From Halichondria panicea (taxonomy: Eukaryota; Porifera; Demospongiae; Suberitida; Halichondriidae), in the NCBI RefSeq assembly GCF_963675165.1, contig NC_087390.1, positions 3,855,175-3,919,174 on the forward strand: a stretch of 64,000 nucleotides of DNA. Reading direction: 5' to 3'. Below the pieces are notes generated by a model, which was given only the letters and a program-made list of their open reading frames with translations, ran no database searches and was not told the DNA's origin. Below, in pieces: positions 1-64,000 of this stretch. Every line of letters starts with the position of its first letter. The first letter of the stretch is position 1. The translations under genes and the position numbers were made by a program.

Positions 1-712
1 GCAATAGACCAGTTGCGCATAAGCCATGAGGAATTTAATTAGCCGTGACGTCACGATTGGACTGCTCCGAAAAATTCAAATCAATGTAAAAATTGCACTG
101 CATGCGCTTTGACCAGTGTTTTAAAGATCTGTTTATATATTTAAACAACATACAGCTATTTCTACTGCATGTGGAGTTTGAAGTAGCTCTAGAAAGCAAG
201 TTGAACTGGGCTAAAATCTGGAGTAAAGAGATGTCTGGCAAGCCTTTGTTTATGAAATGGTGACCTTTGTAGTAGAGAGTGGGAGTGGTTGGAAGTGTTA
301 GAAGTCCAAGAACATGAAGTAAACGAGAGTCTTTAAAGACACTTTCTTCTGGTGATGCAAAAAACCTACCCAGTCGAATCCCAACTACTATCTACTCTGC
401 TCTGGGAAGCAGTACAAAGAGGTATGGGGGCCCATCTTCTTCTAAACAGAGGCAGCAGATCTTGCCAGACATCTCTTTACTCCAGAATTTAGCCAGTTCA
501 ACTTACTGCAGTAGAAATTATTACTCTCCAGCTGTACGTTGTTTAAATAGATAAACATATTAAATAGATAAACATATCTTTATGATGCAGGTTAAAGCGC
601 ATGCGCATGCAGTGCAATTTTTACATTGATTTGCCAGTGAAAGGAATTTTCCGGAGCAGCCCAGTAAATTAATTATCCTCATGGCTTATGCTCAACTGGT
701 CTGTAGCAATTA
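1..712. repeat. Fold-back (long inverted repeat) element, left end outside window
   Basis: Positions 1-242 and about 466-708 are inverted copies of each other with small indels. Both carry a CATAAGCCATGAG motif, a CAATGTAAAAATTGCACTGCATGCG block and a CTGGAGTAAAGAGATGTCTGGCAAG block, read toward a central spacer of about 220 bp. This arm-spacer-arm form is typical of non-autonomous fold-back or MITE-type elements. No protein is supported inside it. The right arm carries a perfect 17-bp tandem duplication at 543-576. Confidence 0.75.
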
Positions 713-759
713 ATACAGAGCAACTATGCGGCATGAAGTCACCGTCATAACGTAAGCAC

Positions 760-925
760 TGCTCTATCGGGTTTCCAGAGCAATAAAATGCCTAGCAACC
801 AAATACAACAAGGAATAAAATGGTGCAACATGTGTTGCCATAACAACCACGGTTTCCACGGTTTATCATTTTAAATGCTCGGCCAGCGGTGAGATAAAAT
901 CCCAAAATTTTTTTTTATGGATCAG
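760..925 (+). repeat. Dispersed non-coding repeat, family member 1
   Basis: This segment (ACATGTTGCC, ACCACGGTTTCC, CTCGGCCAGCGGTGAGATAAAATCC, then a T-run) recurs in reverse complement at about 39,455-39,600, with the same order of blocks and scattered differences. It is probably a short interspersed or MITE-like repeat. The rest of 713-1,131 shows no coding potential I can support. Confidence 0.55.
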
Positions 926-1131
926 CCTAACGTAAGCTTGATTTTCACATCATATGAATGTAACAGTGCTAAGATATATCAATTTGAAGTACAATACGTA
1001 CATGTATTACTATAATTATCGGTGAACGATCTATGAAATTTACAAGCCACATAAAGACTGTTCATTACTGCTAATTCTATACTATACTATACTACTTGCC
1101 AGAGTCACACAGTGAGCCCTCCTCAGGTATA

Positions 1132-1650
1132 TTAAGGACTGGGACCTTCAATTATTGCTGAATCAGCTAAAACGCAGCCACGCCCACGATTTTTAATATG
1201 TTTTGTGTGTAAAAATTTTGTGCAGCTACTGATCTTTTCTAGTTCTAAAAACGGTGTTCTAAACCTTCCTTTTAGCTCTTAATTCTTAGTGTAGTAGGTA
1301 GTTCAAAGGCTTAAGCAGACATATCTGCTGGGAGAGAGCCACTTCTTTGGCCAAAGGTGAGATTTTGCACAAAACTTAGTCTTACAGCTGACAATAAGTG
1401 ACATTTTTATTTTTATAGGCTAATAACTTACTCTAAATAGAACATGATGCTCTCTCCCAGCGGATATGTCTGCTTAAGCCTTTGAACTATCTACTACACT
1501 AGAGCTAAAAGGAAGGTTTAGAACACCGTTTTTAGAACTAAAAAAGATAAGTAGCTGCACAAAATTTTTACACACAAAGCATATTAAAAATCGTGGGCGT
1601 GGCTGCGTTTTAGCTGATTCAGCAATAATTGAAGGTCCCAGTCCCCTTAA
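1132..1650. mobile_element. Non-autonomous fold-back DNA transposon with TTAA target duplication
   Basis: Two arms of about 200 bp (1,136-1,336 and 1,446-1,646) are near-perfect inverted repeats starting GGACTGGGACCTTCAATT, around a spacer of about 110 bp. TTAA flanks both ends (1,132-1,135 and 1,647-1,650). TTAA duplication is typical of piggyBac and Kolobok families, so this is probably a MITE mobilised by such a transposase. No ORF belongs to it. A related terminal sequence (TTAAGGACTGGGACTTTCAA) occurs at about 33,731, so the family is dispersed here. Confidence 0.75.
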
Positions 1651-2092
1651 TATACCCGAGTCTCCTGGTCCATAGCGCTAGCGTCTAGGTCCATGTCATG
1701 CATGTCCTCAGCCCCAGACAGTTCATCAGCGTCTGGCATAAAGCTGGTAGCCTTTGGGAGGTATCCTACTATCCCAAGTAAACAATCTAGCCATAGCTAT
1801 AAACTTCGTGCAAATTTTTGTGCAGTATTAATTTTTTGCAGTGGAGTTTACCTTCGCTTGCCTGGTCAGCCATAGGAGAGCAAGGAAGGGCGGGCTCAAT
1901 GCAGAGAGGGGGAGTGGCTCAGTGGGGAGGAGCTGGAAGGAGCCAGTTTGTGGGAGTGGCAATTCCTGGGCAGCCCGTCCATTCGCACATACCAATGCAA
2001 CGCATATACGCCATTGTTTTTTTTTTGCAGTTTAGTATGTTGCGGTAGTTATGGTGGTCATTCAGCAACCAATCAGATGGGACATATATCAG

Positions 2093-2191
2093 TTAATGCA
2101 CAGTGCCTCGGGGTTTATGACACACCACCCCTCGGGCTCACCTCGTAGTCGGGAGGTTTACTGTCATAAACCCCTCTACACTGTGCATTAA
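2093..2191. mobile_element. Short palindromic MITE (99 bp) with TTAA ends
   Basis: The sequence begins TTAATGCACAGTG, includes GGGGTTTATGACA and closes with the reverse complements TGTCATAAACCCC and CACTGTGCATTAA. The arms are about 30 bp around a CG-rich loop. It can fold almost completely. TTAA at both ends suggests the same insertion preference as the 1,132-1,650 element. Confidence 0.6.
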
Positions 2192-2284
2192 CTAATACAT
2201 ATAATTATATGTACATGATATATATAATTTATATAGTATGTACATGATATACAGTATGCATGATATAGTATGCATGATATAGCT

Positions 2285-2400
2285 ACCATAAAAGCGCGTA
2301 ATTTTCGGGGGACAAAATATTCGTGGTTCAGCAATATTGAGACATTTCGTGGATAATATTTTCGTGGTAGCAGTTTGATGAAACCACACCCATCCAATAA
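2285..2400. repeat. MITE-like repeat, TTTTCGTGG family, member 1
   Basis: Repeated TTTCGTGG / CGTGGTT blocks next to GCGCGTAATTTTCGGGGGAC recur, diverged and partly inverted, at 4,741-4,845 and 22,200-22,260 (ACCGTATAGCG...AATTTTCG). It is non-coding. The three copies indicate a dispersed family in this genome. Confidence 0.5.
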
Positions 2401-2495
2401 TTACAATTAGAAAACGTAGCTAAGGCATCTGGCTGCATGCTGGAACCTCTGTACCGTCTTGCAAGCTTGTCTAACTTGCAAGCTTGTCTAACATC

Positions 2496-3367
2496 ATATT
2501 ATGGCTGTCTTTTTTGAAGTCAGAGCTATGATACGAGGATATCATGAGTACCAACACATTTGGAATGCTGTGATAGTAGCAATTCTCATGATCTCTATGC
2601 TGTGGCCATAATGAAGTCTGGAGTTGTCGTCGGGCATGTTCCACGCAAAATATCATCTATATGCACACTGTTTCTTCGACGTGGAGGAACCATGTATTGT
2701 ACGGTTATAGGGATAAGGCACTATTCTGAAGATTTAGTGCAAGGTGGTCTTGAAATACCTTGTGTTCTACGCTTTGAAGGTAGCGAGTTTTATGCTTCTA
2801 AAGCTGAAATACTGATTAAATCTGCTCTTGGTTCTATTAAAAACGTATCCGAGCAATCTGATGTTGGTGCTGAAGCTGTGACAGTTAAAAAGAGAAAGTT
2901 GATGGATGATAAGCCGATGACTGTACAGTGTCATCATGATTGAAAGGTGATAAGTTAAATGATCTCCACGTCAACTATGCTCAGAAGTTATTGAAAAGAC
3001 AATTTCCCAACCTCAATGGGTTTCAATCAACGCTCTTACAACAAAGGGGTGTAACTGAAAGTGCATTACAGTTACAGTACAGTTACAGCTACAAATCATA
3101 CATTGCCGAGAAGACCACTGGATTGCAGCATCCACTATTGGTTGTAGAGCAAATGAGGTGAATGTATACGATTCTGTGATGTTTCATACGCGAAACACTA
3201 AAATGCAGCCTTTACAGAAACAAATTGGTGGGGCAGATTGTGGTCTGTTTGCCATAGCAGTAATTACCTCTATTGCATATGGCACTGATCCTTGCCAAAC
3301 ACATTTCAAGCAAGAAGATATGAGAAAACATATCCTGAAATGCTTTGGAGAGGAACACAAATTATGA
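2496..3367 (+). pseudogene. HIRAN-like plus Ulp1-like cysteine protease gene, transposon-associated
   Basis: The first part (2,496-2,940) reads like the HIRAN-type domain common in invertebrate transposon proteins: RGYHEYQHIWNAV, then NSHDLYAVAIMKSG, VVGHVPRKIS and LFLRRGGT. After a frame change, 2,960-3,367 encodes LNDLHVNYAQKLLKRQFPNL and a C48 (Ulp1/SENP)-like peptidase core. There DHWIAA supplies the His, VYDSVM the Asp, and KQIGGADCG the Gln and Cys, so the whole catalytic set is visible. Proteins of this kind normally cleave ubiquitin-like modifiers. In transposons the role is unproven. Several frame changes exist, and some may come from short tandem duplications (one at 2,458-2,491). 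I do not recognise a flanking transposase that clearly pairs with it. Confidence 0.7.
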
Positions 3368-3544
3368 TTGATCATGAACTTAAGTTGACTGCCTGTTACT
3401 TGTTTAATATATATACACATGCATGGAGTGGTCTTTATTTATTTTATGTTTTTCAGGCCGTAGAATCTTACTATACCCTTGTCCAACCTCCCAATGTCGT
3501 GCGTGCTTATATATAAAATTTTTCAACTGCCAAAAATAGTCAAG

Positions 3545-4700
3545 TAAGTAATCAGCTGTAATACCCGCTCCAGTAAATCCGTTCTTTAATAATATCTGGA
3601 TGTGATTTGAGGAACCATCTGGCCACTAGTGGTTTAACAATGCTCAGTCTCAAATCTACAGGCTATTTGCTGCCTTAATCTGACGCATAAACACTTTGGC
3701 ACATCTAACATCTAGGGGCTGTAAGCGATCAGTACTGTAAGCGATCAGTACAGTTGGCGGGTATATCGAAATTGCTTTTCTGCAGAAGCTCCAAAATTGC
3801 TGGTGTACATTGGCCCTTAAATTTGTCGTAAATAACCAGAGCATGACATAGGGCACAAGACAATATAGTCTTTCATCGTAAGTTCATTTGACCAATGATT
3901 TGGACTGTGGATTATATGCCAATCGGTTGGAAAATTGTACACAGGGTGGGTGGTATAACAGTTGCATAGGCAAGAAATCACCACTCATCGAGACCCCGAA
4001 AACAGCTGCCTTTTGTCATCAATCCCACAAATCTCAACACGCTTAGATCCCATTGTCCAGGATGATACAGGGACATTCCTGTTAGGTCCCAATTGATAAC
4101 TAGGTCCAAAGGGATACTCTCCATGCTGACACAGGCTTTGATGTCCAATAAAAATTGCTCTTTCTTGTCGATACCTTAGCCTTAGTGCTAGCCCTTCGTT
4201 TAACCATTCCCATTTCCCCACCATTTAGTATATGACCACCATTACAGGTAAGCATGTTGGCGTCTACACTTTTAACTATTCCTTCTGCACAAGCACCACG
4301 TTCTCGAAAGTTAGTTAAGTATTCCCGCACCGCACTTGCCTATCCATCTCCTCGCCAAGCAATAGTGGTCTACCTTTCTTGTTACACCTGTAGATCTACT
4401 TGATATCTTCTTTCTTCAATCCGATATGCCAATCTCTCACAGTATTTTCTTTTAAAGCTGGAAATTCTTTATATAATTCCGAACCGCAGCAGTTACACCA
4501 TTCTCTGCAGCAAAGACGGCTTTTTGCTTTTGGGTAAATTTGGCATAGAAGCCCCTAGTCTTAGTAACAGTAGTTGAGCTTGTAGACAGGTTTGATTCTT
4601 TTAAAAGTTCCCTCACTTTAGAATTGGCACCTAGAATGGAACTCTTTGGGATAGATCTTGCAAGTAGACCACGCTTTCCTCCTTGCTGAAGTATTTCCAA
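3545..4700 (-). pseudogene. pogo/Tigger-like (DDE_1) transposase, frameshifted
   Basis: Read on the minus strand, frames chain into a pogo-type transposase. The N-terminal DNA-binding region (AVFAAENGVTAAVRNY) is followed by REYLTNFRERGACAEGIVKS, a GHILNGGEMGMVKRRASTKA stretch, VPVSSWT and KRVEICGIDDKRQL. The C-terminal block reads TDRLQPLDV plus SAKVFMRQ and ends near HPDIIKERI. The DRLQPLDV motif and the GIDDKRQL strand are hallmarks of the cnidarian and sponge jerky/pogo-like DDE_1 group. At least four frame changes break the ORF. It is tail-to-tail with the HIRAN/Ulp1 gene, but I see no shared terminal repeats that would join them. Mechanism in the family: cut-and-paste by a DDD nuclease with TA target sites. 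Confidence 0.72.
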
Positions 4701-4740
4701 AGAGCCATTCATCAGAGAGCAGCCACAGCGCAGCAGGCAG

Positions 4741-4845
4741 GTAAAAAATGTTATTCGTGGGATATTCGTGGTCCAGTGTTCAACCACGAAAACCACGAAT
4801 ATTTTGCCCCACGAAAATTACACGCTATACGGTATACTAGTATGA
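4741..4845. repeat. MITE-like repeat, TTTTCGTGG family, member 2
   Basis: ATTCGTGG is followed by GTTCAACCACGAAAACCACG, TTTTGCCCCACGAAAATTAC and ACGCTATACGGTA. It is inverted relative to the 2,285-2,400 copy and shares its CGTGG and ACGCGC-AATTTTCG blocks. It is non-coding and sits at the 5' edge of the pogo-like gene. Confidence 0.5.
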
Positions 4846-5084
4846 TACTATATATAGTAGGTTACTAGTTTATATAAAAGGAAAAAATACGTATCTTAAC
4901 CACGATCGTGGCCTGCAATAGTGACTTTTTTTGCGAAATTCTAGTAGCTCGAACTACGCACATCCCTGAAGAGCTGTAGAATCACGTGCAATTTAGTCTA
5001 GAATTTCCAAGCTATGTTAAAATTTCATTAGAACTATCTAGACTATCTAGTATAATTATATTGACTCCAATAACTTCTTTTTTT

Positions 5085-6030
5085 GAGCTGCCAGCACACT
5101 GGCAGAATTTTCGAAAGGGCTGATTCCACAGAACACCTCCAAGAACACCAAGTGGCCAGGCCTGGAAATCTACCAGGCACCCTGAAGACCAAGTTCCTGA
5201 AGACTTCCTGCAGTGCACTGATCCAGACACCATCAACAACCAGCTAAATTGAAACAAGGAAGACAAACGGAGCTCAATATCCACCGGCAACTCTTCACTC
5301 CCTGCTTTGTGGCGTCTTGAGGTGTATGCGTGAATCTGTATGCGTGAATCTGTATGCGTGAATCAAACCCTGTCGGATGCCCAAATTTCCTCGACAAAAA
5401 AGACACCCGGTTCAGACCACTTCAACGTACACTTGACTACTACTTTCTATACTGTTGGAAAATTTTTCTGTTTGCGCGGAGGTCAAGAACACAGGTGTCT
5501 CAAACTCAGCCAATTACAACGTGGCGACGGCAAATACATATACCACGAAAACGTGTCGAAGAATCGAAATGGAAGCTTTAGGCAGTTGCATTTGTCAGCG
5601 AAGCTTCTGTTGAAGCTCATTGATTCTCGACAGATACATCAGGAGGCTGCCACAAGAAGCCAGGGACAAAGACCTTTTTTATGTGAGACCTCATGAAAAA
5701 GCTCTTCCAGGCGACGATAACACCATGGTATACCGCAGTACCACTGGGAAAGCACACTCTGCAGCAGAAGCTATGCGCAAATGCTGGCGTGGTTGGACAC
5801 AAGACAAACCACAGTCTGAGGGCATCCAGTGCAACAGCAATGTACAATGCTGGAATACCGGAAAAGCTCATACAATACAAGAAAGAACTGGACATCGCTC
5901 ACTGGACACCTATGAAAGATCGAACGATCAGCAGCAAAAAGAAGCTGTATCCTCAATTATGTCTCTCCCACAACTGAACTGCAAAAACACCATCGAACAG
6001 CAAGAAAAACACTCAATATACCGGTAAACC
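5085..6030 (+). pseudogene. Tyrosine recombinase (Crypton / KIAA1958-like), frameshifted
   Basis: The 5' part encodes an N-terminal region of this family (PQNTSKNTKW; ETRKTNGAQYPP after frame correction). 5,440-6,020 carries the catalytic domain: KFFCLRGGQEHRCLKLSQL, ILDRYIRRLPQEARDKDLFY, PWYTAVPLGKHTL, KTNHSLRASSATAMYNAG, ERTGHRSLD and YERSNDQQQK. The Arg in CLRGGQEHR, the HSLR motif, GHRS and the Tyr in YERS fit the R...H-x2-R...H...Y set of tyrosine recombinases. Crypton elements integrate through such an enzyme. The host KIAA1958/QRICH1 families are domesticated versions. A triple tandem repeat of TGTATGCGTGAATC (5,325-5,364) and several indels disrupt the frame. Confidence 0.78.
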
Positions 6031-6489
6031 AAACTTCTCTTCCTATAAGTTTTGGGAACCTGCAAGGATGTACGATAAATATTTCAAACAACTCAACTGC
6101 AATAACTCAACTGCAATAAAAATGACGGAGACTGAAGTTGACGAACTGTACTCTCAGTTTTAACCTGTATACTGCAGCTATAGCTACTTAGCTCTATTCT
6201 TATAATTATTGTATTTTTACTACTGCTATGCTTGAGGTGCCAATTTATGAGGCCAATTTATGACGGTTAAACCTCACTAGACTACATGGCAAAAGTGTAG
6301 TAGGTGGGATATATACTATATATATATCATGTACATACTCTATGTATATCATGTACATACTATATATATTATGTACAACATGTGCATACTATCTATGTAC
6401 ATCATGCATACTATGTACAACATGTGCACATGCTGCATCACGTGACTAGAGTAAGTACAGACTGGGCATGCCCAGTAGCACATGGCAAG

Positions 6490-7870
6490 GAAAAGAAAAT
6501 GGCTACAAGTCCAAGTATTGTACAAGCTCTGGCAACTCTAGCTGGTGCTCTACGTCTACTAGTTCCAATCCCAGTGAATCCCAAGCTGCTACAGGTAAAT
6601 ATGCTATAAAGAAGGGTATAAGGGTATAAACATCTTACCAAAAGTTAATATGTACTAGAATTATATTGTCAACTTTCAATGCCCACTGCTCTACATGTTC
6701 TCCCATCATACATCATTCAAAAGTGAAACGGCCAAAGACATATGATCGTGATGTGTTTTGTCTTCCTATACCGGAAGAATGGGTGGTAGCATCGTTCTTG
6801 GCTAGGGGAAACTGTTGGCTAGGGGAAACTGCACTTAACCACAGAAATGGAGGATCCGCGGTCCAATGGGGAACAATCCCGACCTGTACCTTCAGCCAAC
6901 TGGAGGGGGGGCTCGGTCGTTAACAATACCATCCCTGAGTTCCCAACAAGTGGCAAAAATTGGAGTGATATACAGTTAGCTTTGTCTACTGTGATGTAAG
7001 TGTAGTAGATATAAATCAGCGCATCTTAGCGCTAACTTGATATTCATTCTGCAACTCTAAAAATGTTGTGTGGGGTGTGTGCAGTGTACGTAAGTTTCGA
7101 AACTTACGACTATCAGAACGTGTAATCGTTTTCGTTTTGGTTAGGCTGAGGTGACTGATGGTAAAGTACGGTGCCCACTTCCGGAGGCACTCCACAAGTG
7201 ACTGCGTCATCTAGCAGTCAGGCTCAGCGTGACAGTTACAGGTGTGTGTGTGTGTGCGTGTTCACGTGTGTGTGTGTGCTGTCCATTGAATTTTCAGTGA
7301 TGAATACTCTTAGGGAATTTGTTGACCTGATAGACTTAATGCATTATGGTCTAAATTTTTTGCACTACTAATCGGTGCTGCACTGTACATAGTACAAAGA
7401 GGTACATGTATGCAACAGCAAAACAGCCCCACGTGGGCGGACAAAGTGCTAGAAATATTTTAGCACTTCACTTATTCATCTGCATGCCCACATGGTCTCA
7501 CATGGTCTCTTCTTACATAATATGTGTTCACTATTTTCAGCTCTATAATTATAGTGATGAGAAGAAGATGGACAAAGATGTAAAACACGTTATACTCCAA
7601 CATCAACGCCGAGCGATACTGATGTTGAAGATGTGCAACGAATCCATGTGCGACGATCCAACTTGAACTTGTTTTCGGACGCTCTTCGTCAGTTCTCTAG
7701 AAGCAGCTTTGACACTACTAAAATGCTGCGTGTCAGATTCTTAGGAGAGCCAGGATCAGATGAGGGAGGCCCCCAGAGGGAGTTTTTACACCTGCTGTTG
7801 AATGAAATTTTTAGTGCATCACTGTTCAGTGGGTACCCAGATCAAGGCTGTTTCTGACAACACGTTCTTC
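6490..7870 (+). pseudogene. HECT E3 ligase family gene (G2E3-like), 5' exons
   Basis: Several exons can be read. 6,490-6,594 is Ser/Thr-rich and ends at GT. 6,715-6,790 contains KRPKTYDRDVFCLP. 6,885-6,975 reads LQPTGGGARSLTIPSLSSQQ. 7,150-7,219 ends at GTGTGT. 7,560-7,855 contains RSNLNLFSDALRQFSR then LRVRFLGEPGSDEGGPQREF and NEIFSASLFSG. The last block is the start of a HECT N-lobe, as in G2E3-like ligases, which pass ubiquitin from E2 to substrate through a C-lobe Cys. The gene continues at 8,895 on the far side of a gypsy fragment. A 17-bp tandem duplication (6,798-6,831) breaks one exon. Expanded copies of this family are common in sponges and cnidarians (knowledge of the family, not proof here). 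Confidence 0.65.
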
Positions 7871-8005
7871 TATATCGGAAAAATGAAAAAATGGTTGCTA
7901 CAAGGTGAGGTGCTGTGAGAGATTGGAACTAATTATTATTATCATTTTTGTGATTAGTATGATTTTTGTGATTAGTATGATTTTTGTGATTAGTATCATT
8001 TTTGT

Positions 8006-8151
8006 GTGGGAGGTCAGGTGACTGACCTCGTGTTGAGAAAGAGACTAAGTAAAAAGAGATTTGTGTATTTGTGTTAAAGCTGATTTTAAAGTAGGCTACC
8101 CAACGAAAACTAATTTAAAGTAGTTGTAAAGTAGGAGTGCTCAGCTACATA
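8006..8151 (+). repeat. Candidate 5' LTR of gypsy fragment G3
   Basis: It starts TGTGGGAGG and ends ...CAGCTACA just before TTGGTGGCAGCGG, which matches the primer-binding-site region of the complete gypsy element at 10,385. No second copy of this LTR is visible, so the boundaries are inferred. Upstream, three tandem copies of ATTTTTGTGATTAGTATG lie at about 7,950-8,002. Confidence 0.4.
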
Positions 8152-8830
8152 TTGGTGGCAGCGGTAGGTCTACTGGTTTGGATAGACCCATGATCTATGA
8201 GTCCGACAGGAACGATATGGAACAATATACAAGAGAACAAGTACCGCTAGTGCTAGTCAAAGGCGAACTAACTGAAGGCCCTTCTAGAAGCGCATGACTA
8301 CTGGAAAAGAACTGCCAGTGCGGCCAAGTACAAACTCTGATCAGAAAGTACAAGGTTGCACACTCGGTGTCGGCACACCCAATACGGCAACCCGCTTACC
8401 GGATTCCCCAAGCTCATAAGGCTGAAGTTGTGGCGGAGATTGAGAAGATGAGAGATTGAGAAGATGAGAGCCGTCAGTCAGTCGGAGCGGATATGCATCG
8501 CTTATCGAAAGTTGAATGCGGTATCGCGAATGGATGCCTACCCAATGCCATGACCTACTGGGAAAAGCTGGCTACATCTCAACATCTCAACACTTGATTT
8601 GGCCAAGGGCTACTGGCAAGTTCCTCTTTCTCCTGGTACTGGCGAAAAGACGGGCCTGCTTGAGTTTACGGTGATGCCGTTCGGTTTGCAAGCGACGTTC
8701 CAGCGCCTGTTGGACTCAGTGGTGGCTGGTCTAAGCTTCTGTGCGGCTTACTTGGACGATGTTGTCGTTTTCAGGACAGAGCACATATCTCATCTGGAGC
8801 AGGTAATCGTCAGTCAAGGCAAGTAAGTGC
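8152..8830 (+). pseudogene. Ty3/gypsy fragment G3: gag start and reverse transcriptase piece
   Basis: After the primer-binding motif, a short degraded gag start is followed by RT sequence: IAYRKLNAVSRMDAYPMP, STLDLAKGYWQVPLSPGTGE, FTVMPFGLQATFQRLLDSV and AAYLDDVVVF (YLDD catalytic motif). Everything after RT is missing. The fragment separates two parts of the HECT-family gene, so it probably inserted there and then decayed. A 16-bp duplication at 8,436-8,467 breaks the frame. Confidence 0.75.
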
Positions 8831-8894
8831 CAAATTGGATCTTGGTCATGTAGTCGGAGGACTTTGAAGTGACATCTGCTTACTTGTGTGATTC

Positions 8895-9210
8895 TATATC
8901 GATACATTATTCACACAATGGTTCTAACAATCGCACCAAAGAAGAAGCCATCATGTATAATTGGCATCTTCGGTCTTTCTGAAGCAGACGGCGAAGTACG
9001 CTTGGCGGATGTGATGATGTTTATGAGTGGCTCGTCAAAAGTTCCTGCAACAGGATTTCCAAAAACGCCCACCATCAGATTTACAGATGTTGACTGTGTG
9101 TCCACAAGTGACGTATCTATCACTGACGTATCTATCACTGATGCTTCCAAGGAAGATGGCAGTTCGAACAATTTCAGATGAAAATGATTACGGGTTTGGA
9201 ACTATTTGAG
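8895..9210 (+). pseudogene. HECT-family gene, 3' part (C-lobe)
   Basis: The reading GSNNRTKEEAIMYNWH followed by GEVRLADVMMFMSGSSKVP, ATGFPKTPTIRFTDVDC and VSTSDVSI matches the end of G2E3-like HECT proteins (the LxDVLxFxTG strand and the region around the catalytic Cys). In relatives the active-site Cys lies in an STC-type motif. Here the codon reads Ser (STS), and a perfect 15-bp duplication follows it. With the 5' exons at 6,490-7,870 this makes one gene split by gypsy fragment G3. Probably non-functional. Confidence 0.6.
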
Positions 9211-9599
9211 CAGTTCAGTGTCGATCATTGTCGATCATTGAGATAACTTCAATAATTCATTAAATCAGAACTCTGATACATACAAAAATACCTTCTAGAA
9301 CACTAGTACAGAAATGACTAAACAAGAACATGAAACCACTAGAACTAACACAACACAGTATTTACGGAATCACAGGTTTACAGTACAGTATTTACGGAAT
9401 CACAGTCTTTATCTTAATGTTAGTTCCATGTTAGTTCCATGTCGTAAGGATACCACATTTCCTCCCCTGTTAAATGTTAGTGTACCCACCATATCGTTCA
9501 GGCCTGTTGCGATTTCTTTGCGGATAGCACCAGTCGAGGGTGACTCATCAGGTGGGGTCTGATCAGGGGAAACTTCAAAATCTTGCAAATTTGGATTTG

Positions 9600-10252
9600 T
9601 TATATCGTCTTGTGATGACTCGGTGGTGGAAAGAGAAAGAGAATGAGTTCTATCACGTATGTGGTCGAGATGTCGACATAGTATCCTTTGTAAGATACTG
9701 GTCCTGTCTGTTGTACAATGCTTCCTGGAAGCCATGTACCATCTGTTCGGAAATCTTTGAGCATTACTTGTTGACCAACAGAGAACGTCCTCGGTTTAGC
9801 ATGTTTGTCATGTTGCTGTTTCTGTTTCATCTGCTTGTCAGATACTGTGTTTGGTTTGAGGAGATCGAATCGTGTACTTATTTTTCTTTGAAGGAACAGT
9901 TCACTCGGTGAGACGTTAGTGGGAACAGTTCCCTCGGTGAGACGTTAGTGGTAGCATGTGGGTATGACAGTAAAAACTGAGCCAATCTTGTTTTCAAACT
10001 CAGTCCTTCTCGAGGGATGGTATGGAGCATTTCGTATGCCATTGGCTTGGACAAAATCGCTAAATTCTTGGGATGTGAATTGTGCACCATTGTCGGAAAC
10101 TTCTGGTAGTCCATACCGAGCAAATAGTACTTGCAGTGCCTCGATTGTGTTTTGAGACGTGGTGGAAGACATCTGAATCACTTCTGGCCACTTGAAATGG
10201 GCATCTACAACCACTAGAAACATTTTGTTAAAGAATGGACCAGCGTAGTCAA
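9600..10252 (-). pseudogene. G2 integrase, central and C-terminal part
   Basis: The minus strand reads KMFLVVVDAHFKWPEVIQ, ALQVLFARYGLPE, SDNGAQFTSQEFSDF, GIRNAPYHPS and FENKIGSVFT, then after frame changes LIKTRLAQFLLSY-like text and QKQQHDKHAKPRTFSVGQQV plus MLKDFRTDGTWLPGSIVQ. These are the integrase core (the second Asp in DNGAQF) and the C-terminal DNA-binding end of a gypsy polyprotein. The first Asp and the HHCC zinc region lie beyond the nested G1 at 14,392-14,480. A duplication near 9,900-9,955 breaks the reading. Confidence 0.78.
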
Positions 10253-10384
10253 TGTGACATAACTGACTATTATTAGATAGTATTACATCATGTGTTCTAT
10301 ATTTAACATCTATATATGATTACTGTATGTTAAGTTTTGTTCAGTTCTGAATATTATTATTATTGCTAAAGCTATAATACCACA
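10253..10384 (+). repeat. G1 5' LTR
   Basis: 132 bp, TG...CA, identical to 14,260-14,391. The GTCAA target duplication lies immediately to its left (10,248-10,252). The LTR supplies the element's promoter and polyadenylation signals; I can point to no specific TATA box with confidence. Confidence 0.92.
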
Positions 10385-10402
10385 TGGTGGCAGCGGTGAT
10401 CC
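10385..10402 (+). promoter_or_regulatory. G1 primer-binding site region
   Basis: TGGTGGCAGCGGTGATCC abuts the 5' LTR, where the tRNA primer anneals for minus-strand DNA synthesis. The same TTGGTGGCAGCGG motif follows the candidate LTR at 8,151. Confidence 0.7.
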
Positions 10403-10412
10403 TACTCTAGCC

Positions 10413-11639
10413 ATGGCTCAACTTCACCTCACACAACCTTCAGAATTCGACTTTCGGAATCCAGATGACTGGCCGCGATGGAAACGCCGCTTCGAGCAGT
10501 TTCGTGTTGCATCAGGACTATCTGAAGATAGCGAAGGGAAGCAAGTAAGCACCCTACTCTACTGCCTTGGTGAACAAGCTGAAGCTGTACTCATATCCAC
10601 TAATGCCACGGCAGAAGACCGAGCAACATACTCTTCGACCATTACAAAGTTTGATGGATTCTTTAAGATTCGCAAGAATGTGATTTTCGAACGAGCGCGG
10701 TTCAACCGAAGGAACCAGCAAGACGGTGAGAGTGCAGAACAATATATTATGGCATTGTATAACCTAGTTGAGAACTGTGACTATGGGAACTTACAGTCTG
10801 AAATGATCAGGGACAGGCTGGTAGTAGGAATCAGAGACGCAGCATTGTCTGAGCGACTCCAGACGGACGCAGAACTCACTCTTGAAAAAGCAAAACAGAC
10901 TATTCGCCAACGAGAAGCCGTTCACGAGCAACAAAACCTACTCAAAGGAGTAGAGTCACAACAAACGGTCGCAGCAGTTGACAGTCATAGAAGCTACGGA
11001 AGACAGCGAAGTAACCAGGGAGGTAGGACCAATCAAACGAAACGATGAACACGATGCGGCAAAGAGGCATATCCAAGAGAGAGGTGTCCAGCCAAGGATG
11101 CAGAGTGTTACCGGTGCAAGAAAAAAGGCCACTACGGAAGTAAGTGTCTCTCCAGATCCACTGCAGATTCAGTTGCAGTCGAAGACGAAGAAGATGATAA
11201 CACCGATTGTGCATTTCTTGACACCTTGACACCTTCAAAGCAGGAAACCACGTGGTCAACACACATTCAGCTGAATAACAAACTGACACAATTCAAGCTA
11301 GACACAGGTGCTGAGGTTACTGCTATCAGCTCAGCCACACACCAACAACTGGGCAAGCCCAAACTAAACGCCCCTGGAAAACTCTTATATGGCCCTTCTA
11401 GACAACCTCTGAAAGTGCTGGGCAAGTTTAAAGGAACGTTTGCACGCAACGGCAAACAGTCCCAACAACAGGTATATGTGGTCACAGGACTCAAGACCAA
11501 TCTGTTGGGCCTACTGGCCATTATGGCTCTGAACTTAGCCGCCCGCCTGGACACTACGACGCAGGAAGAAAAAACTGACAGTGAGACAGTGAGATTAGGA
11601 AGCAGTTTCCAAATGTTTTCAAAGGCCTGGGAAACCTAG
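10413..11639 (+). CDS. gag: G1 gag and protease, one in-frame stop
   Basis: The ATG at 10,413 lies just after the primer-binding site. The first 200 residues are a gypsy gag (FRNPDDWPRWKRRFEQFRVA; FNRRNQQDGESAEQYIMALY). A TGA at about 11,046 interrupts the frame, which continues unchanged into zinc knuckles (CGKEAYPRERC; CYRCKKKGHYGSKC) and an aspartic protease with LDTGAEVTAIS. The protease ends with LLGLLAIMALNL. The frame is lost near 11,580 where an 8-bp unit (ACAGTGAG) is duplicated. Gag forms the particle and binds RNA. The protease processes the polyprotein. Confidence 0.85.
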
Positions 11640-14227
11640 GGGAGGAATTCACCATCAAACACCATCAAACTCAAACCCGACGCAACACCTCATGCACTCT
11701 TTGCACCTCGACACACACCACTACCAATCCGACCACAAGTGGAAGCAGAACTCAAACGGATGGAATCAATGGGAGTAATCTCAAAGGTTGACGAACCAAC
11801 CCCATGGTGTGCTGGGATGGTGGTGGTGCCCAAGAAACAGGGCAAAGTCCGTATTTGCGTTGACCTCAAACCTCTTAATGAGAATGTACTCCGTGAAGTC
11901 CACCCAATGCACTCGCCCAGCTCACTGGAGCAAAACTGTTCTCCAAACTCGATACCAACTGTGGCTTCTGGCAGATTCCTCTCGCAAAGTCATCACAACT
12001 GCTCACAACCTTTATCACCCCATTCGGTCGTTACCATTTCAACAAACTACCATTTGGGATCTCCAGCGCACCAGAACACTTCCAAAAGAGAATGTCGGCA
12101 ATCTTGTGTGGCCTAGATGGAGTTGTTTGCCAAATGGATGATGTTCTAGTATTTGGACGCGACCAGGCAGAGCACGACACAAGGCTCACAGCAGTCCTCA
12201 AACAAGTTGAATCTGCTGGGGCTACTCTAAACCCAGAAAAATGCGAATTTTCACGCAAGTCGCTGAAGTTCTTGGGACACATAATTGATGCCAATGGTAT
12301 CCGAGCAGATCCAGAGAAGACTGCCGCCATCCGAGAGATGAAACCACCCACCAACGTGTCCAAACTGAGGAGATTTATGGGCATGGTAAACCAGTTGGGT
12401 AAATTCTCCAAGGACCTCGCTACTCTGACAGCACCCCTACGAGTACTGCTGAGCAAAAAGCAAGCATGGACATGGGGCCCGAGTCAGGAACAGGCCTTTT
12501 CTCAAGTGAAAGAAGAGCTCTCAAAGTCAACAATCCTTGCCCTTTTTGACGTCAGAAAAGAATCAAAGATCTCAGCTGACGCCTCAGCCTACGGGGTGGG
12601 AGCGGTTCTACTACAGAAGACCAAATTGGGCTGGAAACCTGTTGCATATGCATCTCGATCACTCTCCGAAACCGAGCAGAGGTACGCTCAAATTGAGAAG
12701 GAGGCCCTGGCCATCACCTGGGCATGTGAAAAATTCTCTATGTACATTCTGGGCAAACGATTCGCAATTGAGACGGATCACAAACCTCTGGTCCCTCTTC
12801 TAGGAATCAAGCACCTAGATACACTCCCTCCTCATGTTCTCCGATTCAGACTACGGCTTGCACGGTTCGATTACTCCATTGAGCATGTTCCAGGGAAGTA
12901 CTTGTACACCGCAGATACTCTCTCACGTGCACCAGTCTCCGGAAGTGATGACCCCGACTCAGAGCTCGCGGAACTGGCCATGGAAGCCTGTGTTACTCAT
13001 CTCCCAGCAGGAAAAGATCGACTCAGTGAGTATCAACAAGCCCAAGGCTTAGACCCCCTGTGCTCGCTTGTGATCAAGTACTGCCGTACGGGCTGGCCTA
13101 CCAAGAATAAAGTAGATGAGGCACTTGCACCCTACTGGGAAAACCAAGGAGACTTCACTTTACATGACAACCTCCTGCTACATGGGAGCCGGATAGTCAT
13201 ACCAGCATCAATGCAACAACAGACTTTGATCAAGCTACATGCAGGACATCAAGGCATCGAGAGATGTAGACTGAGAGCCAGGATCTCAGTATGGTGGCCA
13301 GGAATATCCAGCCAAATCGAAAGGTTGGTGAAGACCTGTTCACATTGTGTCGAGCACACCTCGGAAGGAGCCCCTAATGCCGACAGCTCTTCCTGACTTC
13401 CCCTGGCAAAAGATAGGGACGGACCTGTTCACACTCAAGGGGACTATCTACATTGTGGCAACTGATTACTTCTCAAGATATCCAGAAGTAATAAAGTTGA
13501 CGACTACAACTTCGTCAAGCATCATTTCCGCCCTCAAGTCGATTTTTGCTAGATATGGCATACCAGAAGAGGTCCTCAACGACAATGGTCCCCAATATTC
13601 ATCACAGGAATTTCATGATTTTGCGAAGGAGTATGACTTCAAGCATACTACAAGTAGCCCTCATTTCCCACAAAGCAACGGTCATGCTGAAAGAGCCGTC
13701 CAGACAGCCAAGAAGTTGTTAAAAGGTTCAACTGATCCATACTTGTCACTACTGACGTATCGGACAACTCCACTACCCTGGTGTGGATTATCGCCAGCGG
13801 AACTACTGATGGGAAGACGACTCCGGTCTAACATTCCCCAAACAATTGGAACTCTTACTCCACAATGGCCACATCTGGAAGACTTCCGAGTTGCAAACGC
13901 AGAGTTAAAACAGAAACAGAAATCGAACTACGATTCACGTCACGGTGCAAGACCACTTGCTGACATTCCCCACTTGCTGACATTCCCAATGATACCCAAG
14001 TCTGGGTGACAACATCTGGTACTCAGGCACCAGGACAAGTTACTGCTCATGCGGACACCCCGAGATCATACCTGGTGACCACCCCAACCGGAGTGATCCG
14101 TCGAAACCGAACTCACCTGACAGTGAACCCTGATACGCAATCTGTCGATACCCCGGATGATCACGATCGAAGCCCGATTATGACTAGATCACGTACGGGC
14201 GGGCACACGAGTCACCCCCCCCAATAG
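11640..14227 (+). pseudogene. pol: G1 pol: reverse transcriptase, RNase H, integrase
   Basis: Domains in order: RT start (11,739-11,900: VKFR-type KVRICVDLKPLNENV; WCAGMVVVPKKQGK), fingers and palm in a second frame (SKLDTNCGFWQIPLA; FNKLPFGISSAPEHFQKR), MDDVLVFG catalytic loop (12,135-12,160), RNase H (ISADASAYGVGAVLLQ; ETDHKPLVPLL), integrase zinc domain (HAGHQGIERCRLR ... CSHC) and core (GTDLFTLKGTIYIVATDYFS; NDNGPQYSSQEFHDF; SNGHAERAVQTAKK). The longest intact piece is 12,092-13,396. Breaks: a 10-bp duplication at 11,650-11,670, a small deletion near 11,910, a break near 13,380 and a 17-bp duplication at 13,954-13,987. Confidence 0.88.
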
Positions 14228-14250
14228 ACTTTAAGGCTTTGATTGCCGGG

Positions 14251-14259
14251 AAAGGGAGA
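14251..14259 (+). promoter_or_regulatory. G1 polypurine tract
   Basis: AAAGGGAGA directly precedes the 3' LTR. It is the expected plus-strand primer in reverse transcription of LTR elements. Confidence 0.7.
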
Positions 14260-14391
14260 TGTGACATAACTGACTATTATTAGATAGTATTACATCATGT
14301 GTTCTATATTTAACATCTATATATGATTACTGTATGTTAAGTTTTGTTCAGTTCTGAATATTATTATTATTGCTAAAGCTATAATACCACA
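14260..14391 (+). repeat. G1 3' LTR
   Basis: 132 bp, identical by eye to the 5' LTR, and followed by GTCAA (14,392-14,396), the right copy of the target duplication. Confidence 0.92.
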
Positions 14392-14706
14392 GTCAATATG
14401 GATCCTTTTCCATGGGCTGTTTGGCCAAACCCAAGGATGGAGTGGTGCTTGTTCCTGGCACGATAGGCACGCTTTTGCTTGGTTTTTGATGTTTTTATCG
14501 AGTCCACTCTACCACACGTAACTGCGGGCAATAGCCTTCATTCGGGACATTCCAGGGTGGTTCTCGTCTTTGCATGCAGGTTCTGTGGAATGATTGTGCA
14601 AATTCCCCACATCAAGCAACCACTTTCGATGCCAATTTCAAAAATGGTTGTAGATCCGGTGTCACTTTCTGTGGGCATTCTGATTTGACATACTTTAACA
14701 CCTTGC

Positions 14707-15314
14707 TTAAGGTTGGGTCGGGTCACGTTGGGTAGCCGTCTGCACCTGCTGAGATAGCATCAACTTTACTTGGAAGAGCTGATTCCCTCTTTGCTGATCT
14801 GATGCTTTGCTGATCTGATGACCAAGATATTCTACCGACTTGGCCAAAAAGATACATTTCTCCTTCTTCCCGTGTTCCGTAAAAAGTTTTAGGACTTGCT
14901 CCAGATTGTGTAGGTGGTCTTCTTCTGTTATCAACAGATCGTCTAAGTAGCAGATAACGTGAGGCACTCCACGTAGGATGGTGTCCATCAGTCTTTGCTG
15001 GGGCTGATGCCACGCCAAAAGGAAGTCGGCTGAACTGGTATAACCCTTGATGGGTGTTGATAGTTATCGAGTTCGACCTGTAGATACGCTTGTGACAATT
15101 CATGCTTAGTGAAAAGGGAGCCATTTGCTAGTGTTGCAAATGGTTTAGGCAAGGGGTACTGATCAACTTCAAGGTCAAGGTCTTGGTTGATAGTCACTTT
15201 ATAGTCGCCGCAGAGTCGAAAATGTCCGTCTTTCTTGGGAACTGCGACCAATGGTGCTGCCCAGTCACTGCTAGGTATTTTCTGGATGATACCTTGTTGC
15301 TCCATGCGGTCCAA
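14707..15314 (-). pseudogene. G2 reverse transcriptase
   Basis: The minus strand reads MDRMEQQGIIQKIPSSDWAA, VAVPKKDGHFRLCGDYKV, QYPLPKPFATLANGS and LSQAYLQVELD, then in another frame GVPHVICYLDDLLITEEDHL and VEYLGHQIS. YLDD is the catalytic loop. A frame change lies near 15,050. RNase H is absent: after the RT connection (near 14,700) sequence passes almost directly to integrase. A 16-bp duplication (GCTTTGCTGATCTGAT) lies at about 14,789-14,821. Confidence 0.82.
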
Positions 15315-15315
15315 T

Positions 15316-16068
15316 TCATCTCCAATAGCCTCTTTGGTTGCATAAGGAACAGTATGTGGTTTGAAAAACCGAGGAGTAGCATCTGGCCGTACTCTCGTCC
15401 TTGAACAATGAATCGTATTCGTGTAACAAATTCTTTAGTGTACCTGCAGGGGGAGATTTGACAGTTGCAATACATTTCCAGTCCAACTGGAGGTACTTCA
15501 GCCAATTGCGTCCAAAAAGACTTGGTCCACTTCCAGCAACCACCACAAGCACCACCTGTTCTCCATAATTAACACACACATTAATCTGACCCGTTACCAT
15601 CATAGCCTCATCTGTATATGTCTTTAGCATAGAGAACTTGGCCTTTCTGGAGATAATAGATATTGCAGCTCCGGTATCGATTTCCATCTTGAGTGGAGTA
15701 TACTCGATCTTGACTGTAACTGTGATCGGCTGTGTAGAAGGCTCGTAAGTGTCAGCTTCTGAGTCGGTCAATCGGTATGTGTCAGCTTCTGAGTCGGTCG
15801 AGCTGTTCCCATCTGGTTCCACTAAGTGAGTTTTGAACCTTCTCTTCTCTGTCTTCTTGAACTGAGAGGGTGGGTTGGAGTGACAGGCTCGTGCTATGTG
15901 TCCCTGCTTTCCACATGCTCTGCATCCAGCTGCGGAGTGATTCGACTTTCCACAGCGGTAACAAGGTTGGTTTGGCTGCGGTCTCTTTTTGCTTTGTATG
16001 CTCTTGATGGAGTAGTTGCCAAGCCCCAAGCTATCCCAAGGCATTCCCAAGGCGTTATTAGCGGCCAT
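15316..16068 (-). CDS. G2 gag zinc knuckles and aspartic protease
   Basis: This open frame of about 250 residues starts mid-gag. Two CCHC-type knuckles (CYRCGKSNHSAAGC; CGKQGHIARAC) are followed by a Ser/Asp-rich linker with a near-repeat of DSEADTY, and an aspartic protease with MEIDTGAAISIIS and LFGRNWL. It then runs into the KNLLHEYDSLFKDE linker before RT. The N-terminal half of gag is missing to the right of 16,068, where TAAT-rich non-coding DNA starts. Known role: packaging and polyprotein cleavage. Truncated. Confidence 0.8.
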   Translation of the reverse strand: MAANNALGMPWDSLGLGNYSIKSIQSKKRPQPNQPCYRCGKSNHSAAGCRACGKQGHIARACHSNPPSQFKKTEKRRFKTHLVEPDGNSSTDSEADTYRLTDSEADTYEPSTQPITVTVKIEYTPLKMEIDTGAAISIISRKAKFSMLKTYTDEAMMVTGQINVCVNYGEQVVLVVVAGSGPSLFGRNWLKYLQLDWKCIATVKSPPAGTLKNLLHEYDSLFKDESTARCYSSVFQTTYCSLCNQRGYWR

Positions 16069-16079
16069 GTATCGATAAC

Positions 16080-17190
16080 CGCACCCATTAATTAATTGCC
16101 CTGCAGTGCAAAGGTCGAGGGCGGCAACCGACTGGGCCTATAGATGGGCGTGGCGGGGGCAGGCACTCAAGACAAGTCGATACTTTCGTACTTGTACTTA
16201 GCTTAGTTAGCTAGCTGTTTTTTTTTAGTACTTTAGCTGTCTGCTGCGAGATAGCCTTGAGACACATTTGGAAAAGATACTTAGGAAGGTAACAAATGCC
16301 ACGATCTATGCCAGTCTAGCAAGTATTTTATGTAGAGAACTTAGAGAAGGGCCCTTACTCCCACCCCCACCGTCAGCTCTTGTGTTCTTGCCAATCCCAT
16401 CTAGGAATGAAGTGAGACATCCAATCTATTATGAGAGCTTACTAGCTGTTATAAGGCGTGCATTTTTTGCATACAGAGGGCCGTACTGTTTGGACCTTGT
16501 AGGTAGGCTTTACCAGCCACCTGTTGGGTCTTGTAGGCAGGATACGATGTCCTCTCTACTTCAAACTTCCGTATAAAAAGTGTCAGCATAAGTATTTTGT
16601 ACATGTAACCATGCACGTGCAATTTTCCAAGGGGGGGGGGCACGCTCATGAGTTCGCGAGTGTAATTGGGTCACTATTTTGCACCAGCTGATTTCATTGG
16701 GGACTATACTCACCTCGACAAGAAGCTGCTTTGCTGTCGCAACTCCTCACAAATGGCCTGTCTGCATGCGTGTATTGAGCACTATATATACATACAATTA
16801 CAATAGCATGTATGTCGTGTATGTCGTGTAAATTCCAGGCAGGCAGTCAAAAGTCGTAATTATAAAACACACGTAGCATTGGAATACTCGCCAGACTGTG
16901 TTCCAGACTGTGTTATACAAATAACCTGTATAACTTTTATTAGAGAATACCAAATGCATGCACACAGAATTTGATTATAATTATCATGGCACAAAGGCCA
17001 AGATGTATACACAGGACTCTCAGTAATGCTACACGGAGGAGGTACTTGGCTTTACAAAGCTTAGTTAGTCAAGTTACTAAGATAACAGCTATGCCCCAAG
17101 CCTGCTCTACCCTACATGACCTGACAGCATGCAGAGTGGTATAGTCGGCTAGTGCTAGATCTATACCTATATATACAAGCTCACCTTGTA
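16080..17190. other. No supported gene
   Basis: It may hold the truncated 5' end of G2 near 16,080-16,260. It also has a G-run at 16,632 and several short tandem duplications (16,805-16,830; 16,895-16,918). A 102-residue open frame at 16,268-16,576 has no recognisable motif and is not supported. Confidence 0.4.
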
Positions 17191-17194
17191 CTGC

Positions 17195-17285
17195 TTGAGC
17201 CTTCGCCGCTTGACTCAGTCCAAGAGGCTTGTTGTAGCCTCGACTCGAGCCCGCCTTTCTCAGCGGCCTGGAATCGAGGACAATT
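17195..17285. repeat. CCTCGAnTCnAGnCCG-type terminal repeat, member 1
   Basis: CCTCGACTCGAGCCCG and GGCCTGGAATCGAGG face each other here. The same motif bounds the element at 32,205-32,820 and occurs at 48,878-48,930. It is probably the terminal part of a dispersed MITE family. Confidence 0.5.
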
Positions 17286-17752
17286 GCGTGAAGCAGATCT
17301 GCTAATTCACATGAATAAATAGATTATCAGAACGTACACAAGAACATTTGTATCAATTACTAGATGTGTGTACACAGACAGAACGATTATCAGAACGTAC
17401 ACAACAACGTACAACAACGTACACAACAACGTTTGTCAGATTAGCTACAACGTAAATTCTAGACAGGCCGTTCTAATTATACATGTGAGGTTAAAGGTCA
17501 TCATAAAAATACTGAAACTAATGGTATTAGCTGTGGAATTCACCCGCTTCACACGGTATTTCCGGGCTATTACAGGTATTACCCGTGTACTGTCGGGTCT
17601 AGGTATAATAGGATGACATCATCCATCTAGGACCAAGCAATTTCCATGGCTACTATAGATACTGGCTACTATAGATACAGTAGTTGCCTGTGACCACGTG
17701 GCCAAATCCAGTGAATATAGGCATGCACTAGATATACTATAGGCAAGCTAAG

Positions 17753-18179
17753 GTAGAGTTCAGTGATGAAGAAAAGGGGAAGGAAAAGGAAGAGCTGTTG
17801 AAAGCATTCGAGGGGGGTATGAACAGTGTGTCTAAAGATAGACTCCCTAAAATTCAGGAGCTAGCTCGTGCCCTACATCAAGGTTTGTATTTGGACCCGT
17901 AATACCTCGATTTAAAGCATAGATTCATAGATTTTAAGCCAGACACTTTTTCTTTTGGAGGTTGAAAATTATGTTGAAGTCCTGGTGTCACATATTTAGA
18001 GGGTCGCATCTAATTGGAGCCGGAGGTAGCTCTACAGACTATACTTGCCTCAACCGCCTTAAAACACTAGTTCCAGTGGGCTGCTAGGGTGTGGCTAAAT
18101 TTACCTCCATTTAGGACGCGACAAAAAAAATATTGTCAACACAGTCGCTACTTTTAGAGGTCGCATATTTGGAGGGTCG

Positions 18180-18221
<42 letters not shown>

Positions 18222-21200
18222 ACACACATACTCTCCTCCCTCCACACACACACGCCACACACACACACTCCCCTCCCTTCCCTCCACACACAATCGAGGT
18301 CTCACGGTACTATGTTTTTGCTTATTACAGTCTCACTACGATCTGTCTTTTACCTCATTGCCTTACATTTTGCGTTTACACGCAGTAGCCTAACCTTGCA
18401 GTGTAAACACTAACTGGCTTAACAAAGTCAAATACTTTGTGTTCCTGTGACGATTTGCTCGGTGTCCCAAATAACACTCTAGTGTTTCAGAAAATGGGGG
18501 TGCCATAGTGTCGAACTAGTGATACTAAACACTGTATGTGCACAAAGTAGCACGTGATAAAGTATTGTAGTAATCTCCTAGTAAATGTTAACTGTGACGT
18601 TTTTTTAGGGGTGTGGTAATCGAACAATTCTAGCTAGTTGTTCGCGTTCAACGTTTAGAGCTGCACACTGCACACTGATAGGAGACGATCTCTTCACAAA
18701 AAACGTCTCCTCTTTACTCACTATTACAACTTCTGTGCGTTGCGTCAAACGTCCGAGTTGCTCACGTGCAATTGACAGGATGTCACGTTACTTTGTGCAC
18801 AGTGTTTGTAGAAGTATCAGTAAGTTTGACACTCTTCTCTTCTTATGCACTCTTGGTTTGATATTAGGCTGACGGTCCATATTCCCATCGTTGTGTTAAA
18901 TAAATATATATGAAAGTAACATGACATGTACATGGGGGTCGGGGGTCTTTTGCGCCCTCTGTTTTCACTGTTGTTAGCTTGCTCTAGCTCTTTCTCAACG
19001 TTATAATTATTGTTCCCACAATAGTGTACGAATACAGTGTAATAATTATAGTAATATAAAATTATATCATTACGATATGTGCAAACAGACGATATGTGCA
19101 AACAGACATTATTCTGGTCAGCTCTGTAATACTCGCTACTATGGGGGACGTCCGATCAGGTTATATTATGTATACGGCACGTTTAGGTGTATACTAGGCT
19201 AGCAGTATTCATCATTCCCCACGGTCTCTCATGCTCCTATAAGGATAAGGTCTCAATTTGCTCAGACACTGGATTGAAGTGTCTGCTATAATACAGAAGA
19301 GTTTCATATTTCAGACATGGGATCCTCTCATCAGCTTCAGTGCCTCACTCCAGAATTTTGTGTTACAGTAGTGTTTCTGTTAGTGAAATTAAGGGTGATG
19401 CATAAATATCTAAGTAATGTTTGGTGGTATACACAATTTGAATTAGCCTGAGTATATAATATTAATAAGCCCATGCTTATTATGTTGCAGAATTGGATTG
19501 GAAATGAGCGATCTCGTAGAAAGAGAAGCCCAAAAGCTCAGGGCCCCCAACTGCTATAACCTTTTTACACGAGAATTTTTTCAGTCTGCCGGTAAGTGCA
19601 ATAGTACAAGTTATTATGATTTTGAATAGGATCGCAGCATCTGAACAATTTCGTGGCTGATTTTGGTACGTGTATTTCACATCCTTCATTATAATAATTA
19701 TAATAATACTTTCAGGGCAAATAATTAGCCACCTGAGAGGTGTGGTGGTGTCTGTTAGGTGGTGGTGTCTGTTAGTAGGTACGTGAAGTCAGGATGGACT
19801 GTCACAGCAAATTAAAACCTGTTTGCATGTACTGTACGTATACAAACACATGTGTCATGTGTAGACGCATACATCTTACTTGTAAATGCATGACATGTAC
19901 GTATGTGTACCCATGCTGTACCCATCTGCCCACGCTTAACACACATCCCACCCACATTATTCACTCACAACAGAAGGTACGGCAATCTCTGATCTGGGAG
20001 AGAAGAATCGTGCGGCACTTAATCAAGATGAAAGGGGGAGGTATGAACAACTTGCTGCTCAGATTCCCACCGAGTCATCTGCTCCTGGACCAAGCACCCA
20101 CCATGACAAGTGGCATGAAACACAAAGGGCAATTTGCAAGGAAATGTAAGTGGTATCTGTACATACACTCAAAACAACTTGTTATTCTTATCCAGAAAAA
20201 GTATAATTATAATAGCAAAGTCCACATAATAGCAAAGTCCACTTGTGTGCGTGTGTGTGCGTGTGTGCGTGTGTGTGTGTCGCATGCATGTGCATTTTTA
20301 TCGCTTGCATTGAATGCAGTGTGATTGGGCAGAAAAATTCGATGTCCATGTTATGTACATTGTGTGCAATGACTATGTGGGAGGTACTTGGAATCTAATC
20401 CGCACATCCCCACATCGTTCTTAATATCAACTAAATCCGATATGCTAAAATTTGATCATTATAATTATGATAATGGTACTAATAGCAGGGAATTAAGAGT
20501 GTTGGTTCAGCAGCAGCTTAATGCTAAATATTGTGAGTTATCAAACCCGGTATCCGGTAGAAGTAACTAAGAAGTAACTACAATGTGCACATGTGTGTAG
20601 TATACATAATTATGTACTGTGACATTAGAGTAGTACATGTACAAGTATGTTTGGAACGTCTGTCAGCTCTTGCTGTTGGAGATTCACAAGCAAGGGTACC
20701 ATACAAAGCCCTTAAACCCCAGCACGTCATTGGATTGCCTCCTGGGATATCTCTGACCCATCCTTCAAATTTATCTCAGTCTAATCTGGAAGCTGTTTAC
20801 AATAGCTTGTCTTCCATCAAGTTTGTTGGTATGTGTTTTTGAATTTACATTGTATACTTACATGTAAAATAATGTCTTAATAAGAAAAGACTCTTTCTTG
20901 TTCCATACTCCCATACTCTTACGGTAGTGCTTTTTATTCCAGGTGTGCCATTGTACACTGAGACTGAACACTCCTACTGTAGAGGCTCAAGCAACACACG
21001 TGTACGACAGTCTAGCGGTACACAACTTTGTCAAAAAAAGGGGCTGAGGATGACATTGTATTAAATGTGACTCAGAGACAACATCAAACTGTATTTTTGG
21101 TGCGACTGTTCAACTTCTCTCCGAGTCGTAGGGTGCACTGCCATGACATCCCTGACGGCTTTATTCGAGTGACTGTGAGCAAGATCAATCCTGGCACAAA

Positions 21201-21252
21201 GCCATTGGTGAGAGGGACCGATGAAGACTTAGCATTACAGCATGGCCTTTGA
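17753..21252 (+). CDS. Candidate multi-exon gene with HMG-box-like segment, uncertain
   Basis: Splice-flanked coding-like blocks lie in order. 17,753-17,881 contains KEKEELLKAFEGGMNSVSKD, then a GT. 19,491-19,592 contains MSDLVEREAQKLRAPNCYN then LFTREFFQS and GTAAG. 19,974-20,147 contains ISDLGEKNRAALNQDERGRY then EQLAAQ and GTAAG. 20,649-20,827 reads RLSALAVGDSQARVPYKAL then QHVIGLPPGISLTHPS. 20,943-21,252 ends DIPDGFIRVTVSKINPGTK. YNLF...EFF followed by ISDLGEKNRAALNQDERGRYE resembles an HMG-box (DNA bending), where the second helix often reads LGExWxxLxxEExxxYE. Whether all blocks belong to one gene is inference. Several 17-bp duplications (19,072; 19,744; 20,211) lie in the putative introns. 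Confidence 0.35.
18181..18290. repeat. CA/TG microsatellite
   Basis: An almost pure (CA)n run continues with interruptions by CCTCCCTCC. Open frames over it in every phase (poly-Thr/His or Val/Cys) are artefacts. Confidence 0.95.
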
Positions 21253-21259
21253 CTCGTAA

Positions 21260-21620
21260 ATTGACTCGTAAAACATAGTTTACCTCCGAATTTATGATTA
21301 GTGTATGTAACATTTGCAACCTGATTTCTAATTGAGTGATGTTGTGATACCAAAAATTATTGTTATGATCTGAATTAATTCTGAAAATCCTATACTACCT
21401 ATACTAACTATGCTCCCAAAATTCACATAAACTTGAACATTAGCATAGACAAAGCAGTATCCGAAATTCGAAATAAAGTTTGAAATAGCAAGAGAAAAAA
21501 CACATTATAGCTTCATTGCCTTTTTTTCGGGATTATTCAAGTCTCCACCTAAAGGCGTTTCCACTTCATCTTCCTATCATCACTCGTATAAAGCACTAAC
21601 CGTACTCGGCAGTCTCGTGA
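21260..21620. other. No supported gene
   Basis: AT-rich intergenic DNA with no repeat or exon that I can support, apart from a short tandem duplication (TGACTCGTAAAT) at its left edge. Confidence 0.4.
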
Positions 21621-21624
21621 GTTC

Positions 21625-22030
21625 AGCTCAACCTGGCATATTTTCGTTGTATTTCATTTGATTGCCAACAGCATTCGTGAACGGGAGTGAGAGGATTACA
21701 CACAAAATTTCTATCGCTGGTAGCGGCTTCAACTGTATTTTGAAGGAGTGATCCCTGCTGATACTTAAACTGTTCCAAAATTGGAAGAAATTCATTGACA
21801 TACTCGGTTCGGTAGGCCATTTGCTTGGAATGTAAGCGCTCATATCTAGAAATTACCATTCGTATGAAAAGAACCCATTATTCCATTGAAACGTTCGTAA
21901 GCGAACAACCAGAATGCATACAACCAGAATGCATACACCGGTCCGAAATCTTTAGCACAGTCTGCTAGGTGGCAATGGAGATGTAAGTTGATCGTACACT
22001 TTTCTTTACCGTAAAGAGAAGAATATAAAG
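21625..22030 (-). pseudogene. CACTA/EnSpm Tnp2-like transposase fragment
   Basis: The minus strand reads LYGKEKCTINLHLHCHLADC, then KDFGPVYAFWLFAYERFNGI and MGSFHTN. This is the conserved C-terminal block of Tnp2-type proteins (the HLHCHL...FGP.Y.FW.F.YERFNG pattern), also seen at 51,215-51,310. It is only a fragment; downstream text is in shifted frames. A 15-bp unit (AACCAGAATGCATAC) is duplicated at about 21,908-21,937. Confidence 0.75.
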
Positions 22031-22199
22031 CTCCAACAAATGATTTACACGTTTCCTTAGAGATTTCAGGTCACAAAATGCATCTTTTTTTCCTGTGCTA
22101 ATGGTCCGGAGTCTGGATCTGACGAAGAAACCTTCTCGGTACGTAATGCTTGATTATTATGAAGCTAATATTATTGTTTCGAAAGAGTATCTATGTACT

Positions 22200-22262
22200 A
22201 CCGTATAGCGGGTATATTTCGAGGGTATAAATTTTCGTATAAATTTTCGCAGATTGAAGACA
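22200..22262. repeat. MITE-like repeat, TTTTCGTGG family, member 3
   Basis: ACCGTATAGCGGGTATATTT and GGGTATAAATTTTCG with a 12-bp tandem duplication. It shares the CGTATAGCG...AATTTTCG layout with the copies at 2,285 and 4,741 (the latter inverted). Confidence 0.4.
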
Positions 22263-22910
22263 CATACACGCCAGAAAGAGATAGCTTGATGCTTCGGATG
22301 AAAATATATCACCTGTTTTAAATTGCATGGAGTTCCAAAATTTTTATGTGAAAGGTTTGTGGGTAATCGCTGTCACATGGTATATGGAACACCCTTGTAA
22401 AGTATGTCCTTCTCAAGTTTGGTCATGCGTGCAGCGTTCTAAAATTGATTTGATACCAATTACAAGTTTTATATCTCGAGCTGTAGCTTTGGGAGAATAT
22501 CTGGAAGCATGCCAGTAATTATTGCCACACCAGTTGAGACACATTAATTAATATACACTCAGAATAATTGTTTCAAATTCACATATAATTATATATAGTT
22601 CATATAAATTATCATTACAGGAGTGTCTCTGTCAAAAGCATGCATTGTCAAAAGCATGCATATGCATATAATATTATTATATTCATGACCAATTATTATA
22701 ATTAATTGTTGAACGTACACATTACATTTTTATAGTAGGGTATATACTGGACTTTGCAGCAACACAGCTAAAGGATTAGAGCGTTGTGCGTTCCTTATAT
22801 GGAGCAACAAAATTATTGTAGTAAACCCACAGATCAGAGACCACAGATATGATTATGCTAAAAATGCTAGCATGTGTCACTGCAAGCAGCAGCTGGTTTA
22901 TAAGTTAGCA

Positions 22911-23638
22911 ATGGATAACTACTTTTTTTCAAGCTATGCTCCAGCATGGAATGTTTCTTCTTATCCTCCGACACAAGTAGATGATCCTCCAACACCATTA
23001 GAAAGCCAACACCATTAGAAAGAAACTCTGAAGACTCCTACTCCTACACAATTCGAATTATCAACCCAAAGAAGAAAAGTAGCTACAAGACATTGACTTG
23101 GCATGATGTCAAACAAGTATTTAACTCGGTGTTAAGCCTCAAGGCTAAGATTGCTGAGTTTTACCCCAATGAAGTTGCAGATGATTTGAGCTTTCAAGTA
23201 GGCTACTATCATGGCAGAGGTAGCAACAAGCGATGGCTGTTGGAAGACAGAGATGTGTCAGAAATGTATAAGAATATTGACAAGAAGAGTGTAACTTTGT
23301 GGTGTGAAGGGAGACCTATCAGTATAGATGAAAGTGAACCACCACCAAAGAAGCAAAGAACCAAACGTGACCTTGTTGAAGATGAAGTAGATGACATCAT
23401 GAAAACCTTGAAGGAAAAGCATGAACTGCGGCTTTGGGCACGATTAATTCATTCTGGACATCATGATAATTATGACGTTCCTCCAAATATACCCCTTATA
23501 ACCGGCTCACCCAACCCAACAAAGGGAAAAAAGGAGAGCATCAGCACCATGTCTGATGCTTTTACTGGGGCAGCCAACGCAATAGCCAGTGCACTGATCC
23601 AGCTCAACTGTTTCACCAATGAAAACTGCTCAGCTTAG
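22911..23638 (+). CDS. Unrecognised protein with NPPNIPLITGxP-type C-terminus
   Basis: The likely start is MDNYFFSSYAPAWNVSSY at 22,911. The frame is broken once by a perfect 17-bp tandem duplication (22,989-23,005 / 23,006-23,022). It then runs to 23,638 through SYSYTIRIINPKKKSSYKTL, TWHDVKQVFNSVLSLKAKI, FQVGYYHGRGSNKRWLLED, MYKNIDKKSVTLWCEGRP, a basic PPPKKQRTKR patch (possible nuclear signal) and LRLWARLIHSGHHDNYDVPP plus NIPLITGSPNPTK. A C-terminal Ala-rich helix follows. I have a general impression that similar proteins are repeated in sponge and cnidarian genomes, but I cannot name a domain. Removing the duplication restores one frame of about 235 residues, so the gene may be intact in life. 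Confidence 0.55.
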
Positions 23639-23882
23639 AAGAAGCTGTCTGGAAGAGCTGTTTGAAGATCATGTTCTCTCAGAAGAATTTGCTGAGCAGA
23701 AAAAGAACATTTTGTCATCACTTAAATCTGCTTCACATTTATACCAAGATAGTTGTATATCCTGAAAAGAACAGAAAAGAACACTTGACAACACATATTT
23801 ATCTCTTTCATGACTTTCATGAACTGATTCGCATCACTGATTTGACATCACAATACATTATACATTAATATTTTCATGATTA

Positions 23883-24139
23883 TGTTGGCTAGAGAGTAAT
23901 GAGCACGACACAGTTGGACAGCTAGAAAGTTAGACACAAGACAAAAGCACATGGACGGACGGACACACAGCTATAAATAGACAAGCTATAAATAGAAGAG
24001 ACACGCAGGCCTCCTTACAATAGAACAATAGAACAAAAGCACACATACAGGAAACAGTTAAGGGCTAATCATACATTCCTAACAAACACCATAGTAACTA
24101 ACTAATAAGAATAAGTACAAGTGTTAAGTTTTTACAATA
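23883..24139 (-). repeat. Copia 3' LTR
   Basis: 257 bp, starting on the plus strand TGTTGGCTAGAGAG and ending TTTTTACAATA. It matches 27,923-28,180. Contains CTATAAATAG (TATA-like) duplicated in tandem. Confidence 0.88.
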
Positions 24140-24158
24140 CTCCTCCTCACTTACTTAT

Positions 24159-24623
24159 TCAGTGTTCAACTACTCCGGACTTCTTACGGAGCTTACAAAA
24201 GGTTTCTCGACTTAGTCCTTTAGTTAGGAAATCTGCAGTCATCTCACTTGTTGGACAATACTCAAGGGTGATATTTCCTAGAGTCACTTGTTCTCGAATA
24301 TAGTGATGCTTGATGTATATGTGTTTGGCACGACCGTGAAATTGGGGATTTTTGGTCATGGCTATCGCTGATTGATTGTCTTCAAAAATCAATGTTGGCG
24401 TTTCAGGTCCACTTCCAAGCTCGGTCATGAGTTGTCTCAACCAGACAGACTCCTGGGCGGCACTAGACAGTGCAACATATTCTGCCTCGGCGGTGGAGAG
24501 TGCCACACATTTCTGCTTTTTGCTGCTCCATGAAACTGCTCCGCCGTTTAGCATAAACACGTAGCCTGATGTAGACTTTCGATCATTTACATCGCCTGCC
24601 CAATCTGCGTCACTGAAGCCAAT
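24159..24623 (-). pseudogene. Copia RNase H
   Basis: The minus strand reads GFSDADWAGDVNDRKSTSGY, VFMLNGGAVSWSSKKQ, CVALSTAEAEYVALSSAAQE, FEDNQSAIAM, KHIYIKHHYIREQV and ADFLTKGLS. This is the standard copia RNase H, with D...E...D residues in SDADW, AEAEY and EDNQ. A TGA just before the GFSDADW block (near 24,622) separates it from RT in the same frame; relatives have a Cys codon there, so it is a single nonsense change. Confidence 0.85.
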
Positions 24624-25878
24624 TCATTCTTTGGATCCTTCCTGTTTGTATAAGATCCCATGCCCGACAGTTCCTCTGAGATACCTAAGCAATCGTTTCA
24701 AGGCTGTCCAGTGCTCTTTTGTCGGTTTACTAGAGAATCTTGCCAGACTGCTGACAGCGTATGAGATGTCTGGTCTTGTGTTGATGGACAGATACATCAG
24801 GCTCCCAATGGCAGATTGAAACTGCGGTTGGTCAATACCGTCTTCGTTTTCAGCTGCTTGGGTGAGTTTGGAGCTGATGTCAACTGGAGTGCTCACTGGC
24901 TTAGAATCTTGCATTTCAAAATTCTTTAGGAGACTCTCAGTATAAGCTGGTTGCCCAATCCAGAGAGATCCAGCCTTCTCGTTCTGCTCGACTTTTATTC
25001 CAAGGAAATAGTTTAGAGCTTTCAAGTCCTTGATGTTGAACTTTTTCGCAAGAGCTTTCTTCTCCTGCTCGAGTTTCGATTCTGTTTTTGCTGCCAGTAT
25101 TATGTCATCGACATACACACCCATATAGACCATTTCTTCACCTTTTCCTTTGTAGTAGATGCATGGGTCACCATTGACTAAATCCCATTTGTTTCAGGTG
25201 AGAATCGAGAGCGACATTCCAACACCTGGGCGACTGCTTGAGTCCATATATGCTTTTGTTGAGCTTGCATACCAGGTGCTCTTTTCCTTTAGTAGCAAAG
25301 CCTTCCGGTTGTCGCATAAAAACCTCCTCCTCAAGGGTGCCGTTCAAGAGTGCGGTGGTGACATCAATCTGGTGGAGTTTTAGGCCGTATTGGACTGAGA
25401 GGGCGAAGAGAGCACGTAGAGATTCTTGTCTCACGACTGTCTCGTCATAATCTGTCCCGTACTTTTGGGTATAACCTTGAGCGACCAGTCTTGCTTTGTA
25501 TCTCACAACAGATCCGTCAGCTCCTGTTTTCACCTTGAAAACCCACTTGCTCCCAACTGTTTTTCTATCAGGTGGAAGGTCGACCAGGTCCCAAACTTCG
25601 TTCTCTTTCAGCGACCTCATCTCAGACTCCATTGCTCCTTTCCATTTTGATTCGTCAGGACTAGAGGTAGCCTCTCGAAATGATGTGGGAGTTTCTGACA
25701 GGTTGCATTCCACTCTGCCATAGTAGTCAGGTTTTCGCGTTTGTCTCGTTGACCTGCGAATTTCGTCTGGTACAGTAGGACTTCTAGTCTGTGTGTCCAC
25801 TTGAGTTTCTGGTTCCGTTTCAGGCTCTTGGGTGCTAGACAGATCGAGGATCAATTGGTAATCACCATTAGTGTTCAT
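24624..25878 (-). pseudogene. Copia reverse transcriptase, one frameshift
   Basis: 25,168-25,878 encodes the linker and RT fingers: RSTRQTRKPDYYG, MESEMRSLKENEVWDLVDLP, VGSKWVFKVKTGADGSVVRY, KARLVAQGYTQKYGTDYDET, LHQIDVTTALLNGTLEEEVF, MRQPEGF and KLNKSIYGLKQSPRCWN. A one-base shift at about 25,168 leads to 24,624-25,133, with YMGVYVDDIILAAK (YVDD motif), FNIKDLKALNYFLGIKVEQ, SAIGSLMYLSINTRPDISYA and ALKRLLRYLRGT. Apart from the shift, all motifs are present. Confidence 0.87.
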
Positions 25879-27818
25879 ATCACTTGTAGCACCTTCTGCA
25901 GGTTTTTCTGCTTGCTACATCCATGCCACAACTCGTATGGGGTCTTGTTGTCATCGATGACTCTGGTTGGGCTCCGGTTCTTTAAGTAGACGGCTGTAGA
26001 CACTGCCTCAGCCCAAAACTTGTTCGGTAGTTTGGCATCAATCAACATGGAACGTGACATTTCAACAAGAGTGCGATTTAGTCTCTCGGACACCCCATTT
26101 TGTTCCGGTGTCTTGGGTACGGTCAGTTCATGTCGTATTCCTTCGCTCTTGAGATAGTTTGTGAATTGAGTTGAGGTGTACTCGCCACCATTATCCGTTC
26201 TCAGTGTTTTCACTTTGTTCTTGCTCGATTTCTCAACAAGTGCCTTCCACTTCACGAAACAGTCGAACACTTGATCCTTGGTTTTGAGTATGTACACCCA
26301 GGAGTACCTTGACTTGTCGTCAGTGAAGGTAAGGAAATACTGACCTCCTCCTAGGGATTTCTCACTGATTTTCCCACAAACATCTGAGTGGACTAGTTCA
26401 AGTGTCTCTTTCGATTGTCTCTTTGACCTGTTGAACGGGGTTCGGTGTTGTTTTCCTCCAATACACGTTTCACAGAAGCCAATGTTGTTTGACGTGTTGT
26501 AATCAAAATCTTCTATTAGTTGATTCTTTGCAATCTTTTGGAGGTTCTGTTCACCAATGTGTCCGTACCTTCTGTACCATAATCGCTCTTTGTTATTCTC
26601 CGCCAGGTGGACTGTTTGGGTCTTTCGACAATGCTCGACATAGTATAGGTTTCCGACCCTGGTAGCAAACAGGATCACCTTTCCTTCTTTATTCAAGATT
26701 TCACACCCGGACTTGTCGAACTTCGTGACTTTTCCCGCATGAGAAGCCTTTGACACGCTTAAGAGGCTGTACGAGAGATCTGGGACGAATAGCACATCGT
26801 TCAGGTTACATTTCTTGGTACTGCCGTCTGGCAAGAGTGTCTCCAGTGTCACCGTACCTTCGGCTTTCGCTTGTAATGGGTGTCCATCACCGAGAGTTAC
26901 TTCTTGCGGCGTTTCCAGAAATTGAATTTCGCTGAAGAGTTCTTTGTCGTTACACATGTGGCATGTGGCCCCTGAATCGACAATCCAGTTACCTCTTGAA
27001 GCAGCAGACAACGCATGAGTTGTTACTAGGGCCTCGCTATCGCTCTCTGGGCTCGCTTCATCCGTTTTTGCGGTGCTAGCTGATTCACCTTGTTTGGTCT
27101 GTGCCTCCTGAGTCGCTAAAAACTTTCTGCAATCACGTTTAAAGTGTCCAGGTTTCTTGCAAAAGTGGCAGGTTAGTGGTGGTTTCCTACCCTTCCTTTG
27201 ACCATTAGCAGCAAGTGCTCTTCGTCCGTCACTTGCAGGTAACTTTTCCTTGAGTTTTCGTTCCTCGTGCAAAAGTCTTTCTGTGACAAGTTCCCATTTT
27301 GGAACATTCTCCGACTGTGCTTCTAGTGCAGTGACCAGCACATTATACGATGTAGGCAAACCAGCAAGCAGGTGCACCACTCGGTCTTCTTCAGTTACAG
27401 GGTCACCAATGACCGCAAGTTCTTCGAACAACTCTGTCATAGTCTTTATATGCTCGTGGACAGGCTCTCCGTCTCTTAGCTTCAATGAGAAAAGCCTTCT
27501 TCTGAGTTGCAGCTTGTTGGACCATGTTTTTCTCTGAAATTGATCCTGTAGCCTTCTCCACACTTCGGTAGGGTCTTCCGGATCTCCAAGCAAATACAGC
27601 AGTGTCGGGTCTACGCCGAGCACAATTATTGCCAAAGCACTGTCCTTCCTCGACATGTACTTCGCAAGGGCTTCTGCATTGCCTTCATCTGGTGCTACTT
27701 CTGTTCCACTTACTATCCCCCAGAGACCGTCTTTCATCAGTGCCATTCTGCACTGAATCTTCCAGGTAGGATAGTTCTTTCCGTTTAGTGGTGCGATCGA
27801 AACCTTGACATTCGCCAT
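25875..27818 (-). CDS. Copia gag, protease and integrase
   Basis: One open frame of 647 residues from ATG (27,818). Gag (KVSIAPLNGKNYPTWKIQCR; VVHLLAGLPTSYNVLVTAL), a CCHC knuckle (CHFCKKPGHFKRDC), aspartic protease (WIVDSGATCHMC; VLFVPDLSYSLLSVSK), integrase zinc region (WYRRYGHIGEQNL...CETCIGGKQ) and core (VHSDVCGKISEKS; FTDDKSRYSWVYILKTKD; RTDNGGEYTSTQF; TPEQNGVSERLNRTLVEMSR). It stops shortly after PYELWHG; the usual C-terminal integrase and linker are missing, so an internal deletion lies at about 25,880. Known role: particle, processing and DNA integration. Confidence 0.92.
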   Translation of the reverse strand: MANVKVSIAPLNGKNYPTWKIQCRMALMKDGLWGIVSGTEVAPDEGNAEALAKYMSRKDSALAIIVLGVDPTLLYLLGDPEDPTEVWRRLQDQFQRKTWSNKLQLRRRLFSLKLRDGEPVHEHIKTMTELFEELAVIGDPVTEEDRVVHLLAGLPTSYNVLVTALEAQSENVPKWELVTERLLHEERKLKEKLPASDGRRALAANGQRKGRKPPLTCHFCKKPGHFKRDCRKFLATQEAQTKQGESASTAKTDEASPESDSEALVTTHALSAASRGNWIVDSGATCHMCNDKELFSEIQFLETPQEVTLGDGHPLQAKAEGTVTLETLLPDGSTKKCNLNDVLFVPDLSYSLLSVSKASHAGKVTKFDKSGCEILNKEGKVILFATRVGNLYYVEHCRKTQTVHLAENNKERLWYRRYGHIGEQNLQKIAKNQLIEDFDYNTSNNIGFCETCIGGKQHRTPFNRSKRQSKETLELVHSDVCGKISEKSLGGGQYFLTFTDDKSRYSWVYILKTKDQVFDCFVKWKALVEKSSKNKVKTLRTDNGGEYTSTQFTNYLKSEGIRHELTVPKTPEQNGVSERLNRTLVEMSRSMLIDAKLPNKFWAEAVSTAVYLKNRSPTRVIDDNKTPYELWHGCSKQKNLQKVLQVI

Positions 27819-27922
27819 ACCAGTTGATGAGACTTTTGTAGACTATAGTTGCTAGTAGAGTCGATTCGTTCGATTGAGTTCTTATAGTTCTTTCTAGCTA
27901 TATCAGTCCTGGGCCCATAACC

Positions 27923-28180
27923 TGTTGGCTAGAGAGTAATCAGCACGACACAGTTGGACAGCTAGAAAGTTAGACACAAGACAAAAGCACATGGACGGAC
28001 GGACACACAGCTATAAATAGACAAGCTATAAATAGAAGAGACACGCAGGGCCTCCTTACAATAGAACAATAGAACAAAAGCACACATACAGGAAACAGTT
28101 AAGGGCTAATCATACATTCCTAACAAACACCATAGTAACTAACTAATAAGAATAAGTACAAGTGTTAAGTTTTTACAATA
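27923..28180 (-). repeat. Copia 5' LTR
   Basis: 258 bp, one base longer than its partner (GGG versus GG in CAGGGCC). The right flank GATTA is the target duplication. Confidence 0.88.
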
Positions 28181-28182
28181 GA

Positions 28183-28521
28183 TTACGTATATCCTGCATG
28201 CCTTATCCATTGTGAACAATCATGTACAGATATGCTGTTCATAGCTGCTAAAACGACTGTTTCTGTGGCAAGATAGTCCAATGATTCCTCGTTTGCTTTG
28301 AGTACCAATTTCAATTTGGAGAAGCTTTCTTCTATTGGATTTAGGTCTGGGCTATATGGTGGAAGAAATTGTACTATAGCTCCAGTAGAACGTATGGCCT
28401 GTACAACTGTGTCCACATGATGAATGCTACAATTGTCCAGTACCACCACACTGTTAGAGTTCGTTCCATTAAATGGTTGTAATTTGCTAGCTAGAGAGTT
28501 AGTGATAAAGTCCTCGAATGT
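28183..28521 (-). pseudogene. Mariner-like (DD34E) transposase, C-terminal half
   Basis: The minus strand reads TFEDFITNSLASKLQPFNG, SVVVLDNCSIHHVDTVVQA, FLPPYSPDLNPIEESFSKLK and ends at a stop beside the copia insertion. Asp in LDNCS and Glu in PIEES are separated by 34 residues, as in Tc1/mariner-like DD34E enzymes. The N-terminal half, with the first Asp, is at 35,882-36,526 on the plus strand. The break is exactly at the RAG1-like terminal repeat (28,522). Joining the halves across one ACAT restores the frame (VNADTFEDFITNS). Confidence 0.85.
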
Positions 28522-28539
28522 CACCGCTGTTTCACAACA

Positions 28540-28943
28540 ATGAAAATTCACCACTTAGTTTATCAGGATGTAGTACATGATTATGACAAGATAATACATT
28601 CCACCAAACCACAAACCTGTGGAAGTTGGGGGCTGTTTTAGAGCATCCCATTGTGGAGGGGGGGTTCCAAAGTATGTGAAAAATGTGACTGTGTGGAAGT
28701 ATAGAGCATATGCTTTCCCTAGATACCAGTTTGATAAAAATTGATCAATCCCAGCACAAGCTGTATTGGTTTGTACAAGTACATCATTGTAGACGTCATG
28801 TGAGGTGTCTTTGGCAAAAAAGTACCACTGCCGGAGAATGTGTTTCGCAAGACTAGCAACCGTTACTATTTGAAAAGGTAAGCTCTTAGGTACCTATTGA
28901 TAGGCGACTTAAATGGGACAAAATTTTTGTAAGTGAGTTTTAA
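28540..28943 (+). pseudogene. Small convergent ORF of RAG1-like element, copy A
   Basis: The ATG lies 18 bp inside the terminal repeat (KIHHLVYQDVVHDYDKI). After several frame changes, ARLATVTI / TSNRYYLK-type text reaches a GT donor at 28,878. The next AG at 28,932-28,933 leads to codons S-E-F-stop. Copy B (56,012-56,430) has the same order, a short intron at the same place and the same kind of ending (S-E-L...). No known domain is recognised. Confidence 0.45.
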
Positions 28944-29028
28944 CTATTTCAAAGCAACACTTTTTAACATGTATTTTCTTGTCTGTACACGTACACAATC
29001 ATGTTGTAGAGGAATCAAATAAATAAAA

Positions 29029-30357
29029 TCAGTTATCGTTCTTCTTTTGCCTCTTTACAGGTGGAGGTCTGCATGCAATGGTGGATGGTGCTATGTAAAC
29101 ATAGTGCTGTTTCATCATACATCGGAGCCTCTCCACACCATTTGGAATGTTGCGATATGTAACTTTTAAATTGTTAAAATAGGCGTGGATCGCCTCAGCC
29201 CCTTGCTCTCCCATGAGTCCTATTCCCACCTGCCACTGGTCCAGCCAATCAACCACATGCTTCTCTAGCATGTGCATCTTTGGTATGACGGTTGCTTGAG
29301 GAAATTGCTCCCGATAAAATGTCATAAAGGTGGAGATGTGAGTACCTTTGGAGTAAATTTACATGGTACGTTGTCATTTTACACAATTTAAATTTACCTA
29401 GGGAAGCAATTTCCTCCTGTGTGATCATATTTTGATTATATATATTGTGACACTTGCTGAATAGAGTTAGGGTGACACAAAACTTGCACTCTTAACTATG
29501 GACGGCTCATAACTGCTTGCTCTGAGTACAACGGCATTGCAGAGTTTCTGAATGTTCCTCACCTGTAGAGTGATATTCAAAGTAAGTTTGTTTTTAGTTA
29601 ATAACGTACCTGGAGGGTCCGGTTTACGTGATTTCCCACCACAAACGTGCCACCATAGTACGTTTGTCTCCGAACATTGAAGTCTTCTAGAGCAGCATCT
29701 AGAGCCTTAACAAAAGGTCCGTCCTCTCTCTTGTACCCTTTTGCTGTTTTCTCGTTAATCTTAGTCCACTCAGCATCCTAATCCATAATTATGTACATAA
29801 CTCATCGTCTTAGTTTAATAATAATTATCACTCACAAGCTTCTTCGCGTGCGAAGCTTTCTCCTCAAATTCTGAGCGGAGTGCTGTGAGTCGAGGATCGT
29901 CTTCCTCCTCACCTTCACCAAACACACAGAGCAAGGCCACCAGGTCATTGAGTTGAGCCACTTCTTCGTTTACCCTATACATTTATTTTATTGCTTTATG
30001 TGTTCCATGTAAATTTAATCACCTGTCTTGAGGGCTCTCTCTCTCACAGAGTCACTCATGAAGTTTGAGTATGAAGGGCCACCCCTCTCGCGACTATCTT
30101 CAAACCATGAGACTGCATTGTCAAGCACATGACATTCATCCTCCATCAATTGGAAGAGCCGGTAAAAAATCCCTAAACTTATGTGCAGTCCTGGAGGGCA
30201 AACCTGCATTTCCATTTTGGAATAAGGTGGGTGTGAATTAACAATGTAGATCTTACTTGATTCAAAGGGATGCATTTGAAAAAAGGTTCCCGAACACAAT
30301 TGTTGAAGCTTTTGACGTTCTTTAGGATCCCTCCGGCTGCAATGAAGCTGTGGTGTC
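29029..30357 (-). pseudogene. RAG1-like transposase copy A, C-terminal exons
   Basis: Exons (minus strand) parallel copy B. About 30,249-30,357 (HHSFIAAGG; FNNCVREPFFK), 30,022-30,210 (CPPGLHISLGIFYRLFQLME; ERGGPSYSNFM), 29,838-29,975 (EVAQLNDLVALL; EGEEEDDPRLTALRS), 29,612-29,777 (GYKREDGPFVKALDAALEDF; RRQTYYGGTFV), about 29,397-29,565, and 29,029-29,340 (FYREQFPQATVIPKMHMLEK; GIGLMGEQGAEAIHAYFNNL; GVERLRCMMKQHYVYIAPST). The H-x4-H pair (HMLEKH) and the third catalytic Glu (GAEAIHAYFN) are present. In-frame stops occur in the 29,397-29,565 exon. It lacks the exons with the two catalytic Asp. Confidence 0.8.
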
Positions 30358-30447
30358 AACACATTCTTAATTCCAATGATGACGATGAGAGAAGGTACAA
30401 TTTAATTAACCAATTAAGAGACTGTGCAAACATTTTATTCTTTTTAG

Positions 30448-30819
30448 AGTGCACCGGCTTACTTGGCATGAAGGGAAGATACCTGCTGACGAGATCTGGG
30501 TCAAGTTGGGTGGAGATAAGGGAGGAGGGAGTTTGTTTTAAGATGGTATTTCAGATATGTAATGTAGAGCATCCTAATTCCCCTGTTAATACCTGTGCTT
30601 TTTGTGTTTTTGAGGCTCCCGAGGCTCCCGACAACGTTACCAACTTGAAGATCGCACTACAGAGGTTCGAAGATGAGGTGGACAGCCTACAGAGCAAGAC
30701 ATGGAGGTACTAAGCAGAATATTAAAAACTGAATGTTTTATAATTGTAACGTGTACGAGTATTCCTTAGCGGGGATTATGAGTTCCTGTGTAACATATAT
30801 GGGCTGTCATGTGCTTCAG
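30448..30819 (+). pseudogene. RAG1-like transposase copy A, catalytic middle exons
   Basis: Exon 30,448-30,706 encodes HRLTWHEGKIPADEIWVKLG followed by GDKGGGS, the first catalytic Asp, and then MVFQICNVEHPNSPVNTCAF and NVTNLKIALQRFEDE. A 4-base insertion straight after GDKGGGS shifts the frame. Exon 30,759-30,819 encodes RVFLSGDYEFLCNIYGLS, with the second catalytic Asp, and ends at GTAAAAG. It is oriented opposite to the C-terminal exons next door, so the copy is rearranged. The following sequence belongs to a Tnp4-like gene. Confidence 0.8.
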
Positions 30820-30889
30820 GTAAAAGGAATAACTATATACACATACCTTACTTTATGTGAAATTCTGAAATAGTTAGCCATTAGTTTTT

Positions 30890-31340
30890 ACAGTGTACAA
30901 ACACCACAATACGTGTAAATTTCTGGTGGGGTGCAATGGAACAGTGTCGTACATTTCACCATTGTTTGTAGGAGCAATATCCAGCTTACTCGAATATCCG
31001 GTTTCATAGAGAAGATTCCCAAAACAAAATTTCAGTAATGGCTGACCGTGGGTTTACCATAAAAGACCAACTTGAACTTGAGCCGTTGGGTGTTGCTCTG
31101 AATATCCCCTCATTCTTGGATGGAAGGAAGCAACTAGATGCAGCCGAAGTTCAAACTCATGTAGAGCGATGTATTGGCCGAATCAATGTATTGGCCGAAT
31201 CAACCGAATCAAGAACTTTGCCATATTAAGATCTACTCTGCCATTAAGCATGGCACGTATAGCCAACCAAGTTGTGAGCGTGTGTGCCTGGCTGACATCA
31301 TTGCATTGGTGGCACTCGGTGAAGATCTGAGCAGGAGGGA
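30890..31340 (+). pseudogene. Tnp4-like (DDE_4) transposase fragment
   Basis: The sequence reads YKHHNTCKFLVGCNGTVSYI, SPLFVGAIS, VMADRGFTIKDQLELEPLGV, ALNIPSFLDGRKQLDAAEVQ, THVERCIGRI and, after a 17-bp duplication (31,170-31,186 / 31,187-31,203), ILRSTLPLSMARIANQVVSV. ADRGF and THVERxIGRI are signatures of DDE_4 transposases of Harbinger-like and THAP-associated type. The Asp of ADRGF and the Glu of HVER are catalytic candidates. The N-terminal part is cut off at the boundary with the RAG1-like fragment. Confidence 0.75.
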
Positions 31341-31489
31341 GGAGGCAGTGACACTGTATATGATTCTGACTACGATGCTGATATTGAACATGATTGTATT
31401 TCTGATTGATAATTACGATGCTCAATATTATTTATATAATAGCACTGAATACAGAAATTACGTCAAATTAAGATTTCGCACTTGAACAT

Positions 31490-31912
31490 GAATCGGGCTA
31501 ACTATTTCAGGAGCAAGGCAGCTATCATAAAAATCAGTTAGACTCAGAACAAGATCTTGCCAGAACTCTTCATATGCTTATCACTTTCTGTGTGAAAACA
31601 ATAAAATCACACCACAGACACTTGAACTTGACAGTAGTATGGGTGGGTTTTTTCAGTTTAGGTGTATTTGTTGTGTGTATTTGTTGTCTGATCAAGCACG
31701 CAGAAAAAAGTTGGGTGTGTACAGGCTTCTTCTGGTGGCATGTTTCGAAAAGAGAATGGACATTTCATGCACCTCCGCTAAGCCAAATGAGTTGCTGGAC
31801 AATGAATCATACACCACAGAATCAGGTGATGCACCAAGAAATGGATAATCCTCGGATATCACAAAGCCAGATGGACATGTGTACAAATCAAAATTGCCGG
31901 CTTCTTTTTTAG
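31490..31912 (-). pseudogene. YqaJ-like exonuclease domain fragment
   Basis: The minus strand reads GFVISEDYPFLGASPDSVVY, NSFGLAEV, then in shifted frames NMPP/THPNFFLRA, TVKFKCLWCDFIVFTQK, EEFWQDLVLSLTDFYDSC and LAPEI. GASPDxxVY...GLAEVK is the YqaJ/lambda-exonuclease-like active site (D...ExK); here the Lys position reads His after the frame change. YqaJ domains often occur in animal transposon proteins. It lies tail-to-tail with the Tnp4-like fragment, perhaps from the same element. Confidence 0.65.
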
Positions 31913-32204
31913 ATTTTTCATAAATTATTGTTCAAGCGCCTGTTTATTGCCCCAGTCAGCCGTTAGCCGTCTTCGCTTTATTAATCCAAAATATGAAGCG
32001 GTCAACCTGTACCTTCGGACGGAGTGTGATTTGCTCTGGTCACGGGTCAATTTTTCGGCTGGCAAATCTCACTCTTTCTTGCAGCTCTTTTTTTGATGGA
32101 AGTTCTCCAACTGTGACTGTCATCTAGAGATAGGGAAATAGACAATCCACGTCCTCGAAGTTTAGTAGGGAGTGAGTCATTGGCTGTTTGTTTGTACTCG
32201 TCTG

Positions 32205-32820
32205 GTCTCGGATTAGCCTCGGTTCCAGGCCGATTAAAATACGGCCTGGTACCTATTGCAGGGGTGATAGTGTGCATGCGTTAGTTTATTCTCCAAAATC
32301 TGGGGAATCCCCTTTTTCTTTCTCTCATCTATTTTCTATCTTTGTACATCAGCTTAGCTCTCTATTGCGTTGTTCCAGAAGGCTTTCACACTAGTCTGAA
32401 GCCAGAAGAGGCTCTCATCTACCTCTATGACGGTTGTATGGTCAGGATGTCTTACCTTGGATCTGTACAGGCTATGGGAAGTGTATGGTGCCTCAAACTG
32501 CTACTTGCGAAGACAACCCGGCTATAGGACCATCCTAGACGTAGATGAGAGCCTCTTCTGTCTTAAAACTAGTGTTCAAGCCTTCTAGACCAACACAATA
32601 GACGGCATAAGCCACAGCTTTACAGAGCTCAGTCATAGAGATAAAGTATTACCTTAGTAAACTGACTAATTTCCTGTGTAATTTACTAAGGTTTTACGTT
32701 CGTAGTACGATTACCCATATTCTGGGTAATTTGAAGCGCATGCGCACTATCACCCCTGCAATAGGTACCAGGCACCAGGCCGTATTTTAATGCGGCCTGG
32801 AATCGAGGCTAGTCTCGGAT
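32205..32820. mobile_element. Fold-back MITE bounded by TTCCAGGCCG / CGGCCTGGAA repeats
   Basis: The left end GCCTCGGTTCCAGGCCGATT and ACCTATTGCAGGGGTGATAG are matched in reverse complement by CTATCACCCCTGCAATAGGT and CGGCCTGGAATCGAGGC at the right. A second inner inverted pair (GAGGCTCTCATCTACCTC near 32,408 and ACGTAGATGAGAGCCTC near 32,538) makes a nested hairpin. It is non-coding. Confidence 0.6.
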
Positions 32821-32902
32821 CAAAACCCTCAATTTGTCTCAGTGAATGTTTTCTCTCCCTTCCATACACATGCTTGGTGAGAAAGAGTACTTTCCTTACG
32901 TT

Positions 32903-33170
32903 TTTTCGGAACGTTCCACTGGCAAGAATACGATGTTATCGGCAACACTTCATCCTCCTCCTCAATTTGAAAGCCAACTCTCGGCCACAGCCACGAGGGC
33001 ATGAAGAAGTCCAGAAAGATTTCCTTTAAACAAAAAAGTAGTGCATAGTTGTGCATAGTTGTATAGCTGTATATATGTATATAATACTTACCCAGCTGCA
33101 CACTGATAAGTTGCACGCTCCACAACTGCTCAGGTGCATTAAGGTTACGGCAAACAGTTTGCTCATGAAT
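32903..33170 (-). other. Two candidate exons of an unrecognised gene
   Basis: On the minus strand, 33,110-33,170 (NAPEQLWSVQLISVQL, then GGTAAGT) and 32,903-33,026 (after TTTAAAG: EIFLDFFMPSWLWPRVGFQI then EEEDEVLPITSYSCQWNV, then CGTAAG) look like splice-bounded coding blocks. No domain is recognised. They may be host exons or part of another transposon. Confidence 0.3.
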
Positions 33171-33279
33171 ATTCATGATTTTTCTTATAATGATTTTTGT
33201 GAAACTATAAATGCCATGAGAGAAATTTGAAGCACATACATGATAAATATATTGGTGTATCAATCTGTATGACAAGTAT

Positions 33280-34800
33280 CAATCTTCAAAACATCTTCCA
33301 GTGACATCTTCCAGTGGAAGCTCTGAGCGATCAAGTTACTAGGAACAACACAAAACTAGTAGTCATTTTAAACTTCCAAAAACACTTCTAGCTCTGTGTT
33401 CTTGGTCTTATATGATGCTTCTTACCATTCTGGAGGGCGTGTAGAAGCGTTTTTTTCTTTCCAGGCCAACAAACTCTCACAAAATAATAATATGTAGACT
33501 AACTCCACTTAAAATGGCGGCCAGAGCCAAGGAAAACAGCCTCTTGTGAGCTTTCAGTAGCCTCTACATGCAGTGAAGCTACATTATAGTAAAAATGTCT
33601 ATTCGAGCCATAAAATGACTACTGCGTTTCAGCTGGACTAAGTCCAGCTCATTCTAGCTCATTCTAGCTGGAAAAGATCACTAGATCTAGCTCATGAATA
33701 ATTAATGAGCAAACGGTTGACCGTAACCTTAAGGACTGGGACTTTCAATTATTGCTGACTCTGCAAATTCTAAGCTCCGCCCCTACGGTTACCAGTCGCC
33801 CACGCGTGCATTATTTGAAGAACATTCCAATTAATTGAACGCGTCAAACTGGCTTGAAACTATTGACTCCATTGACTCTGAGAATTGCCTGGCAAGTGTC
33901 CTGGCAAGTGTGTGTAACAACGGACTTAGCTTATAGCCTAGTTTAAATCACAGCTAGATCTTAGCTAGATCTTAGTCTAGATGTAAAAAGAATAAATTAG
34001 CCAGCCTCGCTTGATTTTGCTAGCTGTAGCAGCGCTCGCAAGACACACTAATAGTTAATAGCAGGAGCAGATGACTCCTGTTAATAGTATGATCTATCCT
34101 ATGAGTATCTTAAACTGCAAGTGCTGTACTTGCTGTACTAGTATAATAGTAGCTAGATAGCTCATTTTGCTGTAGACTACCACTGCACTATACTATACTA
34201 CTGCCATCTGTCTTCTTTTATGCATCTAGTATCCAACAGAGAAATAAAGAAGACCTGTGGAGCTGGAGGTGAGTAATTTACTAAGGTGAGTAATTTACTA
34301 AGGTAGCTATAATAAATATGCATTTCATAGCTGCTCTAAGTTAATGGTTTCTCACTGGGTTGAGTGTTTTGTATACTGCAAACTCAGAGGAGGTACGACG
34401 TGACAATTGATCAAGCAATTAGCCTTCGTTAGTAGCCTTTGATTGAGCAATAATTATCCGCCTATTTTTTCGCCGAGGTAATCAGTGCCTAATTGCTTGA
34501 GCTGCACCGCGCTGCACTAAATAGCGTCTAATTATTTATTTTGTCCTCCCATCACCTGTGAGCATAGCTAGAAACCTATGTGTTGTTATGAGCAATTAGC
34601 TTCACTTCACTTGCTATATTGAAAGGTTGGTAGTACATCTGGTAGGGCAACAGACACAGTGGGGTCAAAATCATTTAATCAGGCATCTTGCATTATCATT
34701 GTTATGTCTAGGTGGTTTTGGTTGAGTAATCCTTACATACTGATGATTATGAAACTTATTTGCTGCGCTTATATAAAAATACACTGTATAGAATCACATG
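33280..34800. other. Intergenic, repeat fragments only
   Basis: It contains a diverged end of the TTAA/GGACTGGGAC element (about 33,727-33,790) and several tandem duplications (33,285-33,312; 33,640-33,665; 33,890-33,915; 34,267-34,300, the last 17 bp). I see no supported exon. Confidence 0.4.
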
Positions 34801-35850
34801 TTAAAAGTTGGTGATATACATTATCTATGTTTGCAGACAAGAAGTGCCAGATTTCTATAACTTGTGCCAAAGGTTCAAAAGTTTTCTAGTATCATCCAGT
34901 TTTTTTCTGCTATGTCGTATCATTCGGTATTGTTTTTTTTTTTTTAGGGTTCTGACCCGAGTGAACGAACTCAACACGAACTCAACACGTCAAACCTGCG
35001 CCAGAGAAAAACCTAAAAAAACGAATGTCCAATCAACAACTTTGTCCAATCAACAACTTCCATGCAGTACATTACGAGAAACATTATTCAAAGTGATAGA
35101 CATTAAACACACCCAAATTAACTTACTGCTATGTTGTTTTTCCTACCAGGATTCCTTGAGATCGAGTTAGTTACAACATGTGCTCTTCATAGATCATGTG
35201 ATTTTAGGATCATGTGACCTTTGCAGATCTCATGCACAATGTACATGGCAGGTAGGGGGTAAGGTGTTGGGGTTGATCAAGAGGAAGTCAAGAGGAAGTT
35301 GGACATGTGTTTCATCTAGTAGGGGGGGGGGAGACGAAGAGAGAGGGAGTTTGAGTACTAGACCCAACATTATCAATAGACAGTCTTTTGCTACATGTAG
35401 CTTTGCTAGGGTCATCTCACCACAATTAATCTCACCACAATTACCATGCCTTTACCATGCACCTCCAAGGGCACGCACATTATTTAATAGGATTTGCTAT
35501 TTGCTAATGTTGGTCAAACTGAGTCAAACTGAAAATAATAATGGCGGCCTGCGATAATTATAGATACTATATAGTTGATGTGTGCTTAGGCAGTTTTTGG
35601 GAGTTGTATTTATAAGGGGAACTTCCTCAATTCAGCTTTCCCCCTTTTTAGATTTATCTGTTTATGCAGGTGAATACCCGGAGATTGGCACTGTATATTC
35701 ATGCCAAACGAAAAGATATAGAGCATAGACCACTATTTTGTGCAGCATGCATGACTGTATGATAATTATTTCTACTGGACTTTGCAGAATCTTTGCAACA
35801 CAGATAGAGTAGAGCCTTATGTAAACTGTGGTTATGTAATCATCATTTAA
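34801..35850. other. No supported gene
   Basis: Open frames at 34,808-35,170 and 35,180-35,557 have low-complexity or shuffled composition and no motif. A 17-bp duplication lies at about 35,022-35,055 and a G-run at 35,322. Some sequence just upstream of 35,858 may be the mariner 5' region. Confidence 0.35.
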
Positions 35851-35857
35851 TGCAGAT

Positions 35858-36526
35858 TTGAAAAGTCTCAGTATTATAGCTATGGCCTATTCATGTGAAG
35901 AGAAGAGATCTAAGTCATACTCCTCAGATTTAAGATGGAGAATGATCTACCAAGTAGAAGTAGTTGGTCTGCCCAATAGAAAGGTAGCTGCTAATCTCCT
36001 TGTGGATCCATCTACAGTGCATAGAACAGTGTGTCTATTCAGAGCTACTGGGAACGTTAAACCTAGTCAATATCCTCCTAATCAGGGAACTGCTAAACTC
36101 ACTGCTATAGATAAAGTGATGATACTGGAGTTGATTATTCAAAAACCTGGAATCTTCTAAGGGAAATACAAGGACATCTTCTTGAAAGAACGGGGACAGA
36201 TGTCAACGTAAGCACCAGAGGTACATACATGCCTCTGGGATGACAAGACAAAAAATGGTTCTGAGAGCTGTGAGCTGTTGCGTGCACAGTATTTGATTGA
36301 CATTTCAGTCTATAAAGGCCACCCGGAGCTTTTCGTCTTTATAGACGAAACAGGATCTGATCGGTGGGATTGTATGCGGAAATTTGGATACAGCCTAAGA
36401 GGAAAGCCTGCTATTGTTCAAAAATTGCTTTGGCGTGGACAGCGAGTTACGGCTCTATATGTGCAATCTCACTAGAAGGTGTACTGGATTGCTATACTAC
36501 AACCGGCACCGTTAACGCTGATACAT
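35858..36526 (+). pseudogene. Mariner-like transposase, N-terminal half
   Basis: From ATG at 35,858 or 35,882: YSCEEKRSKSYSSDLRWRMI and NRKVAANLLVDPSTVHRT are the helix-turn-helix DNA-binding part. After one break near 36,160 comes GHPELFVFIDETGSDR with the first catalytic Asp, then KFGYSLRGKPAIVQKLLWRG and GVLDCYTTTGTVNADT. The frame stops exactly where the RAG1-like terminal repeat begins (36,527). The rest is at 28,183-28,521 on the other strand. Confidence 0.82.
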
Positions 36527-38508
36527 CACCGCTGTTTCAAGACCTCCACTTAGTTTGTAATTAGAACGGACTGCAATTCAACGAAATATTGAAAAGTGGG
36601 TGTGGTTTTTGAACAATTTTATTTCCTGTTTTGTGCAAACTTATACCCATAGCAACTTGTTTGTTATTCATTGAAGTCACATGAAAGTTATATGAGTGTC
36701 ATGTGCACCCTGTCATCTACTGAATGACACGCGCATAACAACAGGCATTTAGCTGCGCGTGCGCAGCTAGAAACTACACTGCACCTGTTAAAGGTATCAA
36801 CTACAAGTTGTAAGTGGATGTTTTGATAGCTACTCACTGACTACCAGAGTGTTTCTTTGAAGTGAAATTTGCAACAACTGAAAGAGGAAGTTCCATACTA
36901 CAGTTTCAACAACGACAGGTATTGGACAAAATTTTTTGGCAGCAACAATATGAAACATGACACAAATTTACGATATTTACACATGCACATTGATATATAA
37001 TGAACAAAAACAGACAATTCATTTGCATCAACCTTCAGGAATGAGTCAAGAACATCTTGAGGCACTTTGCAGGCACTGCAGGGTTTGTGGATCTCTCTTT
37101 AAGAACAAGAAAGGTCCCTCAGGTTGGAGATATGTCTGCTCTGACAGGCACGACGACCTCCTGGAGGTGTTTGGAATAGATGTAACAGATGACTCGGATT
37201 TAATGCACCCTAAAACATACTGCCACCCATGCAACAACATAATATATCACACACACAAGAAGGCCAGTGATGGTAAACTGTACAACCCCAAAAAGGTGAT
37301 TGCTACGTGGACTGATCACACAGAAGATGATTGCCCCGTGTGTACGAGCATTAAGACTCACAGTGTTGGTGGGAGGCCGAAGAAGCAATACAAACCTGGC
37401 AGACCGGCAAAAGGCTCATTTCAGTCAGTCAGCCATCCAGCACATCAAGCTGATAGCTCCCTCCACCTTCTGCGAACAAGACACAGTACTACCGTCGCAA
37501 GGTTGTTTTGACTGTCCTATCTGTAAAAAGATAGTAGACAAACCTATCGAACTCAAGACGTGCGGTAGTCTTGTCTGTGCAGATTGTCTGTGCCAGTGTC
37601 TACAAGAGTCTCAGACGACATCAGCCAATCAGGACATCTTGATGATGTTGAAGCAATACAACCTCCTTCCGAGATCACTTTGAGAGCCTTGGGAAGCCTT
37701 GAGGTCACGTGCAGTGTGTGCAGGAAACACGGGTGCTTAAAACACCACAAGGCCCACCATGACAGCAAGTGTGCATGCACACACTTCAAACCAGCAGCCC
37801 TCAGCCCTTCAGACTTGTTAAGCAGACCTGAAGAACTGTCCTTGTCCCCATTTGAAGAGAAACTGAAAACTGTCCTCATCAAGCGCAGTATGCGCAACTC
37901 CAGCATTCTGGAGGTGAAGACAGGGGGACGGGTGAGAATAAAAACAATAATGACATAATTATAATTATATATTTTTTACAGCCTCTCAAGCTGATGCAAG
38001 TCAGCTCACCTAGCGTGTCCAGCGGCACTGCAAGCCAAACCACCCTGAGACGGCGCAGTAGTGAGCTGCAGGACATCAGGAAGAGAGTGAGTGGTGGTGC
38101 GGAGGTACAGCAGATGAGCAACGAGGTCAAGACTGCAGGGAAGGAAGATCAGGATAAGTTGATAGAAGAGCTGAAAAAGACGGCAGGGTGCTTCCAGGTT
38201 ACGTTTTCAGTCAGCCAAAGTTTAGGTATCCAGTCTGTTCTCATGATTCCCAGGAACAAGCTGCGGATCATGAAAAGGTGAATATGTTATGTATGTATAT
38301 ATGACTTACCTCTTTTAATTTTTCCTTCTAGAATGTTAGGGTCCAGTGTAAAAATAGCGTCTGAGAAGAAGATGCGGGCTGAAGCTAACTCTCTCATAGG
38401 AATAGATAATCTTAAGTGTCAGCTTGTTCCCTTCACATTTCCAGTCAAGGATGGCCGGCACACTGTGGAAATTAAGAATGTTCCCATGTGTTATACACCA
38501 CATTTGAA
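36527..38508 (+). mobile_element. RAG1-like transposon copy A, 5' segment
   Basis: It starts with CACCGCTGTTTCAAGAC (36,527-36,543), followed by CACTTAGTTTGTAATTAGAA and a 5' leader that matches 60,140-60,535 of copy B in reverse complement. The RAG1-like N-terminal exons follow. Homology to copy B ends in the middle of the exon coding NVPMCYTPHL at about 38,507, where a different repeat-rich sequence begins. Confidence 0.82.
37041..38508 (+). pseudogene. RAG1-like transposase copy A, N-terminal exons
   Basis: Exons 37,041-37,931, 37,982-38,277 and 38,332-38,508 are joined by GT-AG introns of 50 and 54 bp. They encode an N-terminal Zn region (CRVCGSLFKNKKGP; YCHPCNNIIYH; CPVC), GGRPKK and PGRPAKG basic motifs, a RING-type region (CPICKKIVDKPIELKTCGSL; CADCLCQCL) that has lost its last CPFC pair, and a second finger (CSVCRKHGCLKHHKAHHDSKC). 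Helical stretches (LRRRSSELQDIRKRV) and IMKR|MLGSSVKIASEKKMRAE follow. A 4-bp TCAG duplication at about 37,424 and a deletion near 37,615 break the frame. It is a pseudogene by itself, but useful as a second witness of the exon structure. Confidence 0.82.
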
Positions 38509-39640
38509 TGTCTCACCAAATGACCCACACTACTCACGGGTTATGTTTGCAATGTGTTAAATTAACCAATGGGTTACCTTTTAAGTGGGTTAAAAGCACC
38601 ATGAACCGTGTCATAAAATAGTTAAATTGACCCACGAGTTAGTTCGCATTTCGTAAGTATATACACAACATAGCACAACAGATAGAGAATGTCATGAATA
38701 AAATTAATATAGTAATATTATAAAGCAATAAATAATTATTGCGCACAATAACAATCAATACTTACTACACTACACTATAAATGTCATTTCAAACTGTCTT
38801 TATAGATGTGCGTTTTTTATATACATGCTGTACCTCACAGGCCTATCCATCGCTTTGATCCATGAGTAAACAATGTCGAAAACATAATAAGCCGCCATCA
38901 AAGATGTTATTCCTCCAATTAAATCGTATTTGGTAGAGTGATCAGATTCGTCCGTGGTTGGTTCACTGTCTTTATGTGAGCTCAGAATTTCATAGATCGT
39001 TCACCGAGCCCCACCTTCTCTCTGATGTCAACAGTATCAGGGGGTCACTGTCCAACGATGACAGACAAAAGTGTGTCATCGGGTGATGGACTGTCCGGCG
39101 ACGATGAAAGTTTGTTGATGTCTGACAGTGAAGGTACAAAAGGGCGACGATGAAAGTTTGTTGATGTCTGACGTTTGTTGATGTCTGACAGTGACGGTAG
39201 CTCTTTGCAGTTCTAAAGAGTATCACACTCACACTAGCTGTGCAGTTCTAAAGAGATACCTGGTGACAATAGGGCTGATGGTTATACAATGTCCAGAGGC
39301 GATGGTACACCTTATCAAAACAACCAAACGTCAAAAACAACCAAACGATACCCACGATGTACCTCTTGGGTACTTCAATCTTAGCACTGTTATATTCATA
39401 TGATGATGTGAAAACACAAAAATCAAGCTTAGTAAAGCATATGATAGGCTGATCAATAAAAAAAATTTTGGATTTTATCTCACCGCTGGCCGGGCATTTA
39501 AAAACGGGTGGGCGTAATAACCGTGGTTGCCATAGGCAACACATGTTGCACCATTTTATTCCTTGTTGCTAGGTTGCTCTGGAAACCGACATTTCACTTC
39601 ACTGTTAATTAAGAATCTGACGGTTAAAGGGTTAAGTGAT
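38509..39640. repeat. Repeat-rich insert interrupting RAG1-like copy A
   Basis: It follows the abrupt end of copy A. It includes an inverted copy of the 760-925 repeat (39,455-39,600), a GAAAGTTTGTTGATGTCTGACAG-type block repeated three times (39,100-39,200; one pair is a 17-bp duplication) and AT-rich DNA. An acidic block (DKSVSSGDGLSGDDESLLMS at about 39,063) could be an exon, but I cannot support it further. Confidence 0.4.
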
Positions 39641-40572
39641 GTTAAATGCTTCTCTCCTCTTGTTAACAGACGTGATTGCTGTTCAAGCCGTGTGGTTTTT
39701 AATCATAAGAGCTAGAAAGTCTGGGAAATCGTTAGTACCACTACCATACTGCCAAACAACTTGCAGAATTCGTGTACAAATTTATGAACTGGGTTGTACT
39801 TCCTACTTGAATCAGTAACAGCATCTTCTTGGACGATACCGCTTTTTTCTCCAAGGTGCATCGACTCTACAATTTCAACTGTTTCTAGTGTTGCTCATCT
39901 TTCTGTCTGCATTCTTCTATCATTGAAACGTTTTTGGGTTGATGCACTATCAGAACCGAAGAGTCCAATTTATTGATGTAGTGTAGTGTCTGGCACAAAT
40001 CCTGCTGGATTTCGTATTGTTGGATTGTTGGTTGCAAGGTTTACAAATCAGTGATTCTTGTGTTATTTGCAATAGTTAATCACTAATTAGTTGAACGCAT
40101 GGTTATAGAAACTAAAGATAATAGGTATTAGGGTTAGAATAACCACATTGTTTGTAAAGTAACGTTTAAAAAACGTTACAAACAACTATGCATTGGTTGG
40201 GTCATACATGCAACTATATTTTTACTGCCTCAACTAAAAAAAGAAGTCGTTTCTACTCATTTGGATAAGAATAACAATTGAAAACTGTATTAATGTACAA
40301 CAATAAGGAATGGTTAAAACAAACAAACATAATAGGTACATCTATAAGTTAAATTAAATTAACCAACAATATTTGTAACTGTACAATAGTTGAAACGACT
40401 GTACATGATGTTTATAACAACTATACACAGTGTTATAGTTAGAACAATCAACAATAGTTGAAAAACTGTACATTATAATGTTGTAACAACTATGGTTACT
40501 TTTACGTACATGTAAAACAACATTATAATAACTACTAGAGTTGAAGCTTAGTAGATACACCACAACTATAAG
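39641..40572. repeat. AT-rich region with degenerate palindromic GTTGTAAC/AACTATG repeats
   Basis: Between about 40,130 and 40,560 short motifs such as AACAACTAT, AATAGTTGAAA, CTGTACA and their complements recur many times, giving potential cruciforms. 39,641-40,130 shows no supported gene. Confidence 0.35.
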
Positions 40573-40901
40573 TGTCACAAATACGAGTTGTAATGACTTT
40601 GCTAGTTAGTTATTCACTTAGTCATTTCCTGTTCCTGTTCTTAATATTTCCTGTGTTGTAATGTTTACTGTTTAAATTGTCTGTTTAATTGTACATGCAC
40701 TTCTTTTGTATAGTCTATCTTATTGCTTTGTGCTCTAGCCCGGCGGCCTGCTCCTAGCGGCGCCCTTTGTGTATGGGAGCCCTGTCTTTGTTGTCTTAGT
40801 ATTTACCGTCTGTGTTTTGTGCATACTGTCAGTTGATCTATGGTTGAATGTTAAATCTTAAATCTTAATCTTGAACTCTGCTTCGGTGCACGAACTCAAC
40901 A
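40573..40901 (+). repeat. Candidate LTR of gypsy fragment G4
   Basis: It runs from TGTCACAAATACG to ...CGAACTCAACA, directly followed by ATTGGCGACGAGGAT, a primer-binding region seen in many gypsy elements. It is GC-richer near 40,738-40,790. No second LTR was found in the window, so the left boundary is inferred. Confidence 0.5.
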
Positions 40902-42370
40902 ATTGGCGACGAGGATAAAAACAGGCTCCCTAACCTACCTCTCGAAAAATGGCAGCTTCTCTAGGACACATTGGCTCCACCGTCGAGGACTGGACTGGAT
41001 ACACAGAGCGCATAGGGCACTACAAAAAACGCTCCATTCTGCTCACTGCTATCAACTCATCAGGTTCGATGAACTAGTCAAGACCCCGCCCCTTCAATAA
41101 TCCTGCAACGGTATAATTTTTTCACGAGGAAGCAGCACTCCACGGAAAGCATTGGGCATTTTGTGGCTACTTTGGCGACACTTTGGACGACATGCGGCTC
41201 GTCTGTGGCTGCAGGGACCGACGCCTGCGCAATTTAAACTACTTTCCAATGCTGCACTAACCTCGGCTGAACGGGGCACTGGGCACTAAGGATCTGGCTG
41301 GAGGCCACTCACTACCACTCACTACATAAGATGTATGGTCAACAAAAACGGCGCACACAAACTTTTTCGACAAAACTGCCCCCTATGAACCAGCCGCCCA
41401 CTCTCTCGTTGTGGTGCTGCCTACTCCCCTACAACGTGCAAATTTAAAGATTTCACCTGCCACTACTGTCAGAAGCTGGGACATCTAGCCTCAGTTTGCA
41501 GCCCGTGACCAGATACAGGCTCACAATTCTGACTCAGAGGAGGAACCTCCACACCTCGGACCAAGGTAATATTAACTGTTGAAACAGTTATGGAGTTAGA
41601 TACGGGGGCCACTCTCTCGGTGATGTCTGAGAGAGAGACACTCTGGCCAACTGATGGCCGCCCCCCCTCAACCTACGCGGGTGAGCGTATTTCTGTGTTA
41701 GAACAGATAACCCTGCGTGTCTCCTTTCAACAGCAGAACCACAGTCTCTCACTGTTAGTGGTACCTGCCCTACCCTCCTAGGACGTGACTGACTGGAGAA
41801 AATCAAGTTTGACTGGCAAAGCATTCACCTACTGCATTCACCTACTACGGCAGGTCACGTCTCAGCAGTCAGTACAGCAGGTTCTGGATTGCTACCCTGC
41901 AATGGGGAACTCGGCGAGATTGCTGGATCCACGGTTACGCTGCATGTTGACTCCTCGAAGCAACCAAGGTTCTTCAGAGCCCGACCTGTTCCCTACTCTC
42001 TGCGCACTAAGGTATAAGGGGAACTTCAAAACCAAGGTGTAATAAACCTTTTTTAAAAACTTTTTCTGAATGGGCTGCCCCAATTGTACCTGTGGTCAAG
42101 CATGAAGGGAAGATAGGCGACTACAAGCTGACGGTGAACGCGGTAAGGAGCTGACGGTGAACGCGGTAGCAAAGACAGACCCTTACCCACTCCCTCGCAG
42201 GCCTTCACAAAACTGAACGCGTACCCCCTAACTGAAACTAGCCGGAAGTACACCACAGTGACACTGTTTCAGTACCAGCGTCTACCTTTCGGCAGCGCAC
42301 CATCCTCCCTCACGTATGTGTGTATCTTGATGATATCCTTGTTACAGGTCCAGAGCAGGTCTTTGAGTAA
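40902..42370 (+). pseudogene. Ty3/gypsy fragment G4: gag, protease, partial RT
   Basis: After the ATTGGCGACGAGGA motif, gag starts MAASLGHIGSTVEDWTGYTE. A zinc knuckle (CHYCQKLGHLAS-type, about 41,457-41,500), protease (TVMELDTGATLSVMSERET; LRVSFQQQNHSLSLLVVPAL), and RT pieces (WAAPIVPVVK-type text near 42,070; YQRLPFGSAPSS; VYLDDILVTGPEQVFE) follow in several frames. Sequence stops being gypsy after the YLDD motif at about 42,368. A 23-bp duplication lies at about 42,125-42,170. This is a decayed, truncated copy of a different lineage from G1-G3, judged by the primer-binding motif. Confidence 0.72.
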
Positions 42371-42779
42371 TGAATTTTTGTTGGTCCTGTCAATAATATG
42401 CACAGATTATCAGAGTAGTCTACAACAGCATGAGCAATGGCAAGATTGTCGGACAAAAATGCATCTTTAATAATTGTTTCTTCCTTGGAAGTGGAAGTTG
42501 CAGAGCACTTAAATCTCGAAAGAATGGTTTTAGAATAGCTAATACAGGTTTTTGTTGCTAAATTAATAGCCTTGAATGCGGATCGACTCTTATTTCCAAA
42601 AACTATACTCCTACCTTGCGTGTGACCCTAGAGGATTACAAGTATCCAATTATTTGCAAAGCAAAGACGTTTCAAACAAGAAAATACCAGAATAAATAAC
42701 AATTTTCTTTCAAAATTCATATGTCATGAACCATACATTGAAATCACTTGTAACTATCCTACAGGTAGCGCAGACCCCT
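42371..42779. other. No supported gene
   Basis: It joins the truncated gypsy G4 to the TTAA-element pair. No exon or repeat is evident. Confidence 0.35.
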
Positions 42780-43475
42780 GAGGTATCTTGACACCATCTT
42801 CGTTACCTAGCAACTGACCACCCCCACTATTTACAAACATTCACAACTATGTACACAAATAATATTGTATGAGGGCACAGAGTGGCTAAAGACACTAAAT
42901 GAGTGTTCTCAATGTGACATGATTGAACCTGCAGAAAGTTCTCTGCGAGGTCGTATCAGCAGACGCCCTTTTCCCGGGAAATGTTTTCTTCACTTACACA
43001 CAGGTTTACAAGTTCAATGGTGGCTCATGATGTCCACTGCTGTACTAACTAGCCTAAACACAGTTATACTGAAGCTATCAAGACTACAAATGCTACTTAC
43101 CAGATCCAAGAAGTTGTTCCTCAGGCCTTCAGGCTCTATATTTTCTAGCTTGAGGTAGCTTTTATCTAGCTATGATCCCAGTCACTGTCCTCTCACTCAA
43201 CAAGGCCATAAGCATCGATATTCTCACTGTCTAGCTATACTTTAGAACCTCACTAAGGTTGTACTACGAAGATCTTGAAACATTATCAAACGGTCACTTT
43301 TCTTTCGACATTACTGTACAAAGCGTACCTCGAGGCAGCATATTAAAGATACCATGTGAAAGAGCAGCTCAATGCTGGCGTGTGCATAGCTCCAACACAG
43401 CGGGCACAATGAATTTTTGAAAATGACCACTAGAGTGGCCGTCATATGACGGCTTCAACGGGGAAAGGGTTAAAC
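42780..43475. mobile_element. TTAA element, left member of an inverted pair
   Basis: The sequence is inverted relative to 43,614-44,372: shared blocks include TTTCCCGGGAAA, GTTTACAAGTTCAATGGTGGC, CATCGATATTCTCACT and ACGGTCACTTTTCTTTCGAC. It ends GGGGAAAGGGTTAA, matching the other member's TTAACCCTTTCCCGC. The outer end is less clear. Confidence 0.6.
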
Positions 43476-43613
43476 CATCCTTTCGTATTAGAGATAGAAA
43501 TGTTTCCGCGATTGTTGCATCAGTTTTCTCGTACATAATGATATGAACGTGGCTTCGATATTGTCGACAATCAATACATAGGGTCTCCAATTTGGATTTC
43601 CTCTGGTTCCTAT
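43476..43613 (-). other. Unique spacer between inverted TTAA elements
   Basis: 138 bp with an open minus-strand frame (QRKSKLETLCIDCRQYRSHV; EKTDATIAETFLSLIRKDG) that runs on into the arms as a 104-residue ORF. No motif is recognised. It may be a fragment of an older gene trapped between the two insertions. Confidence 0.3.
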
Positions 43614-44372
43614 TAACCCTTTCCCGCTTTAGCCGACTATAGTCGGCATGGCTACTGATAAATTTCAAAAAATCATTGTGCACGCTGTGTTGGAGCTATG
43701 CGCTGCTCTTCCACATGGTATTTGCTTCGAGGTACAGTTCGATCAGAATTGTCGAAAGAAAAGTGACCGTTATATAATTGCTACAAGATCTTCGTAGTAC
43801 AACCTCAGGGAGAGTGAGAATATCGATGCTTATGGCCTTGTAGAGTGAGAGGACGTGAGAGGACAGTGACTGAGATCATAGCTAGGTAGGAAGCTTCCTT
43901 TCAGAGGTCAAACTAAAAAGATGTGGACCATCTTCCTGAACCAGTAGCATTGATAGCTTCACCATAGGTTTGTTTAGGCTAGTTAGTACAACAGTGGACA
44001 TCATGAGCCACCATTGAATTTGTAAACCTGTGTAGGTGAAGAAAATATAGGTGAAGAAAATATTTCCCGGGAAAAGGGACCTCGTTTCTGCAGATCATGA
44101 TTAAGTCAGCACTTATATCATGTGTTCAGTCATATCATGTGTTCAGTCACTTCGTAACATCATACAATAATTATTGTTTGTGTACATAATTGTGAATTTT
44201 TGTTAACAATTGTTATTTGTGGGGTGGTGTTTGGACGATGATGAGTCCATGGATGTGACAGGTCCGGTTCTACCTAGTGTTTTTAGTTCATGAGTTATAT
44301 TTAAACAAAATATGCAAATATATTCACTTTTAATTAAAGCAGGGAAGGGTTAAGCAGGGAAAGGGTTAAGAA
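43614..44372. mobile_element. TTAA element (piggyBac-like MITE), right member
   Basis: It starts TTAACCCTTTCCCGC and ends GCAGGGAAAGGGTTAA (a short tandem duplication repeats this end). TTAA plus CCCTTT-type ends resemble piggyBac inverted repeats. It is non-coding. Confidence 0.6.
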
Positions 44373-46500
44373 AGGAAATAATAATTATACTTACAAATCC
44401 AAGCGTGTCTTTAAAGTAATTTTCCATTTTCTTGCTTGAACAATGGGTTTGGTTTGGGGTCTAACTACATTGACGTTGTTCTTTCAAATTGAGCTTTACA
44501 AATTGAGCTTTACTGTTTTCCTGTTTTCAACAATGTCGTCAATAGCAACTTGAGAAACACGTTTACGAGCTTCGTTATCATTATCCAAGCATGTAGATTA
44601 TCCAAGCATGTAGCTGTAAAAGTAAAAGTATGCGTGTCAAGGGCAGTATTATTATTAACTTAACTATAATTATAAGGATGGTGTATAAGAGGATGGTGTA
44701 TATAAGAGGATGGTGTATAAGTCTGCATACCACAACTTTACCTGTTGAATCCGACATAATGTCTAGCGATCCATGTGGGGTACCGGTATGAGATATCTCT
44801 TTCTGATACCTGCATCAGGATGATGTCTATTGTAGAGTGATGAGAAACTCTTGCATGTAACTCTTGCATGTAACAGTGCAACTACTTATCCCACAGCATC
44901 ATTTGAATGAACAAGATGGAGGTGACTTAGCAATTGTAGGATTTCAGACGTTTCATAATAACAACTATCCCCATTACAACATGCACGTACTTTTTGCTTG
45001 TACATTTTTGCTTGTACATTTTTGCTTGTACACCCCATGCTTGTACACCCCAAATACAACATACAATTAGTCCTTTGCCATGCTGCATGGTAGTGGGCGT
45101 GGTTTAAACTTCCTGGAAATCACTCTTCTGCACATGTCTACAATGAATGACTCTAGCAGTAGCAGTATCAGTTCAGCAGTATCAGTTCAGGAAGAAGAGC
45201 AGAAGTTTTGTGACACATTTATAGCAAGCAAAAATGATGTCGATGGTTTGATGTCGATGGTGTCGATGGTGAAAGTTTTTTAAGCTTGACGGAGCATCCC
45301 ATTGGAATTGTCAAGAAAATTCTCAAGCTTCAGCACGTAAGCATAATTGAATGAATAAATTCCTCCCTTTTCAGTGAGCTCCGTCAATCTGATTATTGGC
45401 TTGGACGTTTGAAATTGGATTAGACGATTGTGCTAAATTGTTTGATTCCTAAACGCAATCCTAAACACAAGGCCTGCTGCCATTTTTTGCATTTTTTGGG
45501 GTTATTTCCTTTACACACTGCAATAGAGTCTGAATTTCTGTTGTCTACACCTGAATTTGAGTGCAAGGAATTGTGTAAATAAAATGGTGCACTTTAGAGA
45601 AAACTTAAAAAAACAGCCAGCTGAGCCAGCCAGATGAAACAATGTACTAGGATCCACTCAAAATAATTCTGTGAGGAACTTGCGGTGAAGCGGTAATTTA
45701 CACACCTAGTTGCTACCAGTCAGCTTTGCACAATAACTGAAGTGGATTACATCATGCAGTGGATTACATCATGCAGTAAGTAAATCAGTGAAGTGACTTA
45801 TGCGGTGGACTTATGCAGTGCTCTCTAGTAAAGCTTGTGAGGCAATAGATAACTTTGTCAAAAAAATTGTCCCTGGGAAGCATTTCTGTTATTTCTCTGT
45901 TAGGGCTTTTAATGAGCAGCAGCAATAGCTAGTAGCTAGTAGACTTAGTGAAATAGTGCTTTGACAAAAAGGACCACCCCCACTGATTATGGGCGGGGCT
46001 TCATTTAAATATTTTCTTAGAGCTAGTGTTTCATTTCATCATAAAAGTTTTACACTATACACAGTAACTATACACAGTAAACAACAGCAGGACAACAGCT
46101 ATAAATGTCTCACCTGAGTAGAGGTTGAGGTGTTAAAAATTGAATCGACCAGGAGAAGACACCAAGTCCAATAGACCTGATAGGGACAGTATAATTATAA
46201 TAAATGTTACAAACTATTGAGAGATCTTGGGATGAAAAGCCTATCTTTTCTAGAAGTAGCAGGAGACAATGCTGGTGGTTTTGTACAATGTCTTGAAGTG
46301 ATCCCAATTCCTCGTGGTGGGTACACAGAGTGATTTATCTCAAGGACGTCAGCTATACAACCTGTATCTCGACCCTGTCTTCATAATTATTAGAGTGAAA
46401 AGTGTGGGGCACCAGTGGCTCTGTCTGTCTGAACTAAGGAGGAAAGTGTGTTTTGTTGTCACAGTTTAATACATTTAGTAGTTATTATAAGCTATGCGTT
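44373..46500. other. Long stretch without a supported gene
   Basis: It contains many short tandem duplications (44,115-44,148; 44,505-44,535; 44,592-44,626; 44,690-44,725; 44,855-44,880; 45,000-45,060 with three TTTTGCTTGTACA units; 45,741-45,774). A Ser-rich frame at 45,130-45,283 (EEEQKFCDTFIASKND) could be an exon but has no partner. Confidence 0.35.
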
Positions 46501-46559
46501 GTTATTATTCAGGGTGGACGCTTGTGGAACTGATGAAGGCATTCCAATACAAGAAGAGT

Positions 46560-46950
46560 CTGATGATGAGCTTTATGGATCTTGATAAACTTTTGCAGGA
46601 TATGCCTAGTACCAGCTACAGTTACTGAAACTGAACGTGCCCTGATGGATGGCTCTGAGCCGTGAGAGAGATGAAAATGATGCCTTCTGTAATTCATCCT
46701 GGAATAATCCTCCTGCTTGTGTAACGTACATGTGTTTACCGATTTCATGATAATCTATTGTCACCAGTGGGACATTATTACAGGACCCATTATTACAGGA
46801 CCCTACATGATGTTATTAAGCAGCAGCAAGCCTACCTGAAACCTGAGAGATGTGAATTTGACGAGATCGTGTGTTAGAAGACCTACTGCGGGAAACTCGC
46901 AAAAAGAATTTCAGTCCATTCAAGAGAGTATGAATGGAACGTTTTGTGCA
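46560..46950 (+). other. Candidate exons of an unrecognised gene
   Basis: 46,690-46,760 and 46,800-46,935 can be read as coding blocks (HDVIKQQQAYLKPERCEFDE followed by VLEDLLRETRKKNFSPF after one shift). They run into the CA microsatellite at 46,990. No family is recognised, so this is a weak call. Confidence 0.25.
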
Positions 46951-46989
46951 CTGTGCCGTGTTTATTTTCTAGACTTGGTTTGTGGGAGA

Positions 46990-47395
46990 AGTACACACAC
47001 ATGCGGCACACACACACACATGCAAACACACATGCAAGCACGCACGCACACACACACAGACACAAAACAACACCCACACACACACACACACACACACACA
47101 AACGCATGTACATGTACACACACACACCAACACACCAACGCACACACACACACAAACGCACACACACACACAAACATGCGAGCACGCACGCGCGCGCACA
47201 CACACATGCAAGCACGCATGCACACACACAGACACACAGACACAAAACACACACACACACAAACCCACACACACACAAACGCATGTACATGTACACACAC
47301 ACACCAACGTGCACACACACACACACACACACACAAACATGCGAGCACGCACGCGCGCACACACACACACACACACAGCACACACACACACAGGA
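46990..47395. repeat. CA/TG microsatellite, about 400 bp
   Basis: It is an interrupted (CA)n array with CGCACG, CATGCAAGCACGC and CATGTACATGTACA variants. The variants are themselves repeated at about 180-bp spacing, suggesting a higher-order tandem structure. Long open frames in all phases over this tract are artefacts. Confidence 0.95.
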
Positions 47396-47690
47396 AAAAA
47401 TTTTGAGTTTCCTTTGCCTGCCTGATATTCCTTGAAAACACTTAATTAATTTCATGAAGAAGTATACTCATAGGAAAGAGCACGTTTTCTTTTCTGGAAA
47501 CTTTATTGGATGCATGATGTTTAATATTAAGTTTCCTATGCAGAAACTTAAAGCTACAGTATAGAAAAATTTACCCTAAATTCCATGTTTATATAGCAAT
47601 TCATAAATATTAGTTTGACAGAATAATCATATAATCGTATATAATAATCCACTTTGATATCAACGCAAGTTCACAATGCCAGCAGCATGT
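47396..47690. other. No supported gene
   Basis: AT-rich spacer between the CA array and the candidate minus-strand gene. Nothing is recognised. Confidence 0.35.
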
Positions 47691-47713
47691 TTTGTTCAAT
47701 TGTCTATTCAGCA

Positions 47714-48730
47714 CCAAACCCCCAGAAATCATCAGCAAAAAGGGGTGGCTTCGGTCTAGTTGAATTTTCTCCAATCACGTTTCTGGATTATGAAAATAAT
47801 GAGATTAATCACAGGTAATAAACCACTCACTCTTTTAATGCGATTTTGCCGACGCTAAGTTAGCTTCTTCCACTTTAGCTTCTTCCACTTTAGTTTGATA
47901 AAAACGTCTTGCAGCATCTACATGCAGTGAAGCATAAATGTAATGATGTCAGTGGTTACAAGGTATATGTAGTGTGTGCCCCAAGGATATAGTACACGCA
48001 CAAGGAGGGATTTACAAGTAACTGATTCTCTTACTGTTATAGCAGCCACATGTGAATTAATTGCCCTCATTTCTGACACCAGTTTTCGCAAAATATTTTG
48101 ATTCACAGGGTCAGTGAAGCGTTTTCTATCATAATAATCATGAGTAATTAACAGAAGGGAAAGGGAACTTCTTACTTTGTATCGAATTCTCTCGATTCAT
48201 AATCCAACAGAACCTTGTATACTTCTCGTAGCTCATGCTATAAACATGTAAAACATCATTGTACAGCAACAATAATGCTAGCTAGTATCCATGACATCAA
48301 AAACCGGATATATAAAATTCTAAACGTACACATAAGATGACTCACCCTAACCCGTGTGGGAACACCAGAGCTGCCTGTATCTGTACTGGTCACTGTGGTA
48401 TCTCCGCTCAACGGCCTCTAGCCTCTTCTCAACGGCATCCAATATACCTGAGAAGCTTTTGCTAAAATATTAATCTTCAATGGTAGAATTTGCTTTCATA
48501 AGGATCTTCTGTTGGCTTTTACGCTTCTTATTGGATGTACAGCTACTGGTTCCTTTATTCAAAGGCAGATTTTCATTGGTTTCACTGAATAACCTTCTGC
48601 GATGCACAGGATTATCTAAGCCACCTGTATCGATGGTGTAGCATCAACAAGTGGGATAACATCTGAATCCTCAAGGTCCGAAGAGAAGAGCGCAGTACTT
48701 AAACAAGCTTCGGAATCGGTACCCATTGCA
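47714..48730 (-). other. Candidate multi-exon gene, unrecognised
   Basis: Splice-bounded coding blocks on the minus strand: about 48,622-48,730 (ACLSTALFSSDLEDSDVIPL), about 48,480-48,550, 48,351-48,450 (GILDAVEKRLEAVERRYHSD then QYRYRQLW), 48,175-48,240 (HELREVYKVLLDYESREFDT, ending K|GTAAG), 48,005-48,118 (KRFTDPVNQNILRKLVSEMR then AINSHVAAI) and a last block (about 47,714-47,790) ending PPLFADDFWGFGAE and stop. The heptad-like EKRLEAVERR suggests a coiled coil. It lies about 0.8 kb left of, and divergent from, the Tnp2 gene at 49,489. The other Tnp2 copy also has a minus-strand gene to its left (54,086-55,315), so both may be second genes of CACTA elements. That link is inference. Confidence 0.4.
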
Positions 48731-48877
48731 GAGTTCCCATTGCAGAGTTTGAGTGCAGAGATATAGATTGCAGCTGCCTTGCACCTGGAAAGTATTGCGC
48801 ATGCGCGTGGATCTAATAGCCAGCCCCACCTCTTTTTTCAAATTAATGCCCTGCACTGCATATGATCTGGATCTGAG

Positions 48878-48930
48878 CTAGCCTCGATTCCAGGCCGCTA
48901 AGAGAGAGGGCCTGGTATCGACTGTTTGCG
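48878..48930. repeat. CCTCGATTCCAGGCCG terminal repeat, member 3
   Basis: GCCTCGATTCCAGGCCGCTA followed by GGCCTGGTATCGAC. Same motif as the ends of 32,205-32,820 and the 17,195-17,285 copy. 48,931-49,480 shows nothing else that I can support. Confidence 0.5.
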
Positions 48931-49488
48931 CATGCGCCACGGGTAATTCGGATACCATTGTATTTTGCTCAGTAAAACAATGACGTCACAACGAACGGAA
49001 GTGGATTGTGGATTGAAGAAAGTGGATAGAAGCATTCTAATAGCTACCCTTAGCCTACTATGTTAACAAAGGACTCACAGCCTGCAACAGTGTGGATAAC
49101 AATCCTCTGAACGGAGGGGAAATGGATAGGCCACGCCCATCTGACACTAACCTTGGTGAAAGTCGACTCTATCAGAAAGAAATTGCTGCTGTAACCAATA
49201 CAGCTCTGTCTCTAGCTAGCTAGCTGACGTTATGAAGAGTATTCTTTGTGGGTATATGTTATTCAGGATATAATTCGGGTAAAAATTCAGTTTAATGGGA
49301 AACATTACGGGATTATTGTCCAATAATTTTGCGCATGCGCAAGCAGTCAGTAGCAGGCCTAATGTTTAGGCCTTGTGAAGGAGGCTAGATCTGAGCTAGC
49401 TAGCTACAGATATAATTATATAGACTATAGATATCACTGACCATACTCAAGCTTTTGTTACGATGGCTTAACTCGAAAGAAAGAGAGT

Positions 49489-51912
49489 TGCATTGCACAG
49501 GTATACAGTCGGTCCTCACTGTGGAAAGGAACTAAGTCACAAGAAATTCAAGGAACACGAAAGATTGTACTATTGCACTGATGCTAAGAAGTGGTACACA
49601 GAAGACTTAATGGATAATGACCACAGTAGTAATTTCAGTAGTATTGAAGAAGTTAGTAACCGAGGTGAGTCTGACCCGTACCGATGCACAGAAATTGTGG
49701 ATTCTGATAAAGGTATAATAATTATAATAATTATTAATTATTATGTTGGATTGAGAATGATGACGACCTGGATGACCTCATTGTTGATGACCCTCAAATA
49801 AATCGTCTTGTGAGCTGGATTGTTGTTCTTGTTGCAGTGTTTCAGACAAAATTCCGTGTCACAGATATCTTCGATTCATTTCTGCAATCTTTAAGGCAAT
49901 GGCTTTTCTTTCTCCAAGAGTAGGGGCTCTGTCAGAAGCAGTTCCGCAATCTTTTTACAGGTTCAAAAGACACATGGTGACATTTATACCCGATTTCGAA
50001 TCTTTTGACAAAAATGTTTTTCACTCTACACATGTGATTCACTCTACACACGTGGTGAATGCCAGTCTGTGAAAAAGTGCTCATTCAAACCTTTTCCAAT
50101 GTGCTCTATTGAAAACAATTGTTTCCTCTAGTGGCAAATGCAGACACTATCCTTATCTCTTCTTTAGTATCATATCCGACGCTCATATTGAATTCAAACT
50201 TTATGCAAGAGTGTGAGTCAACAAGGAATCAAAGACGATCTGAAGTATGCACATATAGAGACGTTTATGAATTTACTAATTATAAAGGTAAGCCTTTTCT
50301 GTCTGAGCCGAATTGCTATGGACTACTTTTAAACGTAGACTGGTTCCAGCCATTTGACATACTCTGTTGGGGTTCTTTACATATCTACGAAATCGTTTCA
50401 AGATAAAGAACACCATTCTTGTTGGGGTCATTCCCGGTCCAAAAGAGCCATCTTTGATAATCAATACACTATAGTGTCAGACTTACTGGAAAGGGGTTTC
50501 CTTAAAAGGGGTTTCCTTAAAAGTATGGCTTTGCTACATTCTGCTGTGCTCTTTCATGTGACATACCAGCCGGGCGAAAAGTTTGTGGATTCTTAGGGCA
50601 TTCAGCAAATCTTGGTTGTACTCGTCTGCAAAACTTTTCATCCACCGGAATTATTCCAATTTTGATAGGGCGTCTAAAGAACTAATCAAAAACACCGTGA
50701 TGATATTCAAAAGGTGATGAACTGTAAGACCTGTACAAGAAGACACCCGTACAAGAAGATCAGAAATGGAGTTGAAATTAAGTTGTAGGTTTACAGTTCT
50801 CTTAGATCTCCCATACTTTGACCCAGTTCGAATGCTGCTCATTGATCCCATGCATAACCTCTTTATGGGTACGGCAAAGCATGTTGCAAGGGATATTTAG
50901 ATAGGACGAAATATCATTGATAGAAAAAATATACAAACTATTCAGCAAAGACTTGAGAAATTCCTCGGATTTTAGTCGTTTGCCTGTGACGATTGCACCT
51001 GGGACTTTTCTCACAGCAGAGCAGTGGAAAACTTGGACACTATAATTATGTCTCAATCTATTGTATCTTGCCAAATGAACAGTTAGAGTGTTGGAGACAT
51101 TTTGTCCTTGGTTGCCGAAAACTATGCTCGTTTGAAGTTTCTCATCACAATATCAGATGCACTACTTCTTCGGTTTTGCCAAAGATTGTATGGCACTGAT
51201 TCTCTCACTCCAAACATTCATTTGCACTGCCACCTTACCTTGTGCGTTGAAGATTTTGGCCCATTGCATCCATTTTGGCTGTTCCCATTTGTTTGAACGA
51301 TATAATGGAGTCTTGGGGAAGCAGCCAACTAATAACCATTCTGTGGAGGTTCAGCGGTTTCTTCAATTATTAACTCAATGTAGAGACTGGCCAGATGCTC
51401 ATTTGTTCAAAGATCTTCTCCAAAGGGATTGCAAATGTTAAGTATAGCCGTTGTCTTCCTCAAGAGGAAGTGGACTGTCTTATTCAATTGTACAAAAAGA
51501 TGTATCCTGAACTGTCACAACGTTTGAAGGATGGTGTACCTTCTATTATCAAGAAGTTTTCTTCCTTGGAGAGAAACGGAAAAAGAATTGATTCTGACCA
51601 TAACCACAATGCCAAAAATTCTTTTGTGATTGCAGAACCCCCGTTTAACTTTACAACCAGTGATCCAGCTGAACCAGTTCGACCTCGACCAGCAAGAATA
51701 AAATTTTTCGTGGAACACAGCATTGAAGTCCAGAATGAAAGTAAACCTCACTTATTCGCTTATGTGCACTGGCCTGGCCTATGGTGCACCCTGAGAGATT
51801 CGGAGTAGGAAAACCTGTAGAAGTATGGTGCAACGATTTATACGAACCCACTAGTCATAATTTACTTTTACCTGTAGAAAGTATTCGCAACAGAGCGATT
51901 TTTTCAAGTTGA
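49489..51912 (+). pseudogene. CACTA/EnSpm Tnp2-like transposase, copy 1
   Basis: A C2H2-like N-terminus (GPHCGKELSHKKFKEHERLY; CTDAKKWYTED) is followed by acidic sequence. Further right are AVPQSFYRFKRHMV-type text (about 49,935), EVCTYRDVYEFTNYKGKPFL, LLLNVDWFQPFD, the TILVGVIPGPKEPSLIINTL block (about 50,410), a DIPAGRKVCGF-like region (about 50,560), and LPYFDPVRMLLIDPMHNLFM with GTAKHVARDI (about 50,805-50,895). The C-terminal block reads TPNIHLHCHLTLCVEDFGPL, HPFWLFPF.ERYNGVLGKQP, and FFVEHSIEVQNESKPHLFAY with PVEVWCNDLYEP ends it. This is the tnp2 family layout (IxPGPKEP...DPMHNLxxGTAKH...FERxNGxLG). Numerous frame breaks are present. Tnp2 enzymes are DDE nucleases acting on CACTA ends with 3-bp duplications. 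Confidence 0.85.
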
Positions 51913-51999
51913 TAGTTTCAAAGAAGAGCAAGTCTTGATAATAATCCCTGTTTTAGAATAGTAGCATCTGTTTTCTGTTTTATAATTATAGATCTATAG

Positions 52000-52950
52000 C
52001 TTGTATTGTATTAATGTTGCGTACAGGTTATCACGTACGTACTGTATGTGTGTGTGTGTGTGTTTGTGCATGCATGATGAATTAATAATGAAACATCATG
52101 GTTATTTTCAGAATTCCTTTTGACGGAAACATTTGCTAAAACATTAGATATAATCTTAACTAAACTTCAATGATTTAACAAGTTTCTTCATTGGAATTAT
52201 CAGGTTTCTAACTCCGAAACAAAACAGGAAACCTGATTTACACGTTTCCTTAGAGATTTCAGGTCACAAAATGCAAAGGAAATACCACAAACGCACACAC
52301 AGGGGCGATTGTGTCAATGGGGGTGCTGCGTAAAATTTAGACCACGCCCATTTCCAGGGGCACGCCCCTTTTGTCGCCAACGCCCACTGTTTTCTAGATG
52401 GTGCACAGTACTGACAGTATAATAATTATATACAACAGTACAGTGCCATCAGCAAGCCAGAAGCTCAATTCGCCTGGGATGGCAAACTCTAGCCAACTTA
52501 AGGTATGTCAAATGTCAATGCAATCATGTCTAGTCGTAGAAGTGTAAGTGATGATAAACGATGATAAACGGATAAACGTTTGTTCCTTTCTATACATTCA
52601 TGTACCTCATGTACCTGGATCCAAGAACCTTGTTGTGCTGCATGTTGTGAGGCAAGCTCAAGTGTTTGATACAGCAAACCACTTCCTGCTGCGTAGCCTT
52701 ATTATTGAGCCCCTCCCCACTCTTTACTAGTTCCCATGGATATCCCAGTAACGATCGAAGAAAAGTAAGTTTTTTAGGCCAGTATAAAGTTATTGTAACT
52801 ATCACTATTAAGCTGTAGGTAGATAGCTGCAGTAAGTCCTTCTAGCCAATCTACTTGAGCTTCTCTGAGTCTGGATAGGGTGCTGGAGCACCAGAGTCTG
52901 GATTGGGGTGCTGGAGCACCCTAAGCACCACCCTGTGTACGCCCCTGCAC
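52000..52950. repeat. Intergenic with shared 41-bp block and TG repeats
   Basis: It holds a short TG run (52,045-52,065). A block at 52,236-52,276 (GATTTACACGTTTCC then TTAGAGATTTCAGGTCACAA) is identical to 22,046-22,086. GGTGCTGGAGCACC palindromes are repeated at 52,877 and 52,907. No gene is supported. Confidence 0.45.
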
Positions 52951-53228
52951 CAATGTGCACACACACACAAACGCAACGCATGTGCACACACACACACACA
53001 CACATGCGAGCACGCACGCGCACACGCACACATCGCGCACACGCACACATGCAAGCACGCACGCACATACACACAGACACATACACAGACACAAAACACA
53101 CACACCCACACACACACACACACTACACACACACACACAAACGCATGTACATGTACACACATACACACAAACGCAACGCACGTGCACACACACACACACA
53201 CACACACACATGCGAGCACGCACGCACG

Positions 53229-53268
<40 letters not shown>

Positions 53269-53628
53269 CACACACACACACACATGCGAGCACGCATGCA
53301 CACACACACAAACACACAAACGCATGTACATGTACACATACACACACACACACCAACGTGCACACACACAACACACACACACAAACAACACACACACAAA
53401 CGCAACGCAACGCACGTGCATACACACACACTCACACACACTACACACACACACTACGTGAACACACACACGAATGCACACACACCACACACACACAAAA
53501 CACACACAAAACACCACACACTACGTGCACACACACACCCGCACACACACACACCCACACAAAACACACACACACACAAAACACATACACACACATACAC
53601 ACACACACGAATGCACACACACAAGGCC
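52951..53628. repeat. CA/TG microsatellite, about 680 bp
   Basis: An interrupted (CA)n array with the same variant words as 46,990-47,395 (GCGAGCACGCACGC; AACGCATGTACATGTACACA). The two arrays are related and not only simple-sequence convergence. All long open frames here are artefacts. Confidence 0.95.
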
Positions 53629-53639
53629 AGAAGGGTTAG

Positions 53640-54060
53640 TTTACACCTTGTAAACTATGCAGTATACTTGAATTTACAACAAAGTTTACAGTGAGTTATA
53701 CTTCACATGAAAAGCTTGTAAACTTCGATAGATGAACCAGGATTGTACAAAATAGTTTACACCACTGAATATTTATTCTTGTAAACTATGTGTTTGGTCA
53801 ATACTTAAAGTATGACTGGTATCCCTTGATTAGCAAGTAAACTGCTGTAAATGAATTTCATGAATGCCAAAAATGGAATGATTAAAATAAATTTTAGCAA
53901 ACAAGTTCGAGTTCAGTTTGTAGGTTGAAGGTTCACAGTTGGTTATCTGCATGGAAAGAATGGGTACTCTTAACGCGATTATTTGTTTGCTTTATACCTT
54001 CAAGTGATTCTCCAACTGCAGGCTCTAAGCTCCTACAGCAGACAATAATATTATATATGT
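53640..54060. repeat. Cluster of CTTGTAAACTATG / TAGTTTACACC words
   Basis: TTGTAAACT or its complement AGTTTACA occurs at least six times between 53,640 and 53,800, in both orientations, together with TTTACAAC variants. It is non-coding; it could be a decayed subterminal repeat array of a DNA transposon. Confidence 0.4.
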
Positions 54061-54085
54061 AGTTATTATCAGACACATTAATTAC

Positions 54086-55315
54086 TCACTGCCCATACTG
54101 GTGCATTGGAAGGTGCCAGAAGGATTTCCAACTTTCCGCACTTTCGAGACCTGGATTTGGCACTATACTTTTTTCCAGCCTTTTCTCCATGAATTCACCA
54201 ACAAGGATGAGAAACTCATTTTTAGACCTCCACTGAAGTTTGAGCCCATTTGGGTTATCTGAGTCGTCGGACTCCTCAGTCATATACAGGATGTTCAAGT
54301 ATTTATCGATCTCTCTTGGAGTCGCGACACTACCTCGCACAATTAAAGGATTACTTATTTTTGCAATACACCTTTGCAATACTATATTATAATTATGTAC
54401 TTATAATACAATACTAGATGCACTGTAATTATGAGACGGTTTATAAGTACTCAGACAATTACCACAACAATATTAAATTATATAACTGAAAGCTTACTCT
54501 TTCACGACGAGATCTATATTTCCGTTTTCTTGCTTGTTCCTCCATATATGCTGACTGTCTCTTTGCGGCAACTAATAAATTGATTTAGAGAACATTCAAC
54601 TTCAAAGCTCAAAACAAACCAACCTTTACTTGCAATCAGGCTGCTTTAAAATTTCCTGTACAATTTCTAACAAAATCCGTTGATTGGTGGGTGATGTCAA
54701 TCTAATTTTAAGAATTCATACTAGGTAAAAAATACCTTACCTTTCTGAGGTATTGTATTTTATTTGGAGACTTGCATACAGAGTGGATACCTTTGTCTGC
54801 GTATTAAAACAATAATAAGCAACAATAAACCACAATTACATACAACTTTACTTACAGATAATTCACTAGTGACTCTTTCGTTTTTGTTTTGCGCCTTCAC
54901 TACTACTCGAGGGAGATGTTGAACAAACTGGCTTTTTCTCAAGGTCCAACAACTTCTTTCCAGCAACGATGTCTTTGTTTCAAGTGATTTTTGGGTTTTG
55001 ATTACTTCATGTAGAAGACCTTGTTGTTCTTGTAGTAATGAACTACGTCTAATTCTTCTAGGTTGGCTTGATCGAGGAGTTGTATCATCCCGGCCCCAAC
55101 ATGACTCCTTGACCAACATGACTCCTTGATGAAATTGAACTATTCCTAGGAGTAGATCCAACATTTTCAAGATCATAATCTGATTCAGAGACAGGATCTT
55201 GATCTTGAAGAAGCATCCCTGGTTGATATCCTCTTCCAGCTCTTTCATTGAGGTCAAGCGGTTGGAGAGCATGTCGTTGGCGTGCTCGGGAATTGAGGGA
55301 AGTGGACTTGGTCAA
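54086..55315 (-). other. Two-exon or longer candidate gene left of Tnp2 copy 2
   Basis: A 5' block (54,860-55,315) starts MTKSTSLNSRARQRHALQPL, passes through SESDYDLENVGSTPRNSSIS and after a tandem duplication (55,098-55,127) continues RRIRRSSLLQEQQGLLHEVI then KTQKSLETKTSLLE (coiled-coil-like). A 3' block (54,086-54,380) reads NPLIVRGSVATPREIDKYLN, LKLQWRSKNEFLILVGEFME and ends HQYGQ-stop. GT/AG signals flank both. No domain is recognised. It runs away from the Tnp2 gene that starts at about 55,409, and is possibly the accessory gene of that CACTA element. Confidence 0.45.
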
Positions 55316-55408
55316 ACGTAGTGTTGATCTAGCAGTAGGTTAGTGACTAAGTAGCCCATCCCGCATATCAGCATCAATTTAGCCAATGGAATCTTCAATG
55401 CTTTTCAT

Positions 55409-55993
55409 GTGATATTTTTAATTAGGACACCACGCCGTCTCCTGTATTCTTATTACTGTACACTCACTACAAAGCTATACCCTCGACAAATGTTCTGTTA
55501 CCAAAGTCTCGTTTGCTCCCTACAAAATCTCTTCTCACGCCTATTTAGAAATCGCCACATGACACCTGGTACTCTAACGGATGTGTATGATGGTAGGGTT
55601 TGGAATGAGTTCCTAAACCCCCAAGGTAGACCATTTCTTTTGCTCCCTTATAACTTGGCGTTGACTTCAACCGTTTAAGCATACTACATACGCATACATC
55701 ACTGACAATGTTATCCTTGTTGGCATAATGCCTGGACCTAAAGAACCCAAGAAAAATGTGAATACTTATTTACAACCGTTGACTGAAGGAGTTGTGGACA
55801 GGTGTACCAATGAAAGTCGCCTCAGAAGTACATGTGATTGTCAGAGCCACGCATTTCCTGTGATATTCCAGAAGTATCAGGATTTGTAGGTCACCAAGCA
55901 TATCGTGCATGTTACCGCTGTTTAAAGACAGAGACCTTCGGTGAAAAAGCTGATTATACTGGCACGGATCGTAGTTCTTGGCCACCTAGGTTA
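55409..55993 (+). pseudogene. CACTA/EnSpm Tnp2-like transposase copy 2, 5' part
   Basis: Frames in order read LFSRLFRNRHMTPGTLTDVY, DGRVWNEFLNPQGRPFLLLP, then (about 55,707-55,790) NVILVGIMPGPKEPKKNVNT with YLQPLTEGVVD, then CDIPEVSGFVGHQAYRACYR and FGEKADYTGTDRSSWPPRL. The GxMPGPKEP and CDIP...GF.GH....CYRC blocks are Tnp2 hallmarks. The gene is cut at WPPRL by the RAG1-like terminal repeat at 55,994 and resumes at 60,536. Confidence 0.85.
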
Positions 55994-56006
55994 CACCGCT
56001 GTTTCA
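55994..56006 (+). repeat. RAG1-like element copy B, left terminal inverted repeat
   Basis: CACCGCTGTTTCA, identical to the ends at 28,522-28,534 and, in the partner orientation, to 36,527-36,539 and 60,523-60,535. The CAC start parallels the heptamer of recombination signal sequences. Confidence 0.88.
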
Positions 56007-56011
56007 CAACA

Positions 56012-56430
56012 ATGAAATTTCACCACTTAGTTTATCAGGATGTACTACATGATTATGACAAGATAAACATTCCTTCAAAACCACAAGCCAGTAGAAATGG
56101 GTCCGGTCTTAGGAGTATCAGTATCCCCATGGGAAGGGGAGTTCCCAAGTATGTGTAAAATGTGGCTATGCAGGAAGTACAGACTCTGTACTTTCCATTG
56201 ATGGTAGTTTCATAAAAATCAGGCTATCTTAGCACGTGTTGTAGTTGCTTGTTCAGTACATGGTTTTGGGCAAGGTTGTATGGCGTCTCCAGTAGAGAAG
56301 CACTTCTGTCAACAAAAGCGTTTCTAAAGACAAGTAACAACCAGTACATTATAAAGGAAGCTCTCAGGTATGTATTGATAGCTGCATCGTACTGTACTTT
56401 TTTCTTTTCAGCGAGTTAAAACCATTTTAA
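56012..56430 (+). CDS. Small convergent ORF of RAG1-like element, copy B
   Basis: The ATG is 18 bp inside the terminal repeat (MKFHHLVYQDVLHDYDKINI). Frame changes follow, then coding-like text CGYAGSTDSVLSIDGSFIKI, ARVVVACSVHGFGQGCMASP, and SNNQYIIKEALS across a GT-AG intron of 44 bp (56,368-56,411), ending ELKPF-stop. Copy A preserves order, intron position and ending. In ProtoRAG elements the RAG2-like gene lies convergent to RAG1-like in this position, but I see no Kelch repeat or PHD finger, and about 110-140 residues is far too short. It could be a remnant or an unrelated accessory protein. Confidence 0.45.
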
Positions 56431-56490
56431 AATGACACTTTTTATTGTTTATCATACAGTACAGTTAACATTAACAAATAAAAAAATAAA

Positions 56491-59400
56491 TCATAAGCTC
56501 TTCTTTTGTCTCTTCTTAGGTGGAGGTCTGCATGCGACGGTGGATGGTGCGATGTGGACGAAGTGTTTCTTCATCATGCATCGAAGCCTTTCAACACCAT
56601 TCGGGATACTCCGGTACGTTATCTTTAGGTTGTTGAAGTAGGCATGGATACTCTCTGCCCCTTGCTCTCCCATGAGCCCTATTCCCACCTGCCACTCATC
56701 AAGCCAGTTGACCACGTGTTTCTCCAGCATGTGCATCTTCGGTGTTACCGTCGCATAAGGAAAATGCTCCCGATAGAACGTCATGAAACTTGAGATGTTC
56801 AGACCTTTGGATTATAAAAGTACTTTCGTTTGTCATTGTGCACAATTATTTACCTAGGGACGCAATGTCCTCCTCTGTGACGGCATTCTGGTTGTAAATG
56901 TTGTGGCACTTACTGAAGAGATTTAACACCACAGAAAACGTCCTCTGTATCTTCTCAGCTCTCTGGTTAATGGTAGGGGTATACTTTCTTGCCTCCACCA
57001 CTACTGAGTTACATAGCTGATGTATGTTGTCAGGCTGCAGAGAGTGATGTCCAACATATTTAAGCTGTAACTACTGTGTTTGTGAAACCTACCTCAAGCG
57101 TTAGGTGAACATGGTTTCCCACGAATGTTCCACCATAGTAGGACTGCCTTCTCACATTGAAACCCTCCAGAGCAGCATCTAGGGTTCTGACAAAGGGACC
57201 ATCCTTTCGTTTGAAGCCCTTTGCGATCACAGCATCCAGTTTGCCGCACTCAGTGTCCTGAAAATCAGTGTGACTGACACATTGTGTATGATTTAGTGCT
57301 TACTAGTTTCTTTGCCTGCCGAGCTTTCTTCTCAATCTCAGAGCGGAGGGCTCGCAACTCAGGATCATCCTCCTCCTCACCCTCGGCGAACACCACAAGC
57401 AAGGCGACCAGTTCGTTGAGTTGAGCCACTTCATCATTTGCTCTGTAATTATGTTCACTTAATAAATGCGTATTTATTGTTAATACATGTAAATAACCTG
57501 TCTAGCTCATCCCTGAGGGTCCTGGCTCGAGCAAAGTCATCCATATAGTTAGCGTATGTGGGACCACCCTTCTCGCGACTATCTCGTTCGTCTCTTACAG
57601 CCCTGTCAAGTTGATGACACTCGTCCTCTAGAAGTTGGAAGAGGCGGTAGAATATTCCCAAACTTATATGTAGCCCTGGTGGGCAAACCTACGTTTCCAT
57701 TGGAGATAAGGTGAGTGGTAAATAATAATGTCATATCTTACTTGATTCAAAGGAATTTGTTTGAAAAAAGGTTCCCTAATGCAGTTGTTGAAATGCTTCA
57801 CTCTGCTTCACTCTGCTTGGTATCCCACCGGCGGCAATGAAGTTGTGGTGGTCCTGCAACAAGCTGCCTATATTTCTACTTGCAACTGTGGTGGGTGGTG
57901 TCCTCAGCTGATCGGATGCTATCAAACACCATAAACAGCAATGTCGACCTACATGTGTAATTATTATAATACAGGCCCGAAGTATTACTTATTATAATTG
58001 TACCTGCAGCACCTGACAAGCCAAATATGTTGCACAGGAACTCATAGTCTCCGCTGAGAAACACTCGAATATTCTTTCCTCTAAAAGTTAAAGAGTATGA
58101 AACTATGTATTGTTGGTTTTTTAGTACCTCCACGTTTTGTTGTGCAGGTTGTCGATCTCGTCCTGGTCCTGGAAGCGCTGTAGTGCTATCTTGAGGTTGG
58201 TTGCGTTGTCAGGAGCTTCAAACGCACAGGTGTTGATAGGGGAATTTGGGTGGTCGACGTTAACGATTTGGAAGGTCATTTTAAAACTCCCTCCTCCCTT
58301 GTCCCCTCCAAGCTTGACCCATATCTCATTTTCTGGGATTTTACCGTTGTGCCAGGTTAGTCGGTGCACTCTAAATAGATTAAAGTGTTACACAGTATCT
58401 GTATGGTTACATATGTAATTTATTGGTAGAGCATGGTCTCTACCTTCTCCCAAAGATGTGGAGTGAAGCACATAGGGACATTCTTTACTTCCACTGTGTG
58501 TCCGCCATCTCTGAGTGGGAATGTGAAGGGGACTAGCTCAGCCTTAAGATTTTCAACACACGCGAGAGAATCAGCTTCAGCCCGCATCTTCTTCTCTGAA
58601 GCTATCTTTACATTTGGTCCCAACATGCTATATAAGAGGGAAAATTGCTTGAGGTAGAGGAAGTATGTTATCTGTACATGTTATCTGTACATGTATTTAC
58701 GCCTTCATGATCCGCAGCTTGTGATACGGTATTGTCAAGACCGACCGATTGTATCCCCAGGCTCTCTGCAACTGAAAACTTGATCTGGAAGCACCCTGTT
58801 GTCTTCTTGAGATCCTCCACCAACTTCTCCCGGTCTTCATTTTCTCCCGGTCTTCATTCCTTGTTGCTTTCACCTCGTGGCTCATCTGTAGCACCTCTTC
58901 TCCACCGCTCACCAGTCTTCGAACCTCCAGCAGCTCACCGCTGCGACGTCTCAAGGTGGTTTGGCTGGCACTCGCACTAGATACTCGGGGTGAGCTAACT
59001 TGTACCAGGGTTCGAGACTGTGGAATTATGCATTCTATAATAATTATTGGCATATTTATTTGTGTTCTTACCTGTCCTCCCGTCTTCACTTGTAGAGACT
59101 GGGAGCTGTGCATACTGCGCTTGATTAGGCTAGATTGCCATTTCTCCTCCATTGGGGACAGTGACACGCATTCAGGCGTGTTTAGGAGATCAGATAGGTT
59201 GAGTGGAGCAGATTTGAAATACGAGGTCCCACACATGCTGTCAATGTGCTCTTTGTGGTGTCTAAGGAATCCCTGCTTTGAACACTTACTGCATGTTACC
59301 TCAATACATTCCAATGCCCTCAGGGTGATCTCAGAAGGAGGGTTGATGTTTTCAAGATCGCTGAGGTGGTCTGTTTTGAGGTGACAGAAAGGACACGATG

Positions 59401-59991
59401 GGGATTGAGACACTTGTAACCACCTGCACAAGCAACCAGCACAGGCAAGCCTACCACACAGCTGTAACTCAATCGGTCTGTCTAGTATGTACAAGCATAC
59501 AGGACAATCGAAAAAACTTTGTGAGGCAACAACCGATTCTTGCTGACAGATGGTGGGAGGAGCTATCGATTTAATGTGCTTGATCGCTGACTGGAATGAG
59601 CCTTTTGCTGGTCTGCCAGGTGTGTAGGATTGTTTCTTTGGCCTCCCACCAACACTGTGAGTGCTAACGCTTAAACAAACTGAGCAATTAACACTGTGTG
59701 CAGACCAGGTCGCAATCGTTTTTTGTGGATTATAATCTTTTCCGTCTCTAGTGTGCTTAATAGTATGATAAATAATGTTATTGCATGGGTGACAATATGA
59801 TTGGGGATGAATTGCGTCCACATCTTCGTTCACTTCTATCCCAAAATCACTTCTATCCCAAAAACCTCCAGAAGATCAACCTTTCTGTCTGAACAGGAAT
59901 ACTTATGGCCTTGAGGACCTTTCTTGTTCCTGAAATAAGACCCACACACCCGACAGTGCTTGGAGAGTGCTACAAGGTGCTCATCATCCAT
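56491..59991 (-). CDS. RAG1-like transposase (11 exons), copy B
   Basis: ATG at 59,991. Exons: 59,072-59,991; 58,701-59,017; 58,444-58,627; 58,128-58,370; 58,005-58,080; 57,742-57,948; 57,498-57,688; 57,304-57,442; 57,093-57,257; 56,854-57,034; 56,491-56,804, joined by GT-AG introns of about 47-240 bp. Total is about 978 codons; RAG1 is about 1,040. N-terminal Zn region (CRVCGSYF; CHPCNNI; CSVC), GGRPKK/PGRPAKG, RING (CPVCLYILDRPIELQLCGRL...CPFC, about residues 160-210), second finger (CSKCSKQGFLRHHKEHIDSMC type). The core follows: first Asp in KLGGDKGGGSFKMTFQI (about 497), second in FLSGDYEFLCNIFGLSG (about 566), C-x2-C in RHCCLWC, PFFKQIPLNQVCPPGLHISL, H-x4-H in PKMHMLEKH (about 899) and Glu in GEQGAESIHAYFN (about 925). 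These match the order of RAG1 D600, D708, C727/C730, H937/H942 and E962. Frame breaks: a 17-bp duplication at 59,830-59,863, another at 58,825-58,858, and a 10-bp one near 57,790. Removing the duplicates restores the frame. Confidence 0.85.
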
Positions 59992-60522
59992 TCCTGAATG
60001 TATTATTTGTTGTTAGTCTTTAACCATACTATGTGAGTATATATAAATCATTATTGTATTGAAGTCGTAATTATTTTTTGTCAATTTTTGGTCAATTTTC
60101 AATCCTAATTAATATTTGTTGCAAAAAAAAGTGAAGTTACCTGTTGCTGTCAAATAGTAGTATGAGACTTCCTCTTGGGATTGCTGCAGAGATCACTTGA
60201 AGAAAAACTCTTTTGTTGTCAGGAATTAGTGGTCAAAACATCTACTTAGCACCTTGTAGTTGACCATTAATTAAGTGCAGTGTAGTTTGCAGGTGCGCAT
60301 GGGCAGCCTAATGACTGTTGCTATGCGCATTTGGTGTCATTCAGTAGAGGACAAGGTGCACATGACTGTCACTCTGCTTTCATGTGATTTAGATGAATAA
60401 CTAAGCAGTTGCCATGGGTAAATATTTCATAATACAAGAAATTTACAGATGTAAAACCACACCCACTTTTCAATATTTCATTGAGTTGCATTCTGTTCTA
60501 ATTACCAACTAAGTAGCAGTCT
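59992..60522 (-). promoter_or_regulatory. 5' leader and presumptive promoter of RAG1-like element
   Basis: About 530 bp between the terminal repeat and the ATG are conserved, diverged but colinear, with 36,544-37,040 of copy A (blocks AGTGGGTGTGGTTTT, CATGTGCACCTTGTC-type, CTGCAAACTACACTGCA-type). Conservation in two copies suggests function as a promoter or transposase-binding region. No defined TATA box is claimed. Confidence 0.5.
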
Positions 60523-60535
60523 TGAAACAGCGGTG
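60523..60535 (-). repeat. RAG1-like element copy B, right terminal inverted repeat
   Basis: Reverse complement CACCGCTGTTTCA, followed inward by AGACTGCTACTTAGTTGG. GTTA (60,536-60,539) is the right copy of the target duplication. Confidence 0.88.
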
Positions 60536-61650
60536 GTTAGAATGCACAAAGAAGCGAAAACTCATGCAGAACAAATCACAATTGAGAGAGAACATGGCTG
60601 CAGATACTTTGTCATTCTAGAACTTCCTTATTTTGAGGTATTCTGTTATGCACAATCTGTTACTGGGAACCGCAAAACGCTTTCTTTCTGTTTTCTGTTT
60701 GAGCATACAGGGAAAGGTAGATAGTTTCATCACACCTTCTGATGTGGGTCGGATACCTTCGAAAATAGCTAGTGGATTCTCAGGATTTACAGCTGAGGAA
60801 CTGGACTCTTATTTATTCACTGAAAGGAGTTTTACCACATAGACTGTTGGCTGTTATTTGTCAAAGCAGTTTCCTTACTGTGTAGGCGTCGCATAACTCT
60901 TTTAGCACTGGAAAAAGGTGATGACCTCTTAATGGAGAAACTGTACGGTAAAGACAAGTACACCATCAATATTCATCTTCATGCTCACTTGAAGGAAGCT
61001 CATTTTGGCTATTTAGTTTTAAACTATTTAGTTTTAAACGTACTAATTGCCATGACATTTCATTGCAGTTAATGAGGATATGTTGGGTTACACAATTGGC
61101 CTGAGGAATATCGATCAAACTTTATACCACTCCTTAAGAATAAAGACTATTGAGGTGGTTCTCTTCAGCCGGACTGTTTAGAGCAAGCTCTGAAAGATGA
61201 GTTAGTTACGATACCCCCAGTTATTGAAAGAGCTTGGGAAGTTTCTCAAAAGCATGAGCTGACGACTTCGCTAATTGGGCATGTTTGTTAACTCTTTACC
61301 ATAAGCACCGACTTTAACTATTGGAGGATTTGTACTAGGCTATACCACTAAAACTCATGTGATGGCTATTAATCCTAATGGAACTGCACTTCGCTAAAAT
61401 TGAACATTTTTGTAAGGTAAACTATAATTGTTCAGATTCTACTGGCACTACTTCAAAATGGGTTGCTAGTGTAGTGTTTTATGATGTGCATCAATGCCGA
61501 GTGTGGTATGGTGGACCGACTGAAGTGTGGTGTCGTTCTCTGTCAGCAGCTGGTTCGCTTTACATCGACTTATCAGGTATTCAAAGTCGCGTTGCATATT
61601 GTGAAGCTGATGTTGATTTCGGAAGAGTGATTGGAATTATGATTGTATCA
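60536..61650 (+). pseudogene. CACTA/EnSpm Tnp2-like transposase copy 2, 3' part
   Basis: It resumes the gene cut at 55,993: HKEAKTHAEQITIEREHGCR, YFVILELPYFEV, LRYSVMHNLLLGTAKRF, DSFITPSDVGRIPSKIASGF and SGFTAEELDS. Then comes GKDKYTINIHLHAHLKEAHF-type text (about 60,950-61,010) and a C-terminal block KWVASVVFYDVHQCRVWYGG, PTEVWCRSLSA and VAYCEADVDFGRVIG. VMHNLLLGTAK corresponds to the DPMHNLxxGTAKH motif in copy 1. A one-base change near the junction shifts the frame even after removing one GTTA. Large internal gaps and stops show decay. Confidence 0.82.
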
Positions 61651-61799
61651 TCCTTAACCAATAATTATTATAACGCATGCAAACACTACACTACAGTATA
61701 ATTATATATAATAATTATGTTCATCATGTCAAGTGCACTGTATCCATGAATTCGATTTACTATTTAACTATGACATTGAAATTTTTCTAAAATAGCAGT

Positions 61800-62794
61800 A
61801 GCTGTAGCTGTTGGCCTCTTATAAAAGTCGGTATCTATCTGCCACAGCAGTTTTAATATCTATTACATTATTAAAACATTCATTGTCGATACACTTGCAT
61901 TGTCGATACACTTGTACAGCACACTCCCAAGTGAAAAAATATCACTTTGCGGACTTAGCTGGTGTTGTCCTTCGATTATTTCTGGTGCAATGTTCTGGTG
62001 CAATGAGAGGCAATGTGAGGATACTTAACACGATAATCAGCTTTAGCGTTTTCAGTCAACCTTAATCGCTTTTTTTCGGAAATTGCAGTAGCCATGCCAA
62101 AGTCAATAAGTACAGTTTGCACTCTCACGTGATTATGGCCTATCTGGTTCTGTCGATATCGACTGCGAGAGAAGTGCCTTTGATATCATTATGTAGTACA
62201 TGGGCATCGTTGTGAAGATATCTGATTGCTTCAACTAGCTGTGCACACAAGTTGCAAACCATCCTTACTCAGTCCCTATTCCATGAAATTGCATCACAAG
62301 TCTGTACGGTTTTTCTTTTGTGCACACTCCAAAAAGATATGGTAGGTAAGGGTGGCACAGTTTCGTTAGAATTTCGGCTTCATTTTTAACATCTTCAAGT
62401 ACAGTTTTGGGCAAAATTGACACTACCTTCATGCCACGGTAAAAATGGATTTTAACCACTCCAAAACTACCTCTTCCTGCCCATCGCTCAATTTCACTGA
62501 CATTCTGTGGTTCAATTTCATGAAGCGCCGCTGTGGTGGTCCTGGAAATAGCTACATTAGTTGTTGCAGCTCCTTGACATGTTTCTATAAAGGAGTACGT
62601 TCTATAAAGGAGTACGTTCTTTTCAGACTGACATCTCAATAACCTCTCTTTGTCATAAGATTCTTGCAAAACTTTAATTTTCTTTTCTGCTGGCTTTCTT
62701 TGGAGACGTTTCTTTTTCTTTCTTTTATTCCTCTCATTTTACATTTTTCTTTTAGGATCCTAAAACGCTTTACATACTTTGGTGGAGCTTCCAT
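61800..62794 (-). pseudogene. Protein kinase, tyrosine-kinase-like, degraded
   Basis: The probable start is MEAPPKYVKRFRILKEK at 62,794, followed by a Lys-rich, coiled-coil-like N-terminus (KKRLQRKPAEKKIKVLQESY). The kinase domain starts WAGRGSFGVVKIHFYRGMKV (Gly-rich loop), then KNEAEILTKLCHPYLPYLFG (alpha-C Glu), RYLHNDAHVLHNDIKGT (catalytic loop with HND in place of HRD), VLIDFGMATAISEKKRLRL (DFG intact) and YRVKYPHIA.P (activation/APE region), then SDIFSLG-like text. Stops and frame changes occur between motifs, some at perfect duplications (62,583-62,616; 61,881-61,914; about 61,985-62,010). The family looks like the lineage-expanded kinases of sponges (inference). Confidence 0.7.
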
Positions 62795-62887
62795 AATTAT
62801 TATCATTGCTGTTTTTAATAAAGCCCACTAAGGCGTGGTTTAGGTCTGACCTATGCGCTCGAGCCAGCTAGCTAGCTAGCTAGAGTT

Positions 62888-62967
62888 TTAGCTTGCCTCA
62901 TGCTGTCAAGATGTCTCATCTTTTGTCGGCAATGCAAGCTGCCAAGATGTAGGCAGTGTCCATAGTG
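62888..62967. repeat. Minisatellite, left flank of TIR element
   Basis: It has the same words as 63,710-64,000 (TTAGCTTGCC, TGCTGTCAAGATGTCTCATC, AAGCTGCCAAGATGT, AGGCAGTG). The array was split by insertion of the element at 62,968. Confidence 0.75.
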
Positions 62968-63709
62968 CAGAGGCGGATCTAGACATTAGAAAAGGGTGGT
63001 TCCTAAAAGCAATTGGTAAATAGATAACGGATAACGAGCCCGAAGGGTGAGTGTTAAGCCTCGCGTAGCGCGGAAAATTGGACCACGCCCACTTCCGATG
63101 TAACATCCGCTCATTTCCGGTGTCGTTTCCTGTCACCTGAGTGCTAGGCCAAGGGCTAGGCCTTTAGGGAGGTCAATTATAGTACCGTAGTAGATGTAAG
63201 ATTATGTCTAGCTATAAACCTACAATCAAAGTTGTTTTTATTTATAAGTTTTGTTGTTTATTTATCATAATTTATATGATTTGGATTTTTATTTATGTGA
63301 AACCGTACCTGCTTTACTCTTTTTGAAGAATGTTGAAATTGGCACTTGACTTGGTCTCTTCCTGTTACTCATTGTTGTATAATAAGTAAGTCTGGTTGAA
63401 CATAATTACCACAATCAAAGCTGCATGACCACTGGACACGTGGATGTGGGTTTATCCCCATCTTGTATCCAATTAATTACTGCTTACTATGCAACGCGAT
63501 CAGTTGAGAAAGAGTAAAGAAGCTGCCACTGCTTTTAGCTAAGTTCTATTCCTTCTAGAGTGGACTACATGCAGGTATTGACATTACTACATAAGTAGAA
63601 TAGGTAAAACATGACTAAATGACTGTAGATTGCTAAAAATCAATTTTAATATTTTGAGCAAAAGGGGGGTTCCTTTGCTCCCTTGGATCTCCCCCTGGAT
63701 CCGCCTCTG
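62968..63709. mobile_element. Non-autonomous TIR transposon with CAGAGGCGGATC ends
   Basis: The left end CAGAGGCGGATCTAG and the right end (reverse complement) CAGAGGCGGATCCAG match at 14 of 15 bases. TAGTG lies directly outside both (62,963-62,967 and 63,710-63,714). CAGnGGCGG ends are typical of hAT-type MITEs, though those make 8-bp duplications. The repeat background makes the exact duplication length hard to judge. 742 bp, no supported ORF. Confidence 0.72.
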
Positions 63710-63714
63710 TAGTG

Positions 63715-64000
63715 TGTGTTTGATTTAGCTTGCTGTCAAGATGTCTCGTCGGCAAGCTGCCAAGATGTCTCATCTTTAGGCAGTGAGGTATGATTTAGCT
63801 TGCCTCTTGCTGTCAAGATGTCTCATCTTTAGCTGCCAAGATGTCTCATCTTTAGGCAGTGAGGTATTAGTCATAGTACATAGTGTGTGTTTGATTTAGC
63901 TCTTGCCTCATGCTGTCAAGATGTCTCATCTTTTGTCGGCAAGCTGCCAAGATGTCTCATCTTTAGGCAGTGAGGTAGTGAGGTATTAGTCATAGTGTGT
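63715..64000. repeat. Minisatellite of AAGATGTCTCATCTTT units, runs off window
   Basis: Imperfect tandem copies combine TGCTGTCAAGATGTCTCATC, TTTAGCTGCCAAGATG, AGGCAGTGAGGTATTAGTCA and TAGTGTGTGTTTGATTTAGC. Unit order varies, so it is a composite array. AAGATG/CATCTT half-sites make each unit partly palindromic. Confidence 0.85.

Follow-up and report, generated by a model that had tools for sequence, protein, structure and literature searches.

The element at 55994-60535 of the window (the whole 64,000-nucleotide stretch of Halichondria panicea DNA analysed here) is, with a probability of about 0.93, best explained as a cut-and-paste DNA transposon of the sponge belonging to the Chapaev superfamily. 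Its single gene of 11 exons, on the minus strand, is predicted to encode a transposase in which a RAG1-type zinc N-terminus and a RING are joined to a DUF1280/Chapaev catalytic core. The initial annotation had described a RAG1-like, ProtoRAG-type transposon that, in a sponge, would push the RAG family to the base of animals. Neither the ProtoRAG membership nor this consequence survives: the core is matched by DUF1280, the Chapaev transposases, and not by RAG1 or Transib, target duplications measure 4 bp, and no RAG2 partner was found in an element that displays one gene.

Architecture of the window copy

The element is bounded by perfect 13-bp inverted repeats starting with CAC (55994-56006 and 60523-60535), the ends reading 5'-CAC...GTG-3', and the 4-bp target duplication GTTA lies on either side (55990-55993 and 60536-60539). 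A search of the 131-Mb genome with these ends, as the initial annotation had suggested, returned 42 exact occurrences of the 13-mer, when compared to 1 for the reversed control, and one copy outside the window carries an open protein of 976 aa (the open copy below). The gene has 10 short GT-AG introns at conserved positions (10/10 recovered in copies L010 and L009, with seven introns compared in L012); in the window copy the splice solution of intron 3 is not clean. The encoded parts follow the order N-terminal Zn region, RING, extra finger, DDE-type core with CxxC and C-terminal Glu block. The inverted ends, the flanking duplications, the 11 exons and the RAG1 order of parts had all been correctly recognized in the initial annotation, and its sponge host holds as well because the genome contains silicatein-type genes; a COX1 search returned one short nuclear fragment, of no use in placing the host. 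When compared to the open copy, the reading frame of the window gene is interrupted at several points, two of them at exact 17-bp tandem duplications. The window copy is thus broken, and the term "near-complete" applies to its architecture and not to its reading frame. It would no longer encode a complete protein and could be mobile at most via the transposase of another copy.

Features of the window copy:
55990..55993: target site duplication GTTA, left copy (4-bp duplication in 9/9 paired copies)
55994..56006, plus strand: 13-bp terminal inverted repeat, gene-3' end (long-spacer end)
56007..56023, plus strand: 17-bp spacer, gene-3' end
56024..56033, plus strand: second block CACTTAGTTT, gene-3' end, 0 mismatches
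56491..56804, minus strand: exon 11, HMLEKH and GEQGAE (putative catalytic Glu block, by sequence)
56854..57034, minus strand: exon 10
57093..57257, minus strand: exon 9
57304..57442, minus strand: exon 8
57498..57688, minus strand: exon 7, GLHISLGIFYRLFQL, with weak likeness to RAG1 ALHCDIGNAAEFYKIFQL
57742..57948, minus strand: exon 6, CxxC zinc ligands (CCLWC), broken frame
58004..58080, minus strand: exon 5, putative second catalytic Asp (SGDYEFL)
58128..58371, minus strand: exon 4, putative first catalytic Asp (GGDKGGGS), 5' edge approximate
58426..58647, minus strand: exon 3, 3' edge approximate in the window copy
58701..59017, minus strand: exon 2, frame shift at the 17-bp tandem duplication 58825-58858
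59072..59991, minus strand: exon 1, RAG1-type Chapa/importin-binding zinc region, GGRPKK...GRP hooks, RING, extra finger; frame shift at the 17-bp tandem duplication 59830-59863
60506..60515, minus strand: second block TACTTAGTTG, gene-5' end, 2 mismatches
60516..60522, minus strand: 7-bp spacer, gene-5' end
60523..60535, minus strand: 13-bp terminal inverted repeat, gene-5' end (short-spacer end)
60536..60539: target site duplication GTTA, right copy

The core, with the Asp in GGDKGGGS, the Asp in SGDYEFL and the Glu in GEQGAE, would cleave beside the CAC tips, and insertion by this DDE-type core would occur with a 4-bp stagger. At gathering scores Rfam gave no matches in the window, and Pfam assigned 0 families to the ORFs of the four pieces flanking the insertion site.

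The second copy that the initial annotation placed in the window is present as related sequence, in pieces:
28522..30355, minus strand: 3' half of a related element, tip with 17-bp spacer, flank ATGT
30276..30827, plus strand: inverted piece beside the 3' half, coding open-copy residues 436-583
36527..38506, plus strand: 5' half (open-copy residues 1-456), tip with 7-bp spacer, flank ATGT after reverse complement

The tips of the two halves share one orientation and their flanks would make up one 4-bp duplication (ATGT), which suggests a single rearranged element. The pieces might also derive from two elements. One simple inversion of a single element leaves the order unexplained, as the inverted piece does not fit.

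Family of the transposase

On the open copy Pfam identified DUF1280 (E 3e-15, residues 352-550) and RAG1_imp_bd (E 5e-11), with no match to the RAG1 core. Both families were recovered from the window ORFs alone (RAG1_imp_bd, 9.6e-12; DUF1280, 7.3e-12, in exon 4), and the genome contains at least 13 matches to a DUF1280-type core, while no relatives of the core were confirmed in the viral_contigs and genome_contigs sets. In the excerpt of PMC3985635, DUF1280 stands for Chapaev transposases. The match to RAG1 concerns the N-terminal third of the protein, which comprises the zinc region, the RING and the extra finger; the match to RAG1 (6oem) residues 152-398 has an E-value of 8e-8 and covers the N-terminal part only. 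Chapaev with a RAG1-type N-terminus and a RING is already known and was published in 2015: an excerpt of PMC4411706 describes the same N-terminal "Chapa" domain in Chapaev as in RAG1, with a RING next in two subgroups. A wider kinship with RAG, as suspected in the initial annotation, is thus backed by published work, and membership in RAG/ProtoRAG is not supported. The sponge element has in common with the Chapa-then-RING subgroups of Chapaev (CMC/CMCT clade) the DUF1280 core, the Chapa zinc domain, the RING and the CAC tips, while it differs in its host and in its bipartite one-turn asymmetric ends, for which no Chapaev report was found within the limited literature reached. The CMCT motif is given as CxxC and H(3-4)H between the second Asp and the Glu (PMC12730594, excerpt). 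In the rows of our core profile (A1) the CxxC is invariant (6/6), while HxxxxH is kept in 4/6 and the first Asp is replaced by Glu in copy L009, both of which count against the Chapaev reading.

The length of the target duplication was followed among the paired copies. In the main family it is 4 bp in all nine and extends to 5 bp in 0/9, and in a second family (B) it is 4 bp in 2/2. Chapaev duplicates 4 bp of target as well, whereas RAG and Transib duplicate 5 bp. Profile A1 gave 0 matches at E<=10 against a PDB set that includes RAG1, a RAG1L-labelled entry and 6pqn, which we take to be the Hztransib transposase. Genome searches with PF12940 (RAG1 catalytic core) and, for a RAG2L partner, with PF03089, both run without a positive control, gave 0 matches. 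The profile comparison with RAG1 and Transib proposed in the initial annotation thus places the core in DUF1280, with no significant match to either, an outcome that the initial annotation had itself named as refuting its reading. RAG1 and ProtoRAG resemble the sponge element in the RAG1-type zinc and RING N-terminus, in the CxxC and His residues of a DDE core and in the CAC tips, and a short core stretch aligns with RAG1 (hhalign E 0.037, probability 1.4). Yet the core is not detectably in their family and the element consists of one 11-exon gene; because of the core family and the duplication length, RAG/ProtoRAG membership is rejected, and we consider a ProtoRAG/RAG1L-type transposon very improbable. 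Transib membership is rejected too, as the duplication is 4 and not 5 bp and A1 misses 6pqn. Transib has the CAC tips and a CMCT-type core motif in common with the sponge element (PMC12730594, excerpt), its ends are mostly symmetric (PMC8289069, excerpt) and none is said to contain the RAG1 N-terminal region in the excerpt of PMC8355894. An element with a RAG1 N-terminus and no transposase of its own, like the Aplysia N-RAG-TP, which is described as a RAG1 N-terminal-like sequence (same excerpt), is hardly credible, since one open 11-exon reading continues through the DUF1280 core.

Bipartite ends and their spacing

The coding lineages of the Chapaev-type element are constrained, with dN/dS of 0.08-0.10 in 5/7 comparisons (those with finite dS), and synonymous sites are saturated between them. 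In a sister family two copies are 98.7% identical with different duplications, and this family seems to have moved recently.

Behind the tip, the second block CACTTAGTTT is found after 6-7 bp at the gene 5' end and after 17-18 bp at the gene 3' end. In the genome, all 38 matches with a GAAACA...GTG tip have a spacing of 6, 7, 17 or 18 only, and as the left ends of several lineages are nearly identical across 60 bp these 38 ends are not independent. Of the 11 complete elements examined in families A and B, 10 combine a short with a long end; in the eleventh (L016) the block is gone from one of the ends. In a third family (C, L071), the candidate ends share TTTTAGTT and have spacers of 7 and 10, a difference of 3 bp; they come from one copy, for which the matching 4-bp duplication was used as a selection criterion. 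By these sequences, the one-turn asymmetry holds in two diverged families and not in the third, which weakens the case for a universal rule. We infer that the ends would act as a bipartite signal, made of the 13-bp tip and CACTTAGTTT, and since the two spacings lie about one helical turn apart a long end is proposed to pair with a short one.

The asymmetry could instead reflect shared ancestry only, that is, an old spacer insertion in one founder end pair that was carried over without function. The near identity of the left ends, with the resulting non-independence, and the 3-bp difference in L071 agree with such an origin. However, spacer length is constant within 1 bp despite the saturated synonymous sites, the spacer letters vary among lineages (5 long and 7 short sequences among 31 block-bearing ends), in family B the two spacings still differ by 11 although the spacer letters are others, and the combination of a short with a long end recurs in the complete elements; we therefore regard shared ancestry alone as possible though unlikely.

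The P element and piggyBac likewise have internal transposase sites that are spaced differently at one end than at the other; their transposases are unrelated to that of the sponge element. In the vertebrate 12RSS and 23RSS the nonamer starts at 20 or 31 (7+12+1, 7+23+1), and likewise the sponge block, counted from CACTTAG, starts at position 20-21 or 31-32 when numbered from the tip; its letters are unlike those of the nonamer, and the sponge sites are the ends of a transposon, with a putative signal function. ProtoRAG has bipartite asymmetric ends too, with spacers of 27/31 (PMC8289069, excerpt) in contrast to 6-7/17-18 in the sponge element; such ends are a style shared with RAG/ProtoRAG and not a proof of membership. 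More speculatively, Chapaev transposases might already follow an RSS-like pairing rule, with a tip and a second site at spacings one turn apart, in which productive pairing requires one end of each spacing. The 12/23-type asymmetry and the Chapa-RING N-terminus would then be a shared Chapaev/RAG heritage, older than the symmetric ends of Transib and reaching sponges; we think this improbable.

Altogether, the tempting claim of a RAG transposon in sponges is corrected and a testable alternative is put in its place, namely a Chapaev element with a RAG1-type N-terminus that probably persists in a sponge as several lineages which have diverged deeply and are subject to purifying selection. Its one-turn asymmetry of bipartite ends is of the kind exploited by the 12/23 rule, and it has become testable whether RAG inherited such asymmetry or the two arose by convergence.

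A Chapaev element with a RAG1-like N terminus

The element at 55994–60535 is bounded, as the initial annotation had described, by a 13-bp inverted repeat, which is perfect and reads CACCGCTGTTTCA; the duplication on both sides is 4 bp long, GTTA. The exact 13-mer occurs 42 times in the genome (131 Mb, 39 contigs) and its reversed control once. The gene is encoded on the minus strand, and by comparing copies we confirmed the 11 exons and the order of parts proposed earlier, with ten short GT-AG introns at matching positions; all ten were found in L010 and L009, two other copies of the element, and in a third copy, L012, the comparison covered all but three. In the window copy, intron 3 has no clean solution and the gene is broken by two 17-bp tandem duplications, with exon 6 also divided between frames. 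The copy L010, on another contig, has a single open reading across the 11 exons (976 residues). Related fragments in the window probably derive from a single element that was rearranged in more than one step.

Features of the window (coordinates, strand where assigned, description)
59830–59863, exact 17-bp tandem duplication breaking the frame in exon 1
58825–58858, exact 17-bp tandem duplication breaking the frame in exon 2
61009–61038, a further tandem duplication
28522–30827 and 36527–38506, related Chapaev fragments with two tips in the same direction, whose flanks would together make one 4-bp duplication, ATGT
30276–30827, inverted internal Chapaev piece
25171–27842, minus strand, Ty1/copia-type gag-pol open reading frames (Pfam)
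11897–14006, plus strand, Ty3/gypsy-type reverse transcriptase and integrase open reading frames (Pfam; the gypsy label is ours)

The open L010 protein matches the Pfam models RAG1_imp_bd at residues 38–109 (5e-11) and DUF1280 at residues 352–550 (3e-15). Its top PDB matches are RAG1 chains (6oem, from mouse; 8e-8), limited to query residues 38–263 and RAG1 residues 152–398; among the other PDB matches listed (E≤1), almost all are RING chains or chains of related ubiquitin/SUMO ligases. A core profile of six copies (6 of 18 aligned rows) gave no PDB match at E 10, though RAG1, a chain named RAG1L and the transposase 6pqn (presumably Hztransib) were in the set. Direct alignment with the RAG1 core by hhalign returned a single shared stretch (GLHISLG-IFYRLFQL / ALHCDIGNAAEFYKIFQL; E 0.037, probability 1.4), which is only suggestive. 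The Pfam models of the RAG1 core and of RAG2 had no genome match in searches run without a positive control; the RAG1 N-terminal model matched at least 14 places and DUF1280 at least 13.

Chapaev transposases are DUF1280 proteins, placed with RAG1 in a single clade in one analysis (PMC3985635), and Kapitonov and Koonin find the 'Chapa' N-terminal domain of RAG1 also in Chapaev, followed by a RING in two Chapaev subgroups (PMC4411706). In all nine copies whose two ends were paired through the exact 13-mer the target duplication measures 4 bp, and in none does it reach 5 bp; PMC7204232 gives protostome RAGL duplications as invariably 5 bp and RAGL outside Bilateria as known from cnidarians. Given DUF1280, the Chapa and RING combination and the 4-bp duplication, the element is therefore a Chapaev transposon, a type already known, and the proposal that it would push RAG to the base of animals falls. 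The literature covered, which took in few subscription papers and no Repbase Reports, held no statement on Chapaev in sponges.

Over long aligned stretches the copies are about 67–71% similar in DNA. Against L010, five of seven comparisons gave dS of 2.0–2.9, with synonymous sites near saturation, dN of 0.17–0.28 and dN/dS of 0.08–0.10; for the other two, both from a second family (family B), dS was beyond estimation and dN 0.45–0.46. The copies are deep lineages kept under selection, and no single recent burst.

Host genes and tandem duplications

Silicateins are markers of siliceous sponges. With a silicatein fragment as query, we found silicatein-type exons, in which the cathepsin Cys is replaced by Ser, at two loci (GDCGASYAFSAMGALEG in L069, CGSSYAFGAIGALEG in L070), and an ordinary cathepsin L-type gene with Cys (GSCWAFS, L068) in the same genome.

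Perfect two-copy tandem duplications abound: the window contains 79 with units of at least 9 bp (1.23 per kb), against none in any of five Markov controls. The commonest of these units is 17 bp (20–22 cases), which is almost an upper limit in the window, where 18-bp units number one or two and longer ones are absent. Other loci, 135 kb in total, again have 17 bp as the commonest unit of at least 12 bp (n=17), with five longer. Few duplication copies carry mismatches. Six cathepsin loci contain five such duplications in 21.8 kb, none of them in the longest open reading frame of each locus. A mutational process and an assembly artefact are both candidate origins.

Asymmetric bipartite ends

Both ends carry a second block, CACTTAGTTT, inward of the 13-bp tip. 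When a gap of 2–30 bp was allowed between tip and CACTTAG, the genome gave 31 matches and the control none, with gaps of 17 (n=21), 7 (n=8) or 6 bp (n=2) and no others; in one further short end, with a gap of 7, the motif reads CACTTAC. The block is present at 32 of the 42 exact tips and absent at ten, including the right end of the window element, where TACTTAGTTG takes its place at gap 7. A relaxed pattern matched 43 times, against 12 in the reversed control. Divided post hoc, after inspection, by a GAAACA...GTG tip, 38 of these have spans of 26 (2), 27 (11), 37 (23) or 38 bp (2), which correspond to gaps of 6, 7, 17 and 18 bp; the five without such a tip (spans 23, 34, 34, 43 and 45) look like chance matches. 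Among 37 ends examined, 31 have the block with at most two mismatches, at a spacer of 6–7 (13 ends) or 17–18 bp (18 ends), and six lack it; such a block arose in 1.9% of trials with random window sequence. In bases from the tip, CACTTAG begins at 20–21 or at 31–32.

One short and one long end occur together in 10 of the 11 complete elements examined in families A (the window element and its copies) and B, namely L009, L010, L011, L012, L013, L014, L015, the window element, L056 and L057, with the short end on the 5' side of the gene in nine, although these end counts are not independent because the left ends of several lineages are near-identical over 60 bp. L014 retains no gene match and its block is part-decayed; the eleventh element, L016, no longer carries the block on the left. 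The 60-bp identity, exact or nearly so, concerns the gene-3' ends of L010, L011, L012, L013 and L015; measured against L010, synonymous sites in the coding regions of L011, L012 and L013 are close to saturated, a comparison that did not include L015. Strong constraint could account for the identity, as could elements exchanging their ends.

ProtoRAG has ends of the same style, TR1 and TR5 with spacers of 27/31, and Transib ends are mostly symmetric (PMC8289069). Asymmetric bipartite Chapaev ends had no mention in the covered literature, which included PMC4411706, PMC12730594, PMC4298943 and PMC4455052, few subscription papers and no Repbase Reports.

Further families and a possible mechanism

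Family B consists of two 4.4-kb elements, L056 (C17) and L057 (C1), 98.7% identical over the stretch compared, with different target duplications (CAGC and ATGG), tips of CACAGGTGTTTC and block spacers of 7 and 18 bp. L056 has open pieces matching the exons; in L057, exon 1 carries an insertion and exon 6 is broken. The family B protein keeps the RING and lacks the extra finger after it. In a third family, represented by the single copy L071, the candidate ends share TTTTAGTT with spacers of 7 and 10 bp, and this 3-bp difference counts against the generality of a one-turn asymmetry.

The gene, its ends, the duplications and the near-identical sister-family copies at different sites are established. 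From these, the DDE transposase would cleave adjoining CAC and insert with a 4-bp stagger. It may recognise each end through two sites that lie on one face of the helix, and a long end would pair with a short one. The GGRPKK/GRP motifs, which follow the Chapa region and precede the RING, are candidates for binding the A/T-rich second block; their position differs from RAG1, since there the GGRP motif follows the RING (PDB alignment). The one-turn asymmetry is kept in family B despite divergence of its transposase, with 34% of nonsynonymous sites changed relative to L010.
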